From Limisphaerales bacterium (lineage in GTDB: Bacteria; Verrucomicrobiota; Verrucomicrobiia; Limisphaerales; AAA164-E04): a stretch of 64,000 nt of DNA. Location: NCBI GenBank assembly GCA_024761205.1, contig JAMASS010000005.1:161761-225760 (forward strand), in the 5' to 3' direction. A model generated the notes under the pieces. That model was not told the DNA's origin, did no database searches, and saw only the letters and a program-made list of their open reading frames with translations. This document shows positions 1-64,000 of the stretch, piece by piece (position 1 is the first letter of the stretch; every line of letters starts with the position of its first letter). A program made the position numbers and the translations under genes.

Positions 1-163
1 ATTTTGAACTGGCTGGACCAGCCACCTCCCGACGATCACACGCTTCGTGTTAAAACGCAGGACATTACCCCGTAGAAATTGGACTCGACGAAAAGGTTGA
101 TATCCGCACTCTCTTGGCGTGGAGAAATTTAAAGCCCTACCTCGAAACCAAACGGAAGGCTAA
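1..163 (+). pseudogene. C-terminal remnant of a multiubiquitin (tandem Ub-like beta-grasp) protein
   Basis: Two-frame reading gives ...LDQPPPDDHTLRVKTQDI / VEIGLDEKVDIRT / LGVEKFKALPRNQTEG*. The last segment (113-163) matches the usual multiubiquitin C-terminus with terminal Gly. The gene runs off the window's left edge and is frameshifted. Confidence 0.62.
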
Positions 164-184
164 GAATAAGGCCTCGCAAAGAAT

Positions 185-560
185 TCAATCCCCTCCCAAT
201 AGACGAGCAATTCCTAATGGAATTTGGTTGGAAGTGGGAAACAGTCATCGACAGTTCTAGTGGATCGTGATTCATGTTTTCGAAACACCAGAAGGATACG
301 ATCATTACCTCGTAACAGTAGCAATTCGTCTCGGATACCCCGAGAGTCAGTTGAATATGGTCTACTTCTTTTCTCACCTAACGAGGAAAGACGGTATCCC
401 AATTGGTGCGACCCAAGTACATCAGCAGATTGACGGAAAGGGATATCAACGATGGTCGCGACACCGAAGTATGGCAAACCCTTGGAATCCCAAAGGGGAC
501 AATTTGGAAAGCTATGTTATCCTGGTCGAAGACTGATTGGAGCGGGAGCTTGCCGAATGA
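185..560 (+). pseudogene. E2/UBC-like (prokaryotic E2 family E type) protein, frameshifted
   Basis: LPIDEQFLMEFGWKWETVID in one frame, then WIVIHVFETPEGYDHYLVTVAIRLGYPESQLNMVYFFSHLTRKDGIPIGATQVHQQIDGKGYQRWSRHRSMANPWNPKGDNLESYVILVED in another. The GYP..QLDMVYF and QRWSRH..NPW motifs are characteristic. Confidence 0.72.
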
Positions 561-1980
561 CCAAGCTATGCTTGCTGAGCCTAACTGCTGACCAACACGA
601 TGTCCTTCGTGCCTATCTCTATCCGGGCGATGGCAAGGAAGCCGCTGCGATAGCTCTCTGTGGAACAATGTTGAAGACCGTCGAGATCGGCTGTTAGTCC
701 ATAAACTTGTGACGGTTCCTTATATGTGAGCTCGGCAAGAACTAGTGCCCGACTCACCTAGTCTCCTGAGTCCATCGACTCCGTATTGAGTCAAGCCGAA
801 GTCAATGATTTTACTGTCGTGAAAATTCGCTGACATCCAAGCAGACAGAGATTCTTTTCCACAGTTGCTGCTGTAGACCAACATCTGTTGCCGATGATTC
901 AAGCGTCTATAGATTCCGATATGCCGATTGCCAGCTTGATCATGCCCCAAAATGGGGAAATGTTCGGGCGACATTTGGTCGGTGAGGAGACCTTCGATCT
1001 GCTAAATTCTATCAATATTGTCGGAGACGACTTGGTATATTGGCATGTGCCACTCGTGCCTCCATTCCCGAATTCACAACATCCCTTGGACAATTCTTTG
1101 GCTCTGAAACCTACGCTCAGTTGAGCCAGCTACCCGTCGCCGTTGTCGGCTACTCCGGAACCGGAAGTCCGACAATAGAGCAGCTTGTGTGTTTAGCGGT
1201 ATGCGAACTGGGCTTGATCGACGATGACAGCATGGAACAGCGAAATGTCAATCGGATACTTGACTCATCGATGGATGATATTTCTCAAAATCAATCGGCG
1301 CAAAGGCGACTTATGGACGATGCGACTCGTCGGATTGGACTAGAAACTCGGGTGATCCAGCTTCCAATAAATCTGTGGGATCCCGAGGTTGTTCGCTCGA
1401 TTTCCTAATGTAATGTAGTGTTCGGCTGTATGAACACTGTCGACGGCAGATTCCTACCCAACCGGCTGGCAACTTATCACACGCTGCCGTATTTCGACGT
1501 AGGGATAAGACTAGTTGCCGATCAGAAATTGAACTCGAAGGGACAAGTTAAGAAAGCATGTGAAACCATTCATTGCTTACAGCCAAGAAAATCAAACTTG
1601 GTGAATAGTGGTCTTTTCACGATGAAAGACACCACTGCAGTCGGAATGCGACGAGACGACCCTCAAGCGTTGAAGTCCAAGTTAAGGACGGATACCATCC
1701 ATGGTGCTGCTGAATAGAAGCCTGCTGTGATCAGCGTTAACATATTCGCTCCGTCGCTAGCGATGTATGAATTTCTAACAAGACTTCATCCCTATTGCGA
1801 GGAGAACAATAATAACTACGCTTCCTTGGGTTTCAACTTGGCAAGTATGGAACTATATAATACCAGAGCCGAAAGATGACTGGACAACCAAACCTTTACG
1901 AGCCATTGAAAGAGGGAGCGCCTCACTGTTGCTCGGATTTGTGGAACTGGCGGAGAAGAGTACTCAATGAAATCAATCAC
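557..1980 (+). pseudogene. JAB (JAMM isopeptidase)-ThiF/E1-like fusion protein, multiply frameshifted
   Basis: MTKLCLLSLTADQHDVLRAYLYPGDGKEAAAIALCG (JAB start); VVKIR*HPSRQRFFSTV...LLPMIQASIDSDMPIASLIMPQNGEMFGR (JAMM region with stop); LPVAVVGYSGTGSPTIEQL...NVNRIL (ThiF nucleotide-binding); VVFGCMNTVDGRFLPNRLATYHTLPYFDVGIRLVAD; KPAVISVNIFAPSLAMYEFLTRLHPY. Segments lie in order in different frames. Confidence 0.8.
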
Positions 1981-2365
1981 AACACAGCTCAAAGTATTGG
2001 GATTACGGCAATCTGTTCGCCACGATATCAAACGCTATTGGTCGACGATCCATTACCGTCTTATCTGAAACCGCGGGCGGCATACTTGGTTATAGCAGAA
2101 AGACTACTTAAACACGCAGCATTCACCTGTTCCTATGGGCACGGTCGTAATGTTCAACTAAACCTATTTCCCGATGAGCGCCCACGATGGAAAACCGTGT
2201 GTCCCCAGGACAGCACCGTTAGTCTGCATCCAGCGAGCAAAAGAAGGATTGTCGTTCCCATTTCTGGCTGCAACATGGACGGATCCAATGGTGCGATTAA
2301 GCCATCACCATCGGTTTAATTTTGGGTTGGACGTGATCAGTCGAACCAAGTTCAAGCTGTTTTAG
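1965..2365 (+). pseudogene. DUF6527-like protein, frameshifted
   Basis: TCSYGHGRNVQLNLFPDERPRWKTVCPQDSTVSLHPASK, then in another frame DCRSHFWLQHGRIQW. This resembles the CxCGCG...LnL...W...vtLhPS...CrSHFwI..G.I.W pattern and is located directly after the E1. Confidence 0.6.
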
Positions 2366-3726
2366 GAGCAAATAGTTCAACATTCCGCCGGGTTCACTAT
2401 AACAGTAGATCAATCCTTCTTCGGCCAACTCCCGGGCCCTGAACTACCAGTGAAGCTGAGGTAGGTGCAAGCAGTGAAGGAGCAGCAAGGGAGTATGCTG
2501 GATTACTCGTTAAACTGAGTCACTCTCATTCTGTCCTGAAATCGGGCGTTGCATTGTGCGATTCCTACCCTCTCCGCCAGTTTTGTTTCGAACAGGAATC
2601 AACGGAGCGAACCAAAGTGATTCCCACAATGCGAAAGCGGTTTCAGTCCATCGTTCAATCACCAAATCCACCAAAGAAAATTCTCAAGGCTTTCCGCTAG
2701 ACTCTCAATTGGAACACCTCCCCTTGCGGGAAGGGCCTGAATACTCTGCTAAACTCGCTCCGTTTACGGTAATAGACCCACAGCATCACAATAACTGAGT
2801 ATCGCCAGACACAATTTCACCAACACGCTCCTGTCGCGATCTTTCCTCTAAGCGATCCTTTTAGCTAGCCACTTGAGGCAATTGGATCGCCTGATTGCAA
2901 TCTGCCAATTTGGCGATCAAATTGAAGAAAAGTAGCTGAATAGTGAGACCGCCCCAATTTAGAAATCTTCAGCCTGAAATTATAGGACGCAGTTCAATTT
3001 TTGGAAAGCGGTGATTTGGAGAGAGGAGGGAAAAAGGGATCCCGGCGACTGTTGCGCCCACAGGTATCCAGCCAAGGAATGTCTTCGGTTCTCCCCCCGG
3101 GGATATCCAGGATTGCCCCGGGCTTTTGAAACGACATAGCAGCGGACAGGGCCGATGGGCAGCGCCTCGGCGGCTTTCGGTTGCACCCGACGCTCAAGGG
3201 TCTTGCTGCCGGAACACTTGCCCGCCCATTCTCCTGCCAGTCGGCCCCAAGGGATCCCTCTTCCCTAGGGGCTGTCGAACTCTGCTTCAGCGAGCGGGAT
3301 ACCTCTGGCTTGGCCCTTCTTGCAGAGGGACGGCCACCATCCGAGACCTTGACGGCCCTGCGATGCTCACGGAATCAATCGCATGAACCTTCCATGTATC
3401 GCATCGATTGCCCAGTTGCACGCGCCACGTCACCTTCCCTTTTTAAACCATGGCCGACAGAGATTCATGAGCTAGTTAATACTTGCTTCCCGCTGGCCAT
3501 CAAACGGTTTGATAAAGGAGCCCAAAAAAATTTCTCTACGAGCGGGGTTTCATCACCAAAAACCCGAACTCGGACTGATGGAGTGGATGCCGCTTTTGTG
3601 TCACAGCCAACGGAGAGTTGTTCTGAAAATGGTGGAATACCACTCCACCAATCCCCTCATCTAAAATCTGCCCTCGATTCTCTCAACCTTGACGGCCTAC
3701 GATACTAATAACGGACACTCCTCACC

Positions 3727-4480
3727 ATAATGGACGGAGCCCTGGTCACTGCTGCGATACGCACGGGAGCGGACTCCGCCGTCGCCAGTCGTATTTATGG
3801 CGCGACCCGATAGCAGAATCCTAGGCCTGATTGGCTGCGGCTCCCAAGCCGTCACCCAACTTCACGCCTTGAGCCACGTATTTGATATCGATCAGGTCCT
3901 CCTCCGCGGCATCGCTCCCTCAGTCATCAAGTCCTTTGAGCAGCGTGTCGTCGGATTGGATATCAAGTTGGGATTGGTCCAAACCGTTTTAATGGATGAA
4001 TTGGCATCACCACAGTCCGACATCATCAGCGTCATCGCCTCAGTCGGGGCGGTGAAGGTCCTATATCCACGAGCCTTGCAACAAAGCCGTGGATCCACAT
4101 CAACGCGGTCGGCTCTGATTTCCCCGGGAAGAAGGGAACCTCTGCAGAGCTAGTCAAATCCTTGTTCATTTGTCCCGACATTTCGGACCAAGCGATCAAG
4201 GAAGGTGAATGCCAACGCTCGACCGCGAACAAATCAGTCCCGCACTTTCGGAGCTTGTTCAGCGATCCGAAGAATTCGGGCATCAAAGCCGCCGAATGAT
4301 CTTTAATTCCACCGGATGGGCTCTTGAGGATCAGATCGCTATGGATATCATCCTCGATCACTCGGCAGCGATGGGGAGCAGGGAATACCCTCAAATCAAA
4401 AACTTCTCCCCCGACCCTCACTCCCTTTCTTTCGCGCGACAGCCGACGCCATAGCTTCTGACCGCAAGGAATTTCTACCT
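3727..4480 (+). pseudogene. Ornithine cyclodeaminase / mu-crystallin family, frameshifted
   Basis: MDGALVTAAIRTGADSAVASRIYGATR / ARPDSRILGLIGCGSQAVTQLHALSHVFDIDQVLLRG... / WIHINAVGSDFPGKKGTSAELVK... / STGWALEDQIAMDIILDHSAAMG in successive frames. Confidence 0.75.
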
Positions 4481-4619
4481 GCTGCCTGCTAAATCAGCAC
4501 TAATTTATCTTACGCAGCCATGAGATGGAACCAGGACACCCTACTACGCATCAATCCCATGGTGGGGATCGCGCTCTTGACCGGTACCATTTGAAAACGC
4601 AACGATAAATTATGGACAT

Positions 4620-6059
4620 GGAGAGCCTTCGGTGGGGAGTGTCAGCTGCCCCTGCTTGGACCCACGTGCGGCGGGCGCCTCCGGCAATGTGAAGCGGCGT
4701 CCTGCCAAAATGTCCGGCACACTCAGCAGTTGCAGTCGGGGGCAGCGTTTGTCCTTCATCTCTCCGGCCATTGCCATCTCACGGCTGAAGGCGGCTTTCT
4801 GCTGCGGCTTCAAATTGCGCATCAGGATCAGGCCGGCCATATCGGCCTCTTCACGTTCCAAGACACCTCGCAGCTAGCGCACCACGCTGATATTGACATT
4901 CTCGCCGCCCTTCACCTCCAACACCATCGAGCGCAGTTTCTTCCTTGACCGCCCGAAGTAGATGCGTCCGTCAATGCCCCGCTTCGTCGTGACGAAGCCG
5001 TCCACCTCCTCTACCACCCATTTCTGGAAGTGATACGGGTCACGCTTCCATAAATCAATGGCCCCTTCGAGCGTGCTTGGCACGCCATCAATAACGAAGT
5101 CAACCCCTTCCTTCAATCCGAGCCGATCATGCAGACGAGCCGTAGCCACGCGCTTGATGGCGTGGATGGCGATGTCGCTTCCGATCCGGTGGCGTTTCAA
5201 GCTATGCGCGGCCTCCAAGGTAGTGGCGCACCCACAGAACGGGTCGAACACCACATCACCTTCATTCGATCTCGCCTTGATGATCCTCTCCAGCAACGGC
5301 AAGGGCTTCTGCGTAGGATAGCCGAGGCGTTCTTTAGATATATTGATAATGGCTTTTATATCATCCCATATATTTTAAACATCTGCAAAATAGCGCCCTT
5401 GTTCATCAACCTGTTCGCTGAAGAATGGCTTATGGTAAAAGATTCGTTCTTGAATAGGGTGATGCTTATACAAACCGGATTTTATATAAAACAGTGGTAT
5501 ATCGTGCTTGCGCGGCCAATGCCGTTTGCTCGCTCCGCCGGTGCGATACGCCCACACGATTTCATTCCTGAAATTCCTGTGCCCGAACACGCCGTGCAAC
5601 ATCACCTTGATATAATGGCTGGCAGTCGGGTCGCAATGCAGGTAAATGCCCGGTGGGTTTGAGGATGCCGCGCATAGGCAGGAGCCGCTCCGTCATATAA
5701 GAGAGATAAGCCAACAACCTCGGGTCCGTCCGGCGCAGGGACTTCATCCAAAGCCGCCAAAACTCTGCGGTGTCATTATCAATGCCGGATTTCCGCATGA
5801 GCACCGGCAACTGATGTATGGCGCGAATCCGCTCACCGTCCAACGTCCATTGATCGCAAAAGGCCTCGACCTGTTCCGGCAAGGGACGCCCGGTCTCGTC
5901 TTTATAGATAGCGTTGTAGTCCCTATTCGAGTTGAAGGGCGGGTCGAGGTAAATCAGGTCCGTGCTGCCCGGACCCAATTTATCCTGCATAACAGTCAGG
6001 CAATCGTCGTAATAAAGCTGATTGATCCGGCTCACGCGAGGGACCTCCGCATCAAGCAA
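4620..6059 (-). pseudogene. Site-specific DNA methyltransferase (type III Mod-like / N4-N6 MTase), frameshifted
   Basis: INQLYYDDCLTVMQDKLGPGSTDLIYLDPPFNSNRDYNAIYKDETGRPLPEQVEAFCDQW (DPPF motif); MMLHGVFGHRNFRNEIVWAYRTGGASKRHWPRKHD; DVVFDPFCGCATTLEAAHSLKR (SAM-binding FxGxG region); C-terminal PRLQLLSVPDILAGRRFTLPE. The pieces are in three or more ORFs. Confidence 0.85.
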
Positions 6060-6572
6060 GCAAAGGCGATCCCCTTGTTGTATCTCCAGATCGCCTCAGC
6101 GATAAAAAGCAGCATCCGACGGCTACTCTAGTGGTGGTGCGACCCAAGCCCGTTTTATCAAGGGCTTAGCCTTCAATCGTGTTGACGAGCCCTTCCGCAT
6201 AAGCGAGGGCGTGATTGATGACGGCGGGCCGAAAACCGGAGCGGGGCGATAGGCGCGGTTATTCATCGGTAATCGGAAGGGTGCCCTGCTTTTCAACAGC
6301 CCCTGGCAGGAAACGGAGAATGCCCTTGCCGGACAAGGACTCGGCAACGCAAGCGACAACCCTTCCGCCCCGTTCTACAGCGCCAATGACCGGAGTTGGA
6401 ATATGGCAACAGATTCACAAGCGCGCCCCTCATCCGCGCGCCCGAGGTGAAGCATCGCCCGCTACCGATCGGGCCCATAATTTATCATTCCGAAATCAAT
6501 AGATTGTTCGGGCAAAGCGATGATTCCAACCGTGATTGATGTTTTCCGATGTCACTTGGTTACCTGAAGTGC

Positions 6573-6910
6573 TCATTTCGCTTTCGGTTTCGCTGGTTTA
6601 GTATTATCGCTTTGTTTGCTTGGTGCCGCCCGACGTTTGGCGAACATCTCGGCCTTTGGATTGTAGTCCAGGACGAGTTGTATCCAGTAAGTCAGACCTG
6701 AGCAAATGTCTGTCCCGGAAGCGAAGGCAAATTCGAACATCGGCCGTTTGGTGAAGTCCATTGCGCCGCACCCCTTGTGCTTTTGAGCGCATCCTCATAG
6801 AGGTTTGGGACCGATGCGAGCTATGAGTCGATCTTTGTCAACGCCAACGCACATTTTGCTGTCCGCCATGTAGCAGAGGCCGCCTATCATCTTTTTGGCA
6901 TCGAAGGGAC
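6573..6910 (-). pseudogene. TfoX/Sxy N-terminal-domain protein, frameshifted
   Basis: Reverse strand reads KKMIGGLCYMADSKMCVGVDKDRLIARIGP, then MDFTKRPMFEFAFASGTDICSGLTYWIQLVLDYNPKA, the TfoX-N pattern (K-MFGGLcfm..gkMcvGv...LmvRvgp...MdFTGRPM). Confidence 0.72.
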
Positions 6911-7264
6911 TCCTTTTGCTTAAACACGGTGGCCACGCAATCCGCTAGCTGGTCGTTTATATGCCATGGATGGGTATTCGTTTGATTTGTGGCTCGTTGG
7001 GGGTGGGCTCATCTGCCGGAAACTTGGCGACTACCGGAGATCAAACAAGCCTTCATCAACGATCCAGGAGCGTTTGTGGAGGAGTGGCGTCGACGGGTCA
7101 ACGAAAGAACGACTGAGTATCTGAGGGCAGTCAAAGCTGGGTGATGGCGAGTTCTTCTAAGCGATAGGCATGAATTGACTTGTGGCTTGGACAAGGCACT
7201 ATTTGTTAGCGTTTCCAAACGACTGCCTTTTTAGGCGCTAAATGCCGGATCGATTTCTAGTTAG

Positions 7265-10200
7265 GTGGCAAGAGTGATGAGTCGAATGGCACAGTGGTCA
7301 AAAGTTCAAGTTTTGTGGCTTTTTTGTCTCCGACAATGGTTTGCGGTAGCACTTTTGCCTCCTCTGTTGGCCGTGGGTCAGGAGGAAGCCTTTCAGGAAG
7401 ATCTCTTTGTCGACGAAGTGCTGCCGGTCTTTGCTGATCGGTGTTTTCAATGTCACGGTGAGAAATCACAGAAGGGCGGTTTGCGGTTGGATTCTCGGGC
7501 TGCGGCTGTCCAAGGTGGTGATTCAGGGTCGATTTGGCTGGGTGGGAACAGCGCTAACAGTGAAATCGTCAAGCGGATCATGGCATCGGGCCTGGATGAG
7601 CGCATGCCTCCGAGGGGGGAGGCATTGACGGCGATGCAGATCAACGCGATCAAATTGTGGATCGACCAAGGGGCAGTGTGGCCGGACCGATTCGCGCAGA
7701 ACGTGGAGCAGGTGGTTCCCCAGTTTTGGTCACTAAGTCCACTGGTCTATCCATCCGTCCCGGAGGTTCATCCCGAGTGGCGTTCGTGGGCAAAAAATCC
7801 AGTTGATGCTTTTGTTCTTGATCGACTCCGAGCCAACCAACTTGAGCCATCACCCCAGGCGGATCGTCGAACGTTGATTCGGCGTTTGTACTACGGTTTG
7901 TTGGGGCTCCCGCCGAGTCCGGAACAAATCGAACGATTTGTCGCTGATCCCAATCCGTTGGCTTATGAACGGCTCGTCGCTGAACTTCTGGCATCGCCGC
8001 ATTACGGCGAGCGCTGGGCGCGACATTGGTTGGATCTGGTCCATTTCGGGGAGACTCATGGTTATGACAAAGACAAGCTGCGTCCGAATGCCTGGCCTTA
8101 CCGTGACTATGTCATTCGAGCGCTAAATGATGACCGGCCATACTCACGTTTTGTGCGGGAACAACTGGCCGGGGATGCGTTGTATCCCGAGGCTTTGGAC
8201 GGTCTGGCCGCAACCGGTTTCATCTCCGCGGGTCCTTGGGACTGGATCGGACATGCCGAGGTTTCTGAGGACAAGATCGATGGCAAGGTGGCTCGGAATT
8301 TGGATCGCGCTGACATGGTCATGACGACCATGAGCACATTCACCAGTATGACCGTGCAATGTGCTCGGTGCCACGATCATAAGTTTGATCCGGTCAATAT
8401 GAGGCAGTATTACGGCTTACAGGCCGTTTTTGCTGCGCTGGATCGATCGGACGCTGAGTTTGATGTGGATCCGCGGGTGCGTCGATCGCGGTCTGAATTG
8501 AGCAAGCAGATCAAGTTGTTGGAGGCGCAGCAAAAGGAACAACAATCTCGATTGAGGGAATTGGGGGGCGACCGCTTGGCGGAGATTGAGAAAGAGATCA
8601 AGCAATTGGAAAAGCCGAGCGAGGCCCATCCTGCATTTGGTTACCATAGCGAGATTGAGGAAAGGGACGACGTTGAGAAATGGGTTCAAGTCGATCTTGG
8701 TTCAGTGGTGGTTGCAGAACGTATCGAGTACATCCCGGCGTATGACGACTACAACGGGATTGGCGCGGGATTCGGATTTCCCGTTCGGTACCGAATCGAG
8801 GTTTCCGATCGCGATGTCTTCAAAGATTCAGCTGTCATCGTGGCCGACTATACCGGCAAGGATGTTACGAATCCAAAACACAACCGGCAGTGTATACTCC
8901 TCAACGGAAAGCCGATTCGATTTGTTCGGATTACAGCTACGAAATTGGCTCCCAGAAACGACGACTACATCTTTGCGCTCGCTGAGGTGATTGTACTGGA
9001 TCAAAACGGTGAGAATGTTGCCCGGTCGAAGAAAGTGACCGCCTTGGACTCCATTGAGAGTGGCGAGCGGTGGGGGAGGGATAATCTGGTAGACGGGATC
9101 TTTCCCGGTGTGAAACGAAGCAGCGAAGAGCAAGCGGCGCAATTGGCTGCGGCCCGCGAAAATCGTGAGGTGTTGCTGAGAGAAGTCGTGCCTAAGGAAC
9201 TGCGAGGCCAAATGGTTGAAACCGAGGGCGCGCTGGCAACAGCACGACAAGCGCTCACAGCCCTGCCGGCCCCAATGAAGCTCTATGTCGGGCGGGTGCA
9301 CACGGGGCGCGGTGCGTTTCGGGGGACCGGTGCCAATGGCGGGAAGCCGCGTGAAATCCGGGTATTGCATCGTGGGGATGTGACCAATCCCGGGGAGTTG
9401 GTTCGGCCTGGAGCAATTGATCTATTTGAAGGTGGGGAGCGGTTTTTTGAACTGCCTCCAGAACACCATGAGAGTGAACGAAGGATTGCGTTGGCGGAAT
9501 GGATTCTGGATCGTGAGAACCCCTTAACCTGGAGGTCGATCGTCAATCGTCTGTGGCAGCATCATTTTGGCCGGGGGATCGTGGATTCTCCCAACGATTT
9601 CGGTCGAATGGGGCAGCGCCCCACCCATCCGGATCTGCTGGATTGGTTGGCCGTGCAATTTAGGGATCACGGTCAGTCGATCAAGGCGATGCATCGGTTG
9701 ATCGTGTGCAGTGCAGCGTACCAGCAAAGTTCTGCGGCCCGCTCCGAGGCGGTGGCTATCGATGGTGGTAATCGTTATTTCTGGCGGATGAATCGCCGTC
9801 GATTGGATGCCGAGTCCATTCGGGATAGCGTTTTGTTGCTGGCGAATCACATGAATTCGGAAATGTTCGGTCCTTCGTTTCAAGATTTTGTGATCGAGAA
9901 ACCCGAGCACTCGCCGCACTACCAATATCACTTGCACGATCCGATGGATGTCCGGTCCCACCGCCGGTCGGTTTATCGCTTTCTCGTGCGGTCTCAGCAA
10001 CAGCCGTTCATGACGACGCTTGATTGCGCCGACCCGTCGATGATGGTGGGCAAACGTGCGGAAACGCTGACGCCGCTGCAGGCGTTATCGCTCCTGAATA
10101 ATCGTTTTATGACCACAATGGCGGAGCAAATGGCAGCTTCGGTCTGCAGCGAGGGCGGCGGGTTGGGTGAGGATCTCGAACGTTTGTTTTATCGAGTGAC

Positions 10201-10318
10201 GGCGAGAATCCCTGCTGTGGATGAGCTGAAGCTGCTGGTCGAGTATGCGGAGCAACACGGAGCGGCGAATGCATGCCGGGTGATGCTGAACCTCAATGAG
10301 TTTGTGTTCGTCGATTGA
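7265..10318 (+). CDS. PSD1-type planctomycete cytochrome c / DUF1549-DUF1553 protein with discoidin-like insert
   Basis: Intact 1017 aa ORF. CFQCHGEKSQKGGLRLDSRAAAVQGGDSG (CxxCH), DAFVLDRLRANQLEPSPQADRRTLIRRLYYGLLGLPPSP, NPLTWRSIVNRLWQHHFGRGIVDSPNDFGRMGQRPTHPDLLDWLA, internal F5/8-type segment. Confidence 0.93.
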   Translation: MARVMSRMAQWSKVQVLWLFCLRQWFAVALLPPLLAVGQEEAFQEDLFVDEVLPVFADRCFQCHGEKSQKGGLRLDSRAAAVQGGDSGSIWLGGNSANSEIVKRIMASGLDERMPPRGEALTAMQINAIKLWIDQGAVWPDRFAQNVEQVVPQFWSLSPLVYPSVPEVHPEWRSWAKNPVDAFVLDRLRANQLEPSPQADRRTLIRRLYYGLLGLPPSPEQIERFVADPNPLAYERLVAELLASPHYGERWARHWLDLVHFGETHGYDKDKLRPNAWPYRDYVIRALNDDRPYSRFVREQLAGDALYPEALDGLAATGFISAGPWDWIGHAEVSEDKIDGKVARNLDRADMVMTTMSTFTSMTVQCARCHDHKFDPVNMRQYYGLQAVFAALDRSDAEFDVDPRVRRSRSELSKQIKLLEAQQKEQQSRLRELGGDRLAEIEKEIKQLEKPSEAHPAFGYHSEIEERDDVEKWVQVDLGSVVVAERIEYIPAYDDYNGIGAGFGFPVRYRIEVSDRDVFKDSAVIVADYTGKDVTNPKHNRQCILLNGKPIRFVRITATKLAPRNDDYIFALAEVIVLDQNGENVARSKKVTALDSIESGERWGRDNLVDGIFPGVKRSSEEQAAQLAAARENREVLLREVVPKELRGQMVETEGALATARQALTALPAPMKLYVGRVHTGRGAFRGTGANGGKPREIRVLHRGDVTNPGELVRPGAIDLFEGGERFFELPPEHHESERRIALAEWILDRENPLTWRSIVNRLWQHHFGRGIVDSPNDFGRMGQRPTHPDLLDWLAVQFRDHGQSIKAMHRLIVCSAAYQQSSAARSEAVAIDGGNRYFWRMNRRRLDAESIRDSVLLLANHMNSEMFGPSFQDFVIEKPEHSPHYQYHLHDPMDVRSHRRSVYRFLVRSQQQPFMTTLDCADPSMMVGKRAETLTPLQALSLLNNRFMTTMAEQMAASVCSEGGGLGEDLERLFYRVTARIPAVDELKLLVEYAEQHGAANACRVMLNLNEFVFVD

Positions 10319-10325
10319 TCAGAGC

Positions 10326-11825
10326 ATGAAAAGGGCAACGAAAGAACGTCCGGTTTTCTTGAGCCGACGCAAGTTCCTGTGGAAGTCGGGGGGAGGCTTT
10401 GGTGGGCTGGCATTGAGTTACTTGCTTGGTCGAGATCAAGCGCTGGCCAGTAGTCCGCTCGCGACCGGTGCCGGAGGGTTAGGATACCTGCGGTTCAAAC
10501 CAAAGGCCAAGCGCGTGGTGCAGCTCTTCATGGCGGGCGCGGCTAGTCATGTGGACACCTTCGATTACAAGCCCGAGCTGTTCAAACGCAACGGAGAAAA
10601 GTGGGACCCTGGTGAAAGGGTTGAGCTGTTCCAAAGCAGTCCGGGAAAGACCTTTGCGCCGCCCTGGGCCTTTCAACCCTACGGGCAGTGTGGGAAGCAT
10701 TTGAGCGAGATTGTGGCCCCGCTTGGGGAGTGCGTTGATCAGATGGCCTTTATCCACAATTTGGCGGGAAAGACGGGTGTCCACAGCCAGGCCACTTATC
10801 TTCAATCAACTGGATTTCAATTGCCTGGTTTTCCGGGGATGGGGGCTTGGGTGAGCTATGCCTTGGGGAGTCTGAATGACGATTTGCCCACCTTTGTCGT
10901 TCTGCCAGACCATCGAGGATTTGCTTCCAATGGCCCGAAGAATTGGAGTGCGGCTTTCTTGCCGGCCGAGCATCAAGGGACCACCATTTTTCCCGGCCGG
11001 GAAAATCCGATCGCTGATTTGTATCCGACCGATGGCGACTACATTACCGATGAGAGCGACGCTGCTGGATTTACCCTGCTCAAGCGCCTCAACGAGAAGC
11101 ATCATGCTTCCAACCGAATTGATGACGGACGATTAGGTGCGCGGATTCGATCGTATGAGCTGGCGGCGAAGATGCAGCTGAGCGCGCCGGAAGCGTTGGA
11201 TATTTCTCAGGAGCCGGAGTGTATCATAAGGATGTATGGCTTGGATCATGGGAAGCAGACCTTTGATCCTCAAATCAATCCGATCGAGGAGACCGACTAT
11301 TTTTCCCGCAAATGTTTGGTTGCTCGGCGGCTCCTCGAACGGGGAGTTCGGTTTGTGCAAGTTTGGTCGGGCAACGACAATGGATTTCCACGACGCAACT
11401 GGGATTCACATGAGGACATCAAACGCGACCATGGGCCGCTGGCCTTGGGAATGGCGACTGGGGCGTCGGCCTTGATTCAGGATTTGGCGCAGAGAGGTAT
11501 GTTAGAAGACACGCTTGTGCTTTGGGCCACTGAGTTTGGTCGAATGCCCTGCGCGCAGGGAAGCAAGGGTCGCGATCACAATCCGTTCTGTTTCAGTAAT
11601 TGGCTGTGTGGCGGCGGCATCAAGGGTGGGGTAACCGTGGGGGAAAGTGATTTTTGGGGCTTTCAACCGGCCGACCGCAACAATCCAACGCAGGTGTACG
11701 ATATCCACGCAACGATACTTTACCTCATGGGAATTGATCACGAGAGATTGACCTATCGGCATAATGGGATCGATCGGCGACTGACCGATGTGCACGGTCA
11801 TGTGATTCGGGATTTGATCGCCTAG
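10326..11825 (+). CDS. DUF1501 domain-containing protein (Tat-type N-terminus)
   Basis: SRRKFLWKSGGGFGG leader; MAGAASHVDTFDYKPEL; RDHNPFCFSNWLCGGGIKGG; DIHATILYLMGIDHERLTYRHNGIDRRLTDVHG. Directly downstream of the PSD1 gene, the standard pair. Confidence 0.92.
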   Translation: MKRATKERPVFLSRRKFLWKSGGGFGGLALSYLLGRDQALASSPLATGAGGLGYLRFKPKAKRVVQLFMAGAASHVDTFDYKPELFKRNGEKWDPGERVELFQSSPGKTFAPPWAFQPYGQCGKHLSEIVAPLGECVDQMAFIHNLAGKTGVHSQATYLQSTGFQLPGFPGMGAWVSYALGSLNDDLPTFVVLPDHRGFASNGPKNWSAAFLPAEHQGTTIFPGRENPIADLYPTDGDYITDESDAAGFTLLKRLNEKHHASNRIDDGRLGARIRSYELAAKMQLSAPEALDISQEPECIIRMYGLDHGKQTFDPQINPIEETDYFSRKCLVARRLLERGVRFVQVWSGNDNGFPRRNWDSHEDIKRDHGPLALGMATGASALIQDLAQRGMLEDTLVLWATEFGRMPCAQGSKGRDHNPFCFSNWLCGGGIKGGVTVGESDFWGFQPADRNNPTQVYDIHATILYLMGIDHERLTYRHNGIDRRLTDVHGHVIRDLIA

Positions 11826-11884
11826 CTTTAAGGAGGGTTAGAATGCACATGAGGGCCCCGGTTTGGTCGCGATTAGTTATCTGA

Positions 11885-13480
11885 GTGCTTCTGTTGGCCT
11901 TTGGTTTCAGCACCGCGCTGGTCGCTCAGTTTCCGCAGACCCGCCTGTGGACGGTGTTTCCTGCGGGAGCGCAGATCGGCACTACGGTTGAAGTGTCCAT
12001 ATCCGGATCCGATCTCGATGGGCCGACTTTGCTTTCGTTTTCAGACGAGCAGATTCAAGCAAGGTCAAAACTCGATAGCGATGGCAATCCGGTTGAAAAG
12101 CAATACTGTCATCAAGGTGTCATCTTCGATGGAGAAGGGACTCTTCGAGGTGTGGGGACAGGTAAGGACGGAACCTCAAACTCACGACTCTTCGCTCTCG
12201 ACAGGCGGGATGAGATTGTCGATTCGTCACCGGCTTACAAGGCGGAGGATGCGGTGCCCGTGCGTGCGACTAGGATCAGTCGTCAATGGGCGCGCGGTAG
12301 CGAATCAGAAGAACTACTATCGCTTCTTTGCTTGTCAGGGACAGCGGGTCGTCGTCTCTTGCTACGGCGAGGTTATCGACTCGAAGCTGGATCCTGTAAT
12401 TCAGCTATTGGATGCGGATGGCCGGATGCTGCAGAAAGATCGGCAAGGTTGGACGCTTGATTATACTGCCTTGACCACAGGCCCTCTCTTCGTGATTGTC
12501 AGCGATCTGACCTACCGAGGCGGTGAGCCGTTTTTCTATCGTCTCTCAATGCGCACCGATCTCCGCATGCCGACTATGTACTCCCGCTTGAGCGCGCCTG
12601 CCGGTGGTGAGCAAGAATTTCATATCTTCGGACGCAATCTTCTCCGGGCTACCAAAAGCCGGGTTGCCTCGGATTTTGGCGCGTTGCTGGATCATGCGGT
12701 GTCGACCAGCAAGGTGCCTGAATTTGGAAAGGCGCCGGTTTCGCTGATGGGCGTGCGCCATTCACTCCCCGGCTTCGCACTGCGAATGAGCTTTCTCTAT
12801 TCAGTCTTGCACAGACAAGGTAGCTGGTTTCAACGCCGAATCGGCCTTTGCGCATTTAACTCTATTGTCGAGATGGAAGCGATCTCCGGGGAGGCCGGCA
12901 TTCAGAAGGTTGATGTGCCGGTGGTGATCTCGGGAATGTTCTACCCGAGACTCGATCAAGATGCCTATGAGTTCGATGCTAAGAAGGGCGAGCGCTATTG
13001 GATCGATGTTCATTCTTACCGACTGGGCTATGGAACGAGTCCGTTGGTCGTGGTGGAACAGATCAAGGAGGACGGCAACGCAAATTCAGTCATGGAGTAT
13101 CTGACGATTTCTACGTATAGTTCACCGATTCGAATGGAGGCGTTCCCAGCGCCTTTTGAAATCGAAGCAACTGATGAGCCGGTGGAATTGCTGTTGAATG
13201 AGCGGGTTGAGATTCCAGTCAAACTCCAACGACGATTTGGTTTCGATGGCCAACTTGAAGTGAGGCCGACTTTCACGGATCAAGTGAAGGGCCTCAAGGC
13301 GACCATCTCCATGCTCCGGAATGATCAGATCACTCTCACCTTGGGATCGACGGGTGATGGCTCGTTGGCCAGGCAAGTGTCGAACTGAGGGCAAAGGGCA
13401 AACTCAATGGAAAGCCGGTCGTGTCTGCAAAGGTCGTTCAAATCAATCTGATCGCTGCCACCAATGCTGGGATTGATTGA
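11885..13480 (+). pseudogene. PPC-domain (pre-peptidase C-terminal-like) secreted protein, frameshifted
   Basis: FSTALVAQFPQTRLWTVFPAGAQIGTTVEVSISGSDLDGP in one frame; NYYRFFACQGQRVVVSCYGEVIDSKLDPVIQLLDADGRMLQKDRQGWTLDYTAL in another; tail VELRAKGKLNGKPVVSAKVVQINLIAATNAGID* in a third. Confidence 0.7.
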
Positions 13481-13589
13481 AAAGAGGAAGGGACTTCAGC
13501 CCCCTTTTCCCCTCCGAGGACGCAGCAGGTTGCGCTGGGGCAACGCGACAGCGGGCTGCCGCAGTAGATGACCTTCGACCTATGCACCG

Positions 13590-16333
13590 GTGCAAAGTGG
13601 CAATCCAGAAAGGAATGATTTGGCGAACCAAAATTTAGTTTTGAGAAAGCAGAGCCGCCTCTTAGTTTCGATCAAGCCGCTGGGTTGGTCGATCTCTGCA
13701 CTGGCCTTGTCCCGGATGTTTTCAGGACTGGCAGACATCTCAATTACCCCTCTCAAGCGAGCCGAGCCGGTTGATTTCGAGCGAGAAATTCTTCCCATCT
13801 TCAAGGCAAATTGCCTCGCCTGTCACAATCAAACCAAGGCTAAGGCGAGCCTGATCTTTGAGACGCCGGCGACGGTTCTTCAGGGTGGTGACTCTGGACC
13901 GTCCGTCGTCCCGGGGAAACCGGAAGAGAGCTTGTTGCTGTTGGCTGCGGTGCACCTCGATGAGGACTACGTCATGCCTCCCGTTGGTAATAAGTCGAAC
14001 GCCAAGAATCTCACACCCGAACAGCTGGGCCTTGTTGCTTCAGTGTTGGATTGCTGATGGCGCGCAGGGTGAGGTTACGGGACGGCTGGATATTGACTGG
14101 CGACCTATCAGTCGCCGGGTTCAGCCGATCTACTCGATGGCGTTAACGCCTTCCGGTCGCTATGTGGCTTATGGTTTGGGCAGCGAGGCTGTCGTGTATG
14201 AAATTCCCGCTAGAAGAATCGTCGCTCGTCTGCACGACCCGGATTTGTCCGGTCAACGGGGCCATCTCGACTTGGTTAATGCGATTGCCTTTCATTCGGA
14301 AAGGGATCTGATTGCTACGGGAGGGTTTCGCAAGGTGAAGTTGTGGAAGCGGCAGATGCTGACGGAGTCCTTTGCGCTGGCAAACGAACCCGATGACCTA
14401 GTAACGGCGGTTTCCCTCAGTGCGGATCGGTTGGTTCTGGGATTGGGTTTTCAGTCGGGCCGTTTCAACGCCTGGGAGCTTTCGACTGGGTGTCAGCTCG
14501 TTCATCGGACAAAGAATGACTCGCCGGTGAAGCATTTGAGTCTTTCGGCCATGGGAGATCATTTGAGTGTTTGTTTCGAGGACGGTGGGTTGCGGGTGAT
14601 TCGCTGTGATGGAGATGCGGTTTCCGAAGTAAGGATTCCGAAAGTGGAGTCGGTGGTATCGAGCTGCTGGGCGGCCGCCGGTGAGGATCGGTTAGCCGTC
14701 TTGAGTCAGTCTCAGACGCTTGAGATTTGGGCGCGAGGCGAGGATGTTTTTTTGAATCAGAGCGAAAGATCAAAGCGGGTAAGGTTGATGAGATCACGGC
14801 TCTCTCAGGGGAGGGTTCGTTGCTGTTGGTTGAACGTTCTGGCCGAATCCGGCAGCTCGATTGGCAAATCGGTGAGGTTCGCAGCGAGTGGGATTTGGAG
14901 AGTGCGGTCAGTCAGTGGTCTTTATCGAGCACTGGAGGTCGTTTCGTGGCGGCCACTCCGGCCGCTTGTGGGATCTGAGTTCAGGAGAGCAGGGAGCGAT
15001 TCTCCGTGGCGCGCGGGAAGAGCAGCGTGCGGTTGCCAAGGAAAACCGGCTTGTTGGACTGTTGGAGGGAGCGAGCGAACTGGCGAAGAAAGAGACTGTA
15101 TCGATTGCTGAGGAGTTGGAGCAGGAGACCGAGCGGGTTTCCAAGGCGGAAAAGGCTCTAACAAAGTTCGAGGAAGCAAAAAATGCGCGTCAGGCAGCCA
15201 AAGACAAAGCAAAGCAGCTCGAAAATCAAGTGGTCGAGGCCAAGCAAGCCTTTGAAACGGCCAAGCTAGAATCCGCGACTGCGGCTAAGGAAGCCAAAGC
15301 GCTGGTTACAGAATTGCGTGAAGCTCAAAAGGCCGCTGAGGTAACGGAATTACAGATTAAAGCGATTGATCAGAAGCTGGACGAGGCGCTCAAGAGAGTT
15401 GCCGATTGAGCCTTTGCCACCGGTCAAGTGAAATCGAACTTGGCGCAAATATCCGCGGGAGAAGACTTTGGACACAGAGAAGTCGAATCATGCGGGTGCC
15501 AAGCGGACGCTCTTGATTGCGGAGAATGAACTCAAGTTGGCGAAAAATCGGTTGAGCAGCTCACCATACGAGGGAAGGAGGCGGATCAACGATTAAAGGA
15601 TGCTGTGGTATCGCTAGAAGCTGGGAAGGAGTCCTTGGCCGTGGCACAGTTGCGACTAGAGGCAGCTTTGGATCCCTTGCTTGCTCTGGATTTTTCGCCG
15701 GAAGGGAAGCGGGTGATCGCCCTCGGCCCCAATGGGGATGTCGGCGTTTGGTGGGCGGCAACTGGCGATGAGTTGGATTTCGTTTCCCTTGAGAGTTCAG
15801 ATTGGATTGATGCCCGGATGCTGACCGCCCGTTCAGTGCTGGCGGTATCCAATCAGGGTGAAGCGTCGGTAGTTTACCTTGACCAGCACTGGACGCTGAA
15901 ACACATCTTGGGTGAGGAGAATGGATTTGCTGATCGCGTGAATGTTTTGGCCTTCAGCCAGGACGGTGAATGGCTGGCCGCTTCCGGCGGCGACCTCAGC
16001 CGGACGGGCGAGATCAAGGTGTGGGAACTCAAAACCCTGGAACTCGTGAAGGATTTTCCCAGAGGTTCACAGTGATGTTGTCTTTGGCCTCGAGTTTTCG
16101 CCGGATAGCTGCTTTCTGGCATCGGGAAGTGCGGACCAGTTCGCGCGGGTCGTTGAATGGGAAAGCGGCAAGACCATTCATTCATTTGAAGGCCATACAC
16201 ATTATGTGATGGACGTCTCGTGGCAGCAAATGGCCAGACGTTCGTGAGCGCGGGTAGCGACGGCGTGGTCAAGGTCTGGGATGTGCTGAGTGGGAAAATG
16301 TTGACGACGGTGTCAGCGCCGAGTGTGGAGTAG
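13590..16333 (+). pseudogene. c-type cytochrome domain plus WD40 beta-propeller protein, frameshifted
   Basis: DFEREILPIFKANCLACHNQTKAKASLIFETPATVLQGGDSGPSVVPGKPEESLLLLAAV (CxxCH) in one frame; WD-like repeats (DLVNAIAFHSERDLIATGGFRKVKLWKR; VNVLAFSQDGEWLAASGGDLSRTGEIKVWELK; SAGSDGVVKVWDVLSGKMLTTVSAPSVE*) scattered over several frames. Confidence 0.78.
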
Positions 16334-16781
16334 CCAAGTGGGATGCGGCCGATGAAAGTTACCGGCGGCTACCGAGCGAAGATTCGGTTGTGGGCAAAGA
16401 ATCCAACAGTGCATCCGGCTCGACCGCTTCCTAAACTACCGAAGTAAGAATTCGCCACGGGAATCCTTCTTGAATCGGGCACGTCAATATGACACACGCC
16501 ACCGAACACTGGCGTGCTATCAAGGTCACGGACCTCGGACGACAGATGACCGCCCTCCGAGCCGAGCTCGAAAAGCAATGCGAGGCCCGGCTTCGCCACA
16601 CAATATCCGGGAGAAAGGCTCAGACAGAATTGTCTGGCGGAGATCGGATTTGACCCGATCAGGTGGCCTAACGCATAATCACTCCTCTATGTTCTTCTGG
16701 ATAAACTTAGCACCGATACAGTTCTTGGGCGGGAGGTGCAACCGGCAACATCGGCCCTCACCTTTATCGACGCATTAAGTA

Positions 16782-18302
16782 ATGAGCGAGGTATCAATCC
16801 GTATGGTTCGCAAGTGCGCACTCTTTGTCGATTTTGATAACATTTATCGCAAGTTAGAAGAGACCGATTCCGCCGTAGCCAATACGTTCGCAGAAAAACC
16901 GGCGGGCTGGCTGCGTTGTTTCGAGAACAGCGCCCACGACCCGCATGAGGACGCTCCGGAACGGCAGATCCTGATCCGGCGCTGCTATCTGAACCCGATG
17001 TTCGGCAAGTACCGCAATCGCTTTACCATGGCCGGATTTCAGACGATTGATTGCCCGCCACTAACCGGCCGAGGCAAGAATTCCACTGATATTTCCATGT
17101 CGCTTGACATTGTGGAAGCGCTATACCACAAGACCCGTTTCGACGAATTCATTATTCTGTCTGCCGACTCTGATTTCACACCGGTGTTGCTGCGCTTGCG
17201 CGAGCACGACCGGTTGACCGCCATATTCTCGGACAACAACACGGTGAAAGCGCTTCGGGCAGCAGCCACTTTTGTCTTTAACAGCGACCTGTTCGTGAAG
17301 AAAGCGCGTGTGGCGAACCAATCAGCAGCTCCCCACTCGGGCGAGGAGGCAAAACCACAGCAACAACCAAAACCACAGCAACAACCAAAACCACAGCAAC
17401 AACCAAAACCACAGCAACAACCAAAACCACAGCAACAACCAAAACCACAGCAACAACCAAAACCACAGCAACAACCAAAACCACAGCAAACGCCAAAACC
17501 GCAGCAAACGCCAAAACCGCAGCAAACGCCAAAACCGCAACAACCACCAAAACCACAGCAACAACCAAAACCGCAGGACCTAGAAGCCCTGAGACAGCGG
17601 ATTCTCAATTTCATGGAGGACGAGATCGCGACTGTGAACGAGCCGATGCCCGGATCTCAACTAGCGGAATCGATCACAAATCGCTTCGGGTCGGTTGTGA
17701 GGGAAACAAAATGGCTCGGCGCGGGTTCGCTTAGCAAACTGGTCAAATCCGGTGAGCGAGATGGGTTGGCTGCCGTCCGCAATCTGGTGTTTGACCCGCG
17801 TCGACATGGACCCGTGGCGGAAACCGAGCACGCCAGCTCCGACAACATGGCCGGTCTGTCGCGCGATCTTGCCGACTTCATCGAAAAGCTAGTTGCCGTG
17901 GGCTGGCCGAAGAGCCTTGGCCCGACCCAGATCGATGTGATCATCCGCGAGACTTCCCGCCAGATCGCCGACGGTGTGACTGAGCGCAAGCCATTGAGCA
18001 CCGCGGTACGGGACGCGATCCGAGGCCATGCTGCCAACGGTCGTTTGCCGCCGCAATTGGTGATAGGGCACGCTAACATCAACTTCATGCTGCACAACAT
18101 GACGAAGAACGGCACCGTTTTCGGTGAGAGTTGCAGTACCGAGGATGAACTGCGCTTGCAGCTCTACAAGACGCTGTTACACATGATCGTCAATCGCATC
18201 GGCCCGCTGACGCCCAAATCTAAGGCGCTAATCAGTGAATTGCTGAGCATCGCGCCAGCTCCTGCCAGTGAAGTTCGTAGTAGATTGGAGCTCAGCCCTT
18301 AA
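16782..18302 (+). CDS. NYN-domain (PIN-like RNase) protein with KPQQ(Q/T)P linker and C-terminal OST-HTH/LOTUS-like domains
   Basis: Intact 506 aa ORF: CALFVDFDNIYRKLEE...GRGKNSTDISMSLDIVEALYHKTRFDEFIILSADSDFTPVLLRLREHDRLTAIF (NYN acidic motifs); LEALRQRILNFMEDEIATVNEPMPGSQLAESITNRFGSVVRETKWLGAGSLSKLV (LOTUS-like). Possible later start at 16803. Confidence 0.85.
   Translation: MSEVSIRMVRKCALFVDFDNIYRKLEETDSAVANTFAEKPAGWLRCFENSAHDPHEDAPERQILIRRCYLNPMFGKYRNRFTMAGFQTIDCPPLTGRGKNSTDISMSLDIVEALYHKTRFDEFIILSADSDFTPVLLRLREHDRLTAIFSDNNTVKALRAAATFVFNSDLFVKKARVANQSAAPHSGEEAKPQQQPKPQQQPKPQQQPKPQQQPKPQQQPKPQQQPKPQQQPKPQQTPKPQQTPKPQQTPKPQQPPKPQQQPKPQDLEALRQRILNFMEDEIATVNEPMPGSQLAESITNRFGSVVRETKWLGAGSLSKLVKSGERDGLAAVRNLVFDPRRHGPVAETEHASSDNMAGLSRDLADFIEKLVAVGWPKSLGPTQIDVIIRETSRQIADGVTERKPLSTAVRDAIRGHAANGRLPPQLVIGHANINFMLHNMTKNGTVFGESCSTEDELRLQLYKTLLHMIVNRIGPLTPKSKALISELLSIAPAPASEVRSRLELSP
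17352..17567 (+). repeat. 18-bp tandem repeat, 12 units, coding KPQQQP/KPQQTP/KPQQPP
   Basis: aaaccacagcaacaacca repeated in frame; protein (KPQQQP)x7(KPQQTP)x3 KPQQPP KPQQQP. Confidence 0.95.
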
Positions 18303-19789
18303 TTTGTTATTCCGATCAAGAATACTATGATGGGAACTCGGTGATCATTGCGGGCAGCAGAGCCATGAGGCCCGGCCAATACGATCCGTGTTCTGCCAAA
18401 ACGGTGTCAAAATCGCCGTGGGCGACAGCAGCCTCATTCTCCGGTCGGATATACTCGATATTCGGCTTATCTATCGGCATCCCCAGCCTGATATGAAGCT
18501 GAATCAGTTCATCGAACAAGACGGTCAGTGAACGGCGGTCGGTGCTCAAGGAACGGTGATTACATCTGATGGTCAGCACTAGACTGCCTTGGAGATGATC
18601 GGCGTGGCCTCGGGCCTTGTTAGCGTCTCTCACGCGCAAATCTTAGGTTGCGGCGGGAGCCAATGGCGGAATCTAAACCAGCCCAAACCACCAAGCCCAG
18701 ACCAAAAGGCTCACAGCAGATTTTGCTGAATTTCACGAGATTCACTACAGCGGCCGCCATGTCTCGGAGTTGCGGAAAACCGAAGCCGGTGCGGAGGCCT
18801 CAGTCCGATTCACAGCTTCATCAAACACCACGACGACCTGAGCTGAATCATTCGCCGAAGTAACGAAAACAATCCTCAGGGCGGTATGATCCAGAACCAA
18901 TGGCGCCGCATCATCCAGCGTAAAAACAAAGCCTTTGATCAAAGGGTAATCCAACGCGTTCGAGCAATTGGCGTCCGTGCAAGGTGCGAATCTCCCGGCG
19001 ATGACAATACTTTTCAAACGACTCGCAGTTCGTCATCCCACCGGGCCACTCGTGTTAGAATCGCTCGTTGACGGCATCAAGAAATCCGGATGTTGCTCGG
19101 GGCAATAAACTCCCAGATTCTCTCCCGCGTTCCGATTGAAGTCAAAGGTCCGAACGGATTCCAACTTGGTGATGTTCCCCAACTGCGCTGGCCGTCAATC
19201 CATTGAGATGTCAAGCTGAGGAAAGTACAGATGCGACTCAATCGTGCTCATGCGATCGAACAGTGCATTTCGAATCACTGTTTCGAGAAATCCGCTCAGC
19301 TGCGTCTGAACCTAGGGCCGGACGGAAACGTTCACGTAATTCCAGAGATAAGAATCCTCAATCACGAGCCACTCGGCCCGACCTCGGCCATGATTGACGA
19401 TGCCATGCTGCATCCCTTGAATATCCAAAACGTGCGCGACCAGTCGCATCATGCGCGAACCACTGAAGCGTGTCCCCCCGGCGTCACTGTTGAATCAGCT
19501 CCGGCTAATGACCGACACATCCCCCGCTGCTTCCAGCCCACCACCTCCGTGTAAGGCACGCAATAGAAAGTGACCCCCTGTCCAGCAATGCGCCAAACGG
19601 TCGTGTTCTCAATCCGATTAGCCTCAGCATTCAGCGAGCCATAGGTTGGGGTAAGTCGATCACCGCTGATCCGGTGACACCGTACACTTCATTTCCCGAG
19701 AATGCCTCAAACGACTCATGGCAAACATTGACCGCTTGCGTATGCAACTCGTCGCCACGATCAATATCCCGGACCAGCGGCAAGCCCCG

Positions 19790-20556
19790 ATACATTAAAA
19801 CTCGGTCTGGAGCGAGCCAACCACACCATCAGTCCTCAGATCGCCTGCAGTAATGACTACAAATCTCTAGATCTGTCCATCTCGGAAGCGATCACGCTCA
19901 ACGACAAAAACACGATCACGACCCTGGCTTGGCCCATAGCTTTGATCGCGGTCCTGCCGAATCCCGGCACCTTTATCAATGCCCCGAAGAATAAAGACAC
20001 CACTGACATCTTTCTGGGTATGAATCAAGTCCTTGGAAAACGAACGCACCTGACCGCCAATCTCACTCTCGACGGCGGCAAGGGCTACTTGGCCGATCCC
20101 TACAAAGGAGTCGTGTTCAAGGATTTCCCCTTCTTCCCTCCCTTTCCCTATACAGTCTTCGGCGAGGGACGGCCAAGACACAAACTTTGCCAAGTGGCTC
20201 ACCTTGGCCTCACCAACTATTGTCTCCAGATCGAGGCAGCGATCGAAGCGAGCCATCCTTGAACGATTCCTCCGGGATCACCACTCGCGCTGTCGATTTC
20301 AGCTTGCTAAAAAACTTTGGTGAAAGAATCACGCTGCATCCCCGGATCCGATATCATCATCAAACAACAGCCGATTTCTATGGACTCATCTTTCCTGGAG
20401 ATCCCAGCCTCTCCGACGAAGAGATACCCCCCCTACTCAGCCGACTATCGGCCCTCGCACTTAGAGACACTCACCTTCGGAATCAACGCCACGGTCGAGC
20501 TCTCGGAATCGCTCCGACTCGACCTCGGTTACAAGCCCTACCTCATGACGGACTAG
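19790..20556 (+). pseudogene. DUF3570 outer-membrane-like protein, frameshifted
   Basis: NDYKSLDLSISEAITLNDKNTITTLAW; VLPNPGTFINAPKNKDTTDIFLGMNQVLGKRTHLTANLTLDGGKGYLADPYKGVVF; NDSSGITTRAVDFSLLKNFGERITLHPRIRYHHQTTADFYGLIFPGDP, in different frames. Confidence 0.72.
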
Positions 20557-20589
20557 ATGGGCGAACCATCGCCAGTCCTGATCCCGCTG

Positions 20590-21433
20590 CCAATATACTT
20601 ACCGCCATGGCGGCTCACTGCCACGTGATATGCCTATGGCAGCATCGAGCAAGCTCTTCTTCGCTACACTCGGGCAGTCATCGACTAGGCTGCGAATTTT
20701 GAAGCCAAATATTCCCGATTTCTCGACACGAGTATCATCAACCGCAACCGCTAATGCCGGGGCCAATAGACCTCAATCAATTCTGAAACGGAGACTATCC
20801 TTCGGTTATGTGATGAACTTTACTTTCTGTCGAATGGAGCCCGTGACCACTCCAGTCTGCCCTTCACTCGCCCCCTGGTCGGCTGGAATAAGGCGGCAGA
20901 CGAGCCGTCCCAATTCTCCTTCCTCGATCTGGCATGGGCTCGACCTTGAGAGGCATGAGCAAGGAGTACGCCGTTGATCAGACGGGGCAATTGGAAAAGG
21001 CACACGGCATCCAGTGCTTGCTAGTCGACTACGGACAAGACATCAGCACATTAAATCCACCGAAGGGTGTCCCCCCTGACACATCGCGTTAGAGGGCCCA
21101 AAGCAGCTGGGATATTGCTGGACCGGACTCGCCATTGCGGGACTGTCGGTTGACAGTTCCGGCAATCACCGACGGCACTTCGAGGAGAACAACAAAAGAT
21201 ATGGTCATATTCTCGACCCAAGAACGGGTTGCCCGGTCGAAAACGATATTCTGGTCGCCACCGTGATTTCGCCCAACTGCGTTCTCTCAGATACGCTCTC
21301 AACGGCCGCCATCATCCTCGGTCCCGAAGCGGGCTTGGCCCTGATCGAAAAGACTTGCCAAGCGGAAGGATGCCTGCCCTCCACCAATGGAACCTACGAA
21401 ACGAAAGGATTCTCTAAATATATTGTGCGCTAA
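20590..21433 (+). pseudogene. apbE: ApbE-family FAD:protein FMN transferase, frameshifted
   Basis: SKEYAVDQTGQLEKAHGIQCLLVDYGQDIS; FEENNKRYGHILDPRTGCPVENDILVATVISPNCVLSDTLSTAAIILGPEAGLALIEK...KGFSKYIVR*. The order is correct and there are several frame changes. Confidence 0.75.
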
Positions 21434-22099
21434 TAAATAAGGGAATTATATCCTTACCAAATATAAAGCGATTGCTTAATATACTTTCATGTCAGACGGC
21501 AATTTCACGCCAATAAAGGTTGCCCAGCAGCAGGGAGGTTGGCGAAGCATGGAGATTGCCCCTCATAGCCCCCAAACTCCGCCGCCGCTGTACCTTCCGC
21601 CGAGTGCCGATCGGCGCCGCCGGCAGGAGTGCGCAAAGGCCGGCGGCCGCCTCATGGCGACCATCTCTATGGGTGAGAAGTCCGGGCTAGCAGCATTGCT
21701 TGGAATGGCGCTGCCAATGCAGGCACTCGCGTCTTGAATGATAAGGGGAAACGTCTCGTGGCATCAAGAATTGCGGCGAAGTAATGCTCAGTTCTGATTC
21801 GCTCCGAGAGACCGTCTTGGCGAACGAGGGCCATTTCTGAGCTCGCTCTGCCAGCACCGCATCTAAGCTCGTCTGATTGCGGGATTCAGTAAGCTGCAGA
21901 TGAAAATTTTCGGTGATCGTTGCGCTGGGTTCGAGAATGGATTGAACGGTCGTCTCCACATTGGTGCGGGCACCGATGCTGGAGAGATGGGGAGCAAAGG
22001 CGCTTCTCCGCCCTTGAATACTGTTGGCACATGACACGCTCTGCCGCTCCCGTGCTATTAAAGAAGAGTTCTCGGCCACGGGCGGCATTTGCGCGATCG

Positions 22100-24100
22100 A
22101 GGGCCGCGATAAACCCAGCGAGATTGGCCGGTTTTCAGGATTGAGGACGACTTCAATGCCGAGCTTGTCGCTGGCGAACATTGATCCTTGACAGAGTCAA
22201 GGATCGGGTTTTAGAGCGATTCCTGTGATGAGCGCAGTCATGATGTTGCTGCCACTGAGCTGTTCGGCGCTAACCTTGGAAATCGCTGTCAGCACGCGGA
22301 CTTGATACGAACGTCGTCGATGGCCTGAAGTTGATCGGCCAGCATGTGATCCTAACCGGCGGGTGGATTCCAATCACCGATGAATCGGAGGCGAACCAGG
22401 CTTTCGAGAGCACCGGTGATCGAAGCGGAACGCGGTTCAGTCTTGAGTTTTTCGAGGAGGTAGTTCGCGATGTCGGTGGCGGATTAGCGCGCGCCATCCG
22501 GCAATTGTAGATATCCGGCGATGGCTGCTTGAGTAAGGATGTTGCTGCCGCTGAGTCCCGTCCAGAGAACGGGTTTTGCCTTGGCTTCACGGGAGAGATT
22601 ACGAGTGGCTTGAGCGCGTTTCTGATCTTCATTGAATGTTTGGTAAAACGCAAAGGCTTCATCTCATTCGTCACTGTCTTCGTATGTGGCTAGCTCGCGA
22701 GAGCATGGTGAGAAATATCTGTCGCCTCTGCAGAGAGGTGGCCTCTGCGTACATCGGATGATTTCGCCAACCGATATTGATTGTACTTGTTCGATTTGCG
22801 ACTGTTCATTGGGCGTTTTTTTCGGCGGTACCGGATTCAGGACCCAAGTAGTGATCCACTGTTAAATCTGAGGATTGGTGTCTTGCCCGGCGATCTTCAG
22901 TGCCTCGTCAAGCGTGAGATTATAGCGTTCTAGAAGTCCCAGGAGGGGTGCAGGTCGGATCGTTGGGTGGGCATTTTATTAAGGAGTTGCGTTTGTGCCG
23001 TGACGCTCTGCAGATCACAAAGAGCACCCCAGGCGACGCAGTAGGCCAGGCGATCGGTTCGTGCGAAAGCCAGCCGAGAATGGCTGGCATGGAATGGGAC
23101 TCGCGCGCGTGTTAGATGGCTTAAATCACTTCAAAACGAAGACACGGGTTTTTGGATCTTGAACCAAATTCACAATCGCTAGGGGCGGGGCGTTACTTCG
23201 TTTTCCGTCGCGCAGCTAATGCGCGAAGATGCGGACAGCTTGTATTTTTAGGTTGAAGGGCGCGCGTGGTTCGGTCGCCTGCAGGAGCAGCCAATTTGAG
23301 AATCGGCCGCTCCCATTTGGCTCAAGAGCCCGCACGACTCAAGTTTTTTGGCTTTGATTCAGGCTGCCGCTCTCGATCTCGGCGGTCAGAGCACTTCGGT
23401 TCGCTAGACCTCGGCGCACCACTCGTCTTGCACGTTGACCCTCCACACCGGGATGACACGGTGATCGAGATCTTCAATAGGCCGGTCGAAAGTCCACTCC
23501 GGATAGGGATGTGATCATTTGGCGTGGTATCAATCGGATCAGGCCGCTACGGGATTGCCGGTATAATGGATTCGATAGAGCCAGTTCCCTTCTCGCCCGG
23601 TTGATAGTGATAGTCACCGTCCCAGCCGCAGACATAGATCGTACCGTTTAGACCAAACTCTATGTCCGGGGCCGATAGAGAAATTTCCCACGTTTGGAAA
23701 AAGGCTCCCATTGCCCGTCTTCAGGGATACATAAGCGCACCGTCCCAGTCGGGACGGTAAACGTACGTGCCATATAGCCAATCATTGATAAAAAGATCCC
23801 CCGATAGTTCTCGGAAAACTGATATGTATGTAGTAGATGATCACGGTGCCGGAAACATGAAACACGGAATCGCTGATTCGAGCAGTGGGTGAAAATGATC
23901 GTGACCAGTCCAGTGATTGCTAGAGGAATGCCCCCAGCCGAAGTGAGTACCAAATACGGGCTCGAGGATACGATCTCCTTCATTCTGGTCGCTGTTCGTC
24001 TCCAGCCAATTGAATGTGTTGTCCATGGTGATATTCCAAGGGGCGCGTAAACCGCGTGAGATGGTTTCGAAATTGCTGCCTATGGGATCGCAACAAAGCA
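22100..24100 (-). pseudogene. PVC-type membrane-bound (sorbosone-like) dehydrogenase remnant, probably with decayed C-terminal HEAT-like part
   Basis: Reverse strand: DPIGSNFETISRGLRAPWNITMDNTFNWLETNSDQNEGDRILEPVFGTHFGWG, then LFINDWLYGTYVYRPDWDGALMYPEDGQWEPFFQTW..SAPDIEFGLNGTIYVCGWDGDYHYQPGEKGTGSIYRIHYTG. The rest is broken into short frames. Confidence 0.55.
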
Positions 24101-24169
24101 CACCGCCCTTCCGATATCTCAGTCGTCATCGAAGCCGTGGTAGGATTTCTTATAAATATACTTTGTATA

Positions 24170-24543
24170 ACTATAAGGTGGAGCATCTCGTTCTCCTCTC
24201 CGTTGGACCGATGACGAAGCGCCCACCGATGATCTTGGCTTTCATCTCCCAGTAGGCGTTGCCATCGACATCCCCAAAACCCCACCAGATTCCGGGATGA
24301 TAGGTTTCGTGGTCTTGGGGTTTTAGTGGGGGATTGCAGGTGACTTGGATGCTGTTCGGGGTCGTAATGTGTTTGAAGTAGAGGCAGGTTGTTCTGGGAT
24401 CGCTCCAGACGTAGGTCGCGACGGGTTGCCCTCCAAGGTGATGTCCATCTCGCCGTCTCCCTGATGGAAAGCAAATTGGGCTGAGCTTGGCTGATGCCAA
24501 AGAGGCTTGCTGAGGACAATCTGACAGGAAGCCTGGTGTTCAT
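24170..24543 (-). pseudogene. DUF6807 (PmoA-like) domain fragment
   Basis: VATYVWSDPRTTCLYFKHITTPNSIQVTCNPPLKPQDHETYHPGIWWGFGDVDGNAYWEMKAKIIGGRFVIGP resembles the YvWrDP..RPYf...ktP.GvqVTRn.P....DH..HHPGiwwgFGD.nG..FWr pattern. Confidence 0.62.
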
Positions 24544-24738
24544 TAGAGGTAGAGTACTAATTTGGGAAAAAGCGTCAGCAAGACTTCCGATCCGCTGCCA
24601 TCAAAAACCTCCAGAAACATCCGCTTGGAAACGATATCAAGCGGATATTGTTTAGCATAATATGTTGACTCCATAAGTTTAATAATAAACTATCTAAAAT
24701 CATGAAAAATGACGACTAATCTATATCGGAACGAAAAA

Positions 24739-24947
24739 TGGCGTGTTTATCGGAGAAGTGTCTGAAATTTCGCAATCATGCCTGTGAACAATGTGGTTCG
24801 AAGGACACCTTGAAATTACACCCATCCAAAATACAAAAAGGGGCTCAAACCGTGGGAATATTATGTCGATTTCTGTGAAGTACTTTGTCGGAAGTGCCGC
24901 GCAGAAGAACATATTTATTACCCCGACCTCGGCGGATCGAAACATTG
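24739..24947 (+). pseudogene. HNH-like zinc-finger/endonuclease fragment, frameshifted
   Basis: CLKFRNHACEQCGSKDTLKLH, then (one base out of frame) HPKYKKGLKPWEYYVDFCEVLCRKCRAEEH; CxxC...LHHxxY..G..PWEY....vLCrkCh..eH pattern with the CH replaced by CR. Confidence 0.58.
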
Positions 24948-25429
24948 AATGAGTATTCGATAGCGCAGGATGGCGTGAAATGCCGGATCTTCAAGAACGG
25001 TAGGCTTTACAAATTTTAGATCGGCCAGAAACGTGGGAAAAAAGACTATTCCATAATTGACAAAGTGAAGGTGCGCACATTTGAAGTGTTTGAGCACAGG
25101 CGAAACAAATCGCGAATCCATGACGGATGAATAACCGAACGTGTCCCGACCATCTGTCGCTATAGAGTTTTGTTGGATGGTTATGCAATCACTTCCATTT
25201 GGCCAAGCGGAAGGCGGTTGGGAAAATTGTTGTCGCGTTTTTGGCGGGGTGGTGTAGGAAAGAGGCGTTCACTGTTGTCTACTACGTAAGTCGTCACTTT
25301 ATATGGAAAAGGTACATATCTACTCGTTGTTGTGGCCGTTCGCTTTTGGTGGCGGTTGCTTTGTTTGTGGGGCTAGCGGTTCAAGTGGTAGCTAGAGATC
25401 ATAACCTGGGAATTTAGACCTGGACTCTG

Positions 25430-26130
25430 TGAAACCTGAATTTTGAGCAGGTGGTTGAGTTTTGCGTGGAGCACAAGATCATCAACTTGCAGGTCATTGC
25501 GAATCATCTGAATCCCAAGGCGCCGATTGCCGAAATCAAACGCAAGAAAGCGATTCTCGATAATTACGGACTGAAGGTGTATATCCTCGGCGCCACGAGA
25601 ACGTCGATGGATAAGGGAGAGAATCGCAAACTTTTTGAGTTTGCCAAGATGATGGGGATCAAACTCATCATCGTGGAGCCCGGTGACTTCCGAATCTTGG
25701 ATAACCTTGAGGAATTGGTGAAGGAGTACGATATCAGGGTTGCGATTCACAATCACGGTATCAAGTCCACCTATGGCAGCCCGTTGACAGTGCGAAATCT
25801 GATCATACATCGTGATCCAAGGATCGATGTTTGCTTGGATGTCGGTTGGGTGGTTTCCGTCCGTTTTGATGCGGGGAAGGTTTTCAAAGATTACAAAGGA
25901 CAAGTCTTTGATATCCGCCTCAAGGACAAGAAGGTTAATAATACGCCCAATGAAGATGTGGCCACACCGTCTGGAATCGGTGAGGGAGACTGCAATTTCA
26001 AGGGACTGTTTGTCGCTTTGCGAGATGCCACTTACCGAGGGGGTTCGGGCGATAGAGACGGATCGGTTCCTTGAGCGATCCCGAGGAGTTTGTGGTGAAT
26101 GCGATGAAGTTCGTTGAGGCTAACTACTAG
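25430..26130 (+). pseudogene. Sugar phosphate isomerase/epimerase (AP-endonuclease-2-like TIM barrel), degraded N- and C-termini
   Basis: VVEFCVEHKIINLQVIANHLNPKAPIAEIKRKKAILDNYGLKVYILGATRTSMDKGENRKLFEFAKMMGIKLIIVEPGDFRILDNLEELVKEYDIRVAIHNHGIKSTYGSPLTVRNLIIHRDPRIDVCLDVGWVV; no proper start and a frame change near 26040. Confidence 0.72.
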
Positions 26131-26511
26131 CCCGACGCTGCTAGAGCGATGGCCAAAAGTCATTTCCGAAGCCTTAGTGATCGGGGCGTCGCCGATTCGG
26201 AATGCTGAACGAGGTCATTGAGGCCGTGATCGTGGAGCGTTTTTAGGTCTTATTCAAAGGCGCTAACGATTGATTCATCAACCTCTACTCGGAAGATAAT
26301 TGCCGTGGTGTTTTTCGATAGTTGCAGCAACGGCTTCGACCCAACCGGGCTGATCCTTTCCAAGGACGGTCAGAAAGCTCCATGTTTTTGACCGACAACC
26401 TTGACGCCGATACTGCCAGGATCCAAGGATTGAAAGCAGGAACTCCAACACTAGAAAAGCCCGCCCCGGAAAAGCGAGGCGGGCGCAAAGGAAGAGGCAA
26501 CCAGCTGCGGA

Positions 26512-27258
26512 TTATTCCGCTTCGAGTTGTTCTCTGAGGCGTTGCAGAGCTTGGGGGTTTCGCTGTTTCTGTCTTTCCCAAGATTCCTGAAGTTTCAGTT
26601 CGTTGAGCATTTGCTGAAGAACGCTATACTTCACGATTTCGTTTAACGTTTTCATTTCCTCTGACAGCCGAACATTGATCACGTCCCGGAGTCCCTCAGG
26701 GATTCTTGCCATGGTTTGTCCATGGGTGTCTTGCATCCGTTTGTCCGTTCGCTCCGCCCACTCGACTCGCTGCTCATCGGTCAGTATCGTCTCGAAGAAC
26801 TCGAGTTCCGGCGTCCGAAAACTCGTCAGAAAACCACTCAGGTGATTACCCTCCCGATCATCATTCCGCGCCTCTGCCAGAGCCTCACGCCCATCGCCGG
26901 ATGAGTCCAACGCTTCGCCGGGGGCGTGATGCCACTGCGCCGGGGCGGATTGCACCACTTCCTGAATGCTCAGGATGTTTTTGAGCGACTCGATTTGTCG
27001 CTTGTTTTCGCCGGTTGCGCCCCACATCAGACCGCGGAGCGATTCAACGGATTCCTTAAGGCTTCGGATGGCCTTCATTTGCTCCTCGTCCCGGGCGAGA
27101 GCCGACGCTTCCATGGCCTCGCGGCTTGCGTCAATCTTTTCCGCCAGGTCGGCTTCAAGCGCTTTCTGAGTTCGCCAGGCAACCACTTGTAGACCGACAA
27201 AAAACGCTGTCACACCAACGACACACCACAAAACAGGCTTCATCATTGATTTCGTCAT
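26512..27258 (-). CDS. Hypothetical membrane-anchored coiled-coil protein
   Basis: Intact ORF; likely start MTKSMMKPVLWCVVGVTAFFVGLQVVAW preceded by a GGGAGA Shine-Dalgarno-like sequence; one N-terminal TM segment, then Glu/Arg-rich helix. Confidence 0.6.
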   Translation of the reverse strand: MTKSMMKPVLWCVVGVTAFFVGLQVVAWRTQKALEADLAEKIDASREAMEASALARDEEQMKAIRSLKESVESLRGLMWGATGENKRQIESLKNILSIQEVVQSAPAQWHHAPGEALDSSGDGREALAEARNDDREGNHLSGFLTSFRTPELEFFETILTDEQRVEWAERTDKRMQDTHGQTMARIPEGLRDVINVRLSEEMKTLNEIVKYSVLQQMLNELKLQESWERQKQRNPQALQRLREQLEAE

Positions 27259-27263
27259 ATTAT

Positions 27264-27521
27264 TTATTTCTCCCTTTTCACATGTCCATTGCACCACAGG
27301 CAAAAGCGAACGATCAATTTTACGAAATAGTAAATAAGAATACCTGAGATAACTGCCCCAACATAAGCCTCAGTGTTGGTTTCATATACCTTATCAAAAA
27401 ACTTTAAGATTAAGGGATTAATGAACTTTACGAATAATGCCTTTATGATGATCACTAAAATAATAGCGACAATCACCTTCGCTACACCGATAGCGATTCT
27501 TTTCAGTGTCTTCCATCGCAT
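27264..27521 (-). CDS. Hypothetical small membrane protein (two hydrophobic segments)
   Basis: MRWKTLKRIAIGVAKVIVAIILVIIIKALFV...; its ATG overlaps the upstream stop as TGATG, indicating translational coupling. Confidence 0.55.
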   Translation of the reverse strand: MRWKTLKRIAIGVAKVIVAIILVIIIKALFVKFINPLILKFFDKVYETNTEAYVGAVISGILIYYFVKLIVRFCLWCNGHVKREK

Positions 27522-28300
27522 CACGAACAACTCTGGCCATACGCGGCAATAAACAGGTCAGCTGTATTGTCATACGTAATCACAGCCTGAAAAACTTTTC
27601 CTTCAAAAATTGCAATGAGCTCATTTATTTCGTTACGATAATTATTCCACTCTGCATCTGCACATGCGCCTATTGCATCTAAGCCATCAAGTGCGTTTCC
27701 GATTATGCAGACGAGTAATTTATCAAGATAGGAGCCGAAAGCAATTTCAGCGCGATATACATACTCAGTTTCAGCAGTTGCAATCCGTGATACATATTCA
27801 ACCTCGGCAAGGCGAACGCCACTATCAAACTCGTCAGCGGGGCAGCCGTCAACAAGAACACATGCTTTTAAGAAATTCCCCATTACCTCTGGATGGGGAG
27901 TGCGCCAGACGTATTTGTGTTCGTATTCTGCCCAAACACAAGTGCTCCATGAATCGCCACGTTTGTAAGAGCCTGAACGGGGTTCGAGCCGGTCCGGGCA
28001 AGGGTCTTCCGGCTCCGGTTCTTCCTCGTCCGGCGTGTCGTCAGGATCATCCCCGTCAGGGTTTTCCGGCATTCCGGGCGAGCCATCGTTTGAGTCGCCG
28101 TCTTCGGGAGGGGCGGGATTGTGTCCGTCTACGGTATCTCCGTAGAGCTCCTCGAGTTTATCGCACGGCCCCCAGACATAAACGCAGATGCCATCGGAGT
28201 CCCAATAAAGGCCTGGATATACGTTCGAGGGCCGTGTTCCGTCGTTTGGGTAGCCTGCCGGGACATCCAGCTCGACTTCACATTCACCGCCGCCAATCGG
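27521..28300 (-). CDS. Hypothetical Cys-containing acidic protein (open frame after an in-frame TAA; first ATG at 28072)
   Basis: Open frame PIGGGECEVELDVPAGYPNDGTRPSNVYPGLYWDSDGICVYVWGPC...MPENPDGDDPDDTPDEEEPEPEDPC... continues the same frame as the 49-codon ORF upstream. Confidence 0.5.
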   Translation of the reverse strand, partial: PIGGGECEVELDVPAGYPNDGTRPSNVYPGLYWDSDGICVYVWGPCDKLEELYGDTVDGHNPAPPEDGDSNDGSPGMPENPDGDDPDDTPDEEEPEPEDPCPDRLEPRSGSYKRGDSWSTCVWAEYEHKYVWRTPHPEVMGNFLKACVLVDGCPADEFDSGVRLAEVEYVSRIATAETEYVYRAEIAFGSYLDKLLVCIIGNALDGLDAIGACADAEWNNYRNEINELIAIFEGKVFQAVITYDNTADLFIAAYGQSCS

Positions 28301-28450
28301 TTACAATTCCGCTGCGTTCATCGTTTCAGTGAAAAACGCCTGAGCAATGAAGGCAACGGTTCCGAGGGCTATAGCTTTTCCAAAGGCTGGCAGGCTTGCC
28401 AGAAAGCCCGCAAACCGGGCTTTGCTTCTTGTGATGCTATTTGTGTTCAT
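28301..28450 (-). CDS. 49-aa hydrophobic/leader-like ORF ending in TAA in frame with the downstream ORF
   Basis: MNTNSITRSKARFAGFLASLPAFGKAIALGTVAFIAQAFFTETMNAAEL*; read from the reverse complement (below the 60-aa cutoff of the supplied ORF track). Confidence 0.45.
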   Translation of the reverse strand: MNTNSITRSKARFAGFLASLPAFGKAIALGTVAFIAQAFFTETMNAAEL

Positions 28451-29194
28451 AGCGATTGCTGATTTTTGCTGTGCTTTATTTTTCCGACGGTCGTGTTCCC
28501 GGCAAAGCGGCTACAGACGCAACCGCACCGGGCCGTTTGCAATCTATTCCAGTAAAGCACTGAAGAGTTTCTCACTTATTGGTTCCGCCACTGCCGAAAG
28601 AGGAACTCTCCCGGCGCTGTGACGAAACTTTTGTATTCAGCGAGTAACCCGATGATCGGGGCTCTATGGAATAAATGGCCGGGCGAAGACTATTGGATGA
28701 CGGAATCACGGCAAGCCTTTTTCACGATTTTTTGCGGCCTGTTCTTTGGCCTCTTCTTCCTGGCGGATTTGGTCGCGCTGTTTTTCCAGGTTTTCTTCTT
28801 CGGGTGCGGGTGTATTGGCTGAAGCGGTTGTGGGAGAAGACTTGCCCGCCTTGGGTGCCGGAGCTGAGGATGCCGAGGGATTTTGCCATGTTGTGGGTCT
28901 GGTTAACAATTTTTCAGGGGAACGACCGTACGGTTGGAGAAGGCGGCGGAGGGTGGTCAAGGGTGGTTTCGTTGATGGGGTATCGGTGGGGTTGCGGCGT
29001 TGTTGGCTTGGGGTTGGGGGGATGGGGATTGTTTTGGGCTGCGTTTGTGTCTGCTGTTTCGGGTTTGCCGCGCATGGACAGCGGTAACGACGGGGGCGGG
29101 AAAGCGGCTGTCAGTGCGCTCGGTTGACGGGTTGGCGGGGGTTGCTGAGGGGAATCCGCCTTGATCTGATCCTCGCCCTTTTTACAATGCGCCG

Positions 29195-30511
29195 ATGTTG
29201 GATATTAAGTTGATCCGGGAACAGGCCGATTTTGTTCGAGCGCGCTTGGCGAGTCGCGGGGGGAGGGACGAGGCGAAAGTGGAGGAGGTCCTGGAACTGG
29301 ATGCTCAGAGACGGCAGATGGTCACGGAAGTGGAGGCCCTGAAATCAGAGCACAATCGCGTTTCCAAGGAAATTGGCGCTTTGAGGGGGCAAAAGAAACT
29401 CGAGGAGGCGGAGAGGAAAAGGAAGGAAACCCGAGAGATAGAGGACCGGATTAGTGATTTGGATCGGCGTTTGGCGGAAACGGAGTCTAAGGGACGTTCG
29501 TTGATGCTCACTCTGCCGAATCTGCCTCACGAATCTGTGGTGGAAGGCGCCACGGCGGCGGACAATTTCACGGTTCGGGAGTGGGGTGAGAGGAAGACTT
29601 ATTCCTTCAAAGCGGACAGCCACCTGACCCTTTGCAAACGCCTGGGTCTCATCGACTTTGCTCGGGGCGCCAAGCTATCGGGAAGCGGCTTTCTACTGTA
29701 TACGAATTGGGGGGCGCGTTTGGAGCGTGCCTTGATCCAGTTTCTGCTGGACCTTCACACCAAAGAACATGGATACACGGAGGTTTCACCGCCCTTTGTC
29801 GTCAGCCGGGTCTGCATGGAAGGAGTTGGACAGTTTCCCAAGTTTGTCGATCAGGCGTATGCGGTTCAAGAAGGTGAGGACAAAAGCACTCTAGGCAATC
29901 TTTATTTGATCCCGACCGCTGAAGCGCCAGTCGCCAATATCCATCGGGGAGAGCTGTTGTCTCACATCGATTTACCCATCCGGTACTGTGCTTACAGCCC
30001 CTGTTTCCGGGCCGAGGCCGGAGCTGCTGGTGTTGACACTCGGGGCATGATTCGGGTGCATCAATTTGACAAGGTCGAGCTGATTAAGATCGTGCCCCCC
30101 GAGCAGGGTTATGAGGAGTTCGAGAGCATGGTGGCCAATGCCGAGCGGGTGTTGCAGCTGCTGGATTTGCACTATCGTGTGGTGCTGTTATGCACGGGTG
30201 ATATGGGCTTTGGGAGTGCCAAGACCTATGACATTGAAGTCTGGGCACCCGGACAGAATGATTATCTTGAAGTCTCCAGTTGTTCCAATTGCGAGGATTT
30301 TCAGTCACGGCGGATGGGGCTTCGCTTTAAGTCGCCGGACGGGAAGAATCGTTTTCCTCATCTGCTCAACGGTAGTGGCACGGCGCTCGCCAGGTTGTTT
30401 GTCGCCTTGATCGAAACCCACCAGCAAAAGGATGGGGGCATCCTGATCCCCGGGCCGCTTCAGCCGTTCCTCAAGGCGGATCGGATTCCTTCACATTCAC
30501 CGGTGAATTAG
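29195..30511 (+). CDS. serS: Serine--tRNA ligase
   Basis: MLDIKLIREQADFVRARLASRGG...; class II motifs; IPTAEAPVANIHRGE, FRAEAGAAGVDTRGMIRVHQFDKVE, EVSSCSNCEDFQSRRM, LNGSGTALARLFVALIE. Confidence 0.97.
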   Translation: MLDIKLIREQADFVRARLASRGGRDEAKVEEVLELDAQRRQMVTEVEALKSEHNRVSKEIGALRGQKKLEEAERKRKETREIEDRISDLDRRLAETESKGRSLMLTLPNLPHESVVEGATAADNFTVREWGERKTYSFKADSHLTLCKRLGLIDFARGAKLSGSGFLLYTNWGARLERALIQFLLDLHTKEHGYTEVSPPFVVSRVCMEGVGQFPKFVDQAYAVQEGEDKSTLGNLYLIPTAEAPVANIHRGELLSHIDLPIRYCAYSPCFRAEAGAAGVDTRGMIRVHQFDKVELIKIVPPEQGYEEFESMVANAERVLQLLDLHYRVVLLCTGDMGFGSAKTYDIEVWAPGQNDYLEVSSCSNCEDFQSRRMGLRFKSPDGKNRFPHLLNGSGTALARLFVALIETHQQKDGGILIPGPLQPFLKADRIPSHSPVN

Positions 30512-30528
30512 ACTCTCAGGGCTCTTTG

Positions 30529-31995
30529 ATGAACATATTGATTGGCAGTAGCGAGGTTCAGCCGTACTCGAAAACCGGGGGGCTTGCCGATATGGTCGCA
30601 GCGCTGGGGAAATACTTGGGAATCGCGGGTGCTCGCGTCGGTGTGGTGACGCCGCTTTATCGCGGTCTGCTGGAGGAATATGACGATATACGGCGCACCG
30701 GACGCGTGGTGGACGTGGTTTTGGGCGAGCGTCATGAAAAGGGTGCCATTTACGAATGTGAACCCTCGGCGAATCTGGCGATCTACTTCGTGGAACATGT
30801 GCACTTCTTTCAGCGGCGCGGGATCTACGGGGAACACAGTGCGGACTACGCTGATAATGCGGAGCGCTTTCTTTTCTTGAGCAAAGTGCTGCTGAACCTG
30901 CCGCAGCATCTGCCCTGGCGTCCGGATATTGTCCACGTTCACGATTGGCCGGTAGCAATTTTTCCCGCTTTGTTACGACACGAGTTTGGTAAGGGAACCT
31001 ATCCCAGTCCGCCGAGGACCCTATGCACTATTCACAATTTGGCGTATCAAGGGCTCTTTCCGGCAACGCAGTTGCCACTGACCAATCTGCCGTTGGATTA
31101 CTTCACACCGACGGGGCTGGAGTACTACGGAAAGATGAATTTTCTCAAAGCAGGTATCGCGTATGCGGACCATGTGAGCACTGTCAGTCCGTCCTATGCC
31201 GAAGAGATTCTGACCGCGGAATTCGGTTGTGGCCTTGAAGGGATTCTGGGCGAACGGCGTGATCAGTTGACCGGTATTCTCAATGGCGTGGACTATGCGG
31301 AATGGAATACGACGGATAATCCGCACTTAGAGTCTGCCTATACGGCAGATCGCATCAGTGGCAAGACACGGGAAAAGAAGCGTCTACAGCGTGACCTGGG
31401 CCTCTCTGTAGATGCCAAAACACCGCTATTTGGGATCATCTCTCGATTGGTCGAACAGAAGGGCATCGCGCTGTTGGCTGAAGCGCTGCAACAGAGTTTA
31501 CGCCACCCCATGCAGTTTGTTCTGCTGGGTTCCGGAAATCCGGACCTCAAAGTGATGATTCAAGAAGTAGCCCGACGGTTTCCGGATCAGGTGCGCGTCA
31601 AGATCGGTTATGATCCTGGCTTGGCTCATCGGATTGAAGCGGCTTGCGATTTTTACTTAATGCCGTCCCGATTTGAACCTTGTGGTTTGAACCAACTCTA
31701 CAGCCTCCGGTATGGAACCATTCCGGTTGTGCACGCAGCCGGCGGTTTGCGTGATTCGGTGGCGGACGAGAGCGAGGGAGCGGATGAGGCGACCGGTATC
31801 AAGTTCACCGAATTCACCTCAGCCGCTGTTCTGGAAGCAATTTACCGAGCGTTGAGCATCTTCAAAAAACCGGAGCTCCTCCATGCCTATCAAAAGCGCG
31901 GGATGGCTCGAGATTTTTCCTGGGAGCGCACTGCGGAGGCTTACCTGGACTTTTATCGACGGATTCTTGGCGGGGATGGCGCTGATTCTGTGTGA
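30529..31995 (+). CDS. glgA: Glycogen/starch synthase (ADP-glucose type)
   Basis: MNILIGSSEVQPYSKTGGLADMVAALGKYL (KTGGL), PDIVHVHDWPVAIFPALL, PSRFEPCGLNQLYSLRYGTIPVVHAAGGLRDSV. Confidence 0.95.
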   Translation: MNILIGSSEVQPYSKTGGLADMVAALGKYLGIAGARVGVVTPLYRGLLEEYDDIRRTGRVVDVVLGERHEKGAIYECEPSANLAIYFVEHVHFFQRRGIYGEHSADYADNAERFLFLSKVLLNLPQHLPWRPDIVHVHDWPVAIFPALLRHEFGKGTYPSPPRTLCTIHNLAYQGLFPATQLPLTNLPLDYFTPTGLEYYGKMNFLKAGIAYADHVSTVSPSYAEEILTAEFGCGLEGILGERRDQLTGILNGVDYAEWNTTDNPHLESAYTADRISGKTREKKRLQRDLGLSVDAKTPLFGIISRLVEQKGIALLAEALQQSLRHPMQFVLLGSGNPDLKVMIQEVARRFPDQVRVKIGYDPGLAHRIEAACDFYLMPSRFEPCGLNQLYSLRYGTIPVVHAAGGLRDSVADESEGADEATGIKFTEFTSAAVLEAIYRALSIFKKPELLHAYQKRGMARDFSWERTAEAYLDFYRRILGGDGADSV

Positions 31996-32613
31996 TATTT
32001 TCGGTGGGGGCTCTTTTTGGTTGGGAACTAACTGTGGCCGGATTATTGCCGGCCTGCTGCGTTTTTACTTTTTGCGCCTGAGGCAGCGCACGCCACAGTG
32101 CTTGTCGTAGCTTGCTGAGCTGAATTTCTCGCCCCTCGGCTAACGATCGCTTGTCCGCTTCGAGGGCGACGATCAGTTTGACTTCCTTTTTGGGCAAGGT
32201 TCGGTGCCAGTCTTGTTGTAAGTTAGAAAAGCCTCCAACAGATACCATTAAAGGACTTTTCAGTTTGGCCGAACGGTTTGCCAACCTTGCTTGCCAAGCA
32301 GACTGATTTGATAACCGGACCGCATCCACTCTGCTTGACCGGCCATGAGGACCACCGCGATGATCTCGAAGCGAAGTCGTACGATATTCATCCCGGCTGG
32401 TTATGCAACGGATTGAGCGCGCTTATTGGAGGGCTTTGGCCAAGGGGGGAGTTGCTGCGTTTAATAGGGGGAACGGCTAAAAACTTCTCTTGCCCTTCGG
32501 TAGTCGAAGCGAGCGCTTTGGGACGGACAGGGAAGCGCGTGTTGCTGACCGCAACAGACAGAGACACATTGCCTTCAAGCCCATTTTCCACTCTCGGCGA
32601 GCGGTTGTCCCCC

Positions 32614-32916
32614 TCAATCCCCGTCCGCCGGGTCGTAATAAGTCACCTCGTCTTTGGAAAAAACACCAATCTGAAGATTGCTGAGGTCCGCCCCGGTTGG
32701 CACACGCAATCCCTCAATAGGATTGCCTCCAAGGAGCAACACCTCCAGATGCACCAAGTCTTTGGGCAAAGTCAGACTCGTCAGCCGATTGTTCCAGAGA
32801 CCCAACCGTTTCAGATGCGTCACGTCTTCCGGAAGGGGCGAACTCGTCAGGCGATTGTCGGTAAGTTCCAACGCCATCAGCTTCGTCCATCCTTTGCTGA
32901 AGGTGACGCTCGTCAA
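32614..32916 (-). pseudogene. Leucine-rich repeat protein remnant
   Basis: WTKLMALELTDNRLTSSPLPEDVTHLKRLGLWNNRLTSLTLPKDLVHLEVLLLGGNPIEGLRVP: LRR units with no plausible intact N-terminus. Confidence 0.55.
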
Positions 32917-33506
32917 CCCTTGATGGTCCCCTTTCAGGGTCGCCTTGTCTTTGGGGAATTGGCGGGTTTTGATGGCGCCGTTTCCCGCACGGCAGTGATG
33001 GATACTTTGTCGGGTGGCGCGAAGAGGGCCGAGAGGGATTCAGGGCTTTCTGTCGGGCAATCATCGGCGGCGAGGGTGGCTTAGAGGAAGAGGCTACCGG
33101 ATCAGACGCCCCCAATTCGTCGAGCGAAAGAGAGCCCTATTCGTGTGGCTACCTTCCTCAAACCGACTATAAAAAATCGACCAATGAAGTGATTTAATAG
33201 TTGAAACACCTTCCGCCAAGTTTTGGAGTGCGGTGATTCTTCACCGCTTTGGATTTTTTCTTGATCTTGGCTTGTTACTAACGGGGTCCCTAGCAGAATG
33301 CCCTGCCCGCAATCGACTGGAAAGGGACGCAGCAGAGTTGCTGCTGCATATAACGCTGTAAGGGATTTGAAAGGTCGAATCTCCTTCCTTGCCATTTTTG
33401 GCGCCTTTGTTTAGCGTGCCGGTCTGTTACCCGGGCCGAATCACTTGCCGATGTTCGTCGCCAAGTTGGTTTGGGGATTATCGGCTCGAATGATTGATAT
33501 CTCACG

Positions 33507-34814
33507 ATGAATATAAATACTCGGATCTTGCTTTCGGTTATGATGTTCCTTCAGTTTTTCGTCTGGGGGGCATGGTTTTCTACGTTGGGCGCTGCTTTGG
33601 GAGGCAACGGGTTGACTGAACAGATTGGTGGCGCCTTTGGAAGTGCTCCGATAGCCGCCATCATAGCCCCACTGTTTTTGGGTTTGGTTGCTGATCGGTT
33701 TTTTAATTCGGAGAAGGCGATGGGCGTGCTGCATTTGCTGGGTGGCGGATTAATGTTTTTGGCGCCAGGATTAGTTGCGAGTGGGAATGGCGAAATGCTC
33801 GTGTGGATATTCACGGGTCACATGCTTTGTTACATGCCGACCTTAGGATTATCGAATACGATCGTGTTCACCAACATCAATGATCAAAATAAGTTTCCTG
33901 CTCTTCGAGTGTGGGGGACAATTGGTTGGATTGCTGCCGGTTTGATTGTGGGTGGATTAGGGTGGTCTAGTAGTCCGAAGATCTTCACCCTTGCCGCTGC
34001 GTCAGGATTGGTTCTCGGCGTGTTCTGTTTCTTTCTTCCGGCGACGCCGCCGCCAGCGAGAGGAAAGCCCGTGAATTTGCACACCCTGCTCATGGTTGAT
34101 GCCTTCAGGATGCTGACAAATACTCCGTTTCTCATCTTTATTATATGTTCAACGCTAATTTGCATTCCGTTGGCCTATTATTATGCGCTGACATCCAACT
34201 ATCTGACTCACATGGGATTTAGCGCCGCAGCGTCTACGATGACTCTCGGTCAGATGTCGGAGATATTCTTCATGATCCTGATTCCTATCTTTTATCGACG
34301 ACTGGGCGTAAAGATGATGATACTCATTGGAATGCTCGCATGGATAGTGCGATATGCTTTGTTCAGCCTTGGAGCTTCTGAACAGGTGACGTGGATGATT
34401 CTGCTCGGGGTGATATTGCATGGGGTTTGCTATGATTTCTTTTTCGTAACGGGATTCATGTACACAGACAATAAGGCAAGCAAAGAAATCCGAGGACAGG
34501 CTCAATCGTTGCTCGTGTTCTTCACACAAGGAATTGGCATGTTTTTCGGATTCCGAGTGGCGGACGCAAAGTTTGGATCAACCGTTACCAATGCCGATGA
34601 TTTGACTCAAGCGATGCCGGTGGCAGAGCCGTTCACGTTTCTTGAGTCATTTGGAAAAATGCTTTCTGTAGATAAGCCGGAGATTCCTGGAAGTCTCTTT
34701 ATCGATACAATGACGCAGTGGAAAACCTTTTGGATGTTTCCGTGTATTATGGCTGTGGTGATTACAGTTGTTTTCTTGTTGGCGTTCTGGGAGAAACCAG
34801 CGAAGCCTAATTAG
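33507..34814 (+). CDS. MFS transporter, nucleoside:H+ symporter-like (NupG/XapB-like)
   Basis: Intact 435 aa; MFLQFFVWGAWFSTLG, PALRVWGTIGWIAAG, ANSNTIVFTNINDQNKF-like region; about 12 hydrophobic segments. Confidence 0.85.
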   Translation: MNINTRILLSVMMFLQFFVWGAWFSTLGAALGGNGLTEQIGGAFGSAPIAAIIAPLFLGLVADRFFNSEKAMGVLHLLGGGLMFLAPGLVASGNGEMLVWIFTGHMLCYMPTLGLSNTIVFTNINDQNKFPALRVWGTIGWIAAGLIVGGLGWSSSPKIFTLAAASGLVLGVFCFFLPATPPPARGKPVNLHTLLMVDAFRMLTNTPFLIFIICSTLICIPLAYYYALTSNYLTHMGFSAAASTMTLGQMSEIFFMILIPIFYRRLGVKMMILIGMLAWIVRYALFSLGASEQVTWMILLGVILHGVCYDFFFVTGFMYTDNKASKEIRGQAQSLLVFFTQGIGMFFGFRVADAKFGSTVTNADDLTQAMPVAEPFTFLESFGKMLSVDKPEIPGSLFIDTMTQWKTFWMFPCIMAVVITVVFLLAFWEKPAKPN

Positions 34815-34859
34815 ACCTTAGACAATTCATAGAATAGGAAGTCAGGAACGGAAGTAATT

Positions 34860-35783
34860 ATGTCAAGCAAAGGAAGCCGTCGTTCATTTCTCAAATCTGC
34901 CTCGGTAGCCGGAGTCCTGGTTGGACTCGGCGGCGCTGGGTGCGCCACGATGCCCGGTTTTTCAAACCGATTTAGGATTTCTCTGGCCGAATGGTCCTTC
35001 AATAAAGCGCTGTTTGCGGGTGAGATGGATCATTTGGATTTTGCCAAGGTGGCAAAGGAGGAATTTGGGTTGGACGGAGTGGAGTATGTGAATCAGTTCT
35101 TCAAGGACAAAGCCAATGATTCCGATTACCTCGCGGAAATGAAAAAGCGAGCCGCGGGTGAAGGTGTGAAGAGTCTGCTAATCATGATCGATGGGGAAGG
35201 CAACCTTGGCGATGCTGATAACAATATGCGCACGCAGGCGATTCAGAATCACTACAAGTGGGTCACAGCGGCGAAATTCTTGGGCTGTCACTCGATTCGG
35301 GTGAATGCGGCGACGGGTAATAAGGGTAGCTTTGATGAGCAGATGAAACGGGCTGCCGATGGCTTGAGCCGTCTTTCTTCGTTCGCCAGTAATTTTGGAC
35401 TCAATGTCATCGTCGAAAACCACGGCGGCCTCTCTTCAAATGGGAAATGGCTAGCTGGCGTGATGGAGCTGGTGAATTTGCCAGACTGCGGCACCTTACC
35501 TGACTTTGGCAACTTTCGAATTCAGGGAGATGAGTGGTATGACCGGTATCAAGGCGTTCAGGAATTGATGCCGTACGCCAAGGCAGTCAGCGCCAAGGCC
35601 CATGAGTTTGATGCCGATGGCAATGAGGTAAATACGGATTATTTCCGGATGATGAAAATTGTCCTGGATGCTGGGTATCGCGGGTATGTCGGCATTGAGT
35701 ACGAGGGAAGTGGCGATTCCGCGATGGTGGGTGTTCAGAAGACGATCGATCTATTAAAGCGAGTTCGAGAGGAATTGGTGTAG
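34860..35783 (+). CDS. Sugar phosphate isomerase/epimerase, secreted (RR-type leader with lipobox-like Cys)
   Basis: [26 protein letters not shown] leader; [17 protein letters not shown]...[59 protein letters not shown]. Confidence 0.88.
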
Positions 35784-35790
35784 GACGTTT

Positions 35791-38700
35791 TCAATCATTT
35801 CGATTGAGAATCGAGGTGATGGGATTCATCAGGAATTTAGGGGCCACGTAGACGGGTTCTGCGATGGGGTCTCGGAGATTGCCGCCCACTTTGTAGATAA
35901 AGAGTTTCGATATGGGCCACAGCGCGATGCTGACGGCTCGGCCGACCATGGGTGTATCGCGAAGGAGTTCGGCTTCTACCTTGGCGTCGAGGTTTCCTTG
36001 GAAATCGATGCGGCCTTGGTACTGCAGGCGAGTCGAGGGTTCCTGAATGGTTAGGTCAGAGGTGTGTATGCTGCTGTCGGTGATGGTGAAGCTGGCTGTT
36101 CCTGATTCGGCGCGGCTGTTTCCGAGGCCTGGTGAGACAGCGTTGAGCACTGGCGAGAAGATACCGAAGAGGGGCGTGTCCCAAAGGAGGCCTTGTCTGA
36201 GGCTGATGTGACCATGTCCTTGCCAGCTGTCCCAATCGTCGGTCCGCCCGGAGTTCACGATGATTCGGCCGCCGAGAATTCCTTGGGACTTGATGTCGGG
36301 CGATAACACATCCGTGAATAGCTTCCCAAGGTCCGAGTCTTGGACTGTTGCATCTAGGTTGAAGGCGGCGCCTCGGTTCGGAGCGAGTTGAAGCCCCATT
36401 CTGCCGTTCAGGGACCCTTGATAGAATGGTGCGGTGACGTTGGTGATCTCCACATTCCGTCCGACCCAATCCACGTTGGCGCGGATATCGGGTACGTTGA
36501 ATCGCCAAAATGAAAACGGCCCGCCAGCGACCTCAAAATGAGCGTCCGCAGCTTGGCCGCCGTCGATAGGAATGATCCCGTGCATTCGGATCAGCGGTGG
36601 TTTGGCAAATCGATACGACTTGAAGGAGCGCTCGACGGAGGGGCCAATCATTTTGGCGAGGGCCGCAGTATCGGTCGTGGTGAAGCCTTTGGTGATGGTG
36701 ATGAGTCCGGTGTTTGAATTGACTTTGGCAAGTTCCGCACGGAGGACACCTTCTTTGCGGTCGATCTCAACGTTTCGTGCTGTAAGAAGCTGGTCGAAAT
36801 AGGCTAAGTCAGCACGAAGCGATTCGATCTCCACACCGCGAAAGACGAAGTTTGTGGTCGCCAGCTTGGTTTTGAATCGAGTGGGTTCCGGGGTATGCCA
36901 GCAGCCCCATATTTCTCCTTGGGCATGAACCGGCTGGGTGAATTCGAAGAGACTGAGGCTCTTTTTCTGCGCTGGCGAGAGGAATGGTTTCAGTGCCTTG
37001 AAATCGACCACCGCGTCGATCTTCCAATGGTAGTCTTGCGTCCGCGCATCACATTGGTAGTCTAGGTAGAGCTCCCCCTCAGGACGGGTGACATGCAAGT
37101 CTGGGAGGCGCCAAGTCATGTTGGTGAATTGGATTGAAGACGAGGCGGACGTGAGGGGAACGGTTCGAAAGGCGGCTTCGCCGACTTGGAATCGGCCAAA
37201 TAGATCCATGGTGGGTTTGACGTCCTTTCGCCAGTTGAGATTGGGATCGCCCCATTCAGGCAGAACGACGTTACCTTGGACCTCTACGGATGGTGGCTTC
37301 TTGAAATCGTATTGACGGAGCCAGCGTTTACCTTTCTCGGTAAGCAAGTGCCGAATGCGTTGGACATCAAAGTCAAAGCGTCCGGCGAGTTTGGCTTCTC
37401 TGGTATCGGCGGCTAGGGATCCTTGGAAATCGAGACCGCCGTCATAAAGCGTCGCCTTCAGTTGGTCCACTCGTAGGTTCGGCGCCTCCCAGTACGCCTG
37501 AAGCTGGAGGTTTTTGGCTTCCAGGGAACCACCGCTGAGATCGTTTGCAGCGGCTTGTAATGCCACTTGCTTTTCGATGATCCAGTGCCACGGACTGATC
37601 TCCAATTCTTTGGCGGCTGCTTTTGGTTTCGGCGAGCGAACCGATCCGTAAGCATCGACCTGCGATGCCGTGGCCCAGATGGTTTTGGCGTTCGTGATCG
37701 CCGCTTCCCATGTACCCTCTGCGCTACGCCACGCTAATCCCTGATGCATGAGTTCTGAAGAGAGATGGATTTTTTCAATCGAGAGTCCTGGGCCGGTGAT
37801 GGGGCCAAGGATGAGATCCAGGGTGCTTTCAAAGTCGTTGGAGATACTGGCTTTGTTCTGAGTGCCGCCCACTATTTGAAGAGAGGCGGTCTGAAACGCA
37901 TCGTGAGAGACCGCGCCGGAATTGAGGGTACAGGTCGCGGTGGTGACTTGAGCGGTCTTCCCCTCGTGAGTCAGGTTGGCTGTGAGTTGGAAATTACAAA
38001 TCTCGCTGGGCGGGTGATGCAGATGCCCAATAGAGAGGGTCCAGCTGGAGTTGAACTCGCCGTTGGCGCCTTTGGTTTTACCCATTGAAACCGCAATGGC
38101 GAGCTGTTGGAGGCTTCCCCATGGTGATTCAGCTTGATCACAGGTTAGGGTGAGGAGAGCGGTGGTGTTCTCCGGTCGTGCTGCATCGGCATCGAGGTTG
38201 ATCTTGAGGGCTGGGGTGTCGGTAAATCCAAGTTGATCGCAGATTTTGATGATTTGATTGATGACTGTAGGCCACTTTGGTGGTTGGTCGTTGTTTTTCG
38301 GTTTGAAACGCCAGTTTTTGAGGGCATAGGCGTTGGTGACTTGGGCTTGAAGCTCGATCTGAATGCCGAGGCACTGCGCCTGAAAGTTTTGGAGAACCCA
38401 AAGATTCGGGGATGGAAACGATATCTTGGTTTGCAAATCCGTCGCCTCCAACGCCAAGGCATCAAGTGTGTCCTGAAGGGGGATTGGCAGGCTAAGTTTG
38501 CCATTGCGAAGTATCACTGAGGCGACTTTCGGGGTCGAGGTGAGCAGGGACTGCAGACGGATTTCTAATTCTTCGGCGAGCAGTTTCGGTTGGGAATTCG
38601 TGGCCGTTGTCTGGAGTTGGATCCCTTCGGCAACTAAGCCGCGCTGGGTGCGCCAGCGAAGGCGGTCGAACTCGAGATTGAGACCATTTGCCTGGAGTTC

Positions 38701-38862
38701 GGCTTGAAGCAGTGATTTGGCAAAATCAGGGAGGCCAATTTGATTGAGGTAGAGGAAGGGCACCCCCATCAATAGTAGCAGGGCTACTACTAGGTGGCCC
38801 ATCCATCGCCGAAGCCGACGGAACGGGTGATGGTGGGAGGAGACAGGCACTGTTGCATTCAT
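35791..38862 (-). CDS. AsmA/YhdP-like protein (AsmA-like C-terminal region)
   Basis: Intact 1023 aa; N-terminal TM; GRIDFQGNLDAKVEAELLRDTPMVGRAVSIALWPISKLFIYKVGGNLRDPIAEPVYVAPKFL. Confidence 0.78.
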   Translation of the reverse strand: MNATVPVSSHHHPFRRLRRWMGHLVVALLLLMGVPFLYLNQIGLPDFAKSLLQAELQANGLNLEFDRLRWRTQRGLVAEGIQLQTTATNSQPKLLAEELEIRLQSLLTSTPKVASVILRNGKLSLPIPLQDTLDALALEATDLQTKISFPSPNLWVLQNFQAQCLGIQIELQAQVTNAYALKNWRFKPKNNDQPPKWPTVINQIIKICDQLGFTDTPALKINLDADAARPENTTALLTLTCDQAESPWGSLQQLAIAVSMGKTKGANGEFNSSWTLSIGHLHHPPSEICNFQLTANLTHEGKTAQVTTATCTLNSGAVSHDAFQTASLQIVGGTQNKASISNDFESTLDLILGPITGPGLSIEKIHLSSELMHQGLAWRSAEGTWEAAITNAKTIWATASQVDAYGSVRSPKPKAAAKELEISPWHWIIEKQVALQAAANDLSGGSLEAKNLQLQAYWEAPNLRVDQLKATLYDGGLDFQGSLAADTREAKLAGRFDFDVQRIRHLLTEKGKRWLRQYDFKKPPSVEVQGNVVLPEWGDPNLNWRKDVKPTMDLFGRFQVGEAAFRTVPLTSASSSIQFTNMTWRLPDLHVTRPEGELYLDYQCDARTQDYHWKIDAVVDFKALKPFLSPAQKKSLSLFEFTQPVHAQGEIWGCWHTPEPTRFKTKLATTNFVFRGVEIESLRADLAYFDQLLTARNVEIDRKEGVLRAELAKVNSNTGLITITKGFTTTDTAALAKMIGPSVERSFKSYRFAKPPLIRMHGIIPIDGGQAADAHFEVAGGPFSFWRFNVPDIRANVDWVGRNVEITNVTAPFYQGSLNGRMGLQLAPNRGAAFNLDATVQDSDLGKLFTDVLSPDIKSQGILGGRIIVNSGRTDDWDSWQGHGHISLRQGLLWDTPLFGIFSPVLNAVSPGLGNSRAESGTASFTITDSSIHTSDLTIQEPSTRLQYQGRIDFQGNLDAKVEAELLRDTPMVGRAVSIALWPISKLFIYKVGGNLRDPIAEPVYVAPKFLMNPITSILNRND

Positions 38863-38865
38863 TAA

Positions 38866-40638
38866 TTAGGGGTTGTGGGCTTCCAAGCCAAACACTGGAT
38901 TGAGTTTGGCGTAAAGTTTTCCCGGGAATTCGAAAACGGTGGGAATGCCGGCTACATCGGTCTCGGCATAGCGATGACCGCGAGGGCTGATGGATCCGAA
39001 TTTCAAGGTCTTGACGTTGGTTTGGTCGCCTTCAGCGATTTCGATCTCCACCTGTGCGCGTTTGCCAATACCGTAGTGACCACTCGTGGTCGGCGGTCGC
39101 GATGTCCACGACTCCACCAGCACGTTGGACAGCTCTTCCAAGTGGCTGTTCAAGGTGGCGGCTTCGATTTGTCCTAATGAAACGTCGTCGTTTTGCCACG
39201 TGGTGCCGTCACGCACCCAGATCTTCGTCGACTGATCCGGTAGGGTGATCTTCAGTTTGGTAATGTTGTCGGTGGCAATGTTCCAGAGCTTTCGATCGCG
39301 TAGCTGAAAGGCGTAGGCAGGGAGGTGTGTTACTGCCCCGAAAGGGACTGCATAGACGGCCGCCTCATCGCTCCGATGGGTCATAAGGTTGTTTTGAATC
39401 TTGAGTCCGAATCGAATCTTGAGCACTTCGGTGATTTCGGGCGTCGTGAAATCGAGCGCACTTCGGCTGAATGTGATGGTGCGGAAGGGGAAATCCAACC
39501 CGAAACCGATCTCGTCAACGATGCCGTCGGCGATGAACTTGTTGATCCGCAGTTCTGTGAGTTGACGGACGAACTGAGCGACTAGGCGATTGTCCGCTGG
39601 AAATTGAAATGGCTCTGTGAGGGTCCAGCGTTGTGATTCATTGTCTATCGCCAAGGTAAACGTTTCTTCAGCCTGAACGGTGATTTGATCGAACTTAAAA
39701 TCCTGGTCGAGCAAATAGGGATTGCGAAAGGTGGTGGCTGTCTCAAGGACTTGATTCACAAAAGCGGTTGCGATCAAGGCCGGAGTGTCCATGGCCACCA
39801 ATCGCACGCGGTGCAGGGTCGGGTTGGTAGGGCTCGGTCCCAGGAGTTCAATCGAATAGTCGAGTTCATTCGAAAGTTTAAACTCGAGAACCGCTTGTCT
39901 CTCGCTCTCAATGGCCGCCTCAAATGAGCCAACACGGAGTTCCGCTAGTTCCTGGAGAAAGAAACTCACGAAAGATTGATCGAGACGCGCATTCGGCACG
40001 GGCTTGATCATCTTCCACTCCTCACCGCTCGTCTCTCTGGTCAGGTGGACGGTTTCGGTCCCTTCGATCTTCAGCTCGCTTATCTGAGACACTGGGTGAG
40101 GAAACACTCTGGGATCTCGCCAATAGTCGACCTCGAGTTTGAATCGGTCCAGGGAGTCCGCTTGAATAGTGTAGATATTGTCTTGGTCGGATCGTCGAAC
40201 GAAGGCGATGTTGCCAGCACCTTCGGTATCGCCGATATCCAGTTGGAGTGATGCGGTGTCGGTTGCAACGGTGAGCGAACGGTTCGAGTTGTCAAAGCCG
40301 TAGAGCTCCTGTCCGTCATGGGGAGGGGCAGTTGAGGTATCGACTTGACTTTGATACTCGAGCTGCAACAAGTCCGCAACTAGGGCTTGTACCTTGGGGG
40401 CTTCCGCAGGATAGTGAATGGGATGGACTAGATGCCAAGTCTCATTGGTTTGAGCAAGGCGGATCTGAAGATCTGCTTGGCGGATTTCCAAACTTGTGAC
40501 GGCTGTGGCAGCCAACTCGGGAAAAAGCCGCCGGTCGGCGGTTGCGCGGTTCTCTGAGAAAGGGTTCTTAAAGAGCCACGCATAGCCGACAAGAACGCCG
40601 GCGATCAGAATGAGAGTCCAGGAATGACGGTAGCTCAT
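38866..40638 (-). CDS. DUF4340 domain-containing protein
   Basis: Intact 590 aa; N-terminal TM, repeated SLEIRQADLQIRLAQTNETWHLVHPIHYPAEAPKVQALVADLLQLEY type unit; located after the GldG-like gene. Confidence 0.82.
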   Translation of the reverse strand: MSYRHSWTLILIAGVLVGYAWLFKNPFSENRATADRRLFPELAATAVTSLEIRQADLQIRLAQTNETWHLVHPIHYPAEAPKVQALVADLLQLEYQSQVDTSTAPPHDGQELYGFDNSNRSLTVATDTASLQLDIGDTEGAGNIAFVRRSDQDNIYTIQADSLDRFKLEVDYWRDPRVFPHPVSQISELKIEGTETVHLTRETSGEEWKMIKPVPNARLDQSFVSFFLQELAELRVGSFEAAIESERQAVLEFKLSNELDYSIELLGPSPTNPTLHRVRLVAMDTPALIATAFVNQVLETATTFRNPYLLDQDFKFDQITVQAEETFTLAIDNESQRWTLTEPFQFPADNRLVAQFVRQLTELRINKFIADGIVDEIGFGLDFPFRTITFSRSALDFTTPEITEVLKIRFGLKIQNNLMTHRSDEAAVYAVPFGAVTHLPAYAFQLRDRKLWNIATDNITKLKITLPDQSTKIWVRDGTTWQNDDVSLGQIEAATLNSHLEELSNVLVESWTSRPPTTSGHYGIGKRAQVEIEIAEGDQTNVKTLKFGSISPRGHRYAETDVAGIPTVFEFPGKLYAKLNPVFGLEAHNP

Positions 40639-40711
40639 GGCCAGCTTTTTCTAACCATCGCTCGGGAGTGCGGTTTTGGAAAGGGGGCGAGGCAGTAAAT
40701 CATGCATCAAT

Positions 40712-42217
40712 TCAGACGCGGCGTTGCCACCACACGATGAGACCGACCGCGAAAACGGCGCCCGGGAGCACCATGAGCATGAGCCATTGCAGGCGCTTGA
40801 GATCTCGGTCTGGAACCGTCAGTTTGAACTCATACAACGGTTGCGGGCCGATCCCCTGTAAGAGGCGGAATTGATCGGTGAGCCAGCCGGCTGCGAGGGT
40901 GGCGAAATTGCGGTTGCCGTATTGTTGAATGCGGCTGTTGCTCAGAAAGAAGGAATCCCCGGCGACGAGGAGTCGGGTGCGCTGGGGCGATCGAGCGCTC
41001 GGAGTCGGCGCAAGCACTGTCTCAACGGCGCTCAGCACGGGAATGGCGCCGCGGCGATCTCGGTAGTGACTGAACTGCCATCGGCCGCCTTGCAGGTCTG
41101 ATCGTGTTACACCATTGGTTGAGGTGTAGGCGATTCCCTGACTAGTGAGTTCTCTGGATTGTATCAGCGCCTGCTGCGGCAAGGGGTAGATCGAGCGCGG
41201 AAGGAACATGAGTAAACCGGCTTTGGCGTCCGCCAAAGGGGTGGTCACCGGATGATCTTCGAAGTCGGCAATCGCCAAATCGCTACCCATTAATTTGTGA
41301 ATGTCGTCCACGACGTTCATGCTGACGTTGATTCCCCAGCGGCGCATCAGATCCTCCAAGCCAGTCAGTCCACCGAGGCCGTTGTAGTTGAAGAGCAACA
41401 GGAGGCATCCCCCTCCTTGGAGGAAGCGATCAATCTCTTGAATCTCTTCTTTGACCAGAGGGTGCCGAGGCCCGGCGATGATGAGCATCTTTGTGTCCGC
41501 TGGAATGGACCCGTCGTTGATGAGATGATGCGCTTGCACTTGGAAATTCTTCTCTTCCAGGGCTTGGCGGAATTCCGAGTATCCTTGAAGTCCTTCGCTC
41601 TCCAGATCATGTTCGCCGTGTCCCGTCAGATAGGCGATTTTGAAAGCTTCGCCCGAGGTGGTATTGAGGATGGCTGAGGTGAACAAGAGTTCACCTTTGA
41701 AGCCGACCCGTTTGACCTCGCGTTGCCCTTGAAGGAGAGCATTCGCGTGATCGATGGTTCGGTAGTCGCGGAGTTCTTGATGGGTGACTAACCGAAACCG
41801 CTTGCCAGCGTCAAATATTACCAGGTCCGAAGGGCTTCGATCTGCGAGCTCATAGCGTTCGGAGACCTCTAGGGCTGCCTGACGATCCCGAACGTAGTCC
41901 ACGTGTCGCACATTAACCAGGGGACTGCGATAAGCGTATTCTTTCAAGAGGCCATTGATTGAAGTGTGCAGCGCGGTGGCATCGTCGCGATTGGCGTAGA
42001 CGATCACGTCAACGTGATTCGTCAACCCATCGAGAATAGCTGCGGTCAAAGGTGAGAGATCAAATCGATTTTGTTGGGTCCACTTGACTCGTAGGGGATG
42101 TCGAGCTGCGAGATAATTGACGGTGCCGACGATGATTATCGCTGCGGCGAAGGAAACAACCATGTTGATGATCGTGACCGGGCGCCTCGTGACGGAAAAT
42201 GACGGCTTCGGACGCAT
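40712..42217 (-). CDS. GldG-family ABC auxiliary protein
   Basis: MVVSFAAAIIIVGTVNYLAARHPLRVKWTQQNRFDLSPLTAAILDGLTNHVDVIVY...; YLTGHGEHDLESEGLQGYSEFRQALEEKNFQV; C-terminal TM. Confidence 0.9.
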   Translation of the reverse strand: MRPKPSFSVTRRPVTIINMVVSFAAAIIIVGTVNYLAARHPLRVKWTQQNRFDLSPLTAAILDGLTNHVDVIVYANRDDATALHTSINGLLKEYAYRSPLVNVRHVDYVRDRQAALEVSERYELADRSPSDLVIFDAGKRFRLVTHQELRDYRTIDHANALLQGQREVKRVGFKGELLFTSAILNTTSGEAFKIAYLTGHGEHDLESEGLQGYSEFRQALEEKNFQVQAHHLINDGSIPADTKMLIIAGPRHPLVKEEIQEIDRFLQGGGCLLLLFNYNGLGGLTGLEDLMRRWGINVSMNVVDDIHKLMGSDLAIADFEDHPVTTPLADAKAGLLMFLPRSIYPLPQQALIQSRELTSQGIAYTSTNGVTRSDLQGGRWQFSHYRDRRGAIPVLSAVETVLAPTPSARSPQRTRLLVAGDSFFLSNSRIQQYGNRNFATLAAGWLTDQFRLLQGIGPQPLYEFKLTVPDRDLKRLQWLMLMVLPGAVFAVGLIVWWQRRV

Positions 42218-42224
42218 TGGAGGG

Positions 42225-42977
42225 TTAGAGCCAGCGGCGGGCCTCTACTGTCTGCCAGGTGAGATAGAGAAAGAGGGCGCTCCAGGTGACATAAAAGACA
42301 ATGTGCCGTGAATCCACGACACCGCGGACGAAGTCTTCTAGGTGGTGGAACAACGACGTGTAGGCGAAGATCTCCGCCCAGATGTTGCCGGAGGCAGGAA
42401 GTTGAAAGGTGACAAAACTTTGGAGAAAGAAAGTCATCCCCAAGGCGAAGCTGATCATCGCGGCAAGCATTTGGCTGCGGGTGAGGGATGAGGCAAAGCA
42501 GCCGATGGCCGTGTATAGGGCCCCAAGCAAGGCGATGCCGAGGAGACTCGACAATACAACTTGGTAGTCCAGTAGCGAGGTGTCTCCAAAAAACGGTCGA
42601 AGAATGAACATGTAACCGATGAAAGGAAGCCAAACTACAATAAAGAACAGCCATGCCCCGAGGAATTTAGCGATGACCACTTGCCACGATGTGACGGGAG
42701 CGGTCATGAGAGTTTCATAGGTCCCGGCGGACCGCTCGTGGGCATAAGTCCGCATGGTAATTGCCGGCGCGGCGAGAAGCACGATGAGCCAGAAAAAGGG
42801 GGTGCTGTAGAGCGCTTCGGTAATGGGGGAATCGATCGCCTGTCCGTTGACCGCCAGGATGACGGCTAGAAAGCTCATCCCGATAATCAGCATGACCGAG
42901 GCAATGATTGTGTACCCGCTCAGTGTCTGAAAGAAACCGGACAACTCTCGTCTAGTCAGAATGATTACTGTGGTCAT
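42225..42977 (-). CDS. ABC transporter permease (GldF/ABC-2 type)
   Basis: MTTVIILTRRELSGFFQTLSGYTIIASVMLIIGMSFL...TYAHERSAGTYETLMTAPVTSWQVVIAKFLGAWLFF; ATG overlaps the upstream stop (ATGA). Confidence 0.9.
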   Translation of the reverse strand: MTTVIILTRRELSGFFQTLSGYTIIASVMLIIGMSFLAVILAVNGQAIDSPITEALYSTPFFWLIVLLAAPAITMRTYAHERSAGTYETLMTAPVTSWQVVIAKFLGAWLFFIVVWLPFIGYMFILRPFFGDTSLLDYQVVLSSLLGIALLGALYTAIGCFASSLTRSQMLAAMISFALGMTFFLQSFVTFQLPASGNIWAEIFAYTSLFHHLEDFVRGVVDSRHIVFYVTWSALFLYLTWQTVEARRWL

Positions 42978-43927
42978 GTTGCCGGGGATCGAACCGTAAG
43001 GTGAGAGAATATCTCTTCGAGTGGATATTCGCGTCGGTGCAACTCTCGCAATCGCCACTGATGCTGATGCATCAAATCAAACACCTCCGTCCTGAGATCA
43101 CGCTGAGTCCGGCTGCGGATGACAAAGCGCGAAAAGGACGAGCCCAGCGTTTCGGTGGATACCTCGGACACCTCGTCTAGGCTTTGCAAGGCTTGCTGAA
43201 TCTCCTGCGCGGGTCCGGCAACCTCGGTGATGATTTCGGAGAATTCCCGAAAATGGGTTTGAAGGGTCTCGGTGGATTCATCGGTTAAGATGTGTCCTTG
43301 ATGAAGGATGATGACTCGATCGCAAGTGAGAGATACTTCCGGCAGGATATGGGTTGAGATGAGCACTGTCATTCTCGGCGCCAGCGATTTGATCAGTTCT
43401 CGGACGCTTCGGATTTGATTGGGATCCAACCCGGCAGTGGGTTCATCGAGAATGGCTAAGGCCGGTTCGTGAACTAGGGCGTCGGCGAGTCCGACTCGCT
43501 GGCGGTAACCCCGAGAGAGCTGACCGATGATGCGGTTCCGAACCTCCTGCAAGCCACAGGCCTCAATGACCTCATCCATGCGATGGCACTTGGTCCGAGG
43601 GAGCCGCTTCAAGCGTGCTCGAAAGCGGAGGTATTCTCGCACTCGCATTTCCAGAGGCAGGGGGTTGTTCTCCGGCATATAGCCAATGGCTTGTTGCACG
43701 GCTTGAGGGTCTCGGAAGACGTCATGCCCGGCCACGCGAACCGTGCCGGTCGTAGCGGACTGGTAAGTGGCCAGAATCCGTATGGTCGAACTTTTTCCCG
43801 CGCCGTTGGGTCCCAGAAAGCCAACAATTTCGCCTCGATTCACCTGAAAGGAAATATCGTTAACAGCTGTTTGACCTGAGTAACGCTTACTCAGGTTTTT
43901 GACTTCGATGACGCAATCACTATTCAT
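42974..43927 (-). CDS. ABC transporter ATP-binding protein (GldA-like)
   Basis: FLGPNGAGKSSTIRIL (Walker A), LSRGYRQRVGLADALVHEPALAILDEPTAGLDPNQ (signature/Walker B). Confidence 0.95.
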   Translation of the reverse strand: MNSDCVIEVKNLSKRYSGQTAVNDISFQVNRGEIVGFLGPNGAGKSSTIRILATYQSATTGTVRVAGHDVFRDPQAVQQAIGYMPENNPLPLEMRVREYLRFRARLKRLPRTKCHRMDEVIEACGLQEVRNRIIGQLSRGYRQRVGLADALVHEPALAILDEPTAGLDPNQIRSVRELIKSLAPRMTVLISTHILPEVSLTCDRVIILHQGHILTDESTETLQTHFREFSEIITEVAGPAQEIQQALQSLDEVSEVSTETLGSSFSRFVIRSRTQRDLRTEVFDLMHQHQWRLRELHRREYPLEEIFSHLTVRSPAT

Positions 43928-43978
43928 GCAACGGCTCTGTGGAGTCTGCTCGAGCCAAAGGAGACGGCAAGGAAATCT

Positions 43979-44501
43979 TCAATTGAGTCGGAGCGGGATA
44001 TAGATCATCCGGCGCGAGATCTGATTGATAGTGCTCTTCCGTAGAACGAGTTTGGCCTTCAGTATCTTGGACCGTCCGGTATGCAGAATTGAAATCTCGA
44101 CCAGTGTTTTTCCGTGCGACAATGATTGCCGGAGCCCAGACTGGAGGCGGAGCGGGAGGGACGTTTGCGGTAGTAGGGGACCGAAGAAATTCCAGAGCAG
44201 GTCATTATAGAAGTCCCGGCGCTCAAAGGGAATTTCACTCTGAATATTGACGATGGTCGGCAGAAATTTCTCCACGGTCTTAACGGTGGCATCGCGGCGA
44301 AGATTCTTCCTTAGCGAGGAGTGTTCCTGTGAGGAGCAGGAAGCCCAGGCCGAGGGAGAAAACTTGGTCGTGAGCATACTTAATTCGGACGAGGGCTCCT
44401 TGAAAACCGCCTTGTTTAAGGAAGTTTAGAACGACTGGAAAGATTTGCCGTCTCTTCAAAAGAGGTAAAAAGGCTTCTAATGTTTTGATGGTAAATTTCA
44501 T
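43979..44501 (-). pseudogene. HtrA/DegP-type serine protease N-terminal remnant
   Basis: DATVKTVEKFLPTIVNIQSEIPFERRDFYNDLLWNFFGP / YYRKRPSRSASSLGSG in different frames, then ISILHTGRSKILKAKLV. Resembles AtvkaVekvlPaVVNI...FF.gpyyr.rp..SLGSG...i.v.l.dGr...AklV with the His-box region missing. Confidence 0.5.
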
Positions 44502-44532
44502 GATGCTTCTGTACTTGAATGACTAACGACTA

Positions 44533-46020
44533 ATGGATTTTTCTTTAGATGCCTATCACGCTTGGTGTGATCGTCAAGATCGAGATTTTCTCCTGGCTGA
44601 CGAGGAGAGAGGAGGGGAGCCAGACGAACGGTTGATGCAGTACATTTGGCAGCATCAACGAATTCATCGCGACGCTTTGCAGACGGTGGATGGGCGGCGT
44701 TGTGAGGTGCTTCATCCGGGATTTTGGAATCGCGGGTCAGGACCGGATTTTACTCAGGCGTTGATTCGTCTTGATGGTGGGATGCTATTGAGCGGCGATG
44801 TTGAAATTGATCGAGCGGCAGCTGGGTGGCGAGCTCATGGACACGATCGGAACCCGAGTTTTGAAAACGTAGTCTTGCGGGTGGTTTGGTTCCCACCTCG
44901 CGAGCTAAGTTCCTCGATCCCGTTATTGGCGTTGGAGCCATCGGTGGATGGTTCGCCCTGTGAGATGAGCAGTGGCTTTGCCACCGATTCCTTTGCTTTA
45001 CCGGTGGAGTTTTTGGGAAAATGTCAGGTACCATTGTCCGGTCTCTCGACGGAGCAGGTGCAGGGGGTTCTCCGGGCGGTAGCGAAATCCCGGTTTCGGC
45101 AGAAGGCGGAACAGCTGCAGCTGCGGGCGTGCGATTTGGGGTGGCATCTGGCCCTGTGGGAAGGTCTGGTTGCCGGCCTCGGATACTCAAAGAATACTTG
45201 GCCAATGCGCCGAATCGGTGAGTTGACTCCGCGCTTGTTTAAAGGATTCCCTTCCGAGCCGTTGTGTTTCTGGTCGTCCCCGGAAGTCGAGGCTCGGCTC
45301 TTTGGCGTCGCAGGATTTCTGCCAGAGGATTCGAGCAGCCTTCAGCAGGCACATGTGGCCAGACTTTGGGATGTCTGGTGGCGGATTCGGGACGAATTCA
45401 GTGATGTGATTTTTCCGAATGCCATGTGGCACTTCGCCGGCCTCCGGCCCCATAACCATCCTCACCGACGGTTGGCGTTAGTAGCCCATTGGATTCAGCG
45501 GTTGGATTTTTTTCCACGCTTAGATGGTTGGTTCATGGAAGCCGCGCCTGATGAGTCTCTGGAGCTCTTGATGAATGCATTAACCGTGGAGGCCGCGCCC
45601 TTTTGGTCGAAACGATTCCACTTCAGGCGATCATCTTCCGGCGTCAGTCCGCTCATGATTGGTCATTCGAGAGCCATTGATTTGGCAGTGAATGTGATCC
45701 TGCCTTGGTTCTGGAGCCGCGCGCAGGCGGAGCAGAATGAGGCGTTGATGCAACGTGCCGAACAGTTGTTTTATTCCTTTCCTCGGAGCGAGGAGAATCG
45801 ATTGCTAAAAGATGGTTGTCGACGGCTATTGGGACGTGAGGATTTGAAAGTTCTGGTGACGGCTGCGGACCAACAGGGTCTGTTGCAGATCCTTCGGGAT
45901 TTCTGCGCGCATTCGAATGCCGTTTGTGATCGATGTCGATTTCCGGACCTCATCCGTTCCCTTGGGGTTGCTTACGCGATGTCGAACGAGCGAGATGCCG
46001 AGTTCTGTTTACCGCAATAA
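44533..46020 (+). CDS. DUF2851 family protein
   Basis: Intact 495 aa; MQYIWQHQRIHRDALQTVDGRRCEVLHPGFWNRGSGPDFTQALIRLDGGMLLSGDVEIDRAAAGWRAHGHDRNPSFENVVLRVVW. Confidence 0.88.
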   Translation: MDFSLDAYHAWCDRQDRDFLLADEERGGEPDERLMQYIWQHQRIHRDALQTVDGRRCEVLHPGFWNRGSGPDFTQALIRLDGGMLLSGDVEIDRAAAGWRAHGHDRNPSFENVVLRVVWFPPRELSSSIPLLALEPSVDGSPCEMSSGFATDSFALPVEFLGKCQVPLSGLSTEQVQGVLRAVAKSRFRQKAEQLQLRACDLGWHLALWEGLVAGLGYSKNTWPMRRIGELTPRLFKGFPSEPLCFWSSPEVEARLFGVAGFLPEDSSSLQQAHVARLWDVWWRIRDEFSDVIFPNAMWHFAGLRPHNHPHRRLALVAHWIQRLDFFPRLDGWFMEAAPDESLELLMNALTVEAAPFWSKRFHFRRSSSGVSPLMIGHSRAIDLAVNVILPWFWSRAQAEQNEALMQRAEQLFYSFPRSEENRLLKDGCRRLLGREDLKVLVTAADQQGLLQILRDFCAHSNAVCDRCRFPDLIRSLGVAYAMSNERDAEFCLPQ

Positions 46021-46140
46021 GAGGGTGCGATTCAACGTGCCGGGGCTGCGCGGGCAGGTGCGGCGAGAGTCTCTGGAGCCGTCCGCCTTCGCTGGGCTAC
46101 GGAGGAGGGCTACGGCCGGTAGAACGCCTTGTCCTCCCCT

Positions 46141-46164
46141 GAGACTCCGTCTCGACGGAGTCTC
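46141..46164. repeat. Near-perfect palindrome (11-bp arms, 2-nt centre) between convergent genes
   Basis: gagactccgtc tc gacggagtctc. Confidence 0.85.
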
Positions 46165-46202
46165 GCCCCAAAGCGTAATGCTTTTTGTCGCGCTAGCGGG
46201 TT

Positions 46203-46586
46203 TCAAAGCGGCTCGCGGCCGGCGAAGCCAGCATCGAGTTCGTGCCAGTAGCCAATGTCCTCTTCACCGTTTTCCCAGCACAGAAAAACCTCTTCTCCCG
46301 CTCTGAGGTGCGGGAAGTCGATGAGTCCTCGGTCGAGATCCTTAAGCTGAATATCTCTAGCTCGGAACTCTCCGAGAATTTTTTGGAATTTCACGATGGC
46401 GCGCAATTGATCATTGACGATGTTGCCCCCGAGATCGGCGCCAGTTTTAAGGCGGCTTTCAAGCAGGTGATCCACCTTGCTCAATTCGTCGCGGAGTTGA
46501 AGTAAAGCCTCTAGCCACTCTTGGATTTTGGGAAGCAGTTCTCTTGCTTCGCCGATCGAGTAGTGCTTTCGAAAGTGATAGGGCAT
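46203..46586 (-). CDS. DUF2203 family protein
   Basis: MPYHFRKHYSIGEARELLPKIQEWLEALLQLRDEL...GLIDFPHLRAGEEVFLCWENGEEDIGYWHELDAGFAGREPL. Confidence 0.9.
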   Translation of the reverse strand: MPYHFRKHYSIGEARELLPKIQEWLEALLQLRDELSKVDHLLESRLKTGADLGGNIVNDQLRAIVKFQKILGEFRARDIQLKDLDRGLIDFPHLRAGEEVFLCWENGEEDIGYWHELDAGFAGREPL

Positions 46587-46594
46587 GGCTGGCG

Positions 46595-48286
46595 TTATGA
46601 CGATGCGGATGAGTCTTGCTCGAGCTCCTTAAGTTTGCGGAATATCTTGTCGTTAAACTCCAGCTCGAGGGAGCGCTTCCAAGCCTCGATTGCCTTGTCG
46701 TTGTCGCCGAGGGCGTTGTAAGTGTCCCCAAGATGATCCAGGATGACGGGATCGGCCTGTTCGAGGCCGGCTTCGGCATTGAGGAGGTGGAACAGGGCCT
46801 GCTTATGGTTTCCTTGTTGATAGAGGACCCAGCCCATGCTGTCTTGAATCGCTGGGTTCTCCGGCGCCAGTTCCAAAGCGCGTTGGATCCATTCGGATGC
46901 TTGTCTGAGTTTCTTGCCTTGTTCCGCCCACATGTAGCCCAGGTAATTCAAGGTTACCGGGTTGTCCGGATTGGTCTCTAGGCTTTTGAGAAACTTCTGT
47001 TCCGCTGTGGTGTAATTGCCGTTTCGCTCATGCATGGAACCGAGCTGAAAATAGAAGAAAGGCGTGAGCCTTTGGGGAGCTTGTTTCGTCGCGATTTTTT
47101 CTGCTTCAATCAGATGATTCAGTGCCTCCTTGGTTCGACTCAAGCTCGCCAGAGCGATACCGGTGTAAAACTCGCCTTGGAAGCGTTTAGGAAAGCGGAT
47201 GCGCGCTCGCGTCAGGATTTCCAAAGCTTGGCGAGGCTGGCGGTTGTTGAGATGTAGACCGGATATTTCATAGTAAAGAGGTTCGAATTCCGGTTGAATT
47301 TCAATGACCTTGCCGTAGTGCGAAATGGCTTCCTCGTATGCTTGATTCTCGGTAGCGATGGAGCCCAATAGGTAGTGCGTCGAGGCGTTTCGAGGATTGA
47401 TCGATAAGAGAGTCTCCAGTTGTTCGACCGCCAGTTCGGTTTTGCCATCGCGGAGATAGAGACCGACGAGTTTTTCTCGCGCCATCGTTGTTTCTGGAGC
47501 CATGTTCAGGACGTCGCGGAGAAGTTGTTGGGCGATCCCAAGTTCTCCGGCAAAAGTGAAGCCGTCGGCGAGCAGGATTTTGTCTTCAGGCGCGTCGAGT
47601 TCGAAGTTTTGGGTTCGTTCCAGGAGTTTCTCCAGTTCAGGGCTGACGGTCGCCAGCAAATCGGGTGATGTCGCGAGGCATTGGAGATACAGGCCGACCA
47701 ATCCCACCAACTGCTTGCCATTCAGACTGGGCAGGGCAACACCATCGCGAACCAGGCTGAGCGCCGTTTCGACTTCTTTCGCTTTGAGACGAGCGGTCAC
47801 AATTTCCCGTCTGGCCTGGGTGTTCCCGGGAGAAATTTTGATGGCTTCAGTAAAGGCGGCCAGAGCCTCGGGTTCCTGGCCCAGTGCCCGAAGCGCTTCC
47901 CCCTTTCTCACCAGTAACTCAACTGGGGGATTTTCTTGCTGTATCGCCGTCTTGAGGGCCTGGAGGGATAAGGCAGCTAGGTTCCATTCCAAGAGTTTCT
48001 CAGAAACGCGAAGGACGAGAGCGACGTTACCGGGGTCCGTTTGAATTGCTTGGATCAATTCCTGAGCGGACGCCTCGATCTCACCCTTGGCATGGCGGCT
48101 GATACCGGCAGCATAGTGGGCATTGGCTTGGATACGTCGCTCGGTCAGGTCGACGTCAACCGGCTCGCCAAGGAGCGTAACATCGGTATCCGGTTGGGGG
48201 GCTTGGGTGTTGACGGTCCATTGGCCGACAGGGACGGCGAGCAACACCGTTGCGGTCAGGGTGGGGAGCATTCTGTGGTGCTTCAT
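46595..48286 (-). CDS. Tetratricopeptide repeat protein
   Basis: Intact 563 aa with multiple TPR units, e.g. NPDNPVTLNYLGYMWAEQGKKLRQASEWIQRALELAPENPAIQDSMGWVLYQQGNHKQALFHLLNAE. Confidence 0.92.
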   Translation of the reverse strand: MKHHRMLPTLTATVLLAVPVGQWTVNTQAPQPDTDVTLLGEPVDVDLTERRIQANAHYAAGISRHAKGEIEASAQELIQAIQTDPGNVALVLRVSEKLLEWNLAALSLQALKTAIQQENPPVELLVRKGEALRALGQEPEALAAFTEAIKISPGNTQARREIVTARLKAKEVETALSLVRDGVALPSLNGKQLVGLVGLYLQCLATSPDLLATVSPELEKLLERTQNFELDAPEDKILLADGFTFAGELGIAQQLLRDVLNMAPETTMAREKLVGLYLRDGKTELAVEQLETLLSINPRNASTHYLLGSIATENQAYEEAISHYGKVIEIQPEFEPLYYEISGLHLNNRQPRQALEILTRARIRFPKRFQGEFYTGIALASLSRTKEALNHLIEAEKIATKQAPQRLTPFFYFQLGSMHERNGNYTTAEQKFLKSLETNPDNPVTLNYLGYMWAEQGKKLRQASEWIQRALELAPENPAIQDSMGWVLYQQGNHKQALFHLLNAEAGLEQADPVILDHLGDTYNALGDNDKAIEAWKRSLELEFNDKIFRKLKELEQDSSASS

Positions 48287-48518
48287 GGCAGGGCAATTGA
48301 AACTTTAAGGAAACTCCGAACAGGCACAGAGTGCATCCACGGGGTTTGCAGGCGCCCGGGCGCTGCCAAGCCAGACTTTTGAGGCGCCGCCAGCGTGCTG
48401 GCAATTTTGCGCCTTGAGCCTGAACGCCGGATACTGGTTCAGAAGTTCCTTAAATGGAAAGCGGCTTGTCGCAGCAGTCGGTCCTACAAAATCCTGTGTG
48501 AGACCGAAGCGTAGGCGT

Positions 48519-48620
48519 TTATTTCTGCCAGGTACGCTTCTTGTGGCGATTGGCGCGAAGCTTCTTGCGGCGTTTATGCTTATTGATCTTGGCTTTTCGT
48601 CGTTTCTTTAATGACCCCAT
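48519..48620 (-). CDS. AURKAIP1/COX24-domain micro-protein (33 aa)
   Basis: [33 protein letters not shown]; read from the reverse complement, below the ORF-track cutoff. Confidence 0.82.
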
Positions 48621-48645
48621 AAGAGATATATCTTCAGACCGCTTA

Positions 48646-49530
48646 CTAATAAACCACTTTATTTAGTGGATATTCAATGATCCCTTCGGCTCCGAGCTGC
48701 TTCAACTGCGGGATAATTTCGCGTACAATTGGCTCGTCGATTACCGTCTCTACCGCCACCCAGCCGGATTGACTCAGATGGGAAACGGTTGGATTACGCA
48801 ATGCGGGCAAACTTTGCAATAATTTTGGCAAATTCTTTTCCTTGATGTTGAGTTTCAAGCCCACTTTGGTTTCGGCGTCGAGCGCACCTTGGAGGAGCAT
48901 GGCCAGGGTTTCCAGCTTGCGGCGCTTCCAGGGATTCTTCCAGGCGTCTTGATTGGCAATGAGTCTGGGCGTTGAACGCATGAGCGTATCGACTATCCTT
49001 AGCTTGTTGGCTCTGAGCGATGAGCCGGTCTCAGTGATTTCCACGATGGCGTCGACTAGTTCGTGGGCTTTGACTTCTGTTGCGCCCCATGAGAACTCAA
49101 CCTTTGCTTTGACCTTGTGCTTGCGGAGATATTTTTTGGTCAGGTTCACAACCTCCGTGGCGATGTGTTTGCCGGCAAGATCCTGGGTGGATTTGATCGG
49201 TGATTTCTCAGGAACGGCCAACACCCAGCGCGCCGCCTGTCGGGTGGCTTTGCTGAAAAGGAATTCGCTAATTTCATGAACCTTGGAGTTGTTTTCCTCG
49301 ATCCAATCTTTGCCGGTGATCCCGCAATCGAGGTAACCATGTTCCACATAGCGGCTGACCTCCTGAGCGCGAATAAGGCGGATGTTGAGCTCTTCGTCAT
49401 CGACGTAGGGCAGGTAGGAGCGGCTGCTGACCAAGATATTGTAGCCGGCCTTGGCCATCTTCTCGATCGTGGACTGTTGCAGGCTCCCTTTGGGAAGACC
49501 GAATCTTAGGATTTTGGCGTTCTTTTTCAT
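48646..49530 (-). CDS. hisG: ATP phosphoribosyltransferase (long form with C-terminal regulatory domain)
   Basis: [32 protein letters not shown]...[48 protein letters not shown]. Confidence 0.94.
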
Positions 49531-50141
49531 GCTTGTCGTTGGGTGGTCCGACCGCAAATCTTTATCCGTCCGCTGATCAGATCATTCAGTGCCTGGGGAT
49601 ACAGCCGGTGTTCGGTCGCCTTGATGCGCTCGTGAAGCCTTTGCGCGGTATCGCCTTCTTCGATGCGAACTGCCTCTTGGGCGATGATGGCGCCGGTATC
49701 GATTCCTTGATCCACCACGTGAACCGTGGCGCCGGTGACCTTAGCGCCGAATTCAATAGCCTGAGCCGCGGCACCGAGGCCCGGAAACGAAGGCAGAAGT
49801 GATGGGTGAATATTCACGATCCGCTCCGGAAACGCTCTGAGAGAATTGCTTTTGATGATCCGCATGAATCCGGCCAGCACGACCCAATCGACCGCCGCAG
49901 CTTGCAATTGTCGGATGAATTCACTTTCCGCCGAATCATCGAGTTTGGTGCGATATTGCCCGGGAGCGATATAGGCGTGGGAGATGTTCCGCTCCTTGGC
50001 GAGTTTTAAGATGCCGGAATCTTCGACGTCACTGAGCACCAGCGCAACTTCGGCAGCAAGCACGCCGGAGCGACAGCTATCATCGATTGCTGCCATGTTC
50101 GATCCCTCTCCAGATCCCAGAATGCCGAGCTTTGCTGCCAT
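49527..50141 (-). CDS. purN: Phosphoribosylglycinamide formyltransferase
   Basis: [86 protein letters not shown]. Confidence 0.95.
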
Positions 50142-50504
50142 TTACTTTCGGAAATGGGTTGATTTCCTAGCAGACCAACGAGTTGACTCAAGGAGAAAGC
50201 GCAGCGGTGCGGGTATTATTTTGTGGTTCGTCAGAGTAGCAGCCGTGGTCACGGCGGCTCAGTTTCGCAGGTGCCGAGGCCGTTAAATGCGCCGCGTGAT
50301 TGTGGCTGTTGTGCATTGGGTGGAAAGCATTACCGCTTTTCCCGCCGGAGATTTTGGGGATGGTACGAGCCTGAGCGAAAAATAAGCCATTTTCTCCCGC
50401 GAGATTAGAATTCCTTTGGTCGGAAACTTGCGTCGTTCATGACCAGGGCAATGCCCTCTCAACGGGCTTGAGGGCAAAGGACCCCTCTAGTTAGAAATGC
50501 CTAT

Positions 50505-52888
50505 TTACCTAAAAATCAACATCGCAAAGCAGCGACAGGCAGACGTTCGGCAACTTACCCGCAGACCCCTTGCTTGGCCAAGCTAACCCGATAAGACAAA
50601 AAAAGACGGAGATCGAAGACCGACCTCCGTCCGCGAGTTGTTTGCGTCTCTCCCTTAGCGAGCGATGTAGAACCGTGCGCTGCCTGACGCATCCGTTGTA
50701 TACGGCGAAGTCGCCTCAGGGATTGGCTGATACATGCCGCCAACCGTCTCGCTGCTGCTCAGGGTGCCATCGAAGCTGATCGTGACCGTGCCATCCCCAT
50801 TGTTCCTCACGCTCCAGATACCGTACCGAACTGTCGATCGAGCACTTGAGCTAGTGGTAACGGTGTCGCCAGGGGGGCAGATGTGACTCTCATTGGCCAA
50901 GACGGGCACGAAGAGGAAGTAATCTTGTTCAACCCTACCCGGGTGGACAAGGTAACGCAGTGTGACCTCGCCGCCTAGGTTCACAACCGCGGGATCACCA
51001 GCAGCATCCAACATCGGGAAGGTTTCGTAGCTATCCCAACCAGCCGTGCGGCCAGACTGCCAACTGCCGAGCGACTCAAGCTCTTGAGTCGGGGTGCCCA
51101 CACCGGAGGTAACTCGGAGCAATTCGCTATGGATGGGTGGCTTACTGAGATCAGAGGAGGAAGACAGCCGCGCGAACACATTGTAGTCCTGAGCCGGCTC
51201 AGGGAAGTTGCGGGTGTAGTTGTACCAATCCCCCGCATCGTTCCAACCCACAACATGGTTGGTTTCCACGTCAAACGTGCCTCGGAAGTGTCCGGCCGGA
51301 CCGTTTATCTTACCGGCTTCAACGCCAGTGCCCGGTCGGTAGACGGCTTGGGAGTTGTTGTTGTTGGACTCGAAGTAGTCCACACCGTAAGAGGTGCCGG
51401 CATCGACATCCCCCTCACCTCTGCCGTCACCCAAATCCTGATAGGTGCCGCCAAGGTAGGCGCCGTTCATGCCGATCTCATTCGTCTGATCCCATTTACC
51501 CAACTCGTAGTCGAAATCCTCGGCCTCGATGAAGACCAAGCCGTCTTTGGACAGACCCGTCGTGCGGAACATGCGGCTAATCGTTCGGGTGCGCTCACCA
51601 ACCTTGAAGCTCATCTCCCACCTATATTCGCTGTCATCTTGCAATTTATGGGTCTCAGCCGTGAAGGTCACCACCCCGTCGATCGTGCTATTGGCGGTAT
51701 AGATCGCCTCACCGTTCAAGGTCGTGAGAATCGAATCCGTGTCCACAGAGGTCGATCCGTTCTTGACTGTGACAATGATCAAAGTGCCGTTAACCGAAAC
51801 AATCGCGCCGTCCGCCGGGGAGATCGAGGTGATTCCGGCCGGACCTTCCGGGACATCGCGGAAGGTCCTCAGACCGCCATTTGCATCATCGTTCAACAAC
51901 GCAATCGGAGCGCCTTTCTGATCGGACAACCACCATTCGAGGCTTGCATTGCGCCTAGCTTGATACCAAAGGGTGCGCAGCTTGTAGAAGCCGGCTTCCT
52001 CGAACACCACTTTGTAGTAAGTCGAGCGAGCGCTGCGGCCACCCTCGTACACTTTCAACTCAATCGCTTCGATAACGTCGCCAACCATCCCGGCAGTCGT
52101 GCGGAAACCGTCATCCGAGTTGAAGGCGAAGGTATAGGAGCCCGCTTCGGGAATCTCAATCACCGTCAAGATTTCCGCGGTGACGTGGTCTGTGCCGCCT
52201 TCAAGTCCGGGAATACCGGGAATGAAGCCGAAGCCTTCTTCCTCGAACCTGCCTTGACCGTCGCCGTCTTTAGAGAAGTTGATCGCGCCCTGAATGGGAA
52301 AGACACTATTGTTACTACCGAAGGGGTCAGCGAGATTCTTAAGGGGGTCGCCGTCGGCATCCCTCAGCGCACCGGCCAAGTGGGCCTCGCGCGCGGCGGT
52401 GGTAGCGGTCACAGCAATAGGCGACTGCACGACGCGCATCAAGAATCCGCGCTTGCTGAAGTCGCCGCTCAAAGCGTGTTCGGCGCCAACCACCACGTGC
52501 GGCGGGGTGAATGTAATCTCCCTCTCAATGCTACTGAAGGATACGACTACGAAGCGGATGACGTATGGACGTAGAGGAAATATCTCGGGATGGAAATAGG
52601 TGACCCTGCTGATATTATCGTTCACACGGAACGCACTTGCACGCGCAAAGCTGCCGTTGAGATTCAGAATAAAACTTACTGTGTTGGAAGTATCGCCAAC
52701 CTCTCGGAGAAACAAATCGAAGCCGTTATTGAACACATTCAAACCATAGTAGACCTCTTCGTTCTCGGCCACCACCGTCCTCAAACGGATGTTGTCAAAG
52801 TGCTTGATTTCATTGTCGCCGGTCGTGCGTCCGGCCAGCACCAGGCGGCTCCCCTGGCTGAGAAAATAATTCGTTTGGAAGTTGTCCA
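50505..52888. repeat. Copy 1 of large imperfect direct repeat (gene 3' region plus terminator)
   Basis: Matches 61664-64000 at an offset of about 11,160 bp; terminator and stop-proximal DNA almost identical. Confidence 0.9.
50598..50631 (-). terminator. Rho-independent terminator of the 982-aa gene
   Basis: Minus strand GACGGAGGTCG-GTCTT-CGATCTCCGTC followed by TTTTTTT. Confidence 0.88.
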
Positions 52889-53603
52889 GCAAGATGCGGC
52901 CCTTGTAGATAACGGTCAGCCTACCGTTTTCCGTCATATCCACCGCCAAGGACGCCCAGCAAAGCGTGCCGGGATCGCCACGGGGGAACTCGCCTTCATC
53001 CGACCCTTGCGGCCCCGTCTGGAGGCTGGTGTCGTCATCGCAAGCGCCGTGGCGCACGGGCATCGGTATCTTCGCAACGGATTCTCCATCGACCGTAACG
53101 ATGATTCCTTGAATGTCATCGCTGCCGTCCGTCAAGGTGTCGCCTTGCCAGGTGTCAAAGCTCACAGAGATGCCTGTCGCCGTGCCGTTCTCAACCGGTC
53201 CCGGGAAAGAGGCGCCGTTGAGAATCGGGTCATCGGCGCGAGCGTAGCTGATGGAAAAACCGCCACCCGGGTTATCGGTGGTGCCGTTGCCCATTCGAAT
53301 GTCGGCCCTCAGGTTGAAGGCCTTGGCCACCGCCCCGTTATCAATATCGGGAAAGATCACGATGGACGTTGTATCACCGACTGCCTCCGTGAGGGAAAGG
53401 TACTCGCCGCTGTTGCCGGTACCGGGGAAGCTGCCATTTTTACTCCATATAGCATGAGTATCAGGAAAGGTAGTAATCTTCTGGAGCTCTATTCCAGGAT
53501 CGCTCTCGAAATCGAAAATACGCTCCCCGGCATTGGCTGCCGTAATCATCGTTGCGGTAGCAACCGCCGCAAGCCACTTCCAGTAACTGTTTTTGATATG
53601 CAT
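50655..53603 (-). CDS. Large secreted multi-domain protein (signal peptide, lectin-like N-domain, PA14-like, Ig-like, CBM-like C-domain)
   Basis: Intact 982 aa; leader MHIKNSYWKWLAAVATATMITAANA; FAFNSDDGFRTTAGM...FEEAGFYKLRTLWYQ..ASLEWWLSD (PA14-like); IEAEDFDYELGKWDQ...YNYTRNFPEPAQDYNVFARLSS (CBM6-like). Confidence 0.75.
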   Translation of the reverse strand: MHIKNSYWKWLAAVATATMITAANAGERIFDFESDPGIELQKITTFPDTHAIWSKNGSFPGTGNSGEYLSLTEAVGDTTSIVIFPDIDNGAVAKAFNLRADIRMGNGTTDNPGGGFSISYARADDPILNGASFPGPVENGTATGISVSFDTWQGDTLTDGSDDIQGIIVTVDGESVAKIPMPVRHGACDDDTSLQTGPQGSDEGEFPRGDPGTLCWASLAVDMTENGRLTVIYKGRILLDNFQTNYFLSQGSRLVLAGRTTGDNEIKHFDNIRLRTVVAENEEVYYGLNVFNNGFDLFLREVGDTSNTVSFILNLNGSFARASAFRVNDNISRVTYFHPEIFPLRPYVIRFVVVSFSSIEREITFTPPHVVVGAEHALSGDFSKRGFLMRVVQSPIAVTATTAAREAHLAGALRDADGDPLKNLADPFGSNNSVFPIQGAINFSKDGDGQGRFEEEGFGFIPGIPGLEGGTDHVTAEILTVIEIPEAGSYTFAFNSDDGFRTTAGMVGDVIEAIELKVYEGGRSARSTYYKVVFEEAGFYKLRTLWYQARRNASLEWWLSDQKGAPIALLNDDANGGLRTFRDVPEGPAGITSISPADGAIVSVNGTLIIVTVKNGSTSVDTDSILTTLNGEAIYTANSTIDGVVTFTAETHKLQDDSEYRWEMSFKVGERTRTISRMFRTTGLSKDGLVFIEAEDFDYELGKWDQTNEIGMNGAYLGGTYQDLGDGRGEGDVDAGTSYGVDYFESNNNNSQAVYRPGTGVEAGKINGPAGHFRGTFDVETNHVVGWNDAGDWYNYTRNFPEPAQDYNVFARLSSSSDLSKPPIHSELLRVTSGVGTPTQELESLGSWQSGRTAGWDSYETFPMLDAAGDPAVVNLGGEVTLRYLVHPGRVEQDYFLFVPVLANESHICPPGDTVTTSSSARSTVRYGIWSVRNNGDGTVTISFDGTLSSSETVGGMYQPIPEATSPYTTDASGSARFYIAR

Positions 53604-54129
53604 AAGGTAATTCTTTCCAGGCTTAAATCAGCCGCTTGTTCAATTACTCTATCCGCTCCGCCCGAACGAGTCGCATGCAGCCAACCCGCCCAGTGGGAAG
53701 GGCAATTTTTCAAACGACTTTTACCGTCTAATTTGAGAAACAGCAGGAGCTTGCCTGAGTGAAGTGCCAGGTGCAATAAAAAATTCCTTGCCTCCTCCTC
53801 TTAAGGGCCGGTGAAATTCCGTCCCGCCTGCCGAGCATGGTCGATCGTCGTATCGTTTAACCCTATTCCGAGATTCTTCAACGCCCCGGCCATCCGGCCG
53901 CTGCCCCAAAGCGCTTGATTGAGTTCGGTGTTTTCCGCGGTTTGAATTCCTTATTCCCGTTATCAGCGAAGTCTGGTTCAGGGAGAGCGTTGAAAGATCA
54001 CCGCTCTCCAAGATGCTATTCGCGTTACCGTGAACGATATTTGCTGAAAAGAGATTGATCGATGCTTGCTTCCTGCTATTAAAGAAGGTGTTCAGGCAAG
54101 CCAAGAAGCGGTCCGATCGCGATACACCG

Positions 54130-55023
54130 ATGCAGGCGTTTTTCAAAAACTCAATCTCGCTCATGACGATGTGGAGATGGTTGTCGTTGATCTTGTTTCT
54201 TTTGGGGTCGCAACTCACTCAAGCCGAGCCCTACGGTTATCCGCATATCTATCAGTACCGAGGGACTCACTATGGCTATCAACCACCGCGGTATCAGCAG
54301 GACGGACTGACCCTCTATTCTCATCGCAGCCCTTTCCTGCGACGCCATGCTTTGTGTTTCCTGCCGCGGGTTACCTCTCGACACACCGCAGGGATCAGGC
54401 AACCGGCAGCCCCCCTCGTCATCAACAACATCATCAACACAGGGCGCCCCGCCATCTCCGCAAGGTCTCAGAAACCGCGTGCCTTCAACCGGCAGCCTCC
54501 CCCCATTCCAGCCTTGGCCAAGGCTGGTGATTTGAGTCCTCAAACAGTCGCCAAACCGCCGCCGCCGGAAAATCTTGCGTGGCGGTATCTTGCCGCCGGG
54601 ACCGCCAAAGCCGCCCTCCGCCACTTCTCTCAGGAGGCCGGTCGGGTGCCTTTGAACGGTCTTCCCCGAATCGGATTGGGGATCTCGGCAGCACTCAACG
54701 GCGAAATCAAAATGTCCGTTCGCGCCGTTCGCCGAGCTTTTCGAGAGGACCCGCAAGGTTCCGCCGTCATTCCCGTGATCCATGGAATCAGCGCACGCCT
54801 CCAACGGATCGCCGACTATTTTCAGGAAGAGGCAGAGCCAACCAAAGATTCTCAGTTCATGCTCGCCGCCATGGGGTATTTTCTGGACGACGAAGAACTC
54901 GCGCGCCGTTCGCTGGAAACCGCCATCGAAAACGGGGACGAATCCCCTGCCGCTAAGAATTTGATGGCCCTTCTGAACGGGGAAATTTCTCCCGCTCCAA
55001 TTGAAACCGACGATTCGGAATAA
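54130..55023 (+). CDS. Secreted Pro-rich protein with TPR-like C-terminal half
   Basis: MTMWRWLSLILFLLGSQLTQAEPYGYPHIYQYRGTHYGYQPP leader; helical ENLAWRYLAAGTAKAALRHFSQEAGRVPLNGLPRIGLGISAALNGEIKMSVRAVRRAF... C-half. Confidence 0.65.
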   Translation: MQAFFKNSISLMTMWRWLSLILFLLGSQLTQAEPYGYPHIYQYRGTHYGYQPPRYQQDGLTLYSHRSPFLRRHALCFLPRVTSRHTAGIRQPAAPLVINNIINTGRPAISARSQKPRAFNRQPPPIPALAKAGDLSPQTVAKPPPPENLAWRYLAAGTAKAALRHFSQEAGRVPLNGLPRIGLGISAALNGEIKMSVRAVRRAFREDPQGSAVIPVIHGISARLQRIADYFQEEAEPTKDSQFMLAAMGYFLDDEELARRSLETAIENGDESPAAKNLMALLNGEISPAPIETDDSE

Positions 55024-55025
55024 AC

Positions 55026-58000
55026 CTATCTCAGCTTTCGAACCTTGCCGGAGCGGTCCACCGAGATCTCTGCGGCCGAAGCGGGGATCTTAGAAACCGT
55101 TGCATCACCGCCTGGCCACCGCACCTTGATGTGAGACCGATCCGAACGCATTACCTGCACGGCGCTGTCCTGCGACCAATAGCCGGACCCGGCATGAATT
55201 TCCCGAACGGGTCCAAAAGTTGATTCGTCACCCAGACGGATGGAGGCGCCGATCCCTGTAACATTTTGCGCTCCGGCATTGAGCCGAATTCGTATTCCCT
55301 GTTGAGCCCGCTCGTTTCGATACAGCTTGGTTGCCGCCCCATTCTGGCTCACTGCCAAGTCAACACGTCCATCGCTGTCATAGTCGCCAAAGGCTGCGCC
55401 TCGCTGTTCGCCATACACTTCAATCCCGCTTGCCTCCCCTTCCACGACGTCAAAACCACCCTTCCCATCTCCTAGCAACAACAGTCCGCGCCCGGCGTCG
55501 AGCCGGCTCATTTCCGGCCGCAAATGGAAGAGGTTCTGGCTGAGGAACAAGTCCTCGGCCCCGTCGGCATTGACATCGGCGATGGGGAGAGCGAATCCCG
55601 GCGCTAGTTGGCACAACCACGGGAGCGGCTTCGCTTTGAATCGGCTCCCTTGATTCAAGAAAAGCGTGTGCGCAAAGGTCTTAACCAAATGGCGCTGATA
55701 CTTGGGAAACTCAACCCCAAGAATCGAAGAAATCGTCTGTGTGGAAAAGCGGCCAAAAGTTCGAAAACGCTCTCGGATGCCGGGCACTGACGCTGCGTAA
55801 ACACCAAAGCTTCGAATGGGGATAGGCTGCGGATGATCCCGGTCCACGTAGCCTTCGATCAGCAGCGTGGGCCCGGCGTTGGCTACGCGGCCGGAAAACC
55901 AACGGAGATTCTCGGCGCCAAGCGGATGGTAAACATGGTTCCACCCCCAATTCGAAACCACCAAATCCATTCGGCCATCACCGTTAAAATCACCGGCATT
56001 GACACCATGCCACCACCCCGTTTGGTCGGACATCCCCCACAGTGCCGTCCCATCGCTCAAGATTCCCTCACGGTTTTCCAAAATCCGCACCGGTCCCCAC
56101 TCGCAGGCCAGAATCAGTTCCGGAAAGCCGTCACCGCGCAGATCCGACCAAACCGCGCCGCTGACTAATCCGACCTGTCGCAGCAACGAGTCATTCAACG
56201 GACTCGGTGCCAACACCCCTTCAGTGTTAATCCAAAGTTGTGAATCTGCAGCGAGCGGATACTGGCCGGGAATCACACGTCCCCCAACAAACAAATCCAG
56301 ATCCCCGTCCCCGTCGAAATCACTCGCAGCCAAAGGCCCCACGCTACTGACGCCGGCAGCCAACTGACGCGGTTTCGCATCCGTGCCAAACGCTACGATC
56401 CTCACCGCCGCGCCGGTCGGGCTTCCATCCTCATAGTTGGCCGAACCATGGGCAAAGACAGCGCCACCCGCCTCGGTTTGCCAAGCGGCAATCCCTGTTT
56501 GATCACGACTTTGTAGCGGATTGAATCGTTGGGAAGAGACTGCCTTAAAGGCCTTTCCGGAATCATTTATCAAAACGCCCATCCGACCACCCCGGCCACA
56601 CCCCACAAGGAGATCGTCGTCACTATCGCCGTCAATATCCGCCCACCCGATCCCGGGACCTAACTCGCTCAAGCCTCGCGACAACAAGCGCTGCCGAAAA
56701 AAATCATCAAACGGCGTCTCGCGATGGGCATGGGACAGCAAGCTTGAAACATCCATAAACAGCGGAGGCGTCTCGTTTGGTTCCGATGCCTCATTAGATT
56801 CGGCCTCTGCCTCAAATATCTCATAGAGATGGTTTGCCTGAACCCCTTTAACCCGGGTCACCTTGCCGCTTCGCCACACCACTTCGATCACCGCCTCCGT
56901 TTCGGATGCGGCGCAAGCAAAAACCCGCAGCGAATCATCACCGGACAAGTAACGACCGCCGCTGATCACTTCTTGGCTCTGGGACATGGGTTGGCCTTGG
57001 AACCGGATCTTCGCACCGATTCCAGAAGTATTCGGGGGGCGCCCTCGCAAACGAACCGCTACTCGCGATCCTGCGCCCCCATTGAGGAACACCCCTGCCA
57101 AACTGTTTAGATTGTTTACCAAGACATCCTGATCGCCATCGCCGTCCAAATCAGCCAACGCCATGCCGTGTGACACCGCCGGTGTATCAAAGCCCCAGGC
57201 TTCGCTGACATCTTCAAAGGAAAAATCACCCCGATTCCGAAAAACCACATTCGGCGTCGCGAGTCGGGCGTAGAGGTTGCTAAGCAGCAGGATGCCGTTG
57301 CGGGTCAATTTGGGATCTTGCACTTGTCGCTCGATCTGGGCGCGGACATCCGCATTGAGCACATCGCGTTCATGCCCGTTGGTCACTAACAAGTCCTCAT
57401 AGCCGTCGAGGTCGACATCAAGGAATACCGGCGTCCAGGCCCATTCGGCCGCTTGGGTGCCTGCCCAATAGGCCACCTCGGCATAAGTGCCGTCACCGCG
57501 ACTCCGATACATGGTGTTGCGGGAGAACTGAGGGCGCTGGTGAAGGTCATCACCTCTCTCCCGGTTCAGCGGTGGTTCCCCCATCTGCACCAGCCGACGC
57601 TCAGGGCTCCGACTCAACATGTCCATCACGACAAAATCATCGTTGCCGTCCCGATCGACATCGGCAAAGTCAATCCCCATCGAGAACCGACTCGTATTCC
57701 GTAACGCCAATGCCGTCATCATCTGAAATACTCCTCCTCCCTGGTTGAGCCAAATCCGATCCGGCGCGCTGAAGTCATTACAGACGTAGAGATCCGGGGC
57801 GAGATCCCCATTCATATCGCGGAACATGACACTGAGGCCCCAATCAAAGGGTCGCTCCTTCCAAACTTCACCTGACACATCCAGAAAGTTGCCTCCATTA
57901 AAAGCCACCTGCTTGAAGCGGCCTGAGCCATCGTTGAGAAAGAAGGCGTCCAACTCACCATTCTCGATAATTTTGTTCTGCTTCGTTAACGAAAAACGGC

Positions 58001-58784
58001 CAACAAGGTCCGGTTCGGTGGTCGGGCGTCCATTGAAACTCACCACCACCGGTTTGCCATTGATATGCTTCCCTCGAATCTTAGGCCGCGGATGATCTCG
58101 ATAGGTCCAAGTTCGATAATTGGCCAGATACAGATCCAGATCGCCATCCCCGTCAACATCACCCAAGGCCATAGACATGCCGCCACGACCAGCATTTGGC
58201 GCCCGACGCCGAGTTTGCCAAGTGAATTTCCCCTGCCCATCATTGGTAAACAAATGAGTCCCTTGGCCAATGGTGTTGACCAGTAAATCCAAGTCGCGAT
58301 CCCCCTCGACATCCACCAAGACGCATCCGCTACAAGCCAACGGCTCAGCCCCGACACCCGCACTGTCCGTGATGTCCTCAAATCGCCAACCACCGAGATT
58401 CCGGTAAAGACGGTTCTTTCCATCTAGCCCCGCAAAAAAGACATCCACCCGTTCATCGCCATCCACATCCCCAGCGGTCACGCCAGATCCATTCAAGTAA
58501 ATCTGATTGGTCAGGTAGCGCGAGCGGGCCAGCACATTGGTGTAATAAACACCGGTCAGGGACGGATCCATCAGCGTGAACCCCACCTTGCCGTGCGGAT
58601 TGACTTGAAGAGGGGCCGATCGAAAACCAGACTGCTCCTGCCACTCGAAGCCGTGAACACAGATAAGACCGAACGAAAACACCAGTCCGCCCCACAACAG
58701 AGGCAGCGCCCGACACACATCCGGCCTCAGACAGCGCCCGAAAGCAGTTTCACGATGCCGTACTAGCGGGAGATTCATGATCAC
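55026..58784 (-). CDS. FG-GAP/VCBS repeat protein with two ASPIC/UnbV (CRTAC1-like) domains
   Basis: Intact 1252 aa; many DVDGDGDLDL-type Ca-binding loops; VAVRLRGRPPNTSGIGAKIRF...VEVVWRSGKVT-like module mid-protein and IRIRLNAGAQNVTGIGASIRLGDES...IKVRWPGGDAT at the C-terminus. Confidence 0.9.
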   Translation of the reverse strand: MIMNLPLVRHRETAFGRCLRPDVCRALPLLWGGLVFSFGLICVHGFEWQEQSGFRSAPLQVNPHGKVGFTLMDPSLTGVYYTNVLARSRYLTNQIYLNGSGVTAGDVDGDERVDVFFAGLDGKNRLYRNLGGWRFEDITDSAGVGAEPLACSGCVLVDVEGDRDLDLLVNTIGQGTHLFTNDGQGKFTWQTRRRAPNAGRGGMSMALGDVDGDGDLDLYLANYRTWTYRDHPRPKIRGKHINGKPVVVSFNGRPTTEPDLVGRFSLTKQNKIIENGELDAFFLNDGSGRFKQVAFNGGNFLDVSGEVWKERPFDWGLSVMFRDMNGDLAPDLYVCNDFSAPDRIWLNQGGGVFQMMTALALRNTSRFSMGIDFADVDRDGNDDFVVMDMLSRSPERRLVQMGEPPLNRERGDDLHQRPQFSRNTMYRSRGDGTYAEVAYWAGTQAAEWAWTPVFLDVDLDGYEDLLVTNGHERDVLNADVRAQIERQVQDPKLTRNGILLLSNLYARLATPNVVFRNRGDFSFEDVSEAWGFDTPAVSHGMALADLDGDGDQDVLVNNLNSLAGVFLNGGAGSRVAVRLRGRPPNTSGIGAKIRFQGQPMSQSQEVISGGRYLSGDDSLRVFACAASETEAVIEVVWRSGKVTRVKGVQANHLYEIFEAEAESNEASEPNETPPLFMDVSSLLSHAHRETPFDDFFRQRLLSRGLSELGPGIGWADIDGDSDDDLLVGCGRGGRMGVLINDSGKAFKAVSSQRFNPLQSRDQTGIAAWQTEAGGAVFAHGSANYEDGSPTGAAVRIVAFGTDAKPRQLAAGVSSVGPLAASDFDGDGDLDLFVGGRVIPGQYPLAADSQLWINTEGVLAPSPLNDSLLRQVGLVSGAVWSDLRGDGFPELILACEWGPVRILENREGILSDGTALWGMSDQTGWWHGVNAGDFNGDGRMDLVVSNWGWNHVYHPLGAENLRWFSGRVANAGPTLLIEGYVDRDHPQPIPIRSFGVYAASVPGIRERFRTFGRFSTQTISSILGVEFPKYQRHLVKTFAHTLFLNQGSRFKAKPLPWLCQLAPGFALPIADVNADGAEDLFLSQNLFHLRPEMSRLDAGRGLLLLGDGKGGFDVVEGEASGIEVYGEQRGAAFGDYDSDGRVDLAVSQNGAATKLYRNERAQQGIRIRLNAGAQNVTGIGASIRLGDESTFGPVREIHAGSGYWSQDSAVQVMRSDRSHIKVRWPGGDATVSKIPASAAEISVDRSGKVRKLR

Positions 58785-59081
58785 TTCACTCTTAACATTT
58801 GGCTGCTTGTCGGGCTTGAGCGGTGCGAAACGAGGCCGAGACCTCCCGTAAATCTGGAGACATCTTCTGTAGCTTAGCTTTTTTCAGCAGAAGCCGCTTC
58901 AAATTGCTTTGTCTCGATCAAGGCCCAAGGGGTGCCCCAAGCACACTTCCAACACCTGCGGCATCAATGCTACCGCTCGGACAAGATTCTTCCGTGCTGC
59001 CTCAAAATTGTGAACCGTAAAGTGAAGCTAGGCGGGCAAGTAAGCGAGAGGCCAAGCATTGGGAGATCGATGCATTGCCTG

Positions 59082-59900
59082 CTAATAAACGCGAAATGCT
59101 TCGACAACATCTTCAGATTTCAAGCCTCCATATGGTTCCTTCAAACGCTCGCGCTTGGTCGCCTTCCGGTCCTCATGATCGCGTTGGTCCGCAAAAGATG
59201 CGTGGAACGTCATATCCATAATGAACGCCTCCAATAAGCCTTCATTCACTCGGTTGTAAGCCGCTGCTGCAACACATTCCTCTAGCGTTGGGGCCAACAC
59301 CCCGCCCGTCGAGCCAACGCTCAATTCGCTGGCAAACCATCAAACCACCACTTCGAAAAACTGCTTCGCCATGAGATAATCTCCGGCAAAGCGAAAGTGG
59401 ACATGTTCATGGGAAAACTCCAACCTAGGCAACTTCACGCCCCCGCCGACCGCTCGGGCAAAGAGGCGTCCACTCTCCAGCAAGACAAAATCGTCGATGA
59501 CACGATCCTTTCCCAACTCCCGGACAACTTCGTTCAATCGCGAATCAGTCCGAAAGGGAAGCGCGTCCAGGTTACGCGCAACCGAAGGCTTGCACCGCTT
59601 CATCACTCTCCCCAATCGCTTCAAAACAACGCCCCAGCAGTCGGAAAAGCACAACTCGGCGTAATCTCCATTGATAGCCAAGGCCCTTTGATAGTGCTCA
59701 ATCACCGCTTCATAGCGCTCGGCTGCCTCTTCCATGTCTCCATCTGCGTTTCCGATAGAGCACTCCCACGCAAGGAAACCAACGCCAAACACTCGCAGAG
59801 GTGGACTGCCACAGTGGAAAGGATGGCCTTGGCGCCTCCATTCTCGGCGGCGATCCGATGCCCCCGGAAAAAGTCCATATCCTGTTCACCATCCAGTTAC
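59082..59900 (-). pseudogene. TPR/SGNH-hydrolase-like protein C-terminal remnant
   Basis: NLDALPFRTDSRLNEVVRELG...FSHEHVHFRFAGDYLMAKQFFEVVV* then in-frame SVGSTGGVLAPTLEECVAAAAYNRVNEGLLEAFIMDMTFHASFADQRDHEDRKATKRE; LPFRTDS...EHVHlnF.GNYllA pattern with in-frame stop and an upstream frameshift. Confidence 0.55.
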
Positions 59901-60017
59901 GACGGTTCCAACCACTTCGTTACCGGCCCCAATAATTGTCCCCTCCGACTTGATCGGACCATTTGACCCAAGGCGCAGAAACTTCAGCCGCCAAATCATG
60001 CCTAAAAGGACCGATTT

Positions 60018-61643
60018 TTATGGAGAGCGTCCTCGTTGCGGAGACTTCAGTTGATTCTTGAGGACCATCATCGATGGGCCCTTTCGCTCCCAAGCCTGCA
60101 ACAAGCCCTCGGGAACGGGACTGGGACCGTAGATGTACGAACCCAGGAGCAAATCCAAATCCCCGTCCTGATCAATATCTCCGCAAGCCAGGGTCAGCCA
60201 CCGCCCAGCCAAACACTGTCGAAACGTGGCCGGTGAAAAAACCAGACCACCAAGGTTCTCCAAATAGACAAAGCTCTCCTGTGGCGACTTTTGGTAGTCA
60301 GGGAAAAATGAGGTCGCCGCAATATCGACATCCCCATCCTGGTCAAAGTCCCGTCCTAACGCTTGGAACGCTCCGTTCATCGGAAAAAAGTAAGTTTCCT
60401 CAAATCGATTCTCACCAAGATTGAGATAGACCCGCACCCCGTGATACGACTTGGCCGGCGAGGGATATTCGCCGTTGTCCCCATTGGTCGCCAAAATATC
60501 GATGAGACCATCGCCATTGAAATCCACCACCTCAAAGGAGGAATGCCCGAACAACGGGTGGCGTTGAAAAGCGACGTCGCCAGTAAAATTACCCGCACCG
60601 TCGTTCGTGAAAATGAAGAACATTTCCCAAGCCTGAGCGACGAGGACCGCGATATCCGGGTGACCGTCATTATTGAAATCGCCCACTTGAGGACGCAGAG
60701 CCCCCGGCTGGGAAAAAAGTTTGTGCTCGACGATCTCGCCTCCGCCGGCATTTTCATACCACGACAACTCCCCCGTGTGATTGCCAAAACTGGCGATCAC
60801 AAAATCCTGTCGTCCGTCCCCGTTGAAATCAGCGAGAGCCGTCTCCGTTGGTCGCCGAAGTCCGCCCAAGACCTGGCGCTCCTTGGAATAGAACCGTCCG
60901 TCACTTCGATAGAGGAGGAGTTCACCCTTGGGAATATCCGATGGCCAGAAACTTCCAATCGCTGTCACAAACGCATAACTACCCAGGCGAACGAACCCTG
61001 TCGGTGTGTTCCCGATGTTTAAGGACGCATCTGTTCTCAGCTCTCCAGTCAACAATTCAATGACCTTTTTTTCGTCATGGCCGACGATGATCCGCTTCAA
61101 GGCCTCGTCATACTTCAGGAGAGTCACCGAGGGCGTGCCTCGGCGATAACTCACTCGGTCGACCCGAAAGAGAGGCAGATCCCCTCGAATCGGCGGCCGA
61201 GGCGCTTGCGGCACCGCCGTCTCCGGTGCGGTGGCAACGTAGTATCGGACGATCGCTTTGAACTCAGCCTCCGTCATTACCGGATCTGTGGGAATCACGC
61301 CGGTCGCCTTGATGGCGTCAGCCTCGCGATGCGCATCCAAGTAATCGGGCGCCAGACCCACGCGGATCTTCATCCGAGGCAAGGTTTGTCCCAGCCACGT
61401 TTTACGATCTAGCAGAGACGGCTCAGGATATTGATGGCAGAGGGCGCAATAATACTCAGCCAGCTCCTTACCCTCAGCAATGAGCTTCAGATCCGTTTTA
61501 ACGCCCGGAACAACCGGGCCTTGCCGCAAGGGCTGAGCGTGCCCGACATCACAAAGGCCCATAAACATCCACAGGACCAAGCACCCCAATGCACGGCGCC
61601 AACTCGCAGCCTCCCGATTTTCACAGCCGGATCGATGTTTCAT
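60018..61643 (-). CDS. FG-GAP/VCBS repeat protein with N-terminal cytochrome c motif
   Basis: Intact 541 aa; AEYYCALCHQYPEPSLLDRKTW (CxxCH); DFNGDGRQDF, DFNNDGHPDI, DFNGDGLIDI, DFDQDGDVDI, DIDQDGDLDL. Confidence 0.9.
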   Translation of the reverse strand: MKHRSGCENREAASWRRALGCLVLWMFMGLCDVGHAQPLRQGPVVPGVKTDLKLIAEGKELAEYYCALCHQYPEPSLLDRKTWLGQTLPRMKIRVGLAPDYLDAHREADAIKATGVIPTDPVMTEAEFKAIVRYYVATAPETAVPQAPRPPIRGDLPLFRVDRVSYRRGTPSVTLLKYDEALKRIIVGHDEKKVIELLTGELRTDASLNIGNTPTGFVRLGSYAFVTAIGSFWPSDIPKGELLLYRSDGRFYSKERQVLGGLRRPTETALADFNGDGRQDFVIASFGNHTGELSWYENAGGGEIVEHKLFSQPGALRPQVGDFNNDGHPDIAVLVAQAWEMFFIFTNDGAGNFTGDVAFQRHPLFGHSSFEVVDFNGDGLIDILATNGDNGEYPSPAKSYHGVRVYLNLGENRFEETYFFPMNGAFQALGRDFDQDGDVDIAATSFFPDYQKSPQESFVYLENLGGLVFSPATFRQCLAGRWLTLACGDIDQDGDLDLLLGSYIYGPSPVPEGLLQAWERKGPSMMVLKNQLKSPQRGRSP

Positions 61644-61757
61644 ACCATTCCCCCTGACACTCTATTACCTAAAAAGCAACATCGCAAAGCAGCGACAGGC
61701 AGACGCTCGGCAACTTACCCGCAGGCCCCCTGCTTGGCCAAGCTAGCCCGATAAGAC

Positions 61758-61791
61758 AAAAAAAGACGGAGATCGAAGACCGACCTCCGTC
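61758..61791 (-). terminator. Rho-independent terminator of the second paralogue
   Basis: Same hairpin and T-run as at 50598-50631. Confidence 0.88.
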
Positions 61792-61814
61792 CGCGAGTTG
61801 TTTGCGTCTCTCCC

Positions 61815-64000
61815 TTAGCGAGCGATGTAGAACCGTGCGCTGTCTGACGCATCCGTTGTATACGGCGAAGTCGCCTCAGGGATCGGCTGATACATGCCAT
61901 CAACCGTCTCGCTGCTGCTCAGGGTGCCACCGAAGGTGATCGTGACCGTGCCATCCCCATTGCTCGCCACATTCCAGATACCGCCCGAGGCGGGGAAGAA
62001 GACAAAGTAATCTTCATCAACATTACCCGGGTGGACAACGTAGCGCAGCGTGACCTCGCCGCCCAAGTTCACAACCGCGGGATTACCAGCAGCATTCAAC
62101 AGCGGGAAGATTTCGAAGGTATCCCAACCACCCGTGTTTCGGCCAGGCTGCCAAGTGCCGAGCAGCTCAGTCTCCTGATTCGAGGTGCCCACTCCGGAGG
62201 TGACTCGGTGCAATTCGCTATGGATGGGTTGGCCGCCGGAAGACAGCCGCCCGAACACATTGTAGTTCTGAGCCGGCTCAGGGAAGTTGCGGGTGTAGTT
62301 GTACCAATCCCCCGCATCGTTCCAACCCGCAACGTGGTTGATTTCCACGTTAAACTCGCCTCGGAACTGTCCGGCCGGACCGTTCATCTTACCGGCTTCA
62401 ACGCCAGTGTCCGGTCGGTAGACGGCTTGGGAGTTGGTGTTGTTGGACTCGAAGTAGTCCACACCGTAAGAAGTGCCGGCATCGACATCCGTCTCATCAA
62501 GACCGTCACCCAAATCCTGATAGGTGCCGCCAGGATAGGCGCCGTTCATGCCGATCTCATTCGTCTGATCCCAATTACCCAACTCGTAGTCGAAGTCCTC
62601 GGCCTCGATGAAGACCAAGCCGTCGCCGGCCAGCATCGTCGTGCGGAACATGCTGCTAATCGTTCGGGTGCGCTCACCAACCTTGAAGCTCATCTCCCAC
62701 CTATATTCGGTGTCACCTTGCAATGCACCGGTCTCAGCCGTGATGGTCACCACCCCGTCATCCGTGCTACTAGTGGTATCGATCTCCTCGCCGTTCAAGG
62801 TCGTGAGAATCGGAGAATCCGTGTCCACAGAGGTCGATCCGTTCTTGACCGTGACAATGATCGAAGTGCCGCTACCCCGAATCTCACCCGCGCCGTCCGC
62901 CGGGGAGATCGAGGTGATTTCGGCCGGACCTTCTTCCGGGACATCGCGGAAGGTCCTCAGACCGCCATTTGCATCATCGTTCAACAACGCAATCGGATTG
63001 CCGTCCTGATCGGCCAACCACCATTCGAGGTTTGCTCCGCCATCGTTTTCCCACCAAAGGGTGCGCAGCTTGTAGAAGCCGGCTTCCTCGAACAGCACAT
63101 TGTAGTAAGTCGTGCTAGCGCCGCGGGTGCCCTCGTACACACCCAACTCAATCGCTTCGATAACGTCGACAACCATCCCGGCAGTCGTGCGGAAACCGTC
63201 ATCCGAGTTGAAGGCCAAGTTATAGAGGCCCGCTTCGGGAATCTCGATCACCGTCAAGAGTTCCGCGGTGACGTGGTCCATGCCGTCTTCAAGTCCGGGA
63301 ATACCGGGAATGTAGTCATCGAAAACATCCGTCGCCGATCCATCGCCACTCTCCCTGAACACGCCTTGAGGGTCAGCGATTTCAGAGAAGTTGATCACGC
63401 CCTCGATGGCAAAGACACCATCCTCGGCACCCAAGAGGTCAGCGAGATTCTCAAGGGGTTCGCCGTCGGCATCCCTCAGCGTACCGGCTAAGTGGGCCTC
63501 GCGCGTGGTGGAGTTAGCGGCCACAGCAGTAAGCGACTGCACGACGCGCATCAAGAATCCGCGCTCGCTGAAGTCGCCGCTCAAAACGTGTTCGGCGCCA
63601 ACCACCACGTAGCTCGGCACGGTGAACGGAATCTCCTTACTAATCGCACCCTCATTGGCCATGATGCCGACGACGTGGGTTGAACCCGGCGCGAAGAACT
63701 CGTCTTGGCGGTAGGTCACCGTGGTGGTATCGCCATCCTTGCTGACCTCGCCAGTCACCGCGACGCCGTCGAGCGTCAGCGAAACCGTCGCTGGATCGAG
63801 CCGGGCACTGCCGACATCCAGAAAAGCCACGGTGAAGCCGTTAGCTAACGCCTCCAAACCAGTGAGCAACACTTCGTCCTCGGCCAATACCGTGGTCAAG
63901 TGGATATTGTCAAAGTGCTTGATTTCATCGGAGCCGCCCGTGCGTCCGGCCAGCACCAGGCGCCCCGGGCTGGGGAAGAAATTCGTTTGGAAGTCGTCCA
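61815..64000 (-). CDS. Paralogue of the 50655-53603 protein (5' end outside window)
   Basis: C-terminal ~400 aa nearly identical to the 982-aa protein; frame open to the window edge. Confidence 0.85.
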   Translation of the reverse strand, partial: DDFQTNFFPSPGRLVLAGRTGGSDEIKHFDNIHLTTVLAEDEVLLTGLEALANGFTVAFLDVGSARLDPATVSLTLDGVAVTGEVSKDGDTTTVTYRQDEFFAPGSTHVVGIMANEGAISKEIPFTVPSYVVVGAEHVLSGDFSERGFLMRVVQSLTAVAANSTTREAHLAGTLRDADGEPLENLADLLGAEDGVFAIEGVINFSEIADPQGVFRESGDGSATDVFDDYIPGIPGLEDGMDHVTAELLTVIEIPEAGLYNLAFNSDDGFRTTAGMVVDVIEAIELGVYEGTRGASTTYYNVLFEEAGFYKLRTLWWENDGGANLEWWLADQDGNPIALLNDDANGGLRTFRDVPEEGPAEITSISPADGAGEIRGSGTSIIVTVKNGSTSVDTDSPILTTLNGEEIDTTSSTDDGVVTITAETGALQGDTEYRWEMSFKVGERTRTISSMFRTTMLAGDGLVFIEAEDFDYELGNWDQTNEIGMNGAYPGGTYQDLGDGLDETDVDAGTSYGVDYFESNNTNSQAVYRPDTGVEAGKMNGPAGQFRGEFNVEINHVAGWNDAGDWYNYTRNFPEPAQNYNVFGRLSSGGQPIHSELHRVTSGVGTSNQETELLGTWQPGRNTGGWDTFEIFPLLNAAGNPAVVNLGGEVTLRYVVHPGNVDEDYFVFFPASGGIWNVASNGDGTVTITFGGTLSSSETVDGMYQPIPEATSPYTTDASDSARFYIAR

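What the first reader, a model, noticed from the sequence alone, without database searches (positions are those of the whole stretch)
1..2365. Relic of a bacterial ubiquitin-like conjugation operon (multiUb - E2 - JAB/E1 - DUF6527)
Seen: four consecutive segments on + strand, in the canonical order. They are a multiubiquitin tail ending GVEKFKALPRNQTEG*, an E2-family-E-like block (QRWSRH..NPW), a JAB-ThiF fusion, and a DUF6527-like block (CRSHFW..GRIQW). None can be read in one frame. Established: operons combining tandem Ub-like proteins, E2, E1/ThiF-JAB and DUF6527-like proteins occur in bacteria and are linked to Ub-like conjugation, often in defence or accessory settings. Inference: this is a dead copy, possibly one member of a decayed defence/accessory island with the DNA methyltransferase relic at 4.6-6.1 kb.
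Basis: partly seen in the sequence, partly recalled or inferred. Interest (0 to 1): 0.85.

Follow-up and report, generated by a model that had tools for sequence, protein, structure and literature searches.

The report
Dead bacterial ubiquitin-like (Bub) operon
This is the wreck of a known four-gene bacterial protein-tagging system (a "Bub" ubiquitin-like operon) that still exists intact in other bacteria but is broken in every gene here, so it is an ordinary, well-preserved gene fossil rather than something new.

Summary
Window 1-2300, plus about 177 bases to its left on the same contig, holds a collinear bubA-bubB-bubCD-bubE operon (Ub-like; E2 family E; JAB-ThiF fusion; DUF6527). Pfam, frame-aware alignment and profiles built from intact relatives identify all four genes, far above shuffled DNA. 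It matches 19 intact operons from Verrucomicrobiota, Bacteroidota, Acidobacteriota, Planctomycetota, a Hydrogenophaga and a viral contig, and through them the solved Citrobacter Bub structures.

Every gene is broken: about nine frameshifts, at least five internal stops of all three types, a bubB start position reading ATA, and 13 of 54 residues invariant in intact BubCDs changed, including a histidine and an aspartate of the JAB motif. Decay continues through cyclodeaminase-like, DNA-methyltransferase and TfoX-like relics and stops at an intact gene at 7265. No second copy was found in the genome or in its held congeners.

Corrections: bubA is whole on the contig, with a single Ub fold, not tandem ones. 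The "defence island" idea is only weakly supported. This is a dead member of a known kind. Side observation: intact relatives often carry a divergent ECF-sigma / small / CapP-peptidase cassette, not found here.

The parts
1..160 (+). bubA relic (Ub-like protein), 3' part; the gene begins about 177 bases left of the window (C45:161584). One Ub-fold domain ending ...GVEKFKALPRNQTEG
   Evidence: Multi_ubiq 18.8 bits; frame-aware alignment to L051/L012 BubA over -177..160, about 38% identity, one stop near -117 and three frameshifts
166..560 (+). bubB relic (Prok-E2_E, E2-like). Start position reads ATA, 2 bases after the bubA stop, the same spacing as in an intact relative; one frameshift at about 259, internal TGA at 534
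   Evidence: PF14462 E 4.9e-31; 42% identity to L012 BubB; frameshift and stop each supported by 11 of 12 relatives
563..1060 (+). bubC part (JAB/JAMM isopeptidase-like) of the bubCD fusion relic; in-frame stops at 759 and 831, frameshifts at about 670, 725 and 1050; JAMM motif destroyed
   Evidence: tblastn segments 572-667 and 783-1037 against relatives; alignment; invariant His-to-Arg and Asp-to-Val at motif positions
1061..1950 (+). bubD part (ThiF/E1 adenylation) of the bubCD fusion relic; stops TAA 1406 and TAG 1715, frameshift near 1850
   Evidence: PF00899 E 2.5e-15; family profile 269.7 bits over 1061-1873; both stops supported by 18 of 18 relatives
1930..2300 (+). bubE relic (DUF6527); frameshift at about 2248; CPCGC cluster changed to CSYGH; N-terminal part degenerate
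   Evidence: PF20137 6.8e-6 and 1.4e-5 in two frames; alignment to L012/L014 BubE; invariant test

Best explanation
A pseudogenised Bub (bacterial ubiquitination-like) operon. When alive it would have made a single-domain Ub-like protein (BubA), activated by the ThiF/E1 half of BubCD, handed to the E2-like BubB for conjugation, and released by the JAB half of BubCD; BubE is a DUF6527 protein whose role was not determined. That working model is inferred from the family and not tested here. In this genome every gene carries frameshifts or stops and loss of conserved residues, so the operon makes no functional product and has no present mechanism. It was possibly acquired horizontally (its nearest intact BubCD is from an Acidobacteria bin, and no held congener has it) and then lost selection.
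For: All four families in canonical order and spacing; far above shuffles. Intact collinear operons in relatives, which match Citrobacter BubCD at 2.4e-75, BubB at 1.9e-24 and, weakly, BubA at 0.0027 among solved structures. Decay: at least five internal stops (TGA, TAG, TAA) and about nine frameshifts; 13 of 54 invariant BubCD residues changed, where intact members other than the very divergent viral L053 lose at most 5; relic terminal branch 2.45 against a median of 0.44. Neighbours are also decayed, and coverage by ORFs of 200 codons or more is zero in 1-4000 but 0.98 in 8001-12000.
Against: No reads were available, so a local assembly fault cannot be excluded outright. The tree position beside L038 has modest support (89/73), and the relic's reading was fitted to L038. 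The horizontal origin is therefore a suggestion only.
Confidence: 0.94

Rival explanations
1. The operon is intact in the organism and the breaks are sequencing or assembly errors.
For: The source is a draft assembly of 92 contigs; no read data were available.
Against: Breaks include substitutions at otherwise invariant sites, three stop types and a lost start, not only indels. The decay also covers the neighbouring genes, while long ORFs resume at 7265 on the same contig.
Confidence: 0.03
2. Part of the relic (for instance the E2-like segment, open over 267-536) is still expressed as a short protein with a residual role.
For: The E2 segment has a 99-codon open stretch and keeps the family's QRWSRH motif.
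Against: It lacks its N-terminal strand (frameshift at about 259) and its normal start, its partners are dead, and changes reach invariant positions.
Confidence: 0.02
3. The relic is one component of a decayed defence island together with the DNA methyltransferase relic.
For: A DNA methylase relic (PF01555, 6.5e-24) lies about 2.5 kb downstream. In the literature, capK+capS genes lie just downstream of a predicted R-M system in 88 of 443 cases, many of them next to Bub operons (PMC13373217).
Against: A cyclodeaminase-like relic lies between, a TfoX-like relic follows, no restriction nuclease above cut-off is seen, and 10 kb to the left show no defence family. None of the Bub regulators tested for is present.
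Confidence: 0.2

Closest known systems
Bub (bacterial ubiquitination-like) operons, e.g. Citrobacter BubA/BubB/BubCD (PDB 9EA4, 9EA5, 9EA8, 9EAE, 9EAV; Ye et al. 2026 and Gong et al. 2025, cited in PMC13373217, not themselves read)
   Same: Ub-like, E2 family E and JAB-ThiF fusion in the same order; intact relatives align to the solved Citrobacter chains
   Different: Here all genes are broken; BubA has one Ub fold, whereas the Citrobacter construct BubA 155-229 comes from a longer protein; none of the tested divergent regulators was found
Bil (bacterial ISG15-like) systems
   Same: Ub-like, E1, E2 and a JAB-type protease (from general knowledge)
   Different: Gene families and fusions differ: here E2 family E, JAB fused to ThiF, and DUF6527; the Bil Ub-like protein (8U38) is only a weak hit

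Membership tests
Bub operon | Ub-like protein of the Multi_ubiq family with a C-terminal Gly | tested here: met
   Below the Pfam cut-off but supported by collinear alignment and shuffles; relic ends ...QTEG
Bub operon | E2-like protein, Prok-E2_E | tested here: met
   4.9e-31
Bub operon | JAB-ThiF fusion (BubCD) | tested here: met
   ThiF by Pfam; JAB part by alignment to intact fusions
Bub operon | DUF6527 gene directly downstream | tested here: met
   PF20137 in two frames; present after bubCD in all intact operons whose contig continues
Bub operon | Functional reading frames and catalytic residues | tested here: not met
   Stops and frameshifts across the operon; JAMM His/Asp and BubE Cys lost
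Bub operon | Adjacent DNA-damage regulator (CapW, CapH+CapP or CapK+CapS; frequent, not universal) | tested here: inconclusive
   Sigma, small-protein and CapP-like profiles find nothing in the surrounding 134 kb; CapW and CapKS were only covered by Pfam scans of about 10 kb to the left and 5 kb to the right
Bub operon | Protein conjugation activity | not testable with these tools
   Needs biochemistry; moot for a relic

The most novel reading that the evidence does not exclude
Bub operons turn over like mobile accessory or defence genes: a horizontally acquired copy, of an Acidobacteria-like lineage and without the tested regulators, was gained by a single species and has already died. It would be a loss event, datable with sister strains, for a system whose function is still unproven.
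Probability: 0.3. Interest if true: 0.35.

Novelty: new member of a known kind. Interest (0 to 1): 0.22.

Why it matters
It shows a Bub operon dying in a genome that otherwise keeps mostly intact genes, the pattern of gain and loss expected of accessory or defence genes; Bub operons have not been shown to protect against phage (PMC13373217). It also warns that annotation pipelines may list fragments of such operons as real short genes.

Tried and rejected
A relative search in genome contigs with the relic E2 alone found nothing; a profile of intact BubCDs worked. Recoding or an alternative code was rejected because all three stop types and frameshifts of different sizes occur. The sigma/small/CapP regulator cassette of relatives was sought in 134 kb around the relic and not found; four of the ORFs in that sigma profile were included by position only, and the later check showed one (L051) to be an HTH protein rather than a sigma factor. 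Synteny in congeners: the two flanking genes lie far apart in G395, so no empty site could be defined. DNA search of 58 related genomes found no orthologous relic. The Bub mechanism paper itself is not held.

Full report
What was claimed.

Observation. The window is C45:161761-225760 of a 4.94 Mb, 92-contig assembly. Pfam finds Prok-E2_E (4.9e-31), ThiF (2.5e-15), DUF6527 (6.8e-6 and 1.4e-5, two frames) and, weakly, Multi_ubiq (18.8 bits against a cut-off of 24.5). Intact relatives in the same class (L011-L014) align collinearly by tblastn: BubA -111..160, BubB 175-542, BubCD 572-1852, BubE 2047-2294. Profiles from relatives score 17, 100, 300 and 36 bits on this stretch, against at most 8.4 bits in 200 dinucleotide shuffles.

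Anatomy. Frame-aware alignment places bubA at -177..160. It is a complete gene with one Ub fold, beginning left of the window; its N-terminal linker (EEYARFGKRPP) matches that of relatives. The bubB start position reads ATA two bases after the bubA stop, the spacing seen in L011. bubCD runs about 563-1950 and bubE about 1930-2300.

State. bubA has a stop near -117 and three frameshifts. bubB has a frameshift at about 259 and a TGA at 534, each supported by 11 of 12 relatives. bubCD has a TAG at 759 (12 of 18 relatives), TGA 831, TAA 1406 and TAG 1715 (18 of 18 each) and about four frameshifts whose exact places vary with the template. bubE has a frameshift at about 2248. Of 54 residues invariant in 18 intact BubCDs the relic keeps 41. 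An intact member left out of the set loses at most 5, except the very divergent viral L053, which loses 14 of 68. The changes include the JAB-motif histidine and aspartate; in BubE the CPCGC cluster reads CSYGH. In the BubCD tree the relic's terminal branch is 2.45 against a median of 0.44. These are the marks of a gene no longer under selection.

Surroundings. To the right lie decayed relics of an ornithine cyclodeaminase/mu-crystallin protein (about 3550-4400), a DNA methylase (about 4870-6060, minus strand) and a TfoX-like protein (about 6780-6920, minus strand); long ORFs resume at 7265. To the left about 5 kb show no Pfam family at all, then an intact SIS-CBS gene follows. Most sampled parts of the genome have 55-90% of their length in ORFs of 200 codons or more, but several tracts are much poorer. 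Decay here is thus one of several patches in a mostly intact genome. Assembly error is unlikely but not excluded without reads.

Relatives. A BubCD profile found 16 loci in GTDB genomes, from Verrucomicrobiota, Bacteroidota, Acidobacteriota, Planctomycetota and a Hydrogenophaga, and one viral contig. Where the contig allows, the order A-B-CD-E is kept; in six, A and B appear as one ORF. In L040 no separate B ORF was assigned. The family matches solved Citrobacter Bub chains, so it is Bub. PMC13373217 reports 544 Bub operons and states that protection against phage has not been demonstrated.

Origin. The own genome has no second E2_E copy. Three congeners and seven further members of the same family have none, and no orthologous relic DNA was found in 58 related genomes. 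The relic BubCD groups with an Acidobacteria sequence (89/73), away from the Verrucomicrobiota clade. This suggests, without proving, a horizontal gain followed by loss.

How it worked. Inferred from family knowledge: BubD adenylates BubA, BubB takes part in conjugation, BubC removes BubA.

Side observation. In relatives a divergent cassette often precedes the operon: an ECF-like sigma factor, a small protein and an M78 peptidase that matches PADLOC capP (4.8e-42 in L011, 4.1e-40 in L041); the small protein matches capH only weakly (8e-4 in L011). L045 has a clearer CapH/CapP-like pair instead, and L051 an HTH protein beside a CapP-like peptidase. [quoted passage not shown] The cassette has no trace near the relic.

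Verdict. A genuine, well-preserved fossil of a known kind of operon: low novelty, modest interest.

Noticed in passing
L011:7178-9143, L012:3514-5475, L013:3567-5528, L014:7580-9444; similar in L041-L043, L047, L048, L052: Intact Bub operons are often preceded by a divergent cassette of an ECF-like sigma factor, a small (weakly CapH-like) protein and a CapP-like M78 peptidase, possibly a sigma-factor version of the CapH+CapP DNA-damage switch.
   Followed up: partly
L014:6292-7455; also L038, L044, L046, L050, L053: BubA and BubB are one continuous ORF in several operons, so the Ub C-terminus would have to be freed by cleavage before conjugation.
   Followed up: no
window 3550-4400 +: Frame-broken ornithine cyclodeaminase / mu-crystallin relic (PF02423 in two frames).
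   Followed up: partly
window 4870-6060 -: Broken DNA methylase relic (PF01555, 6.5e-24) with a weak NA-iREase1-like tail.
   Followed up: partly
window about 6780-6920 -: TfoX N-terminal-like relic, below the Pfam cut-off.
   Followed up: no
C45:131800-169000 (L001, L002), window 20001-24000, contigs C60 and C65 (L031, L032): Long tracts with few long ORFs in a genome that is otherwise mostly coding; suggests many pseudogene patches.
   Followed up: partly
G395:C1:2299826-2300842 (L075): The SIS-CBS sugar isomerase homologue of a congener shows one in-frame TAG; pseudogene, error or extension not settled.
   Followed up: no
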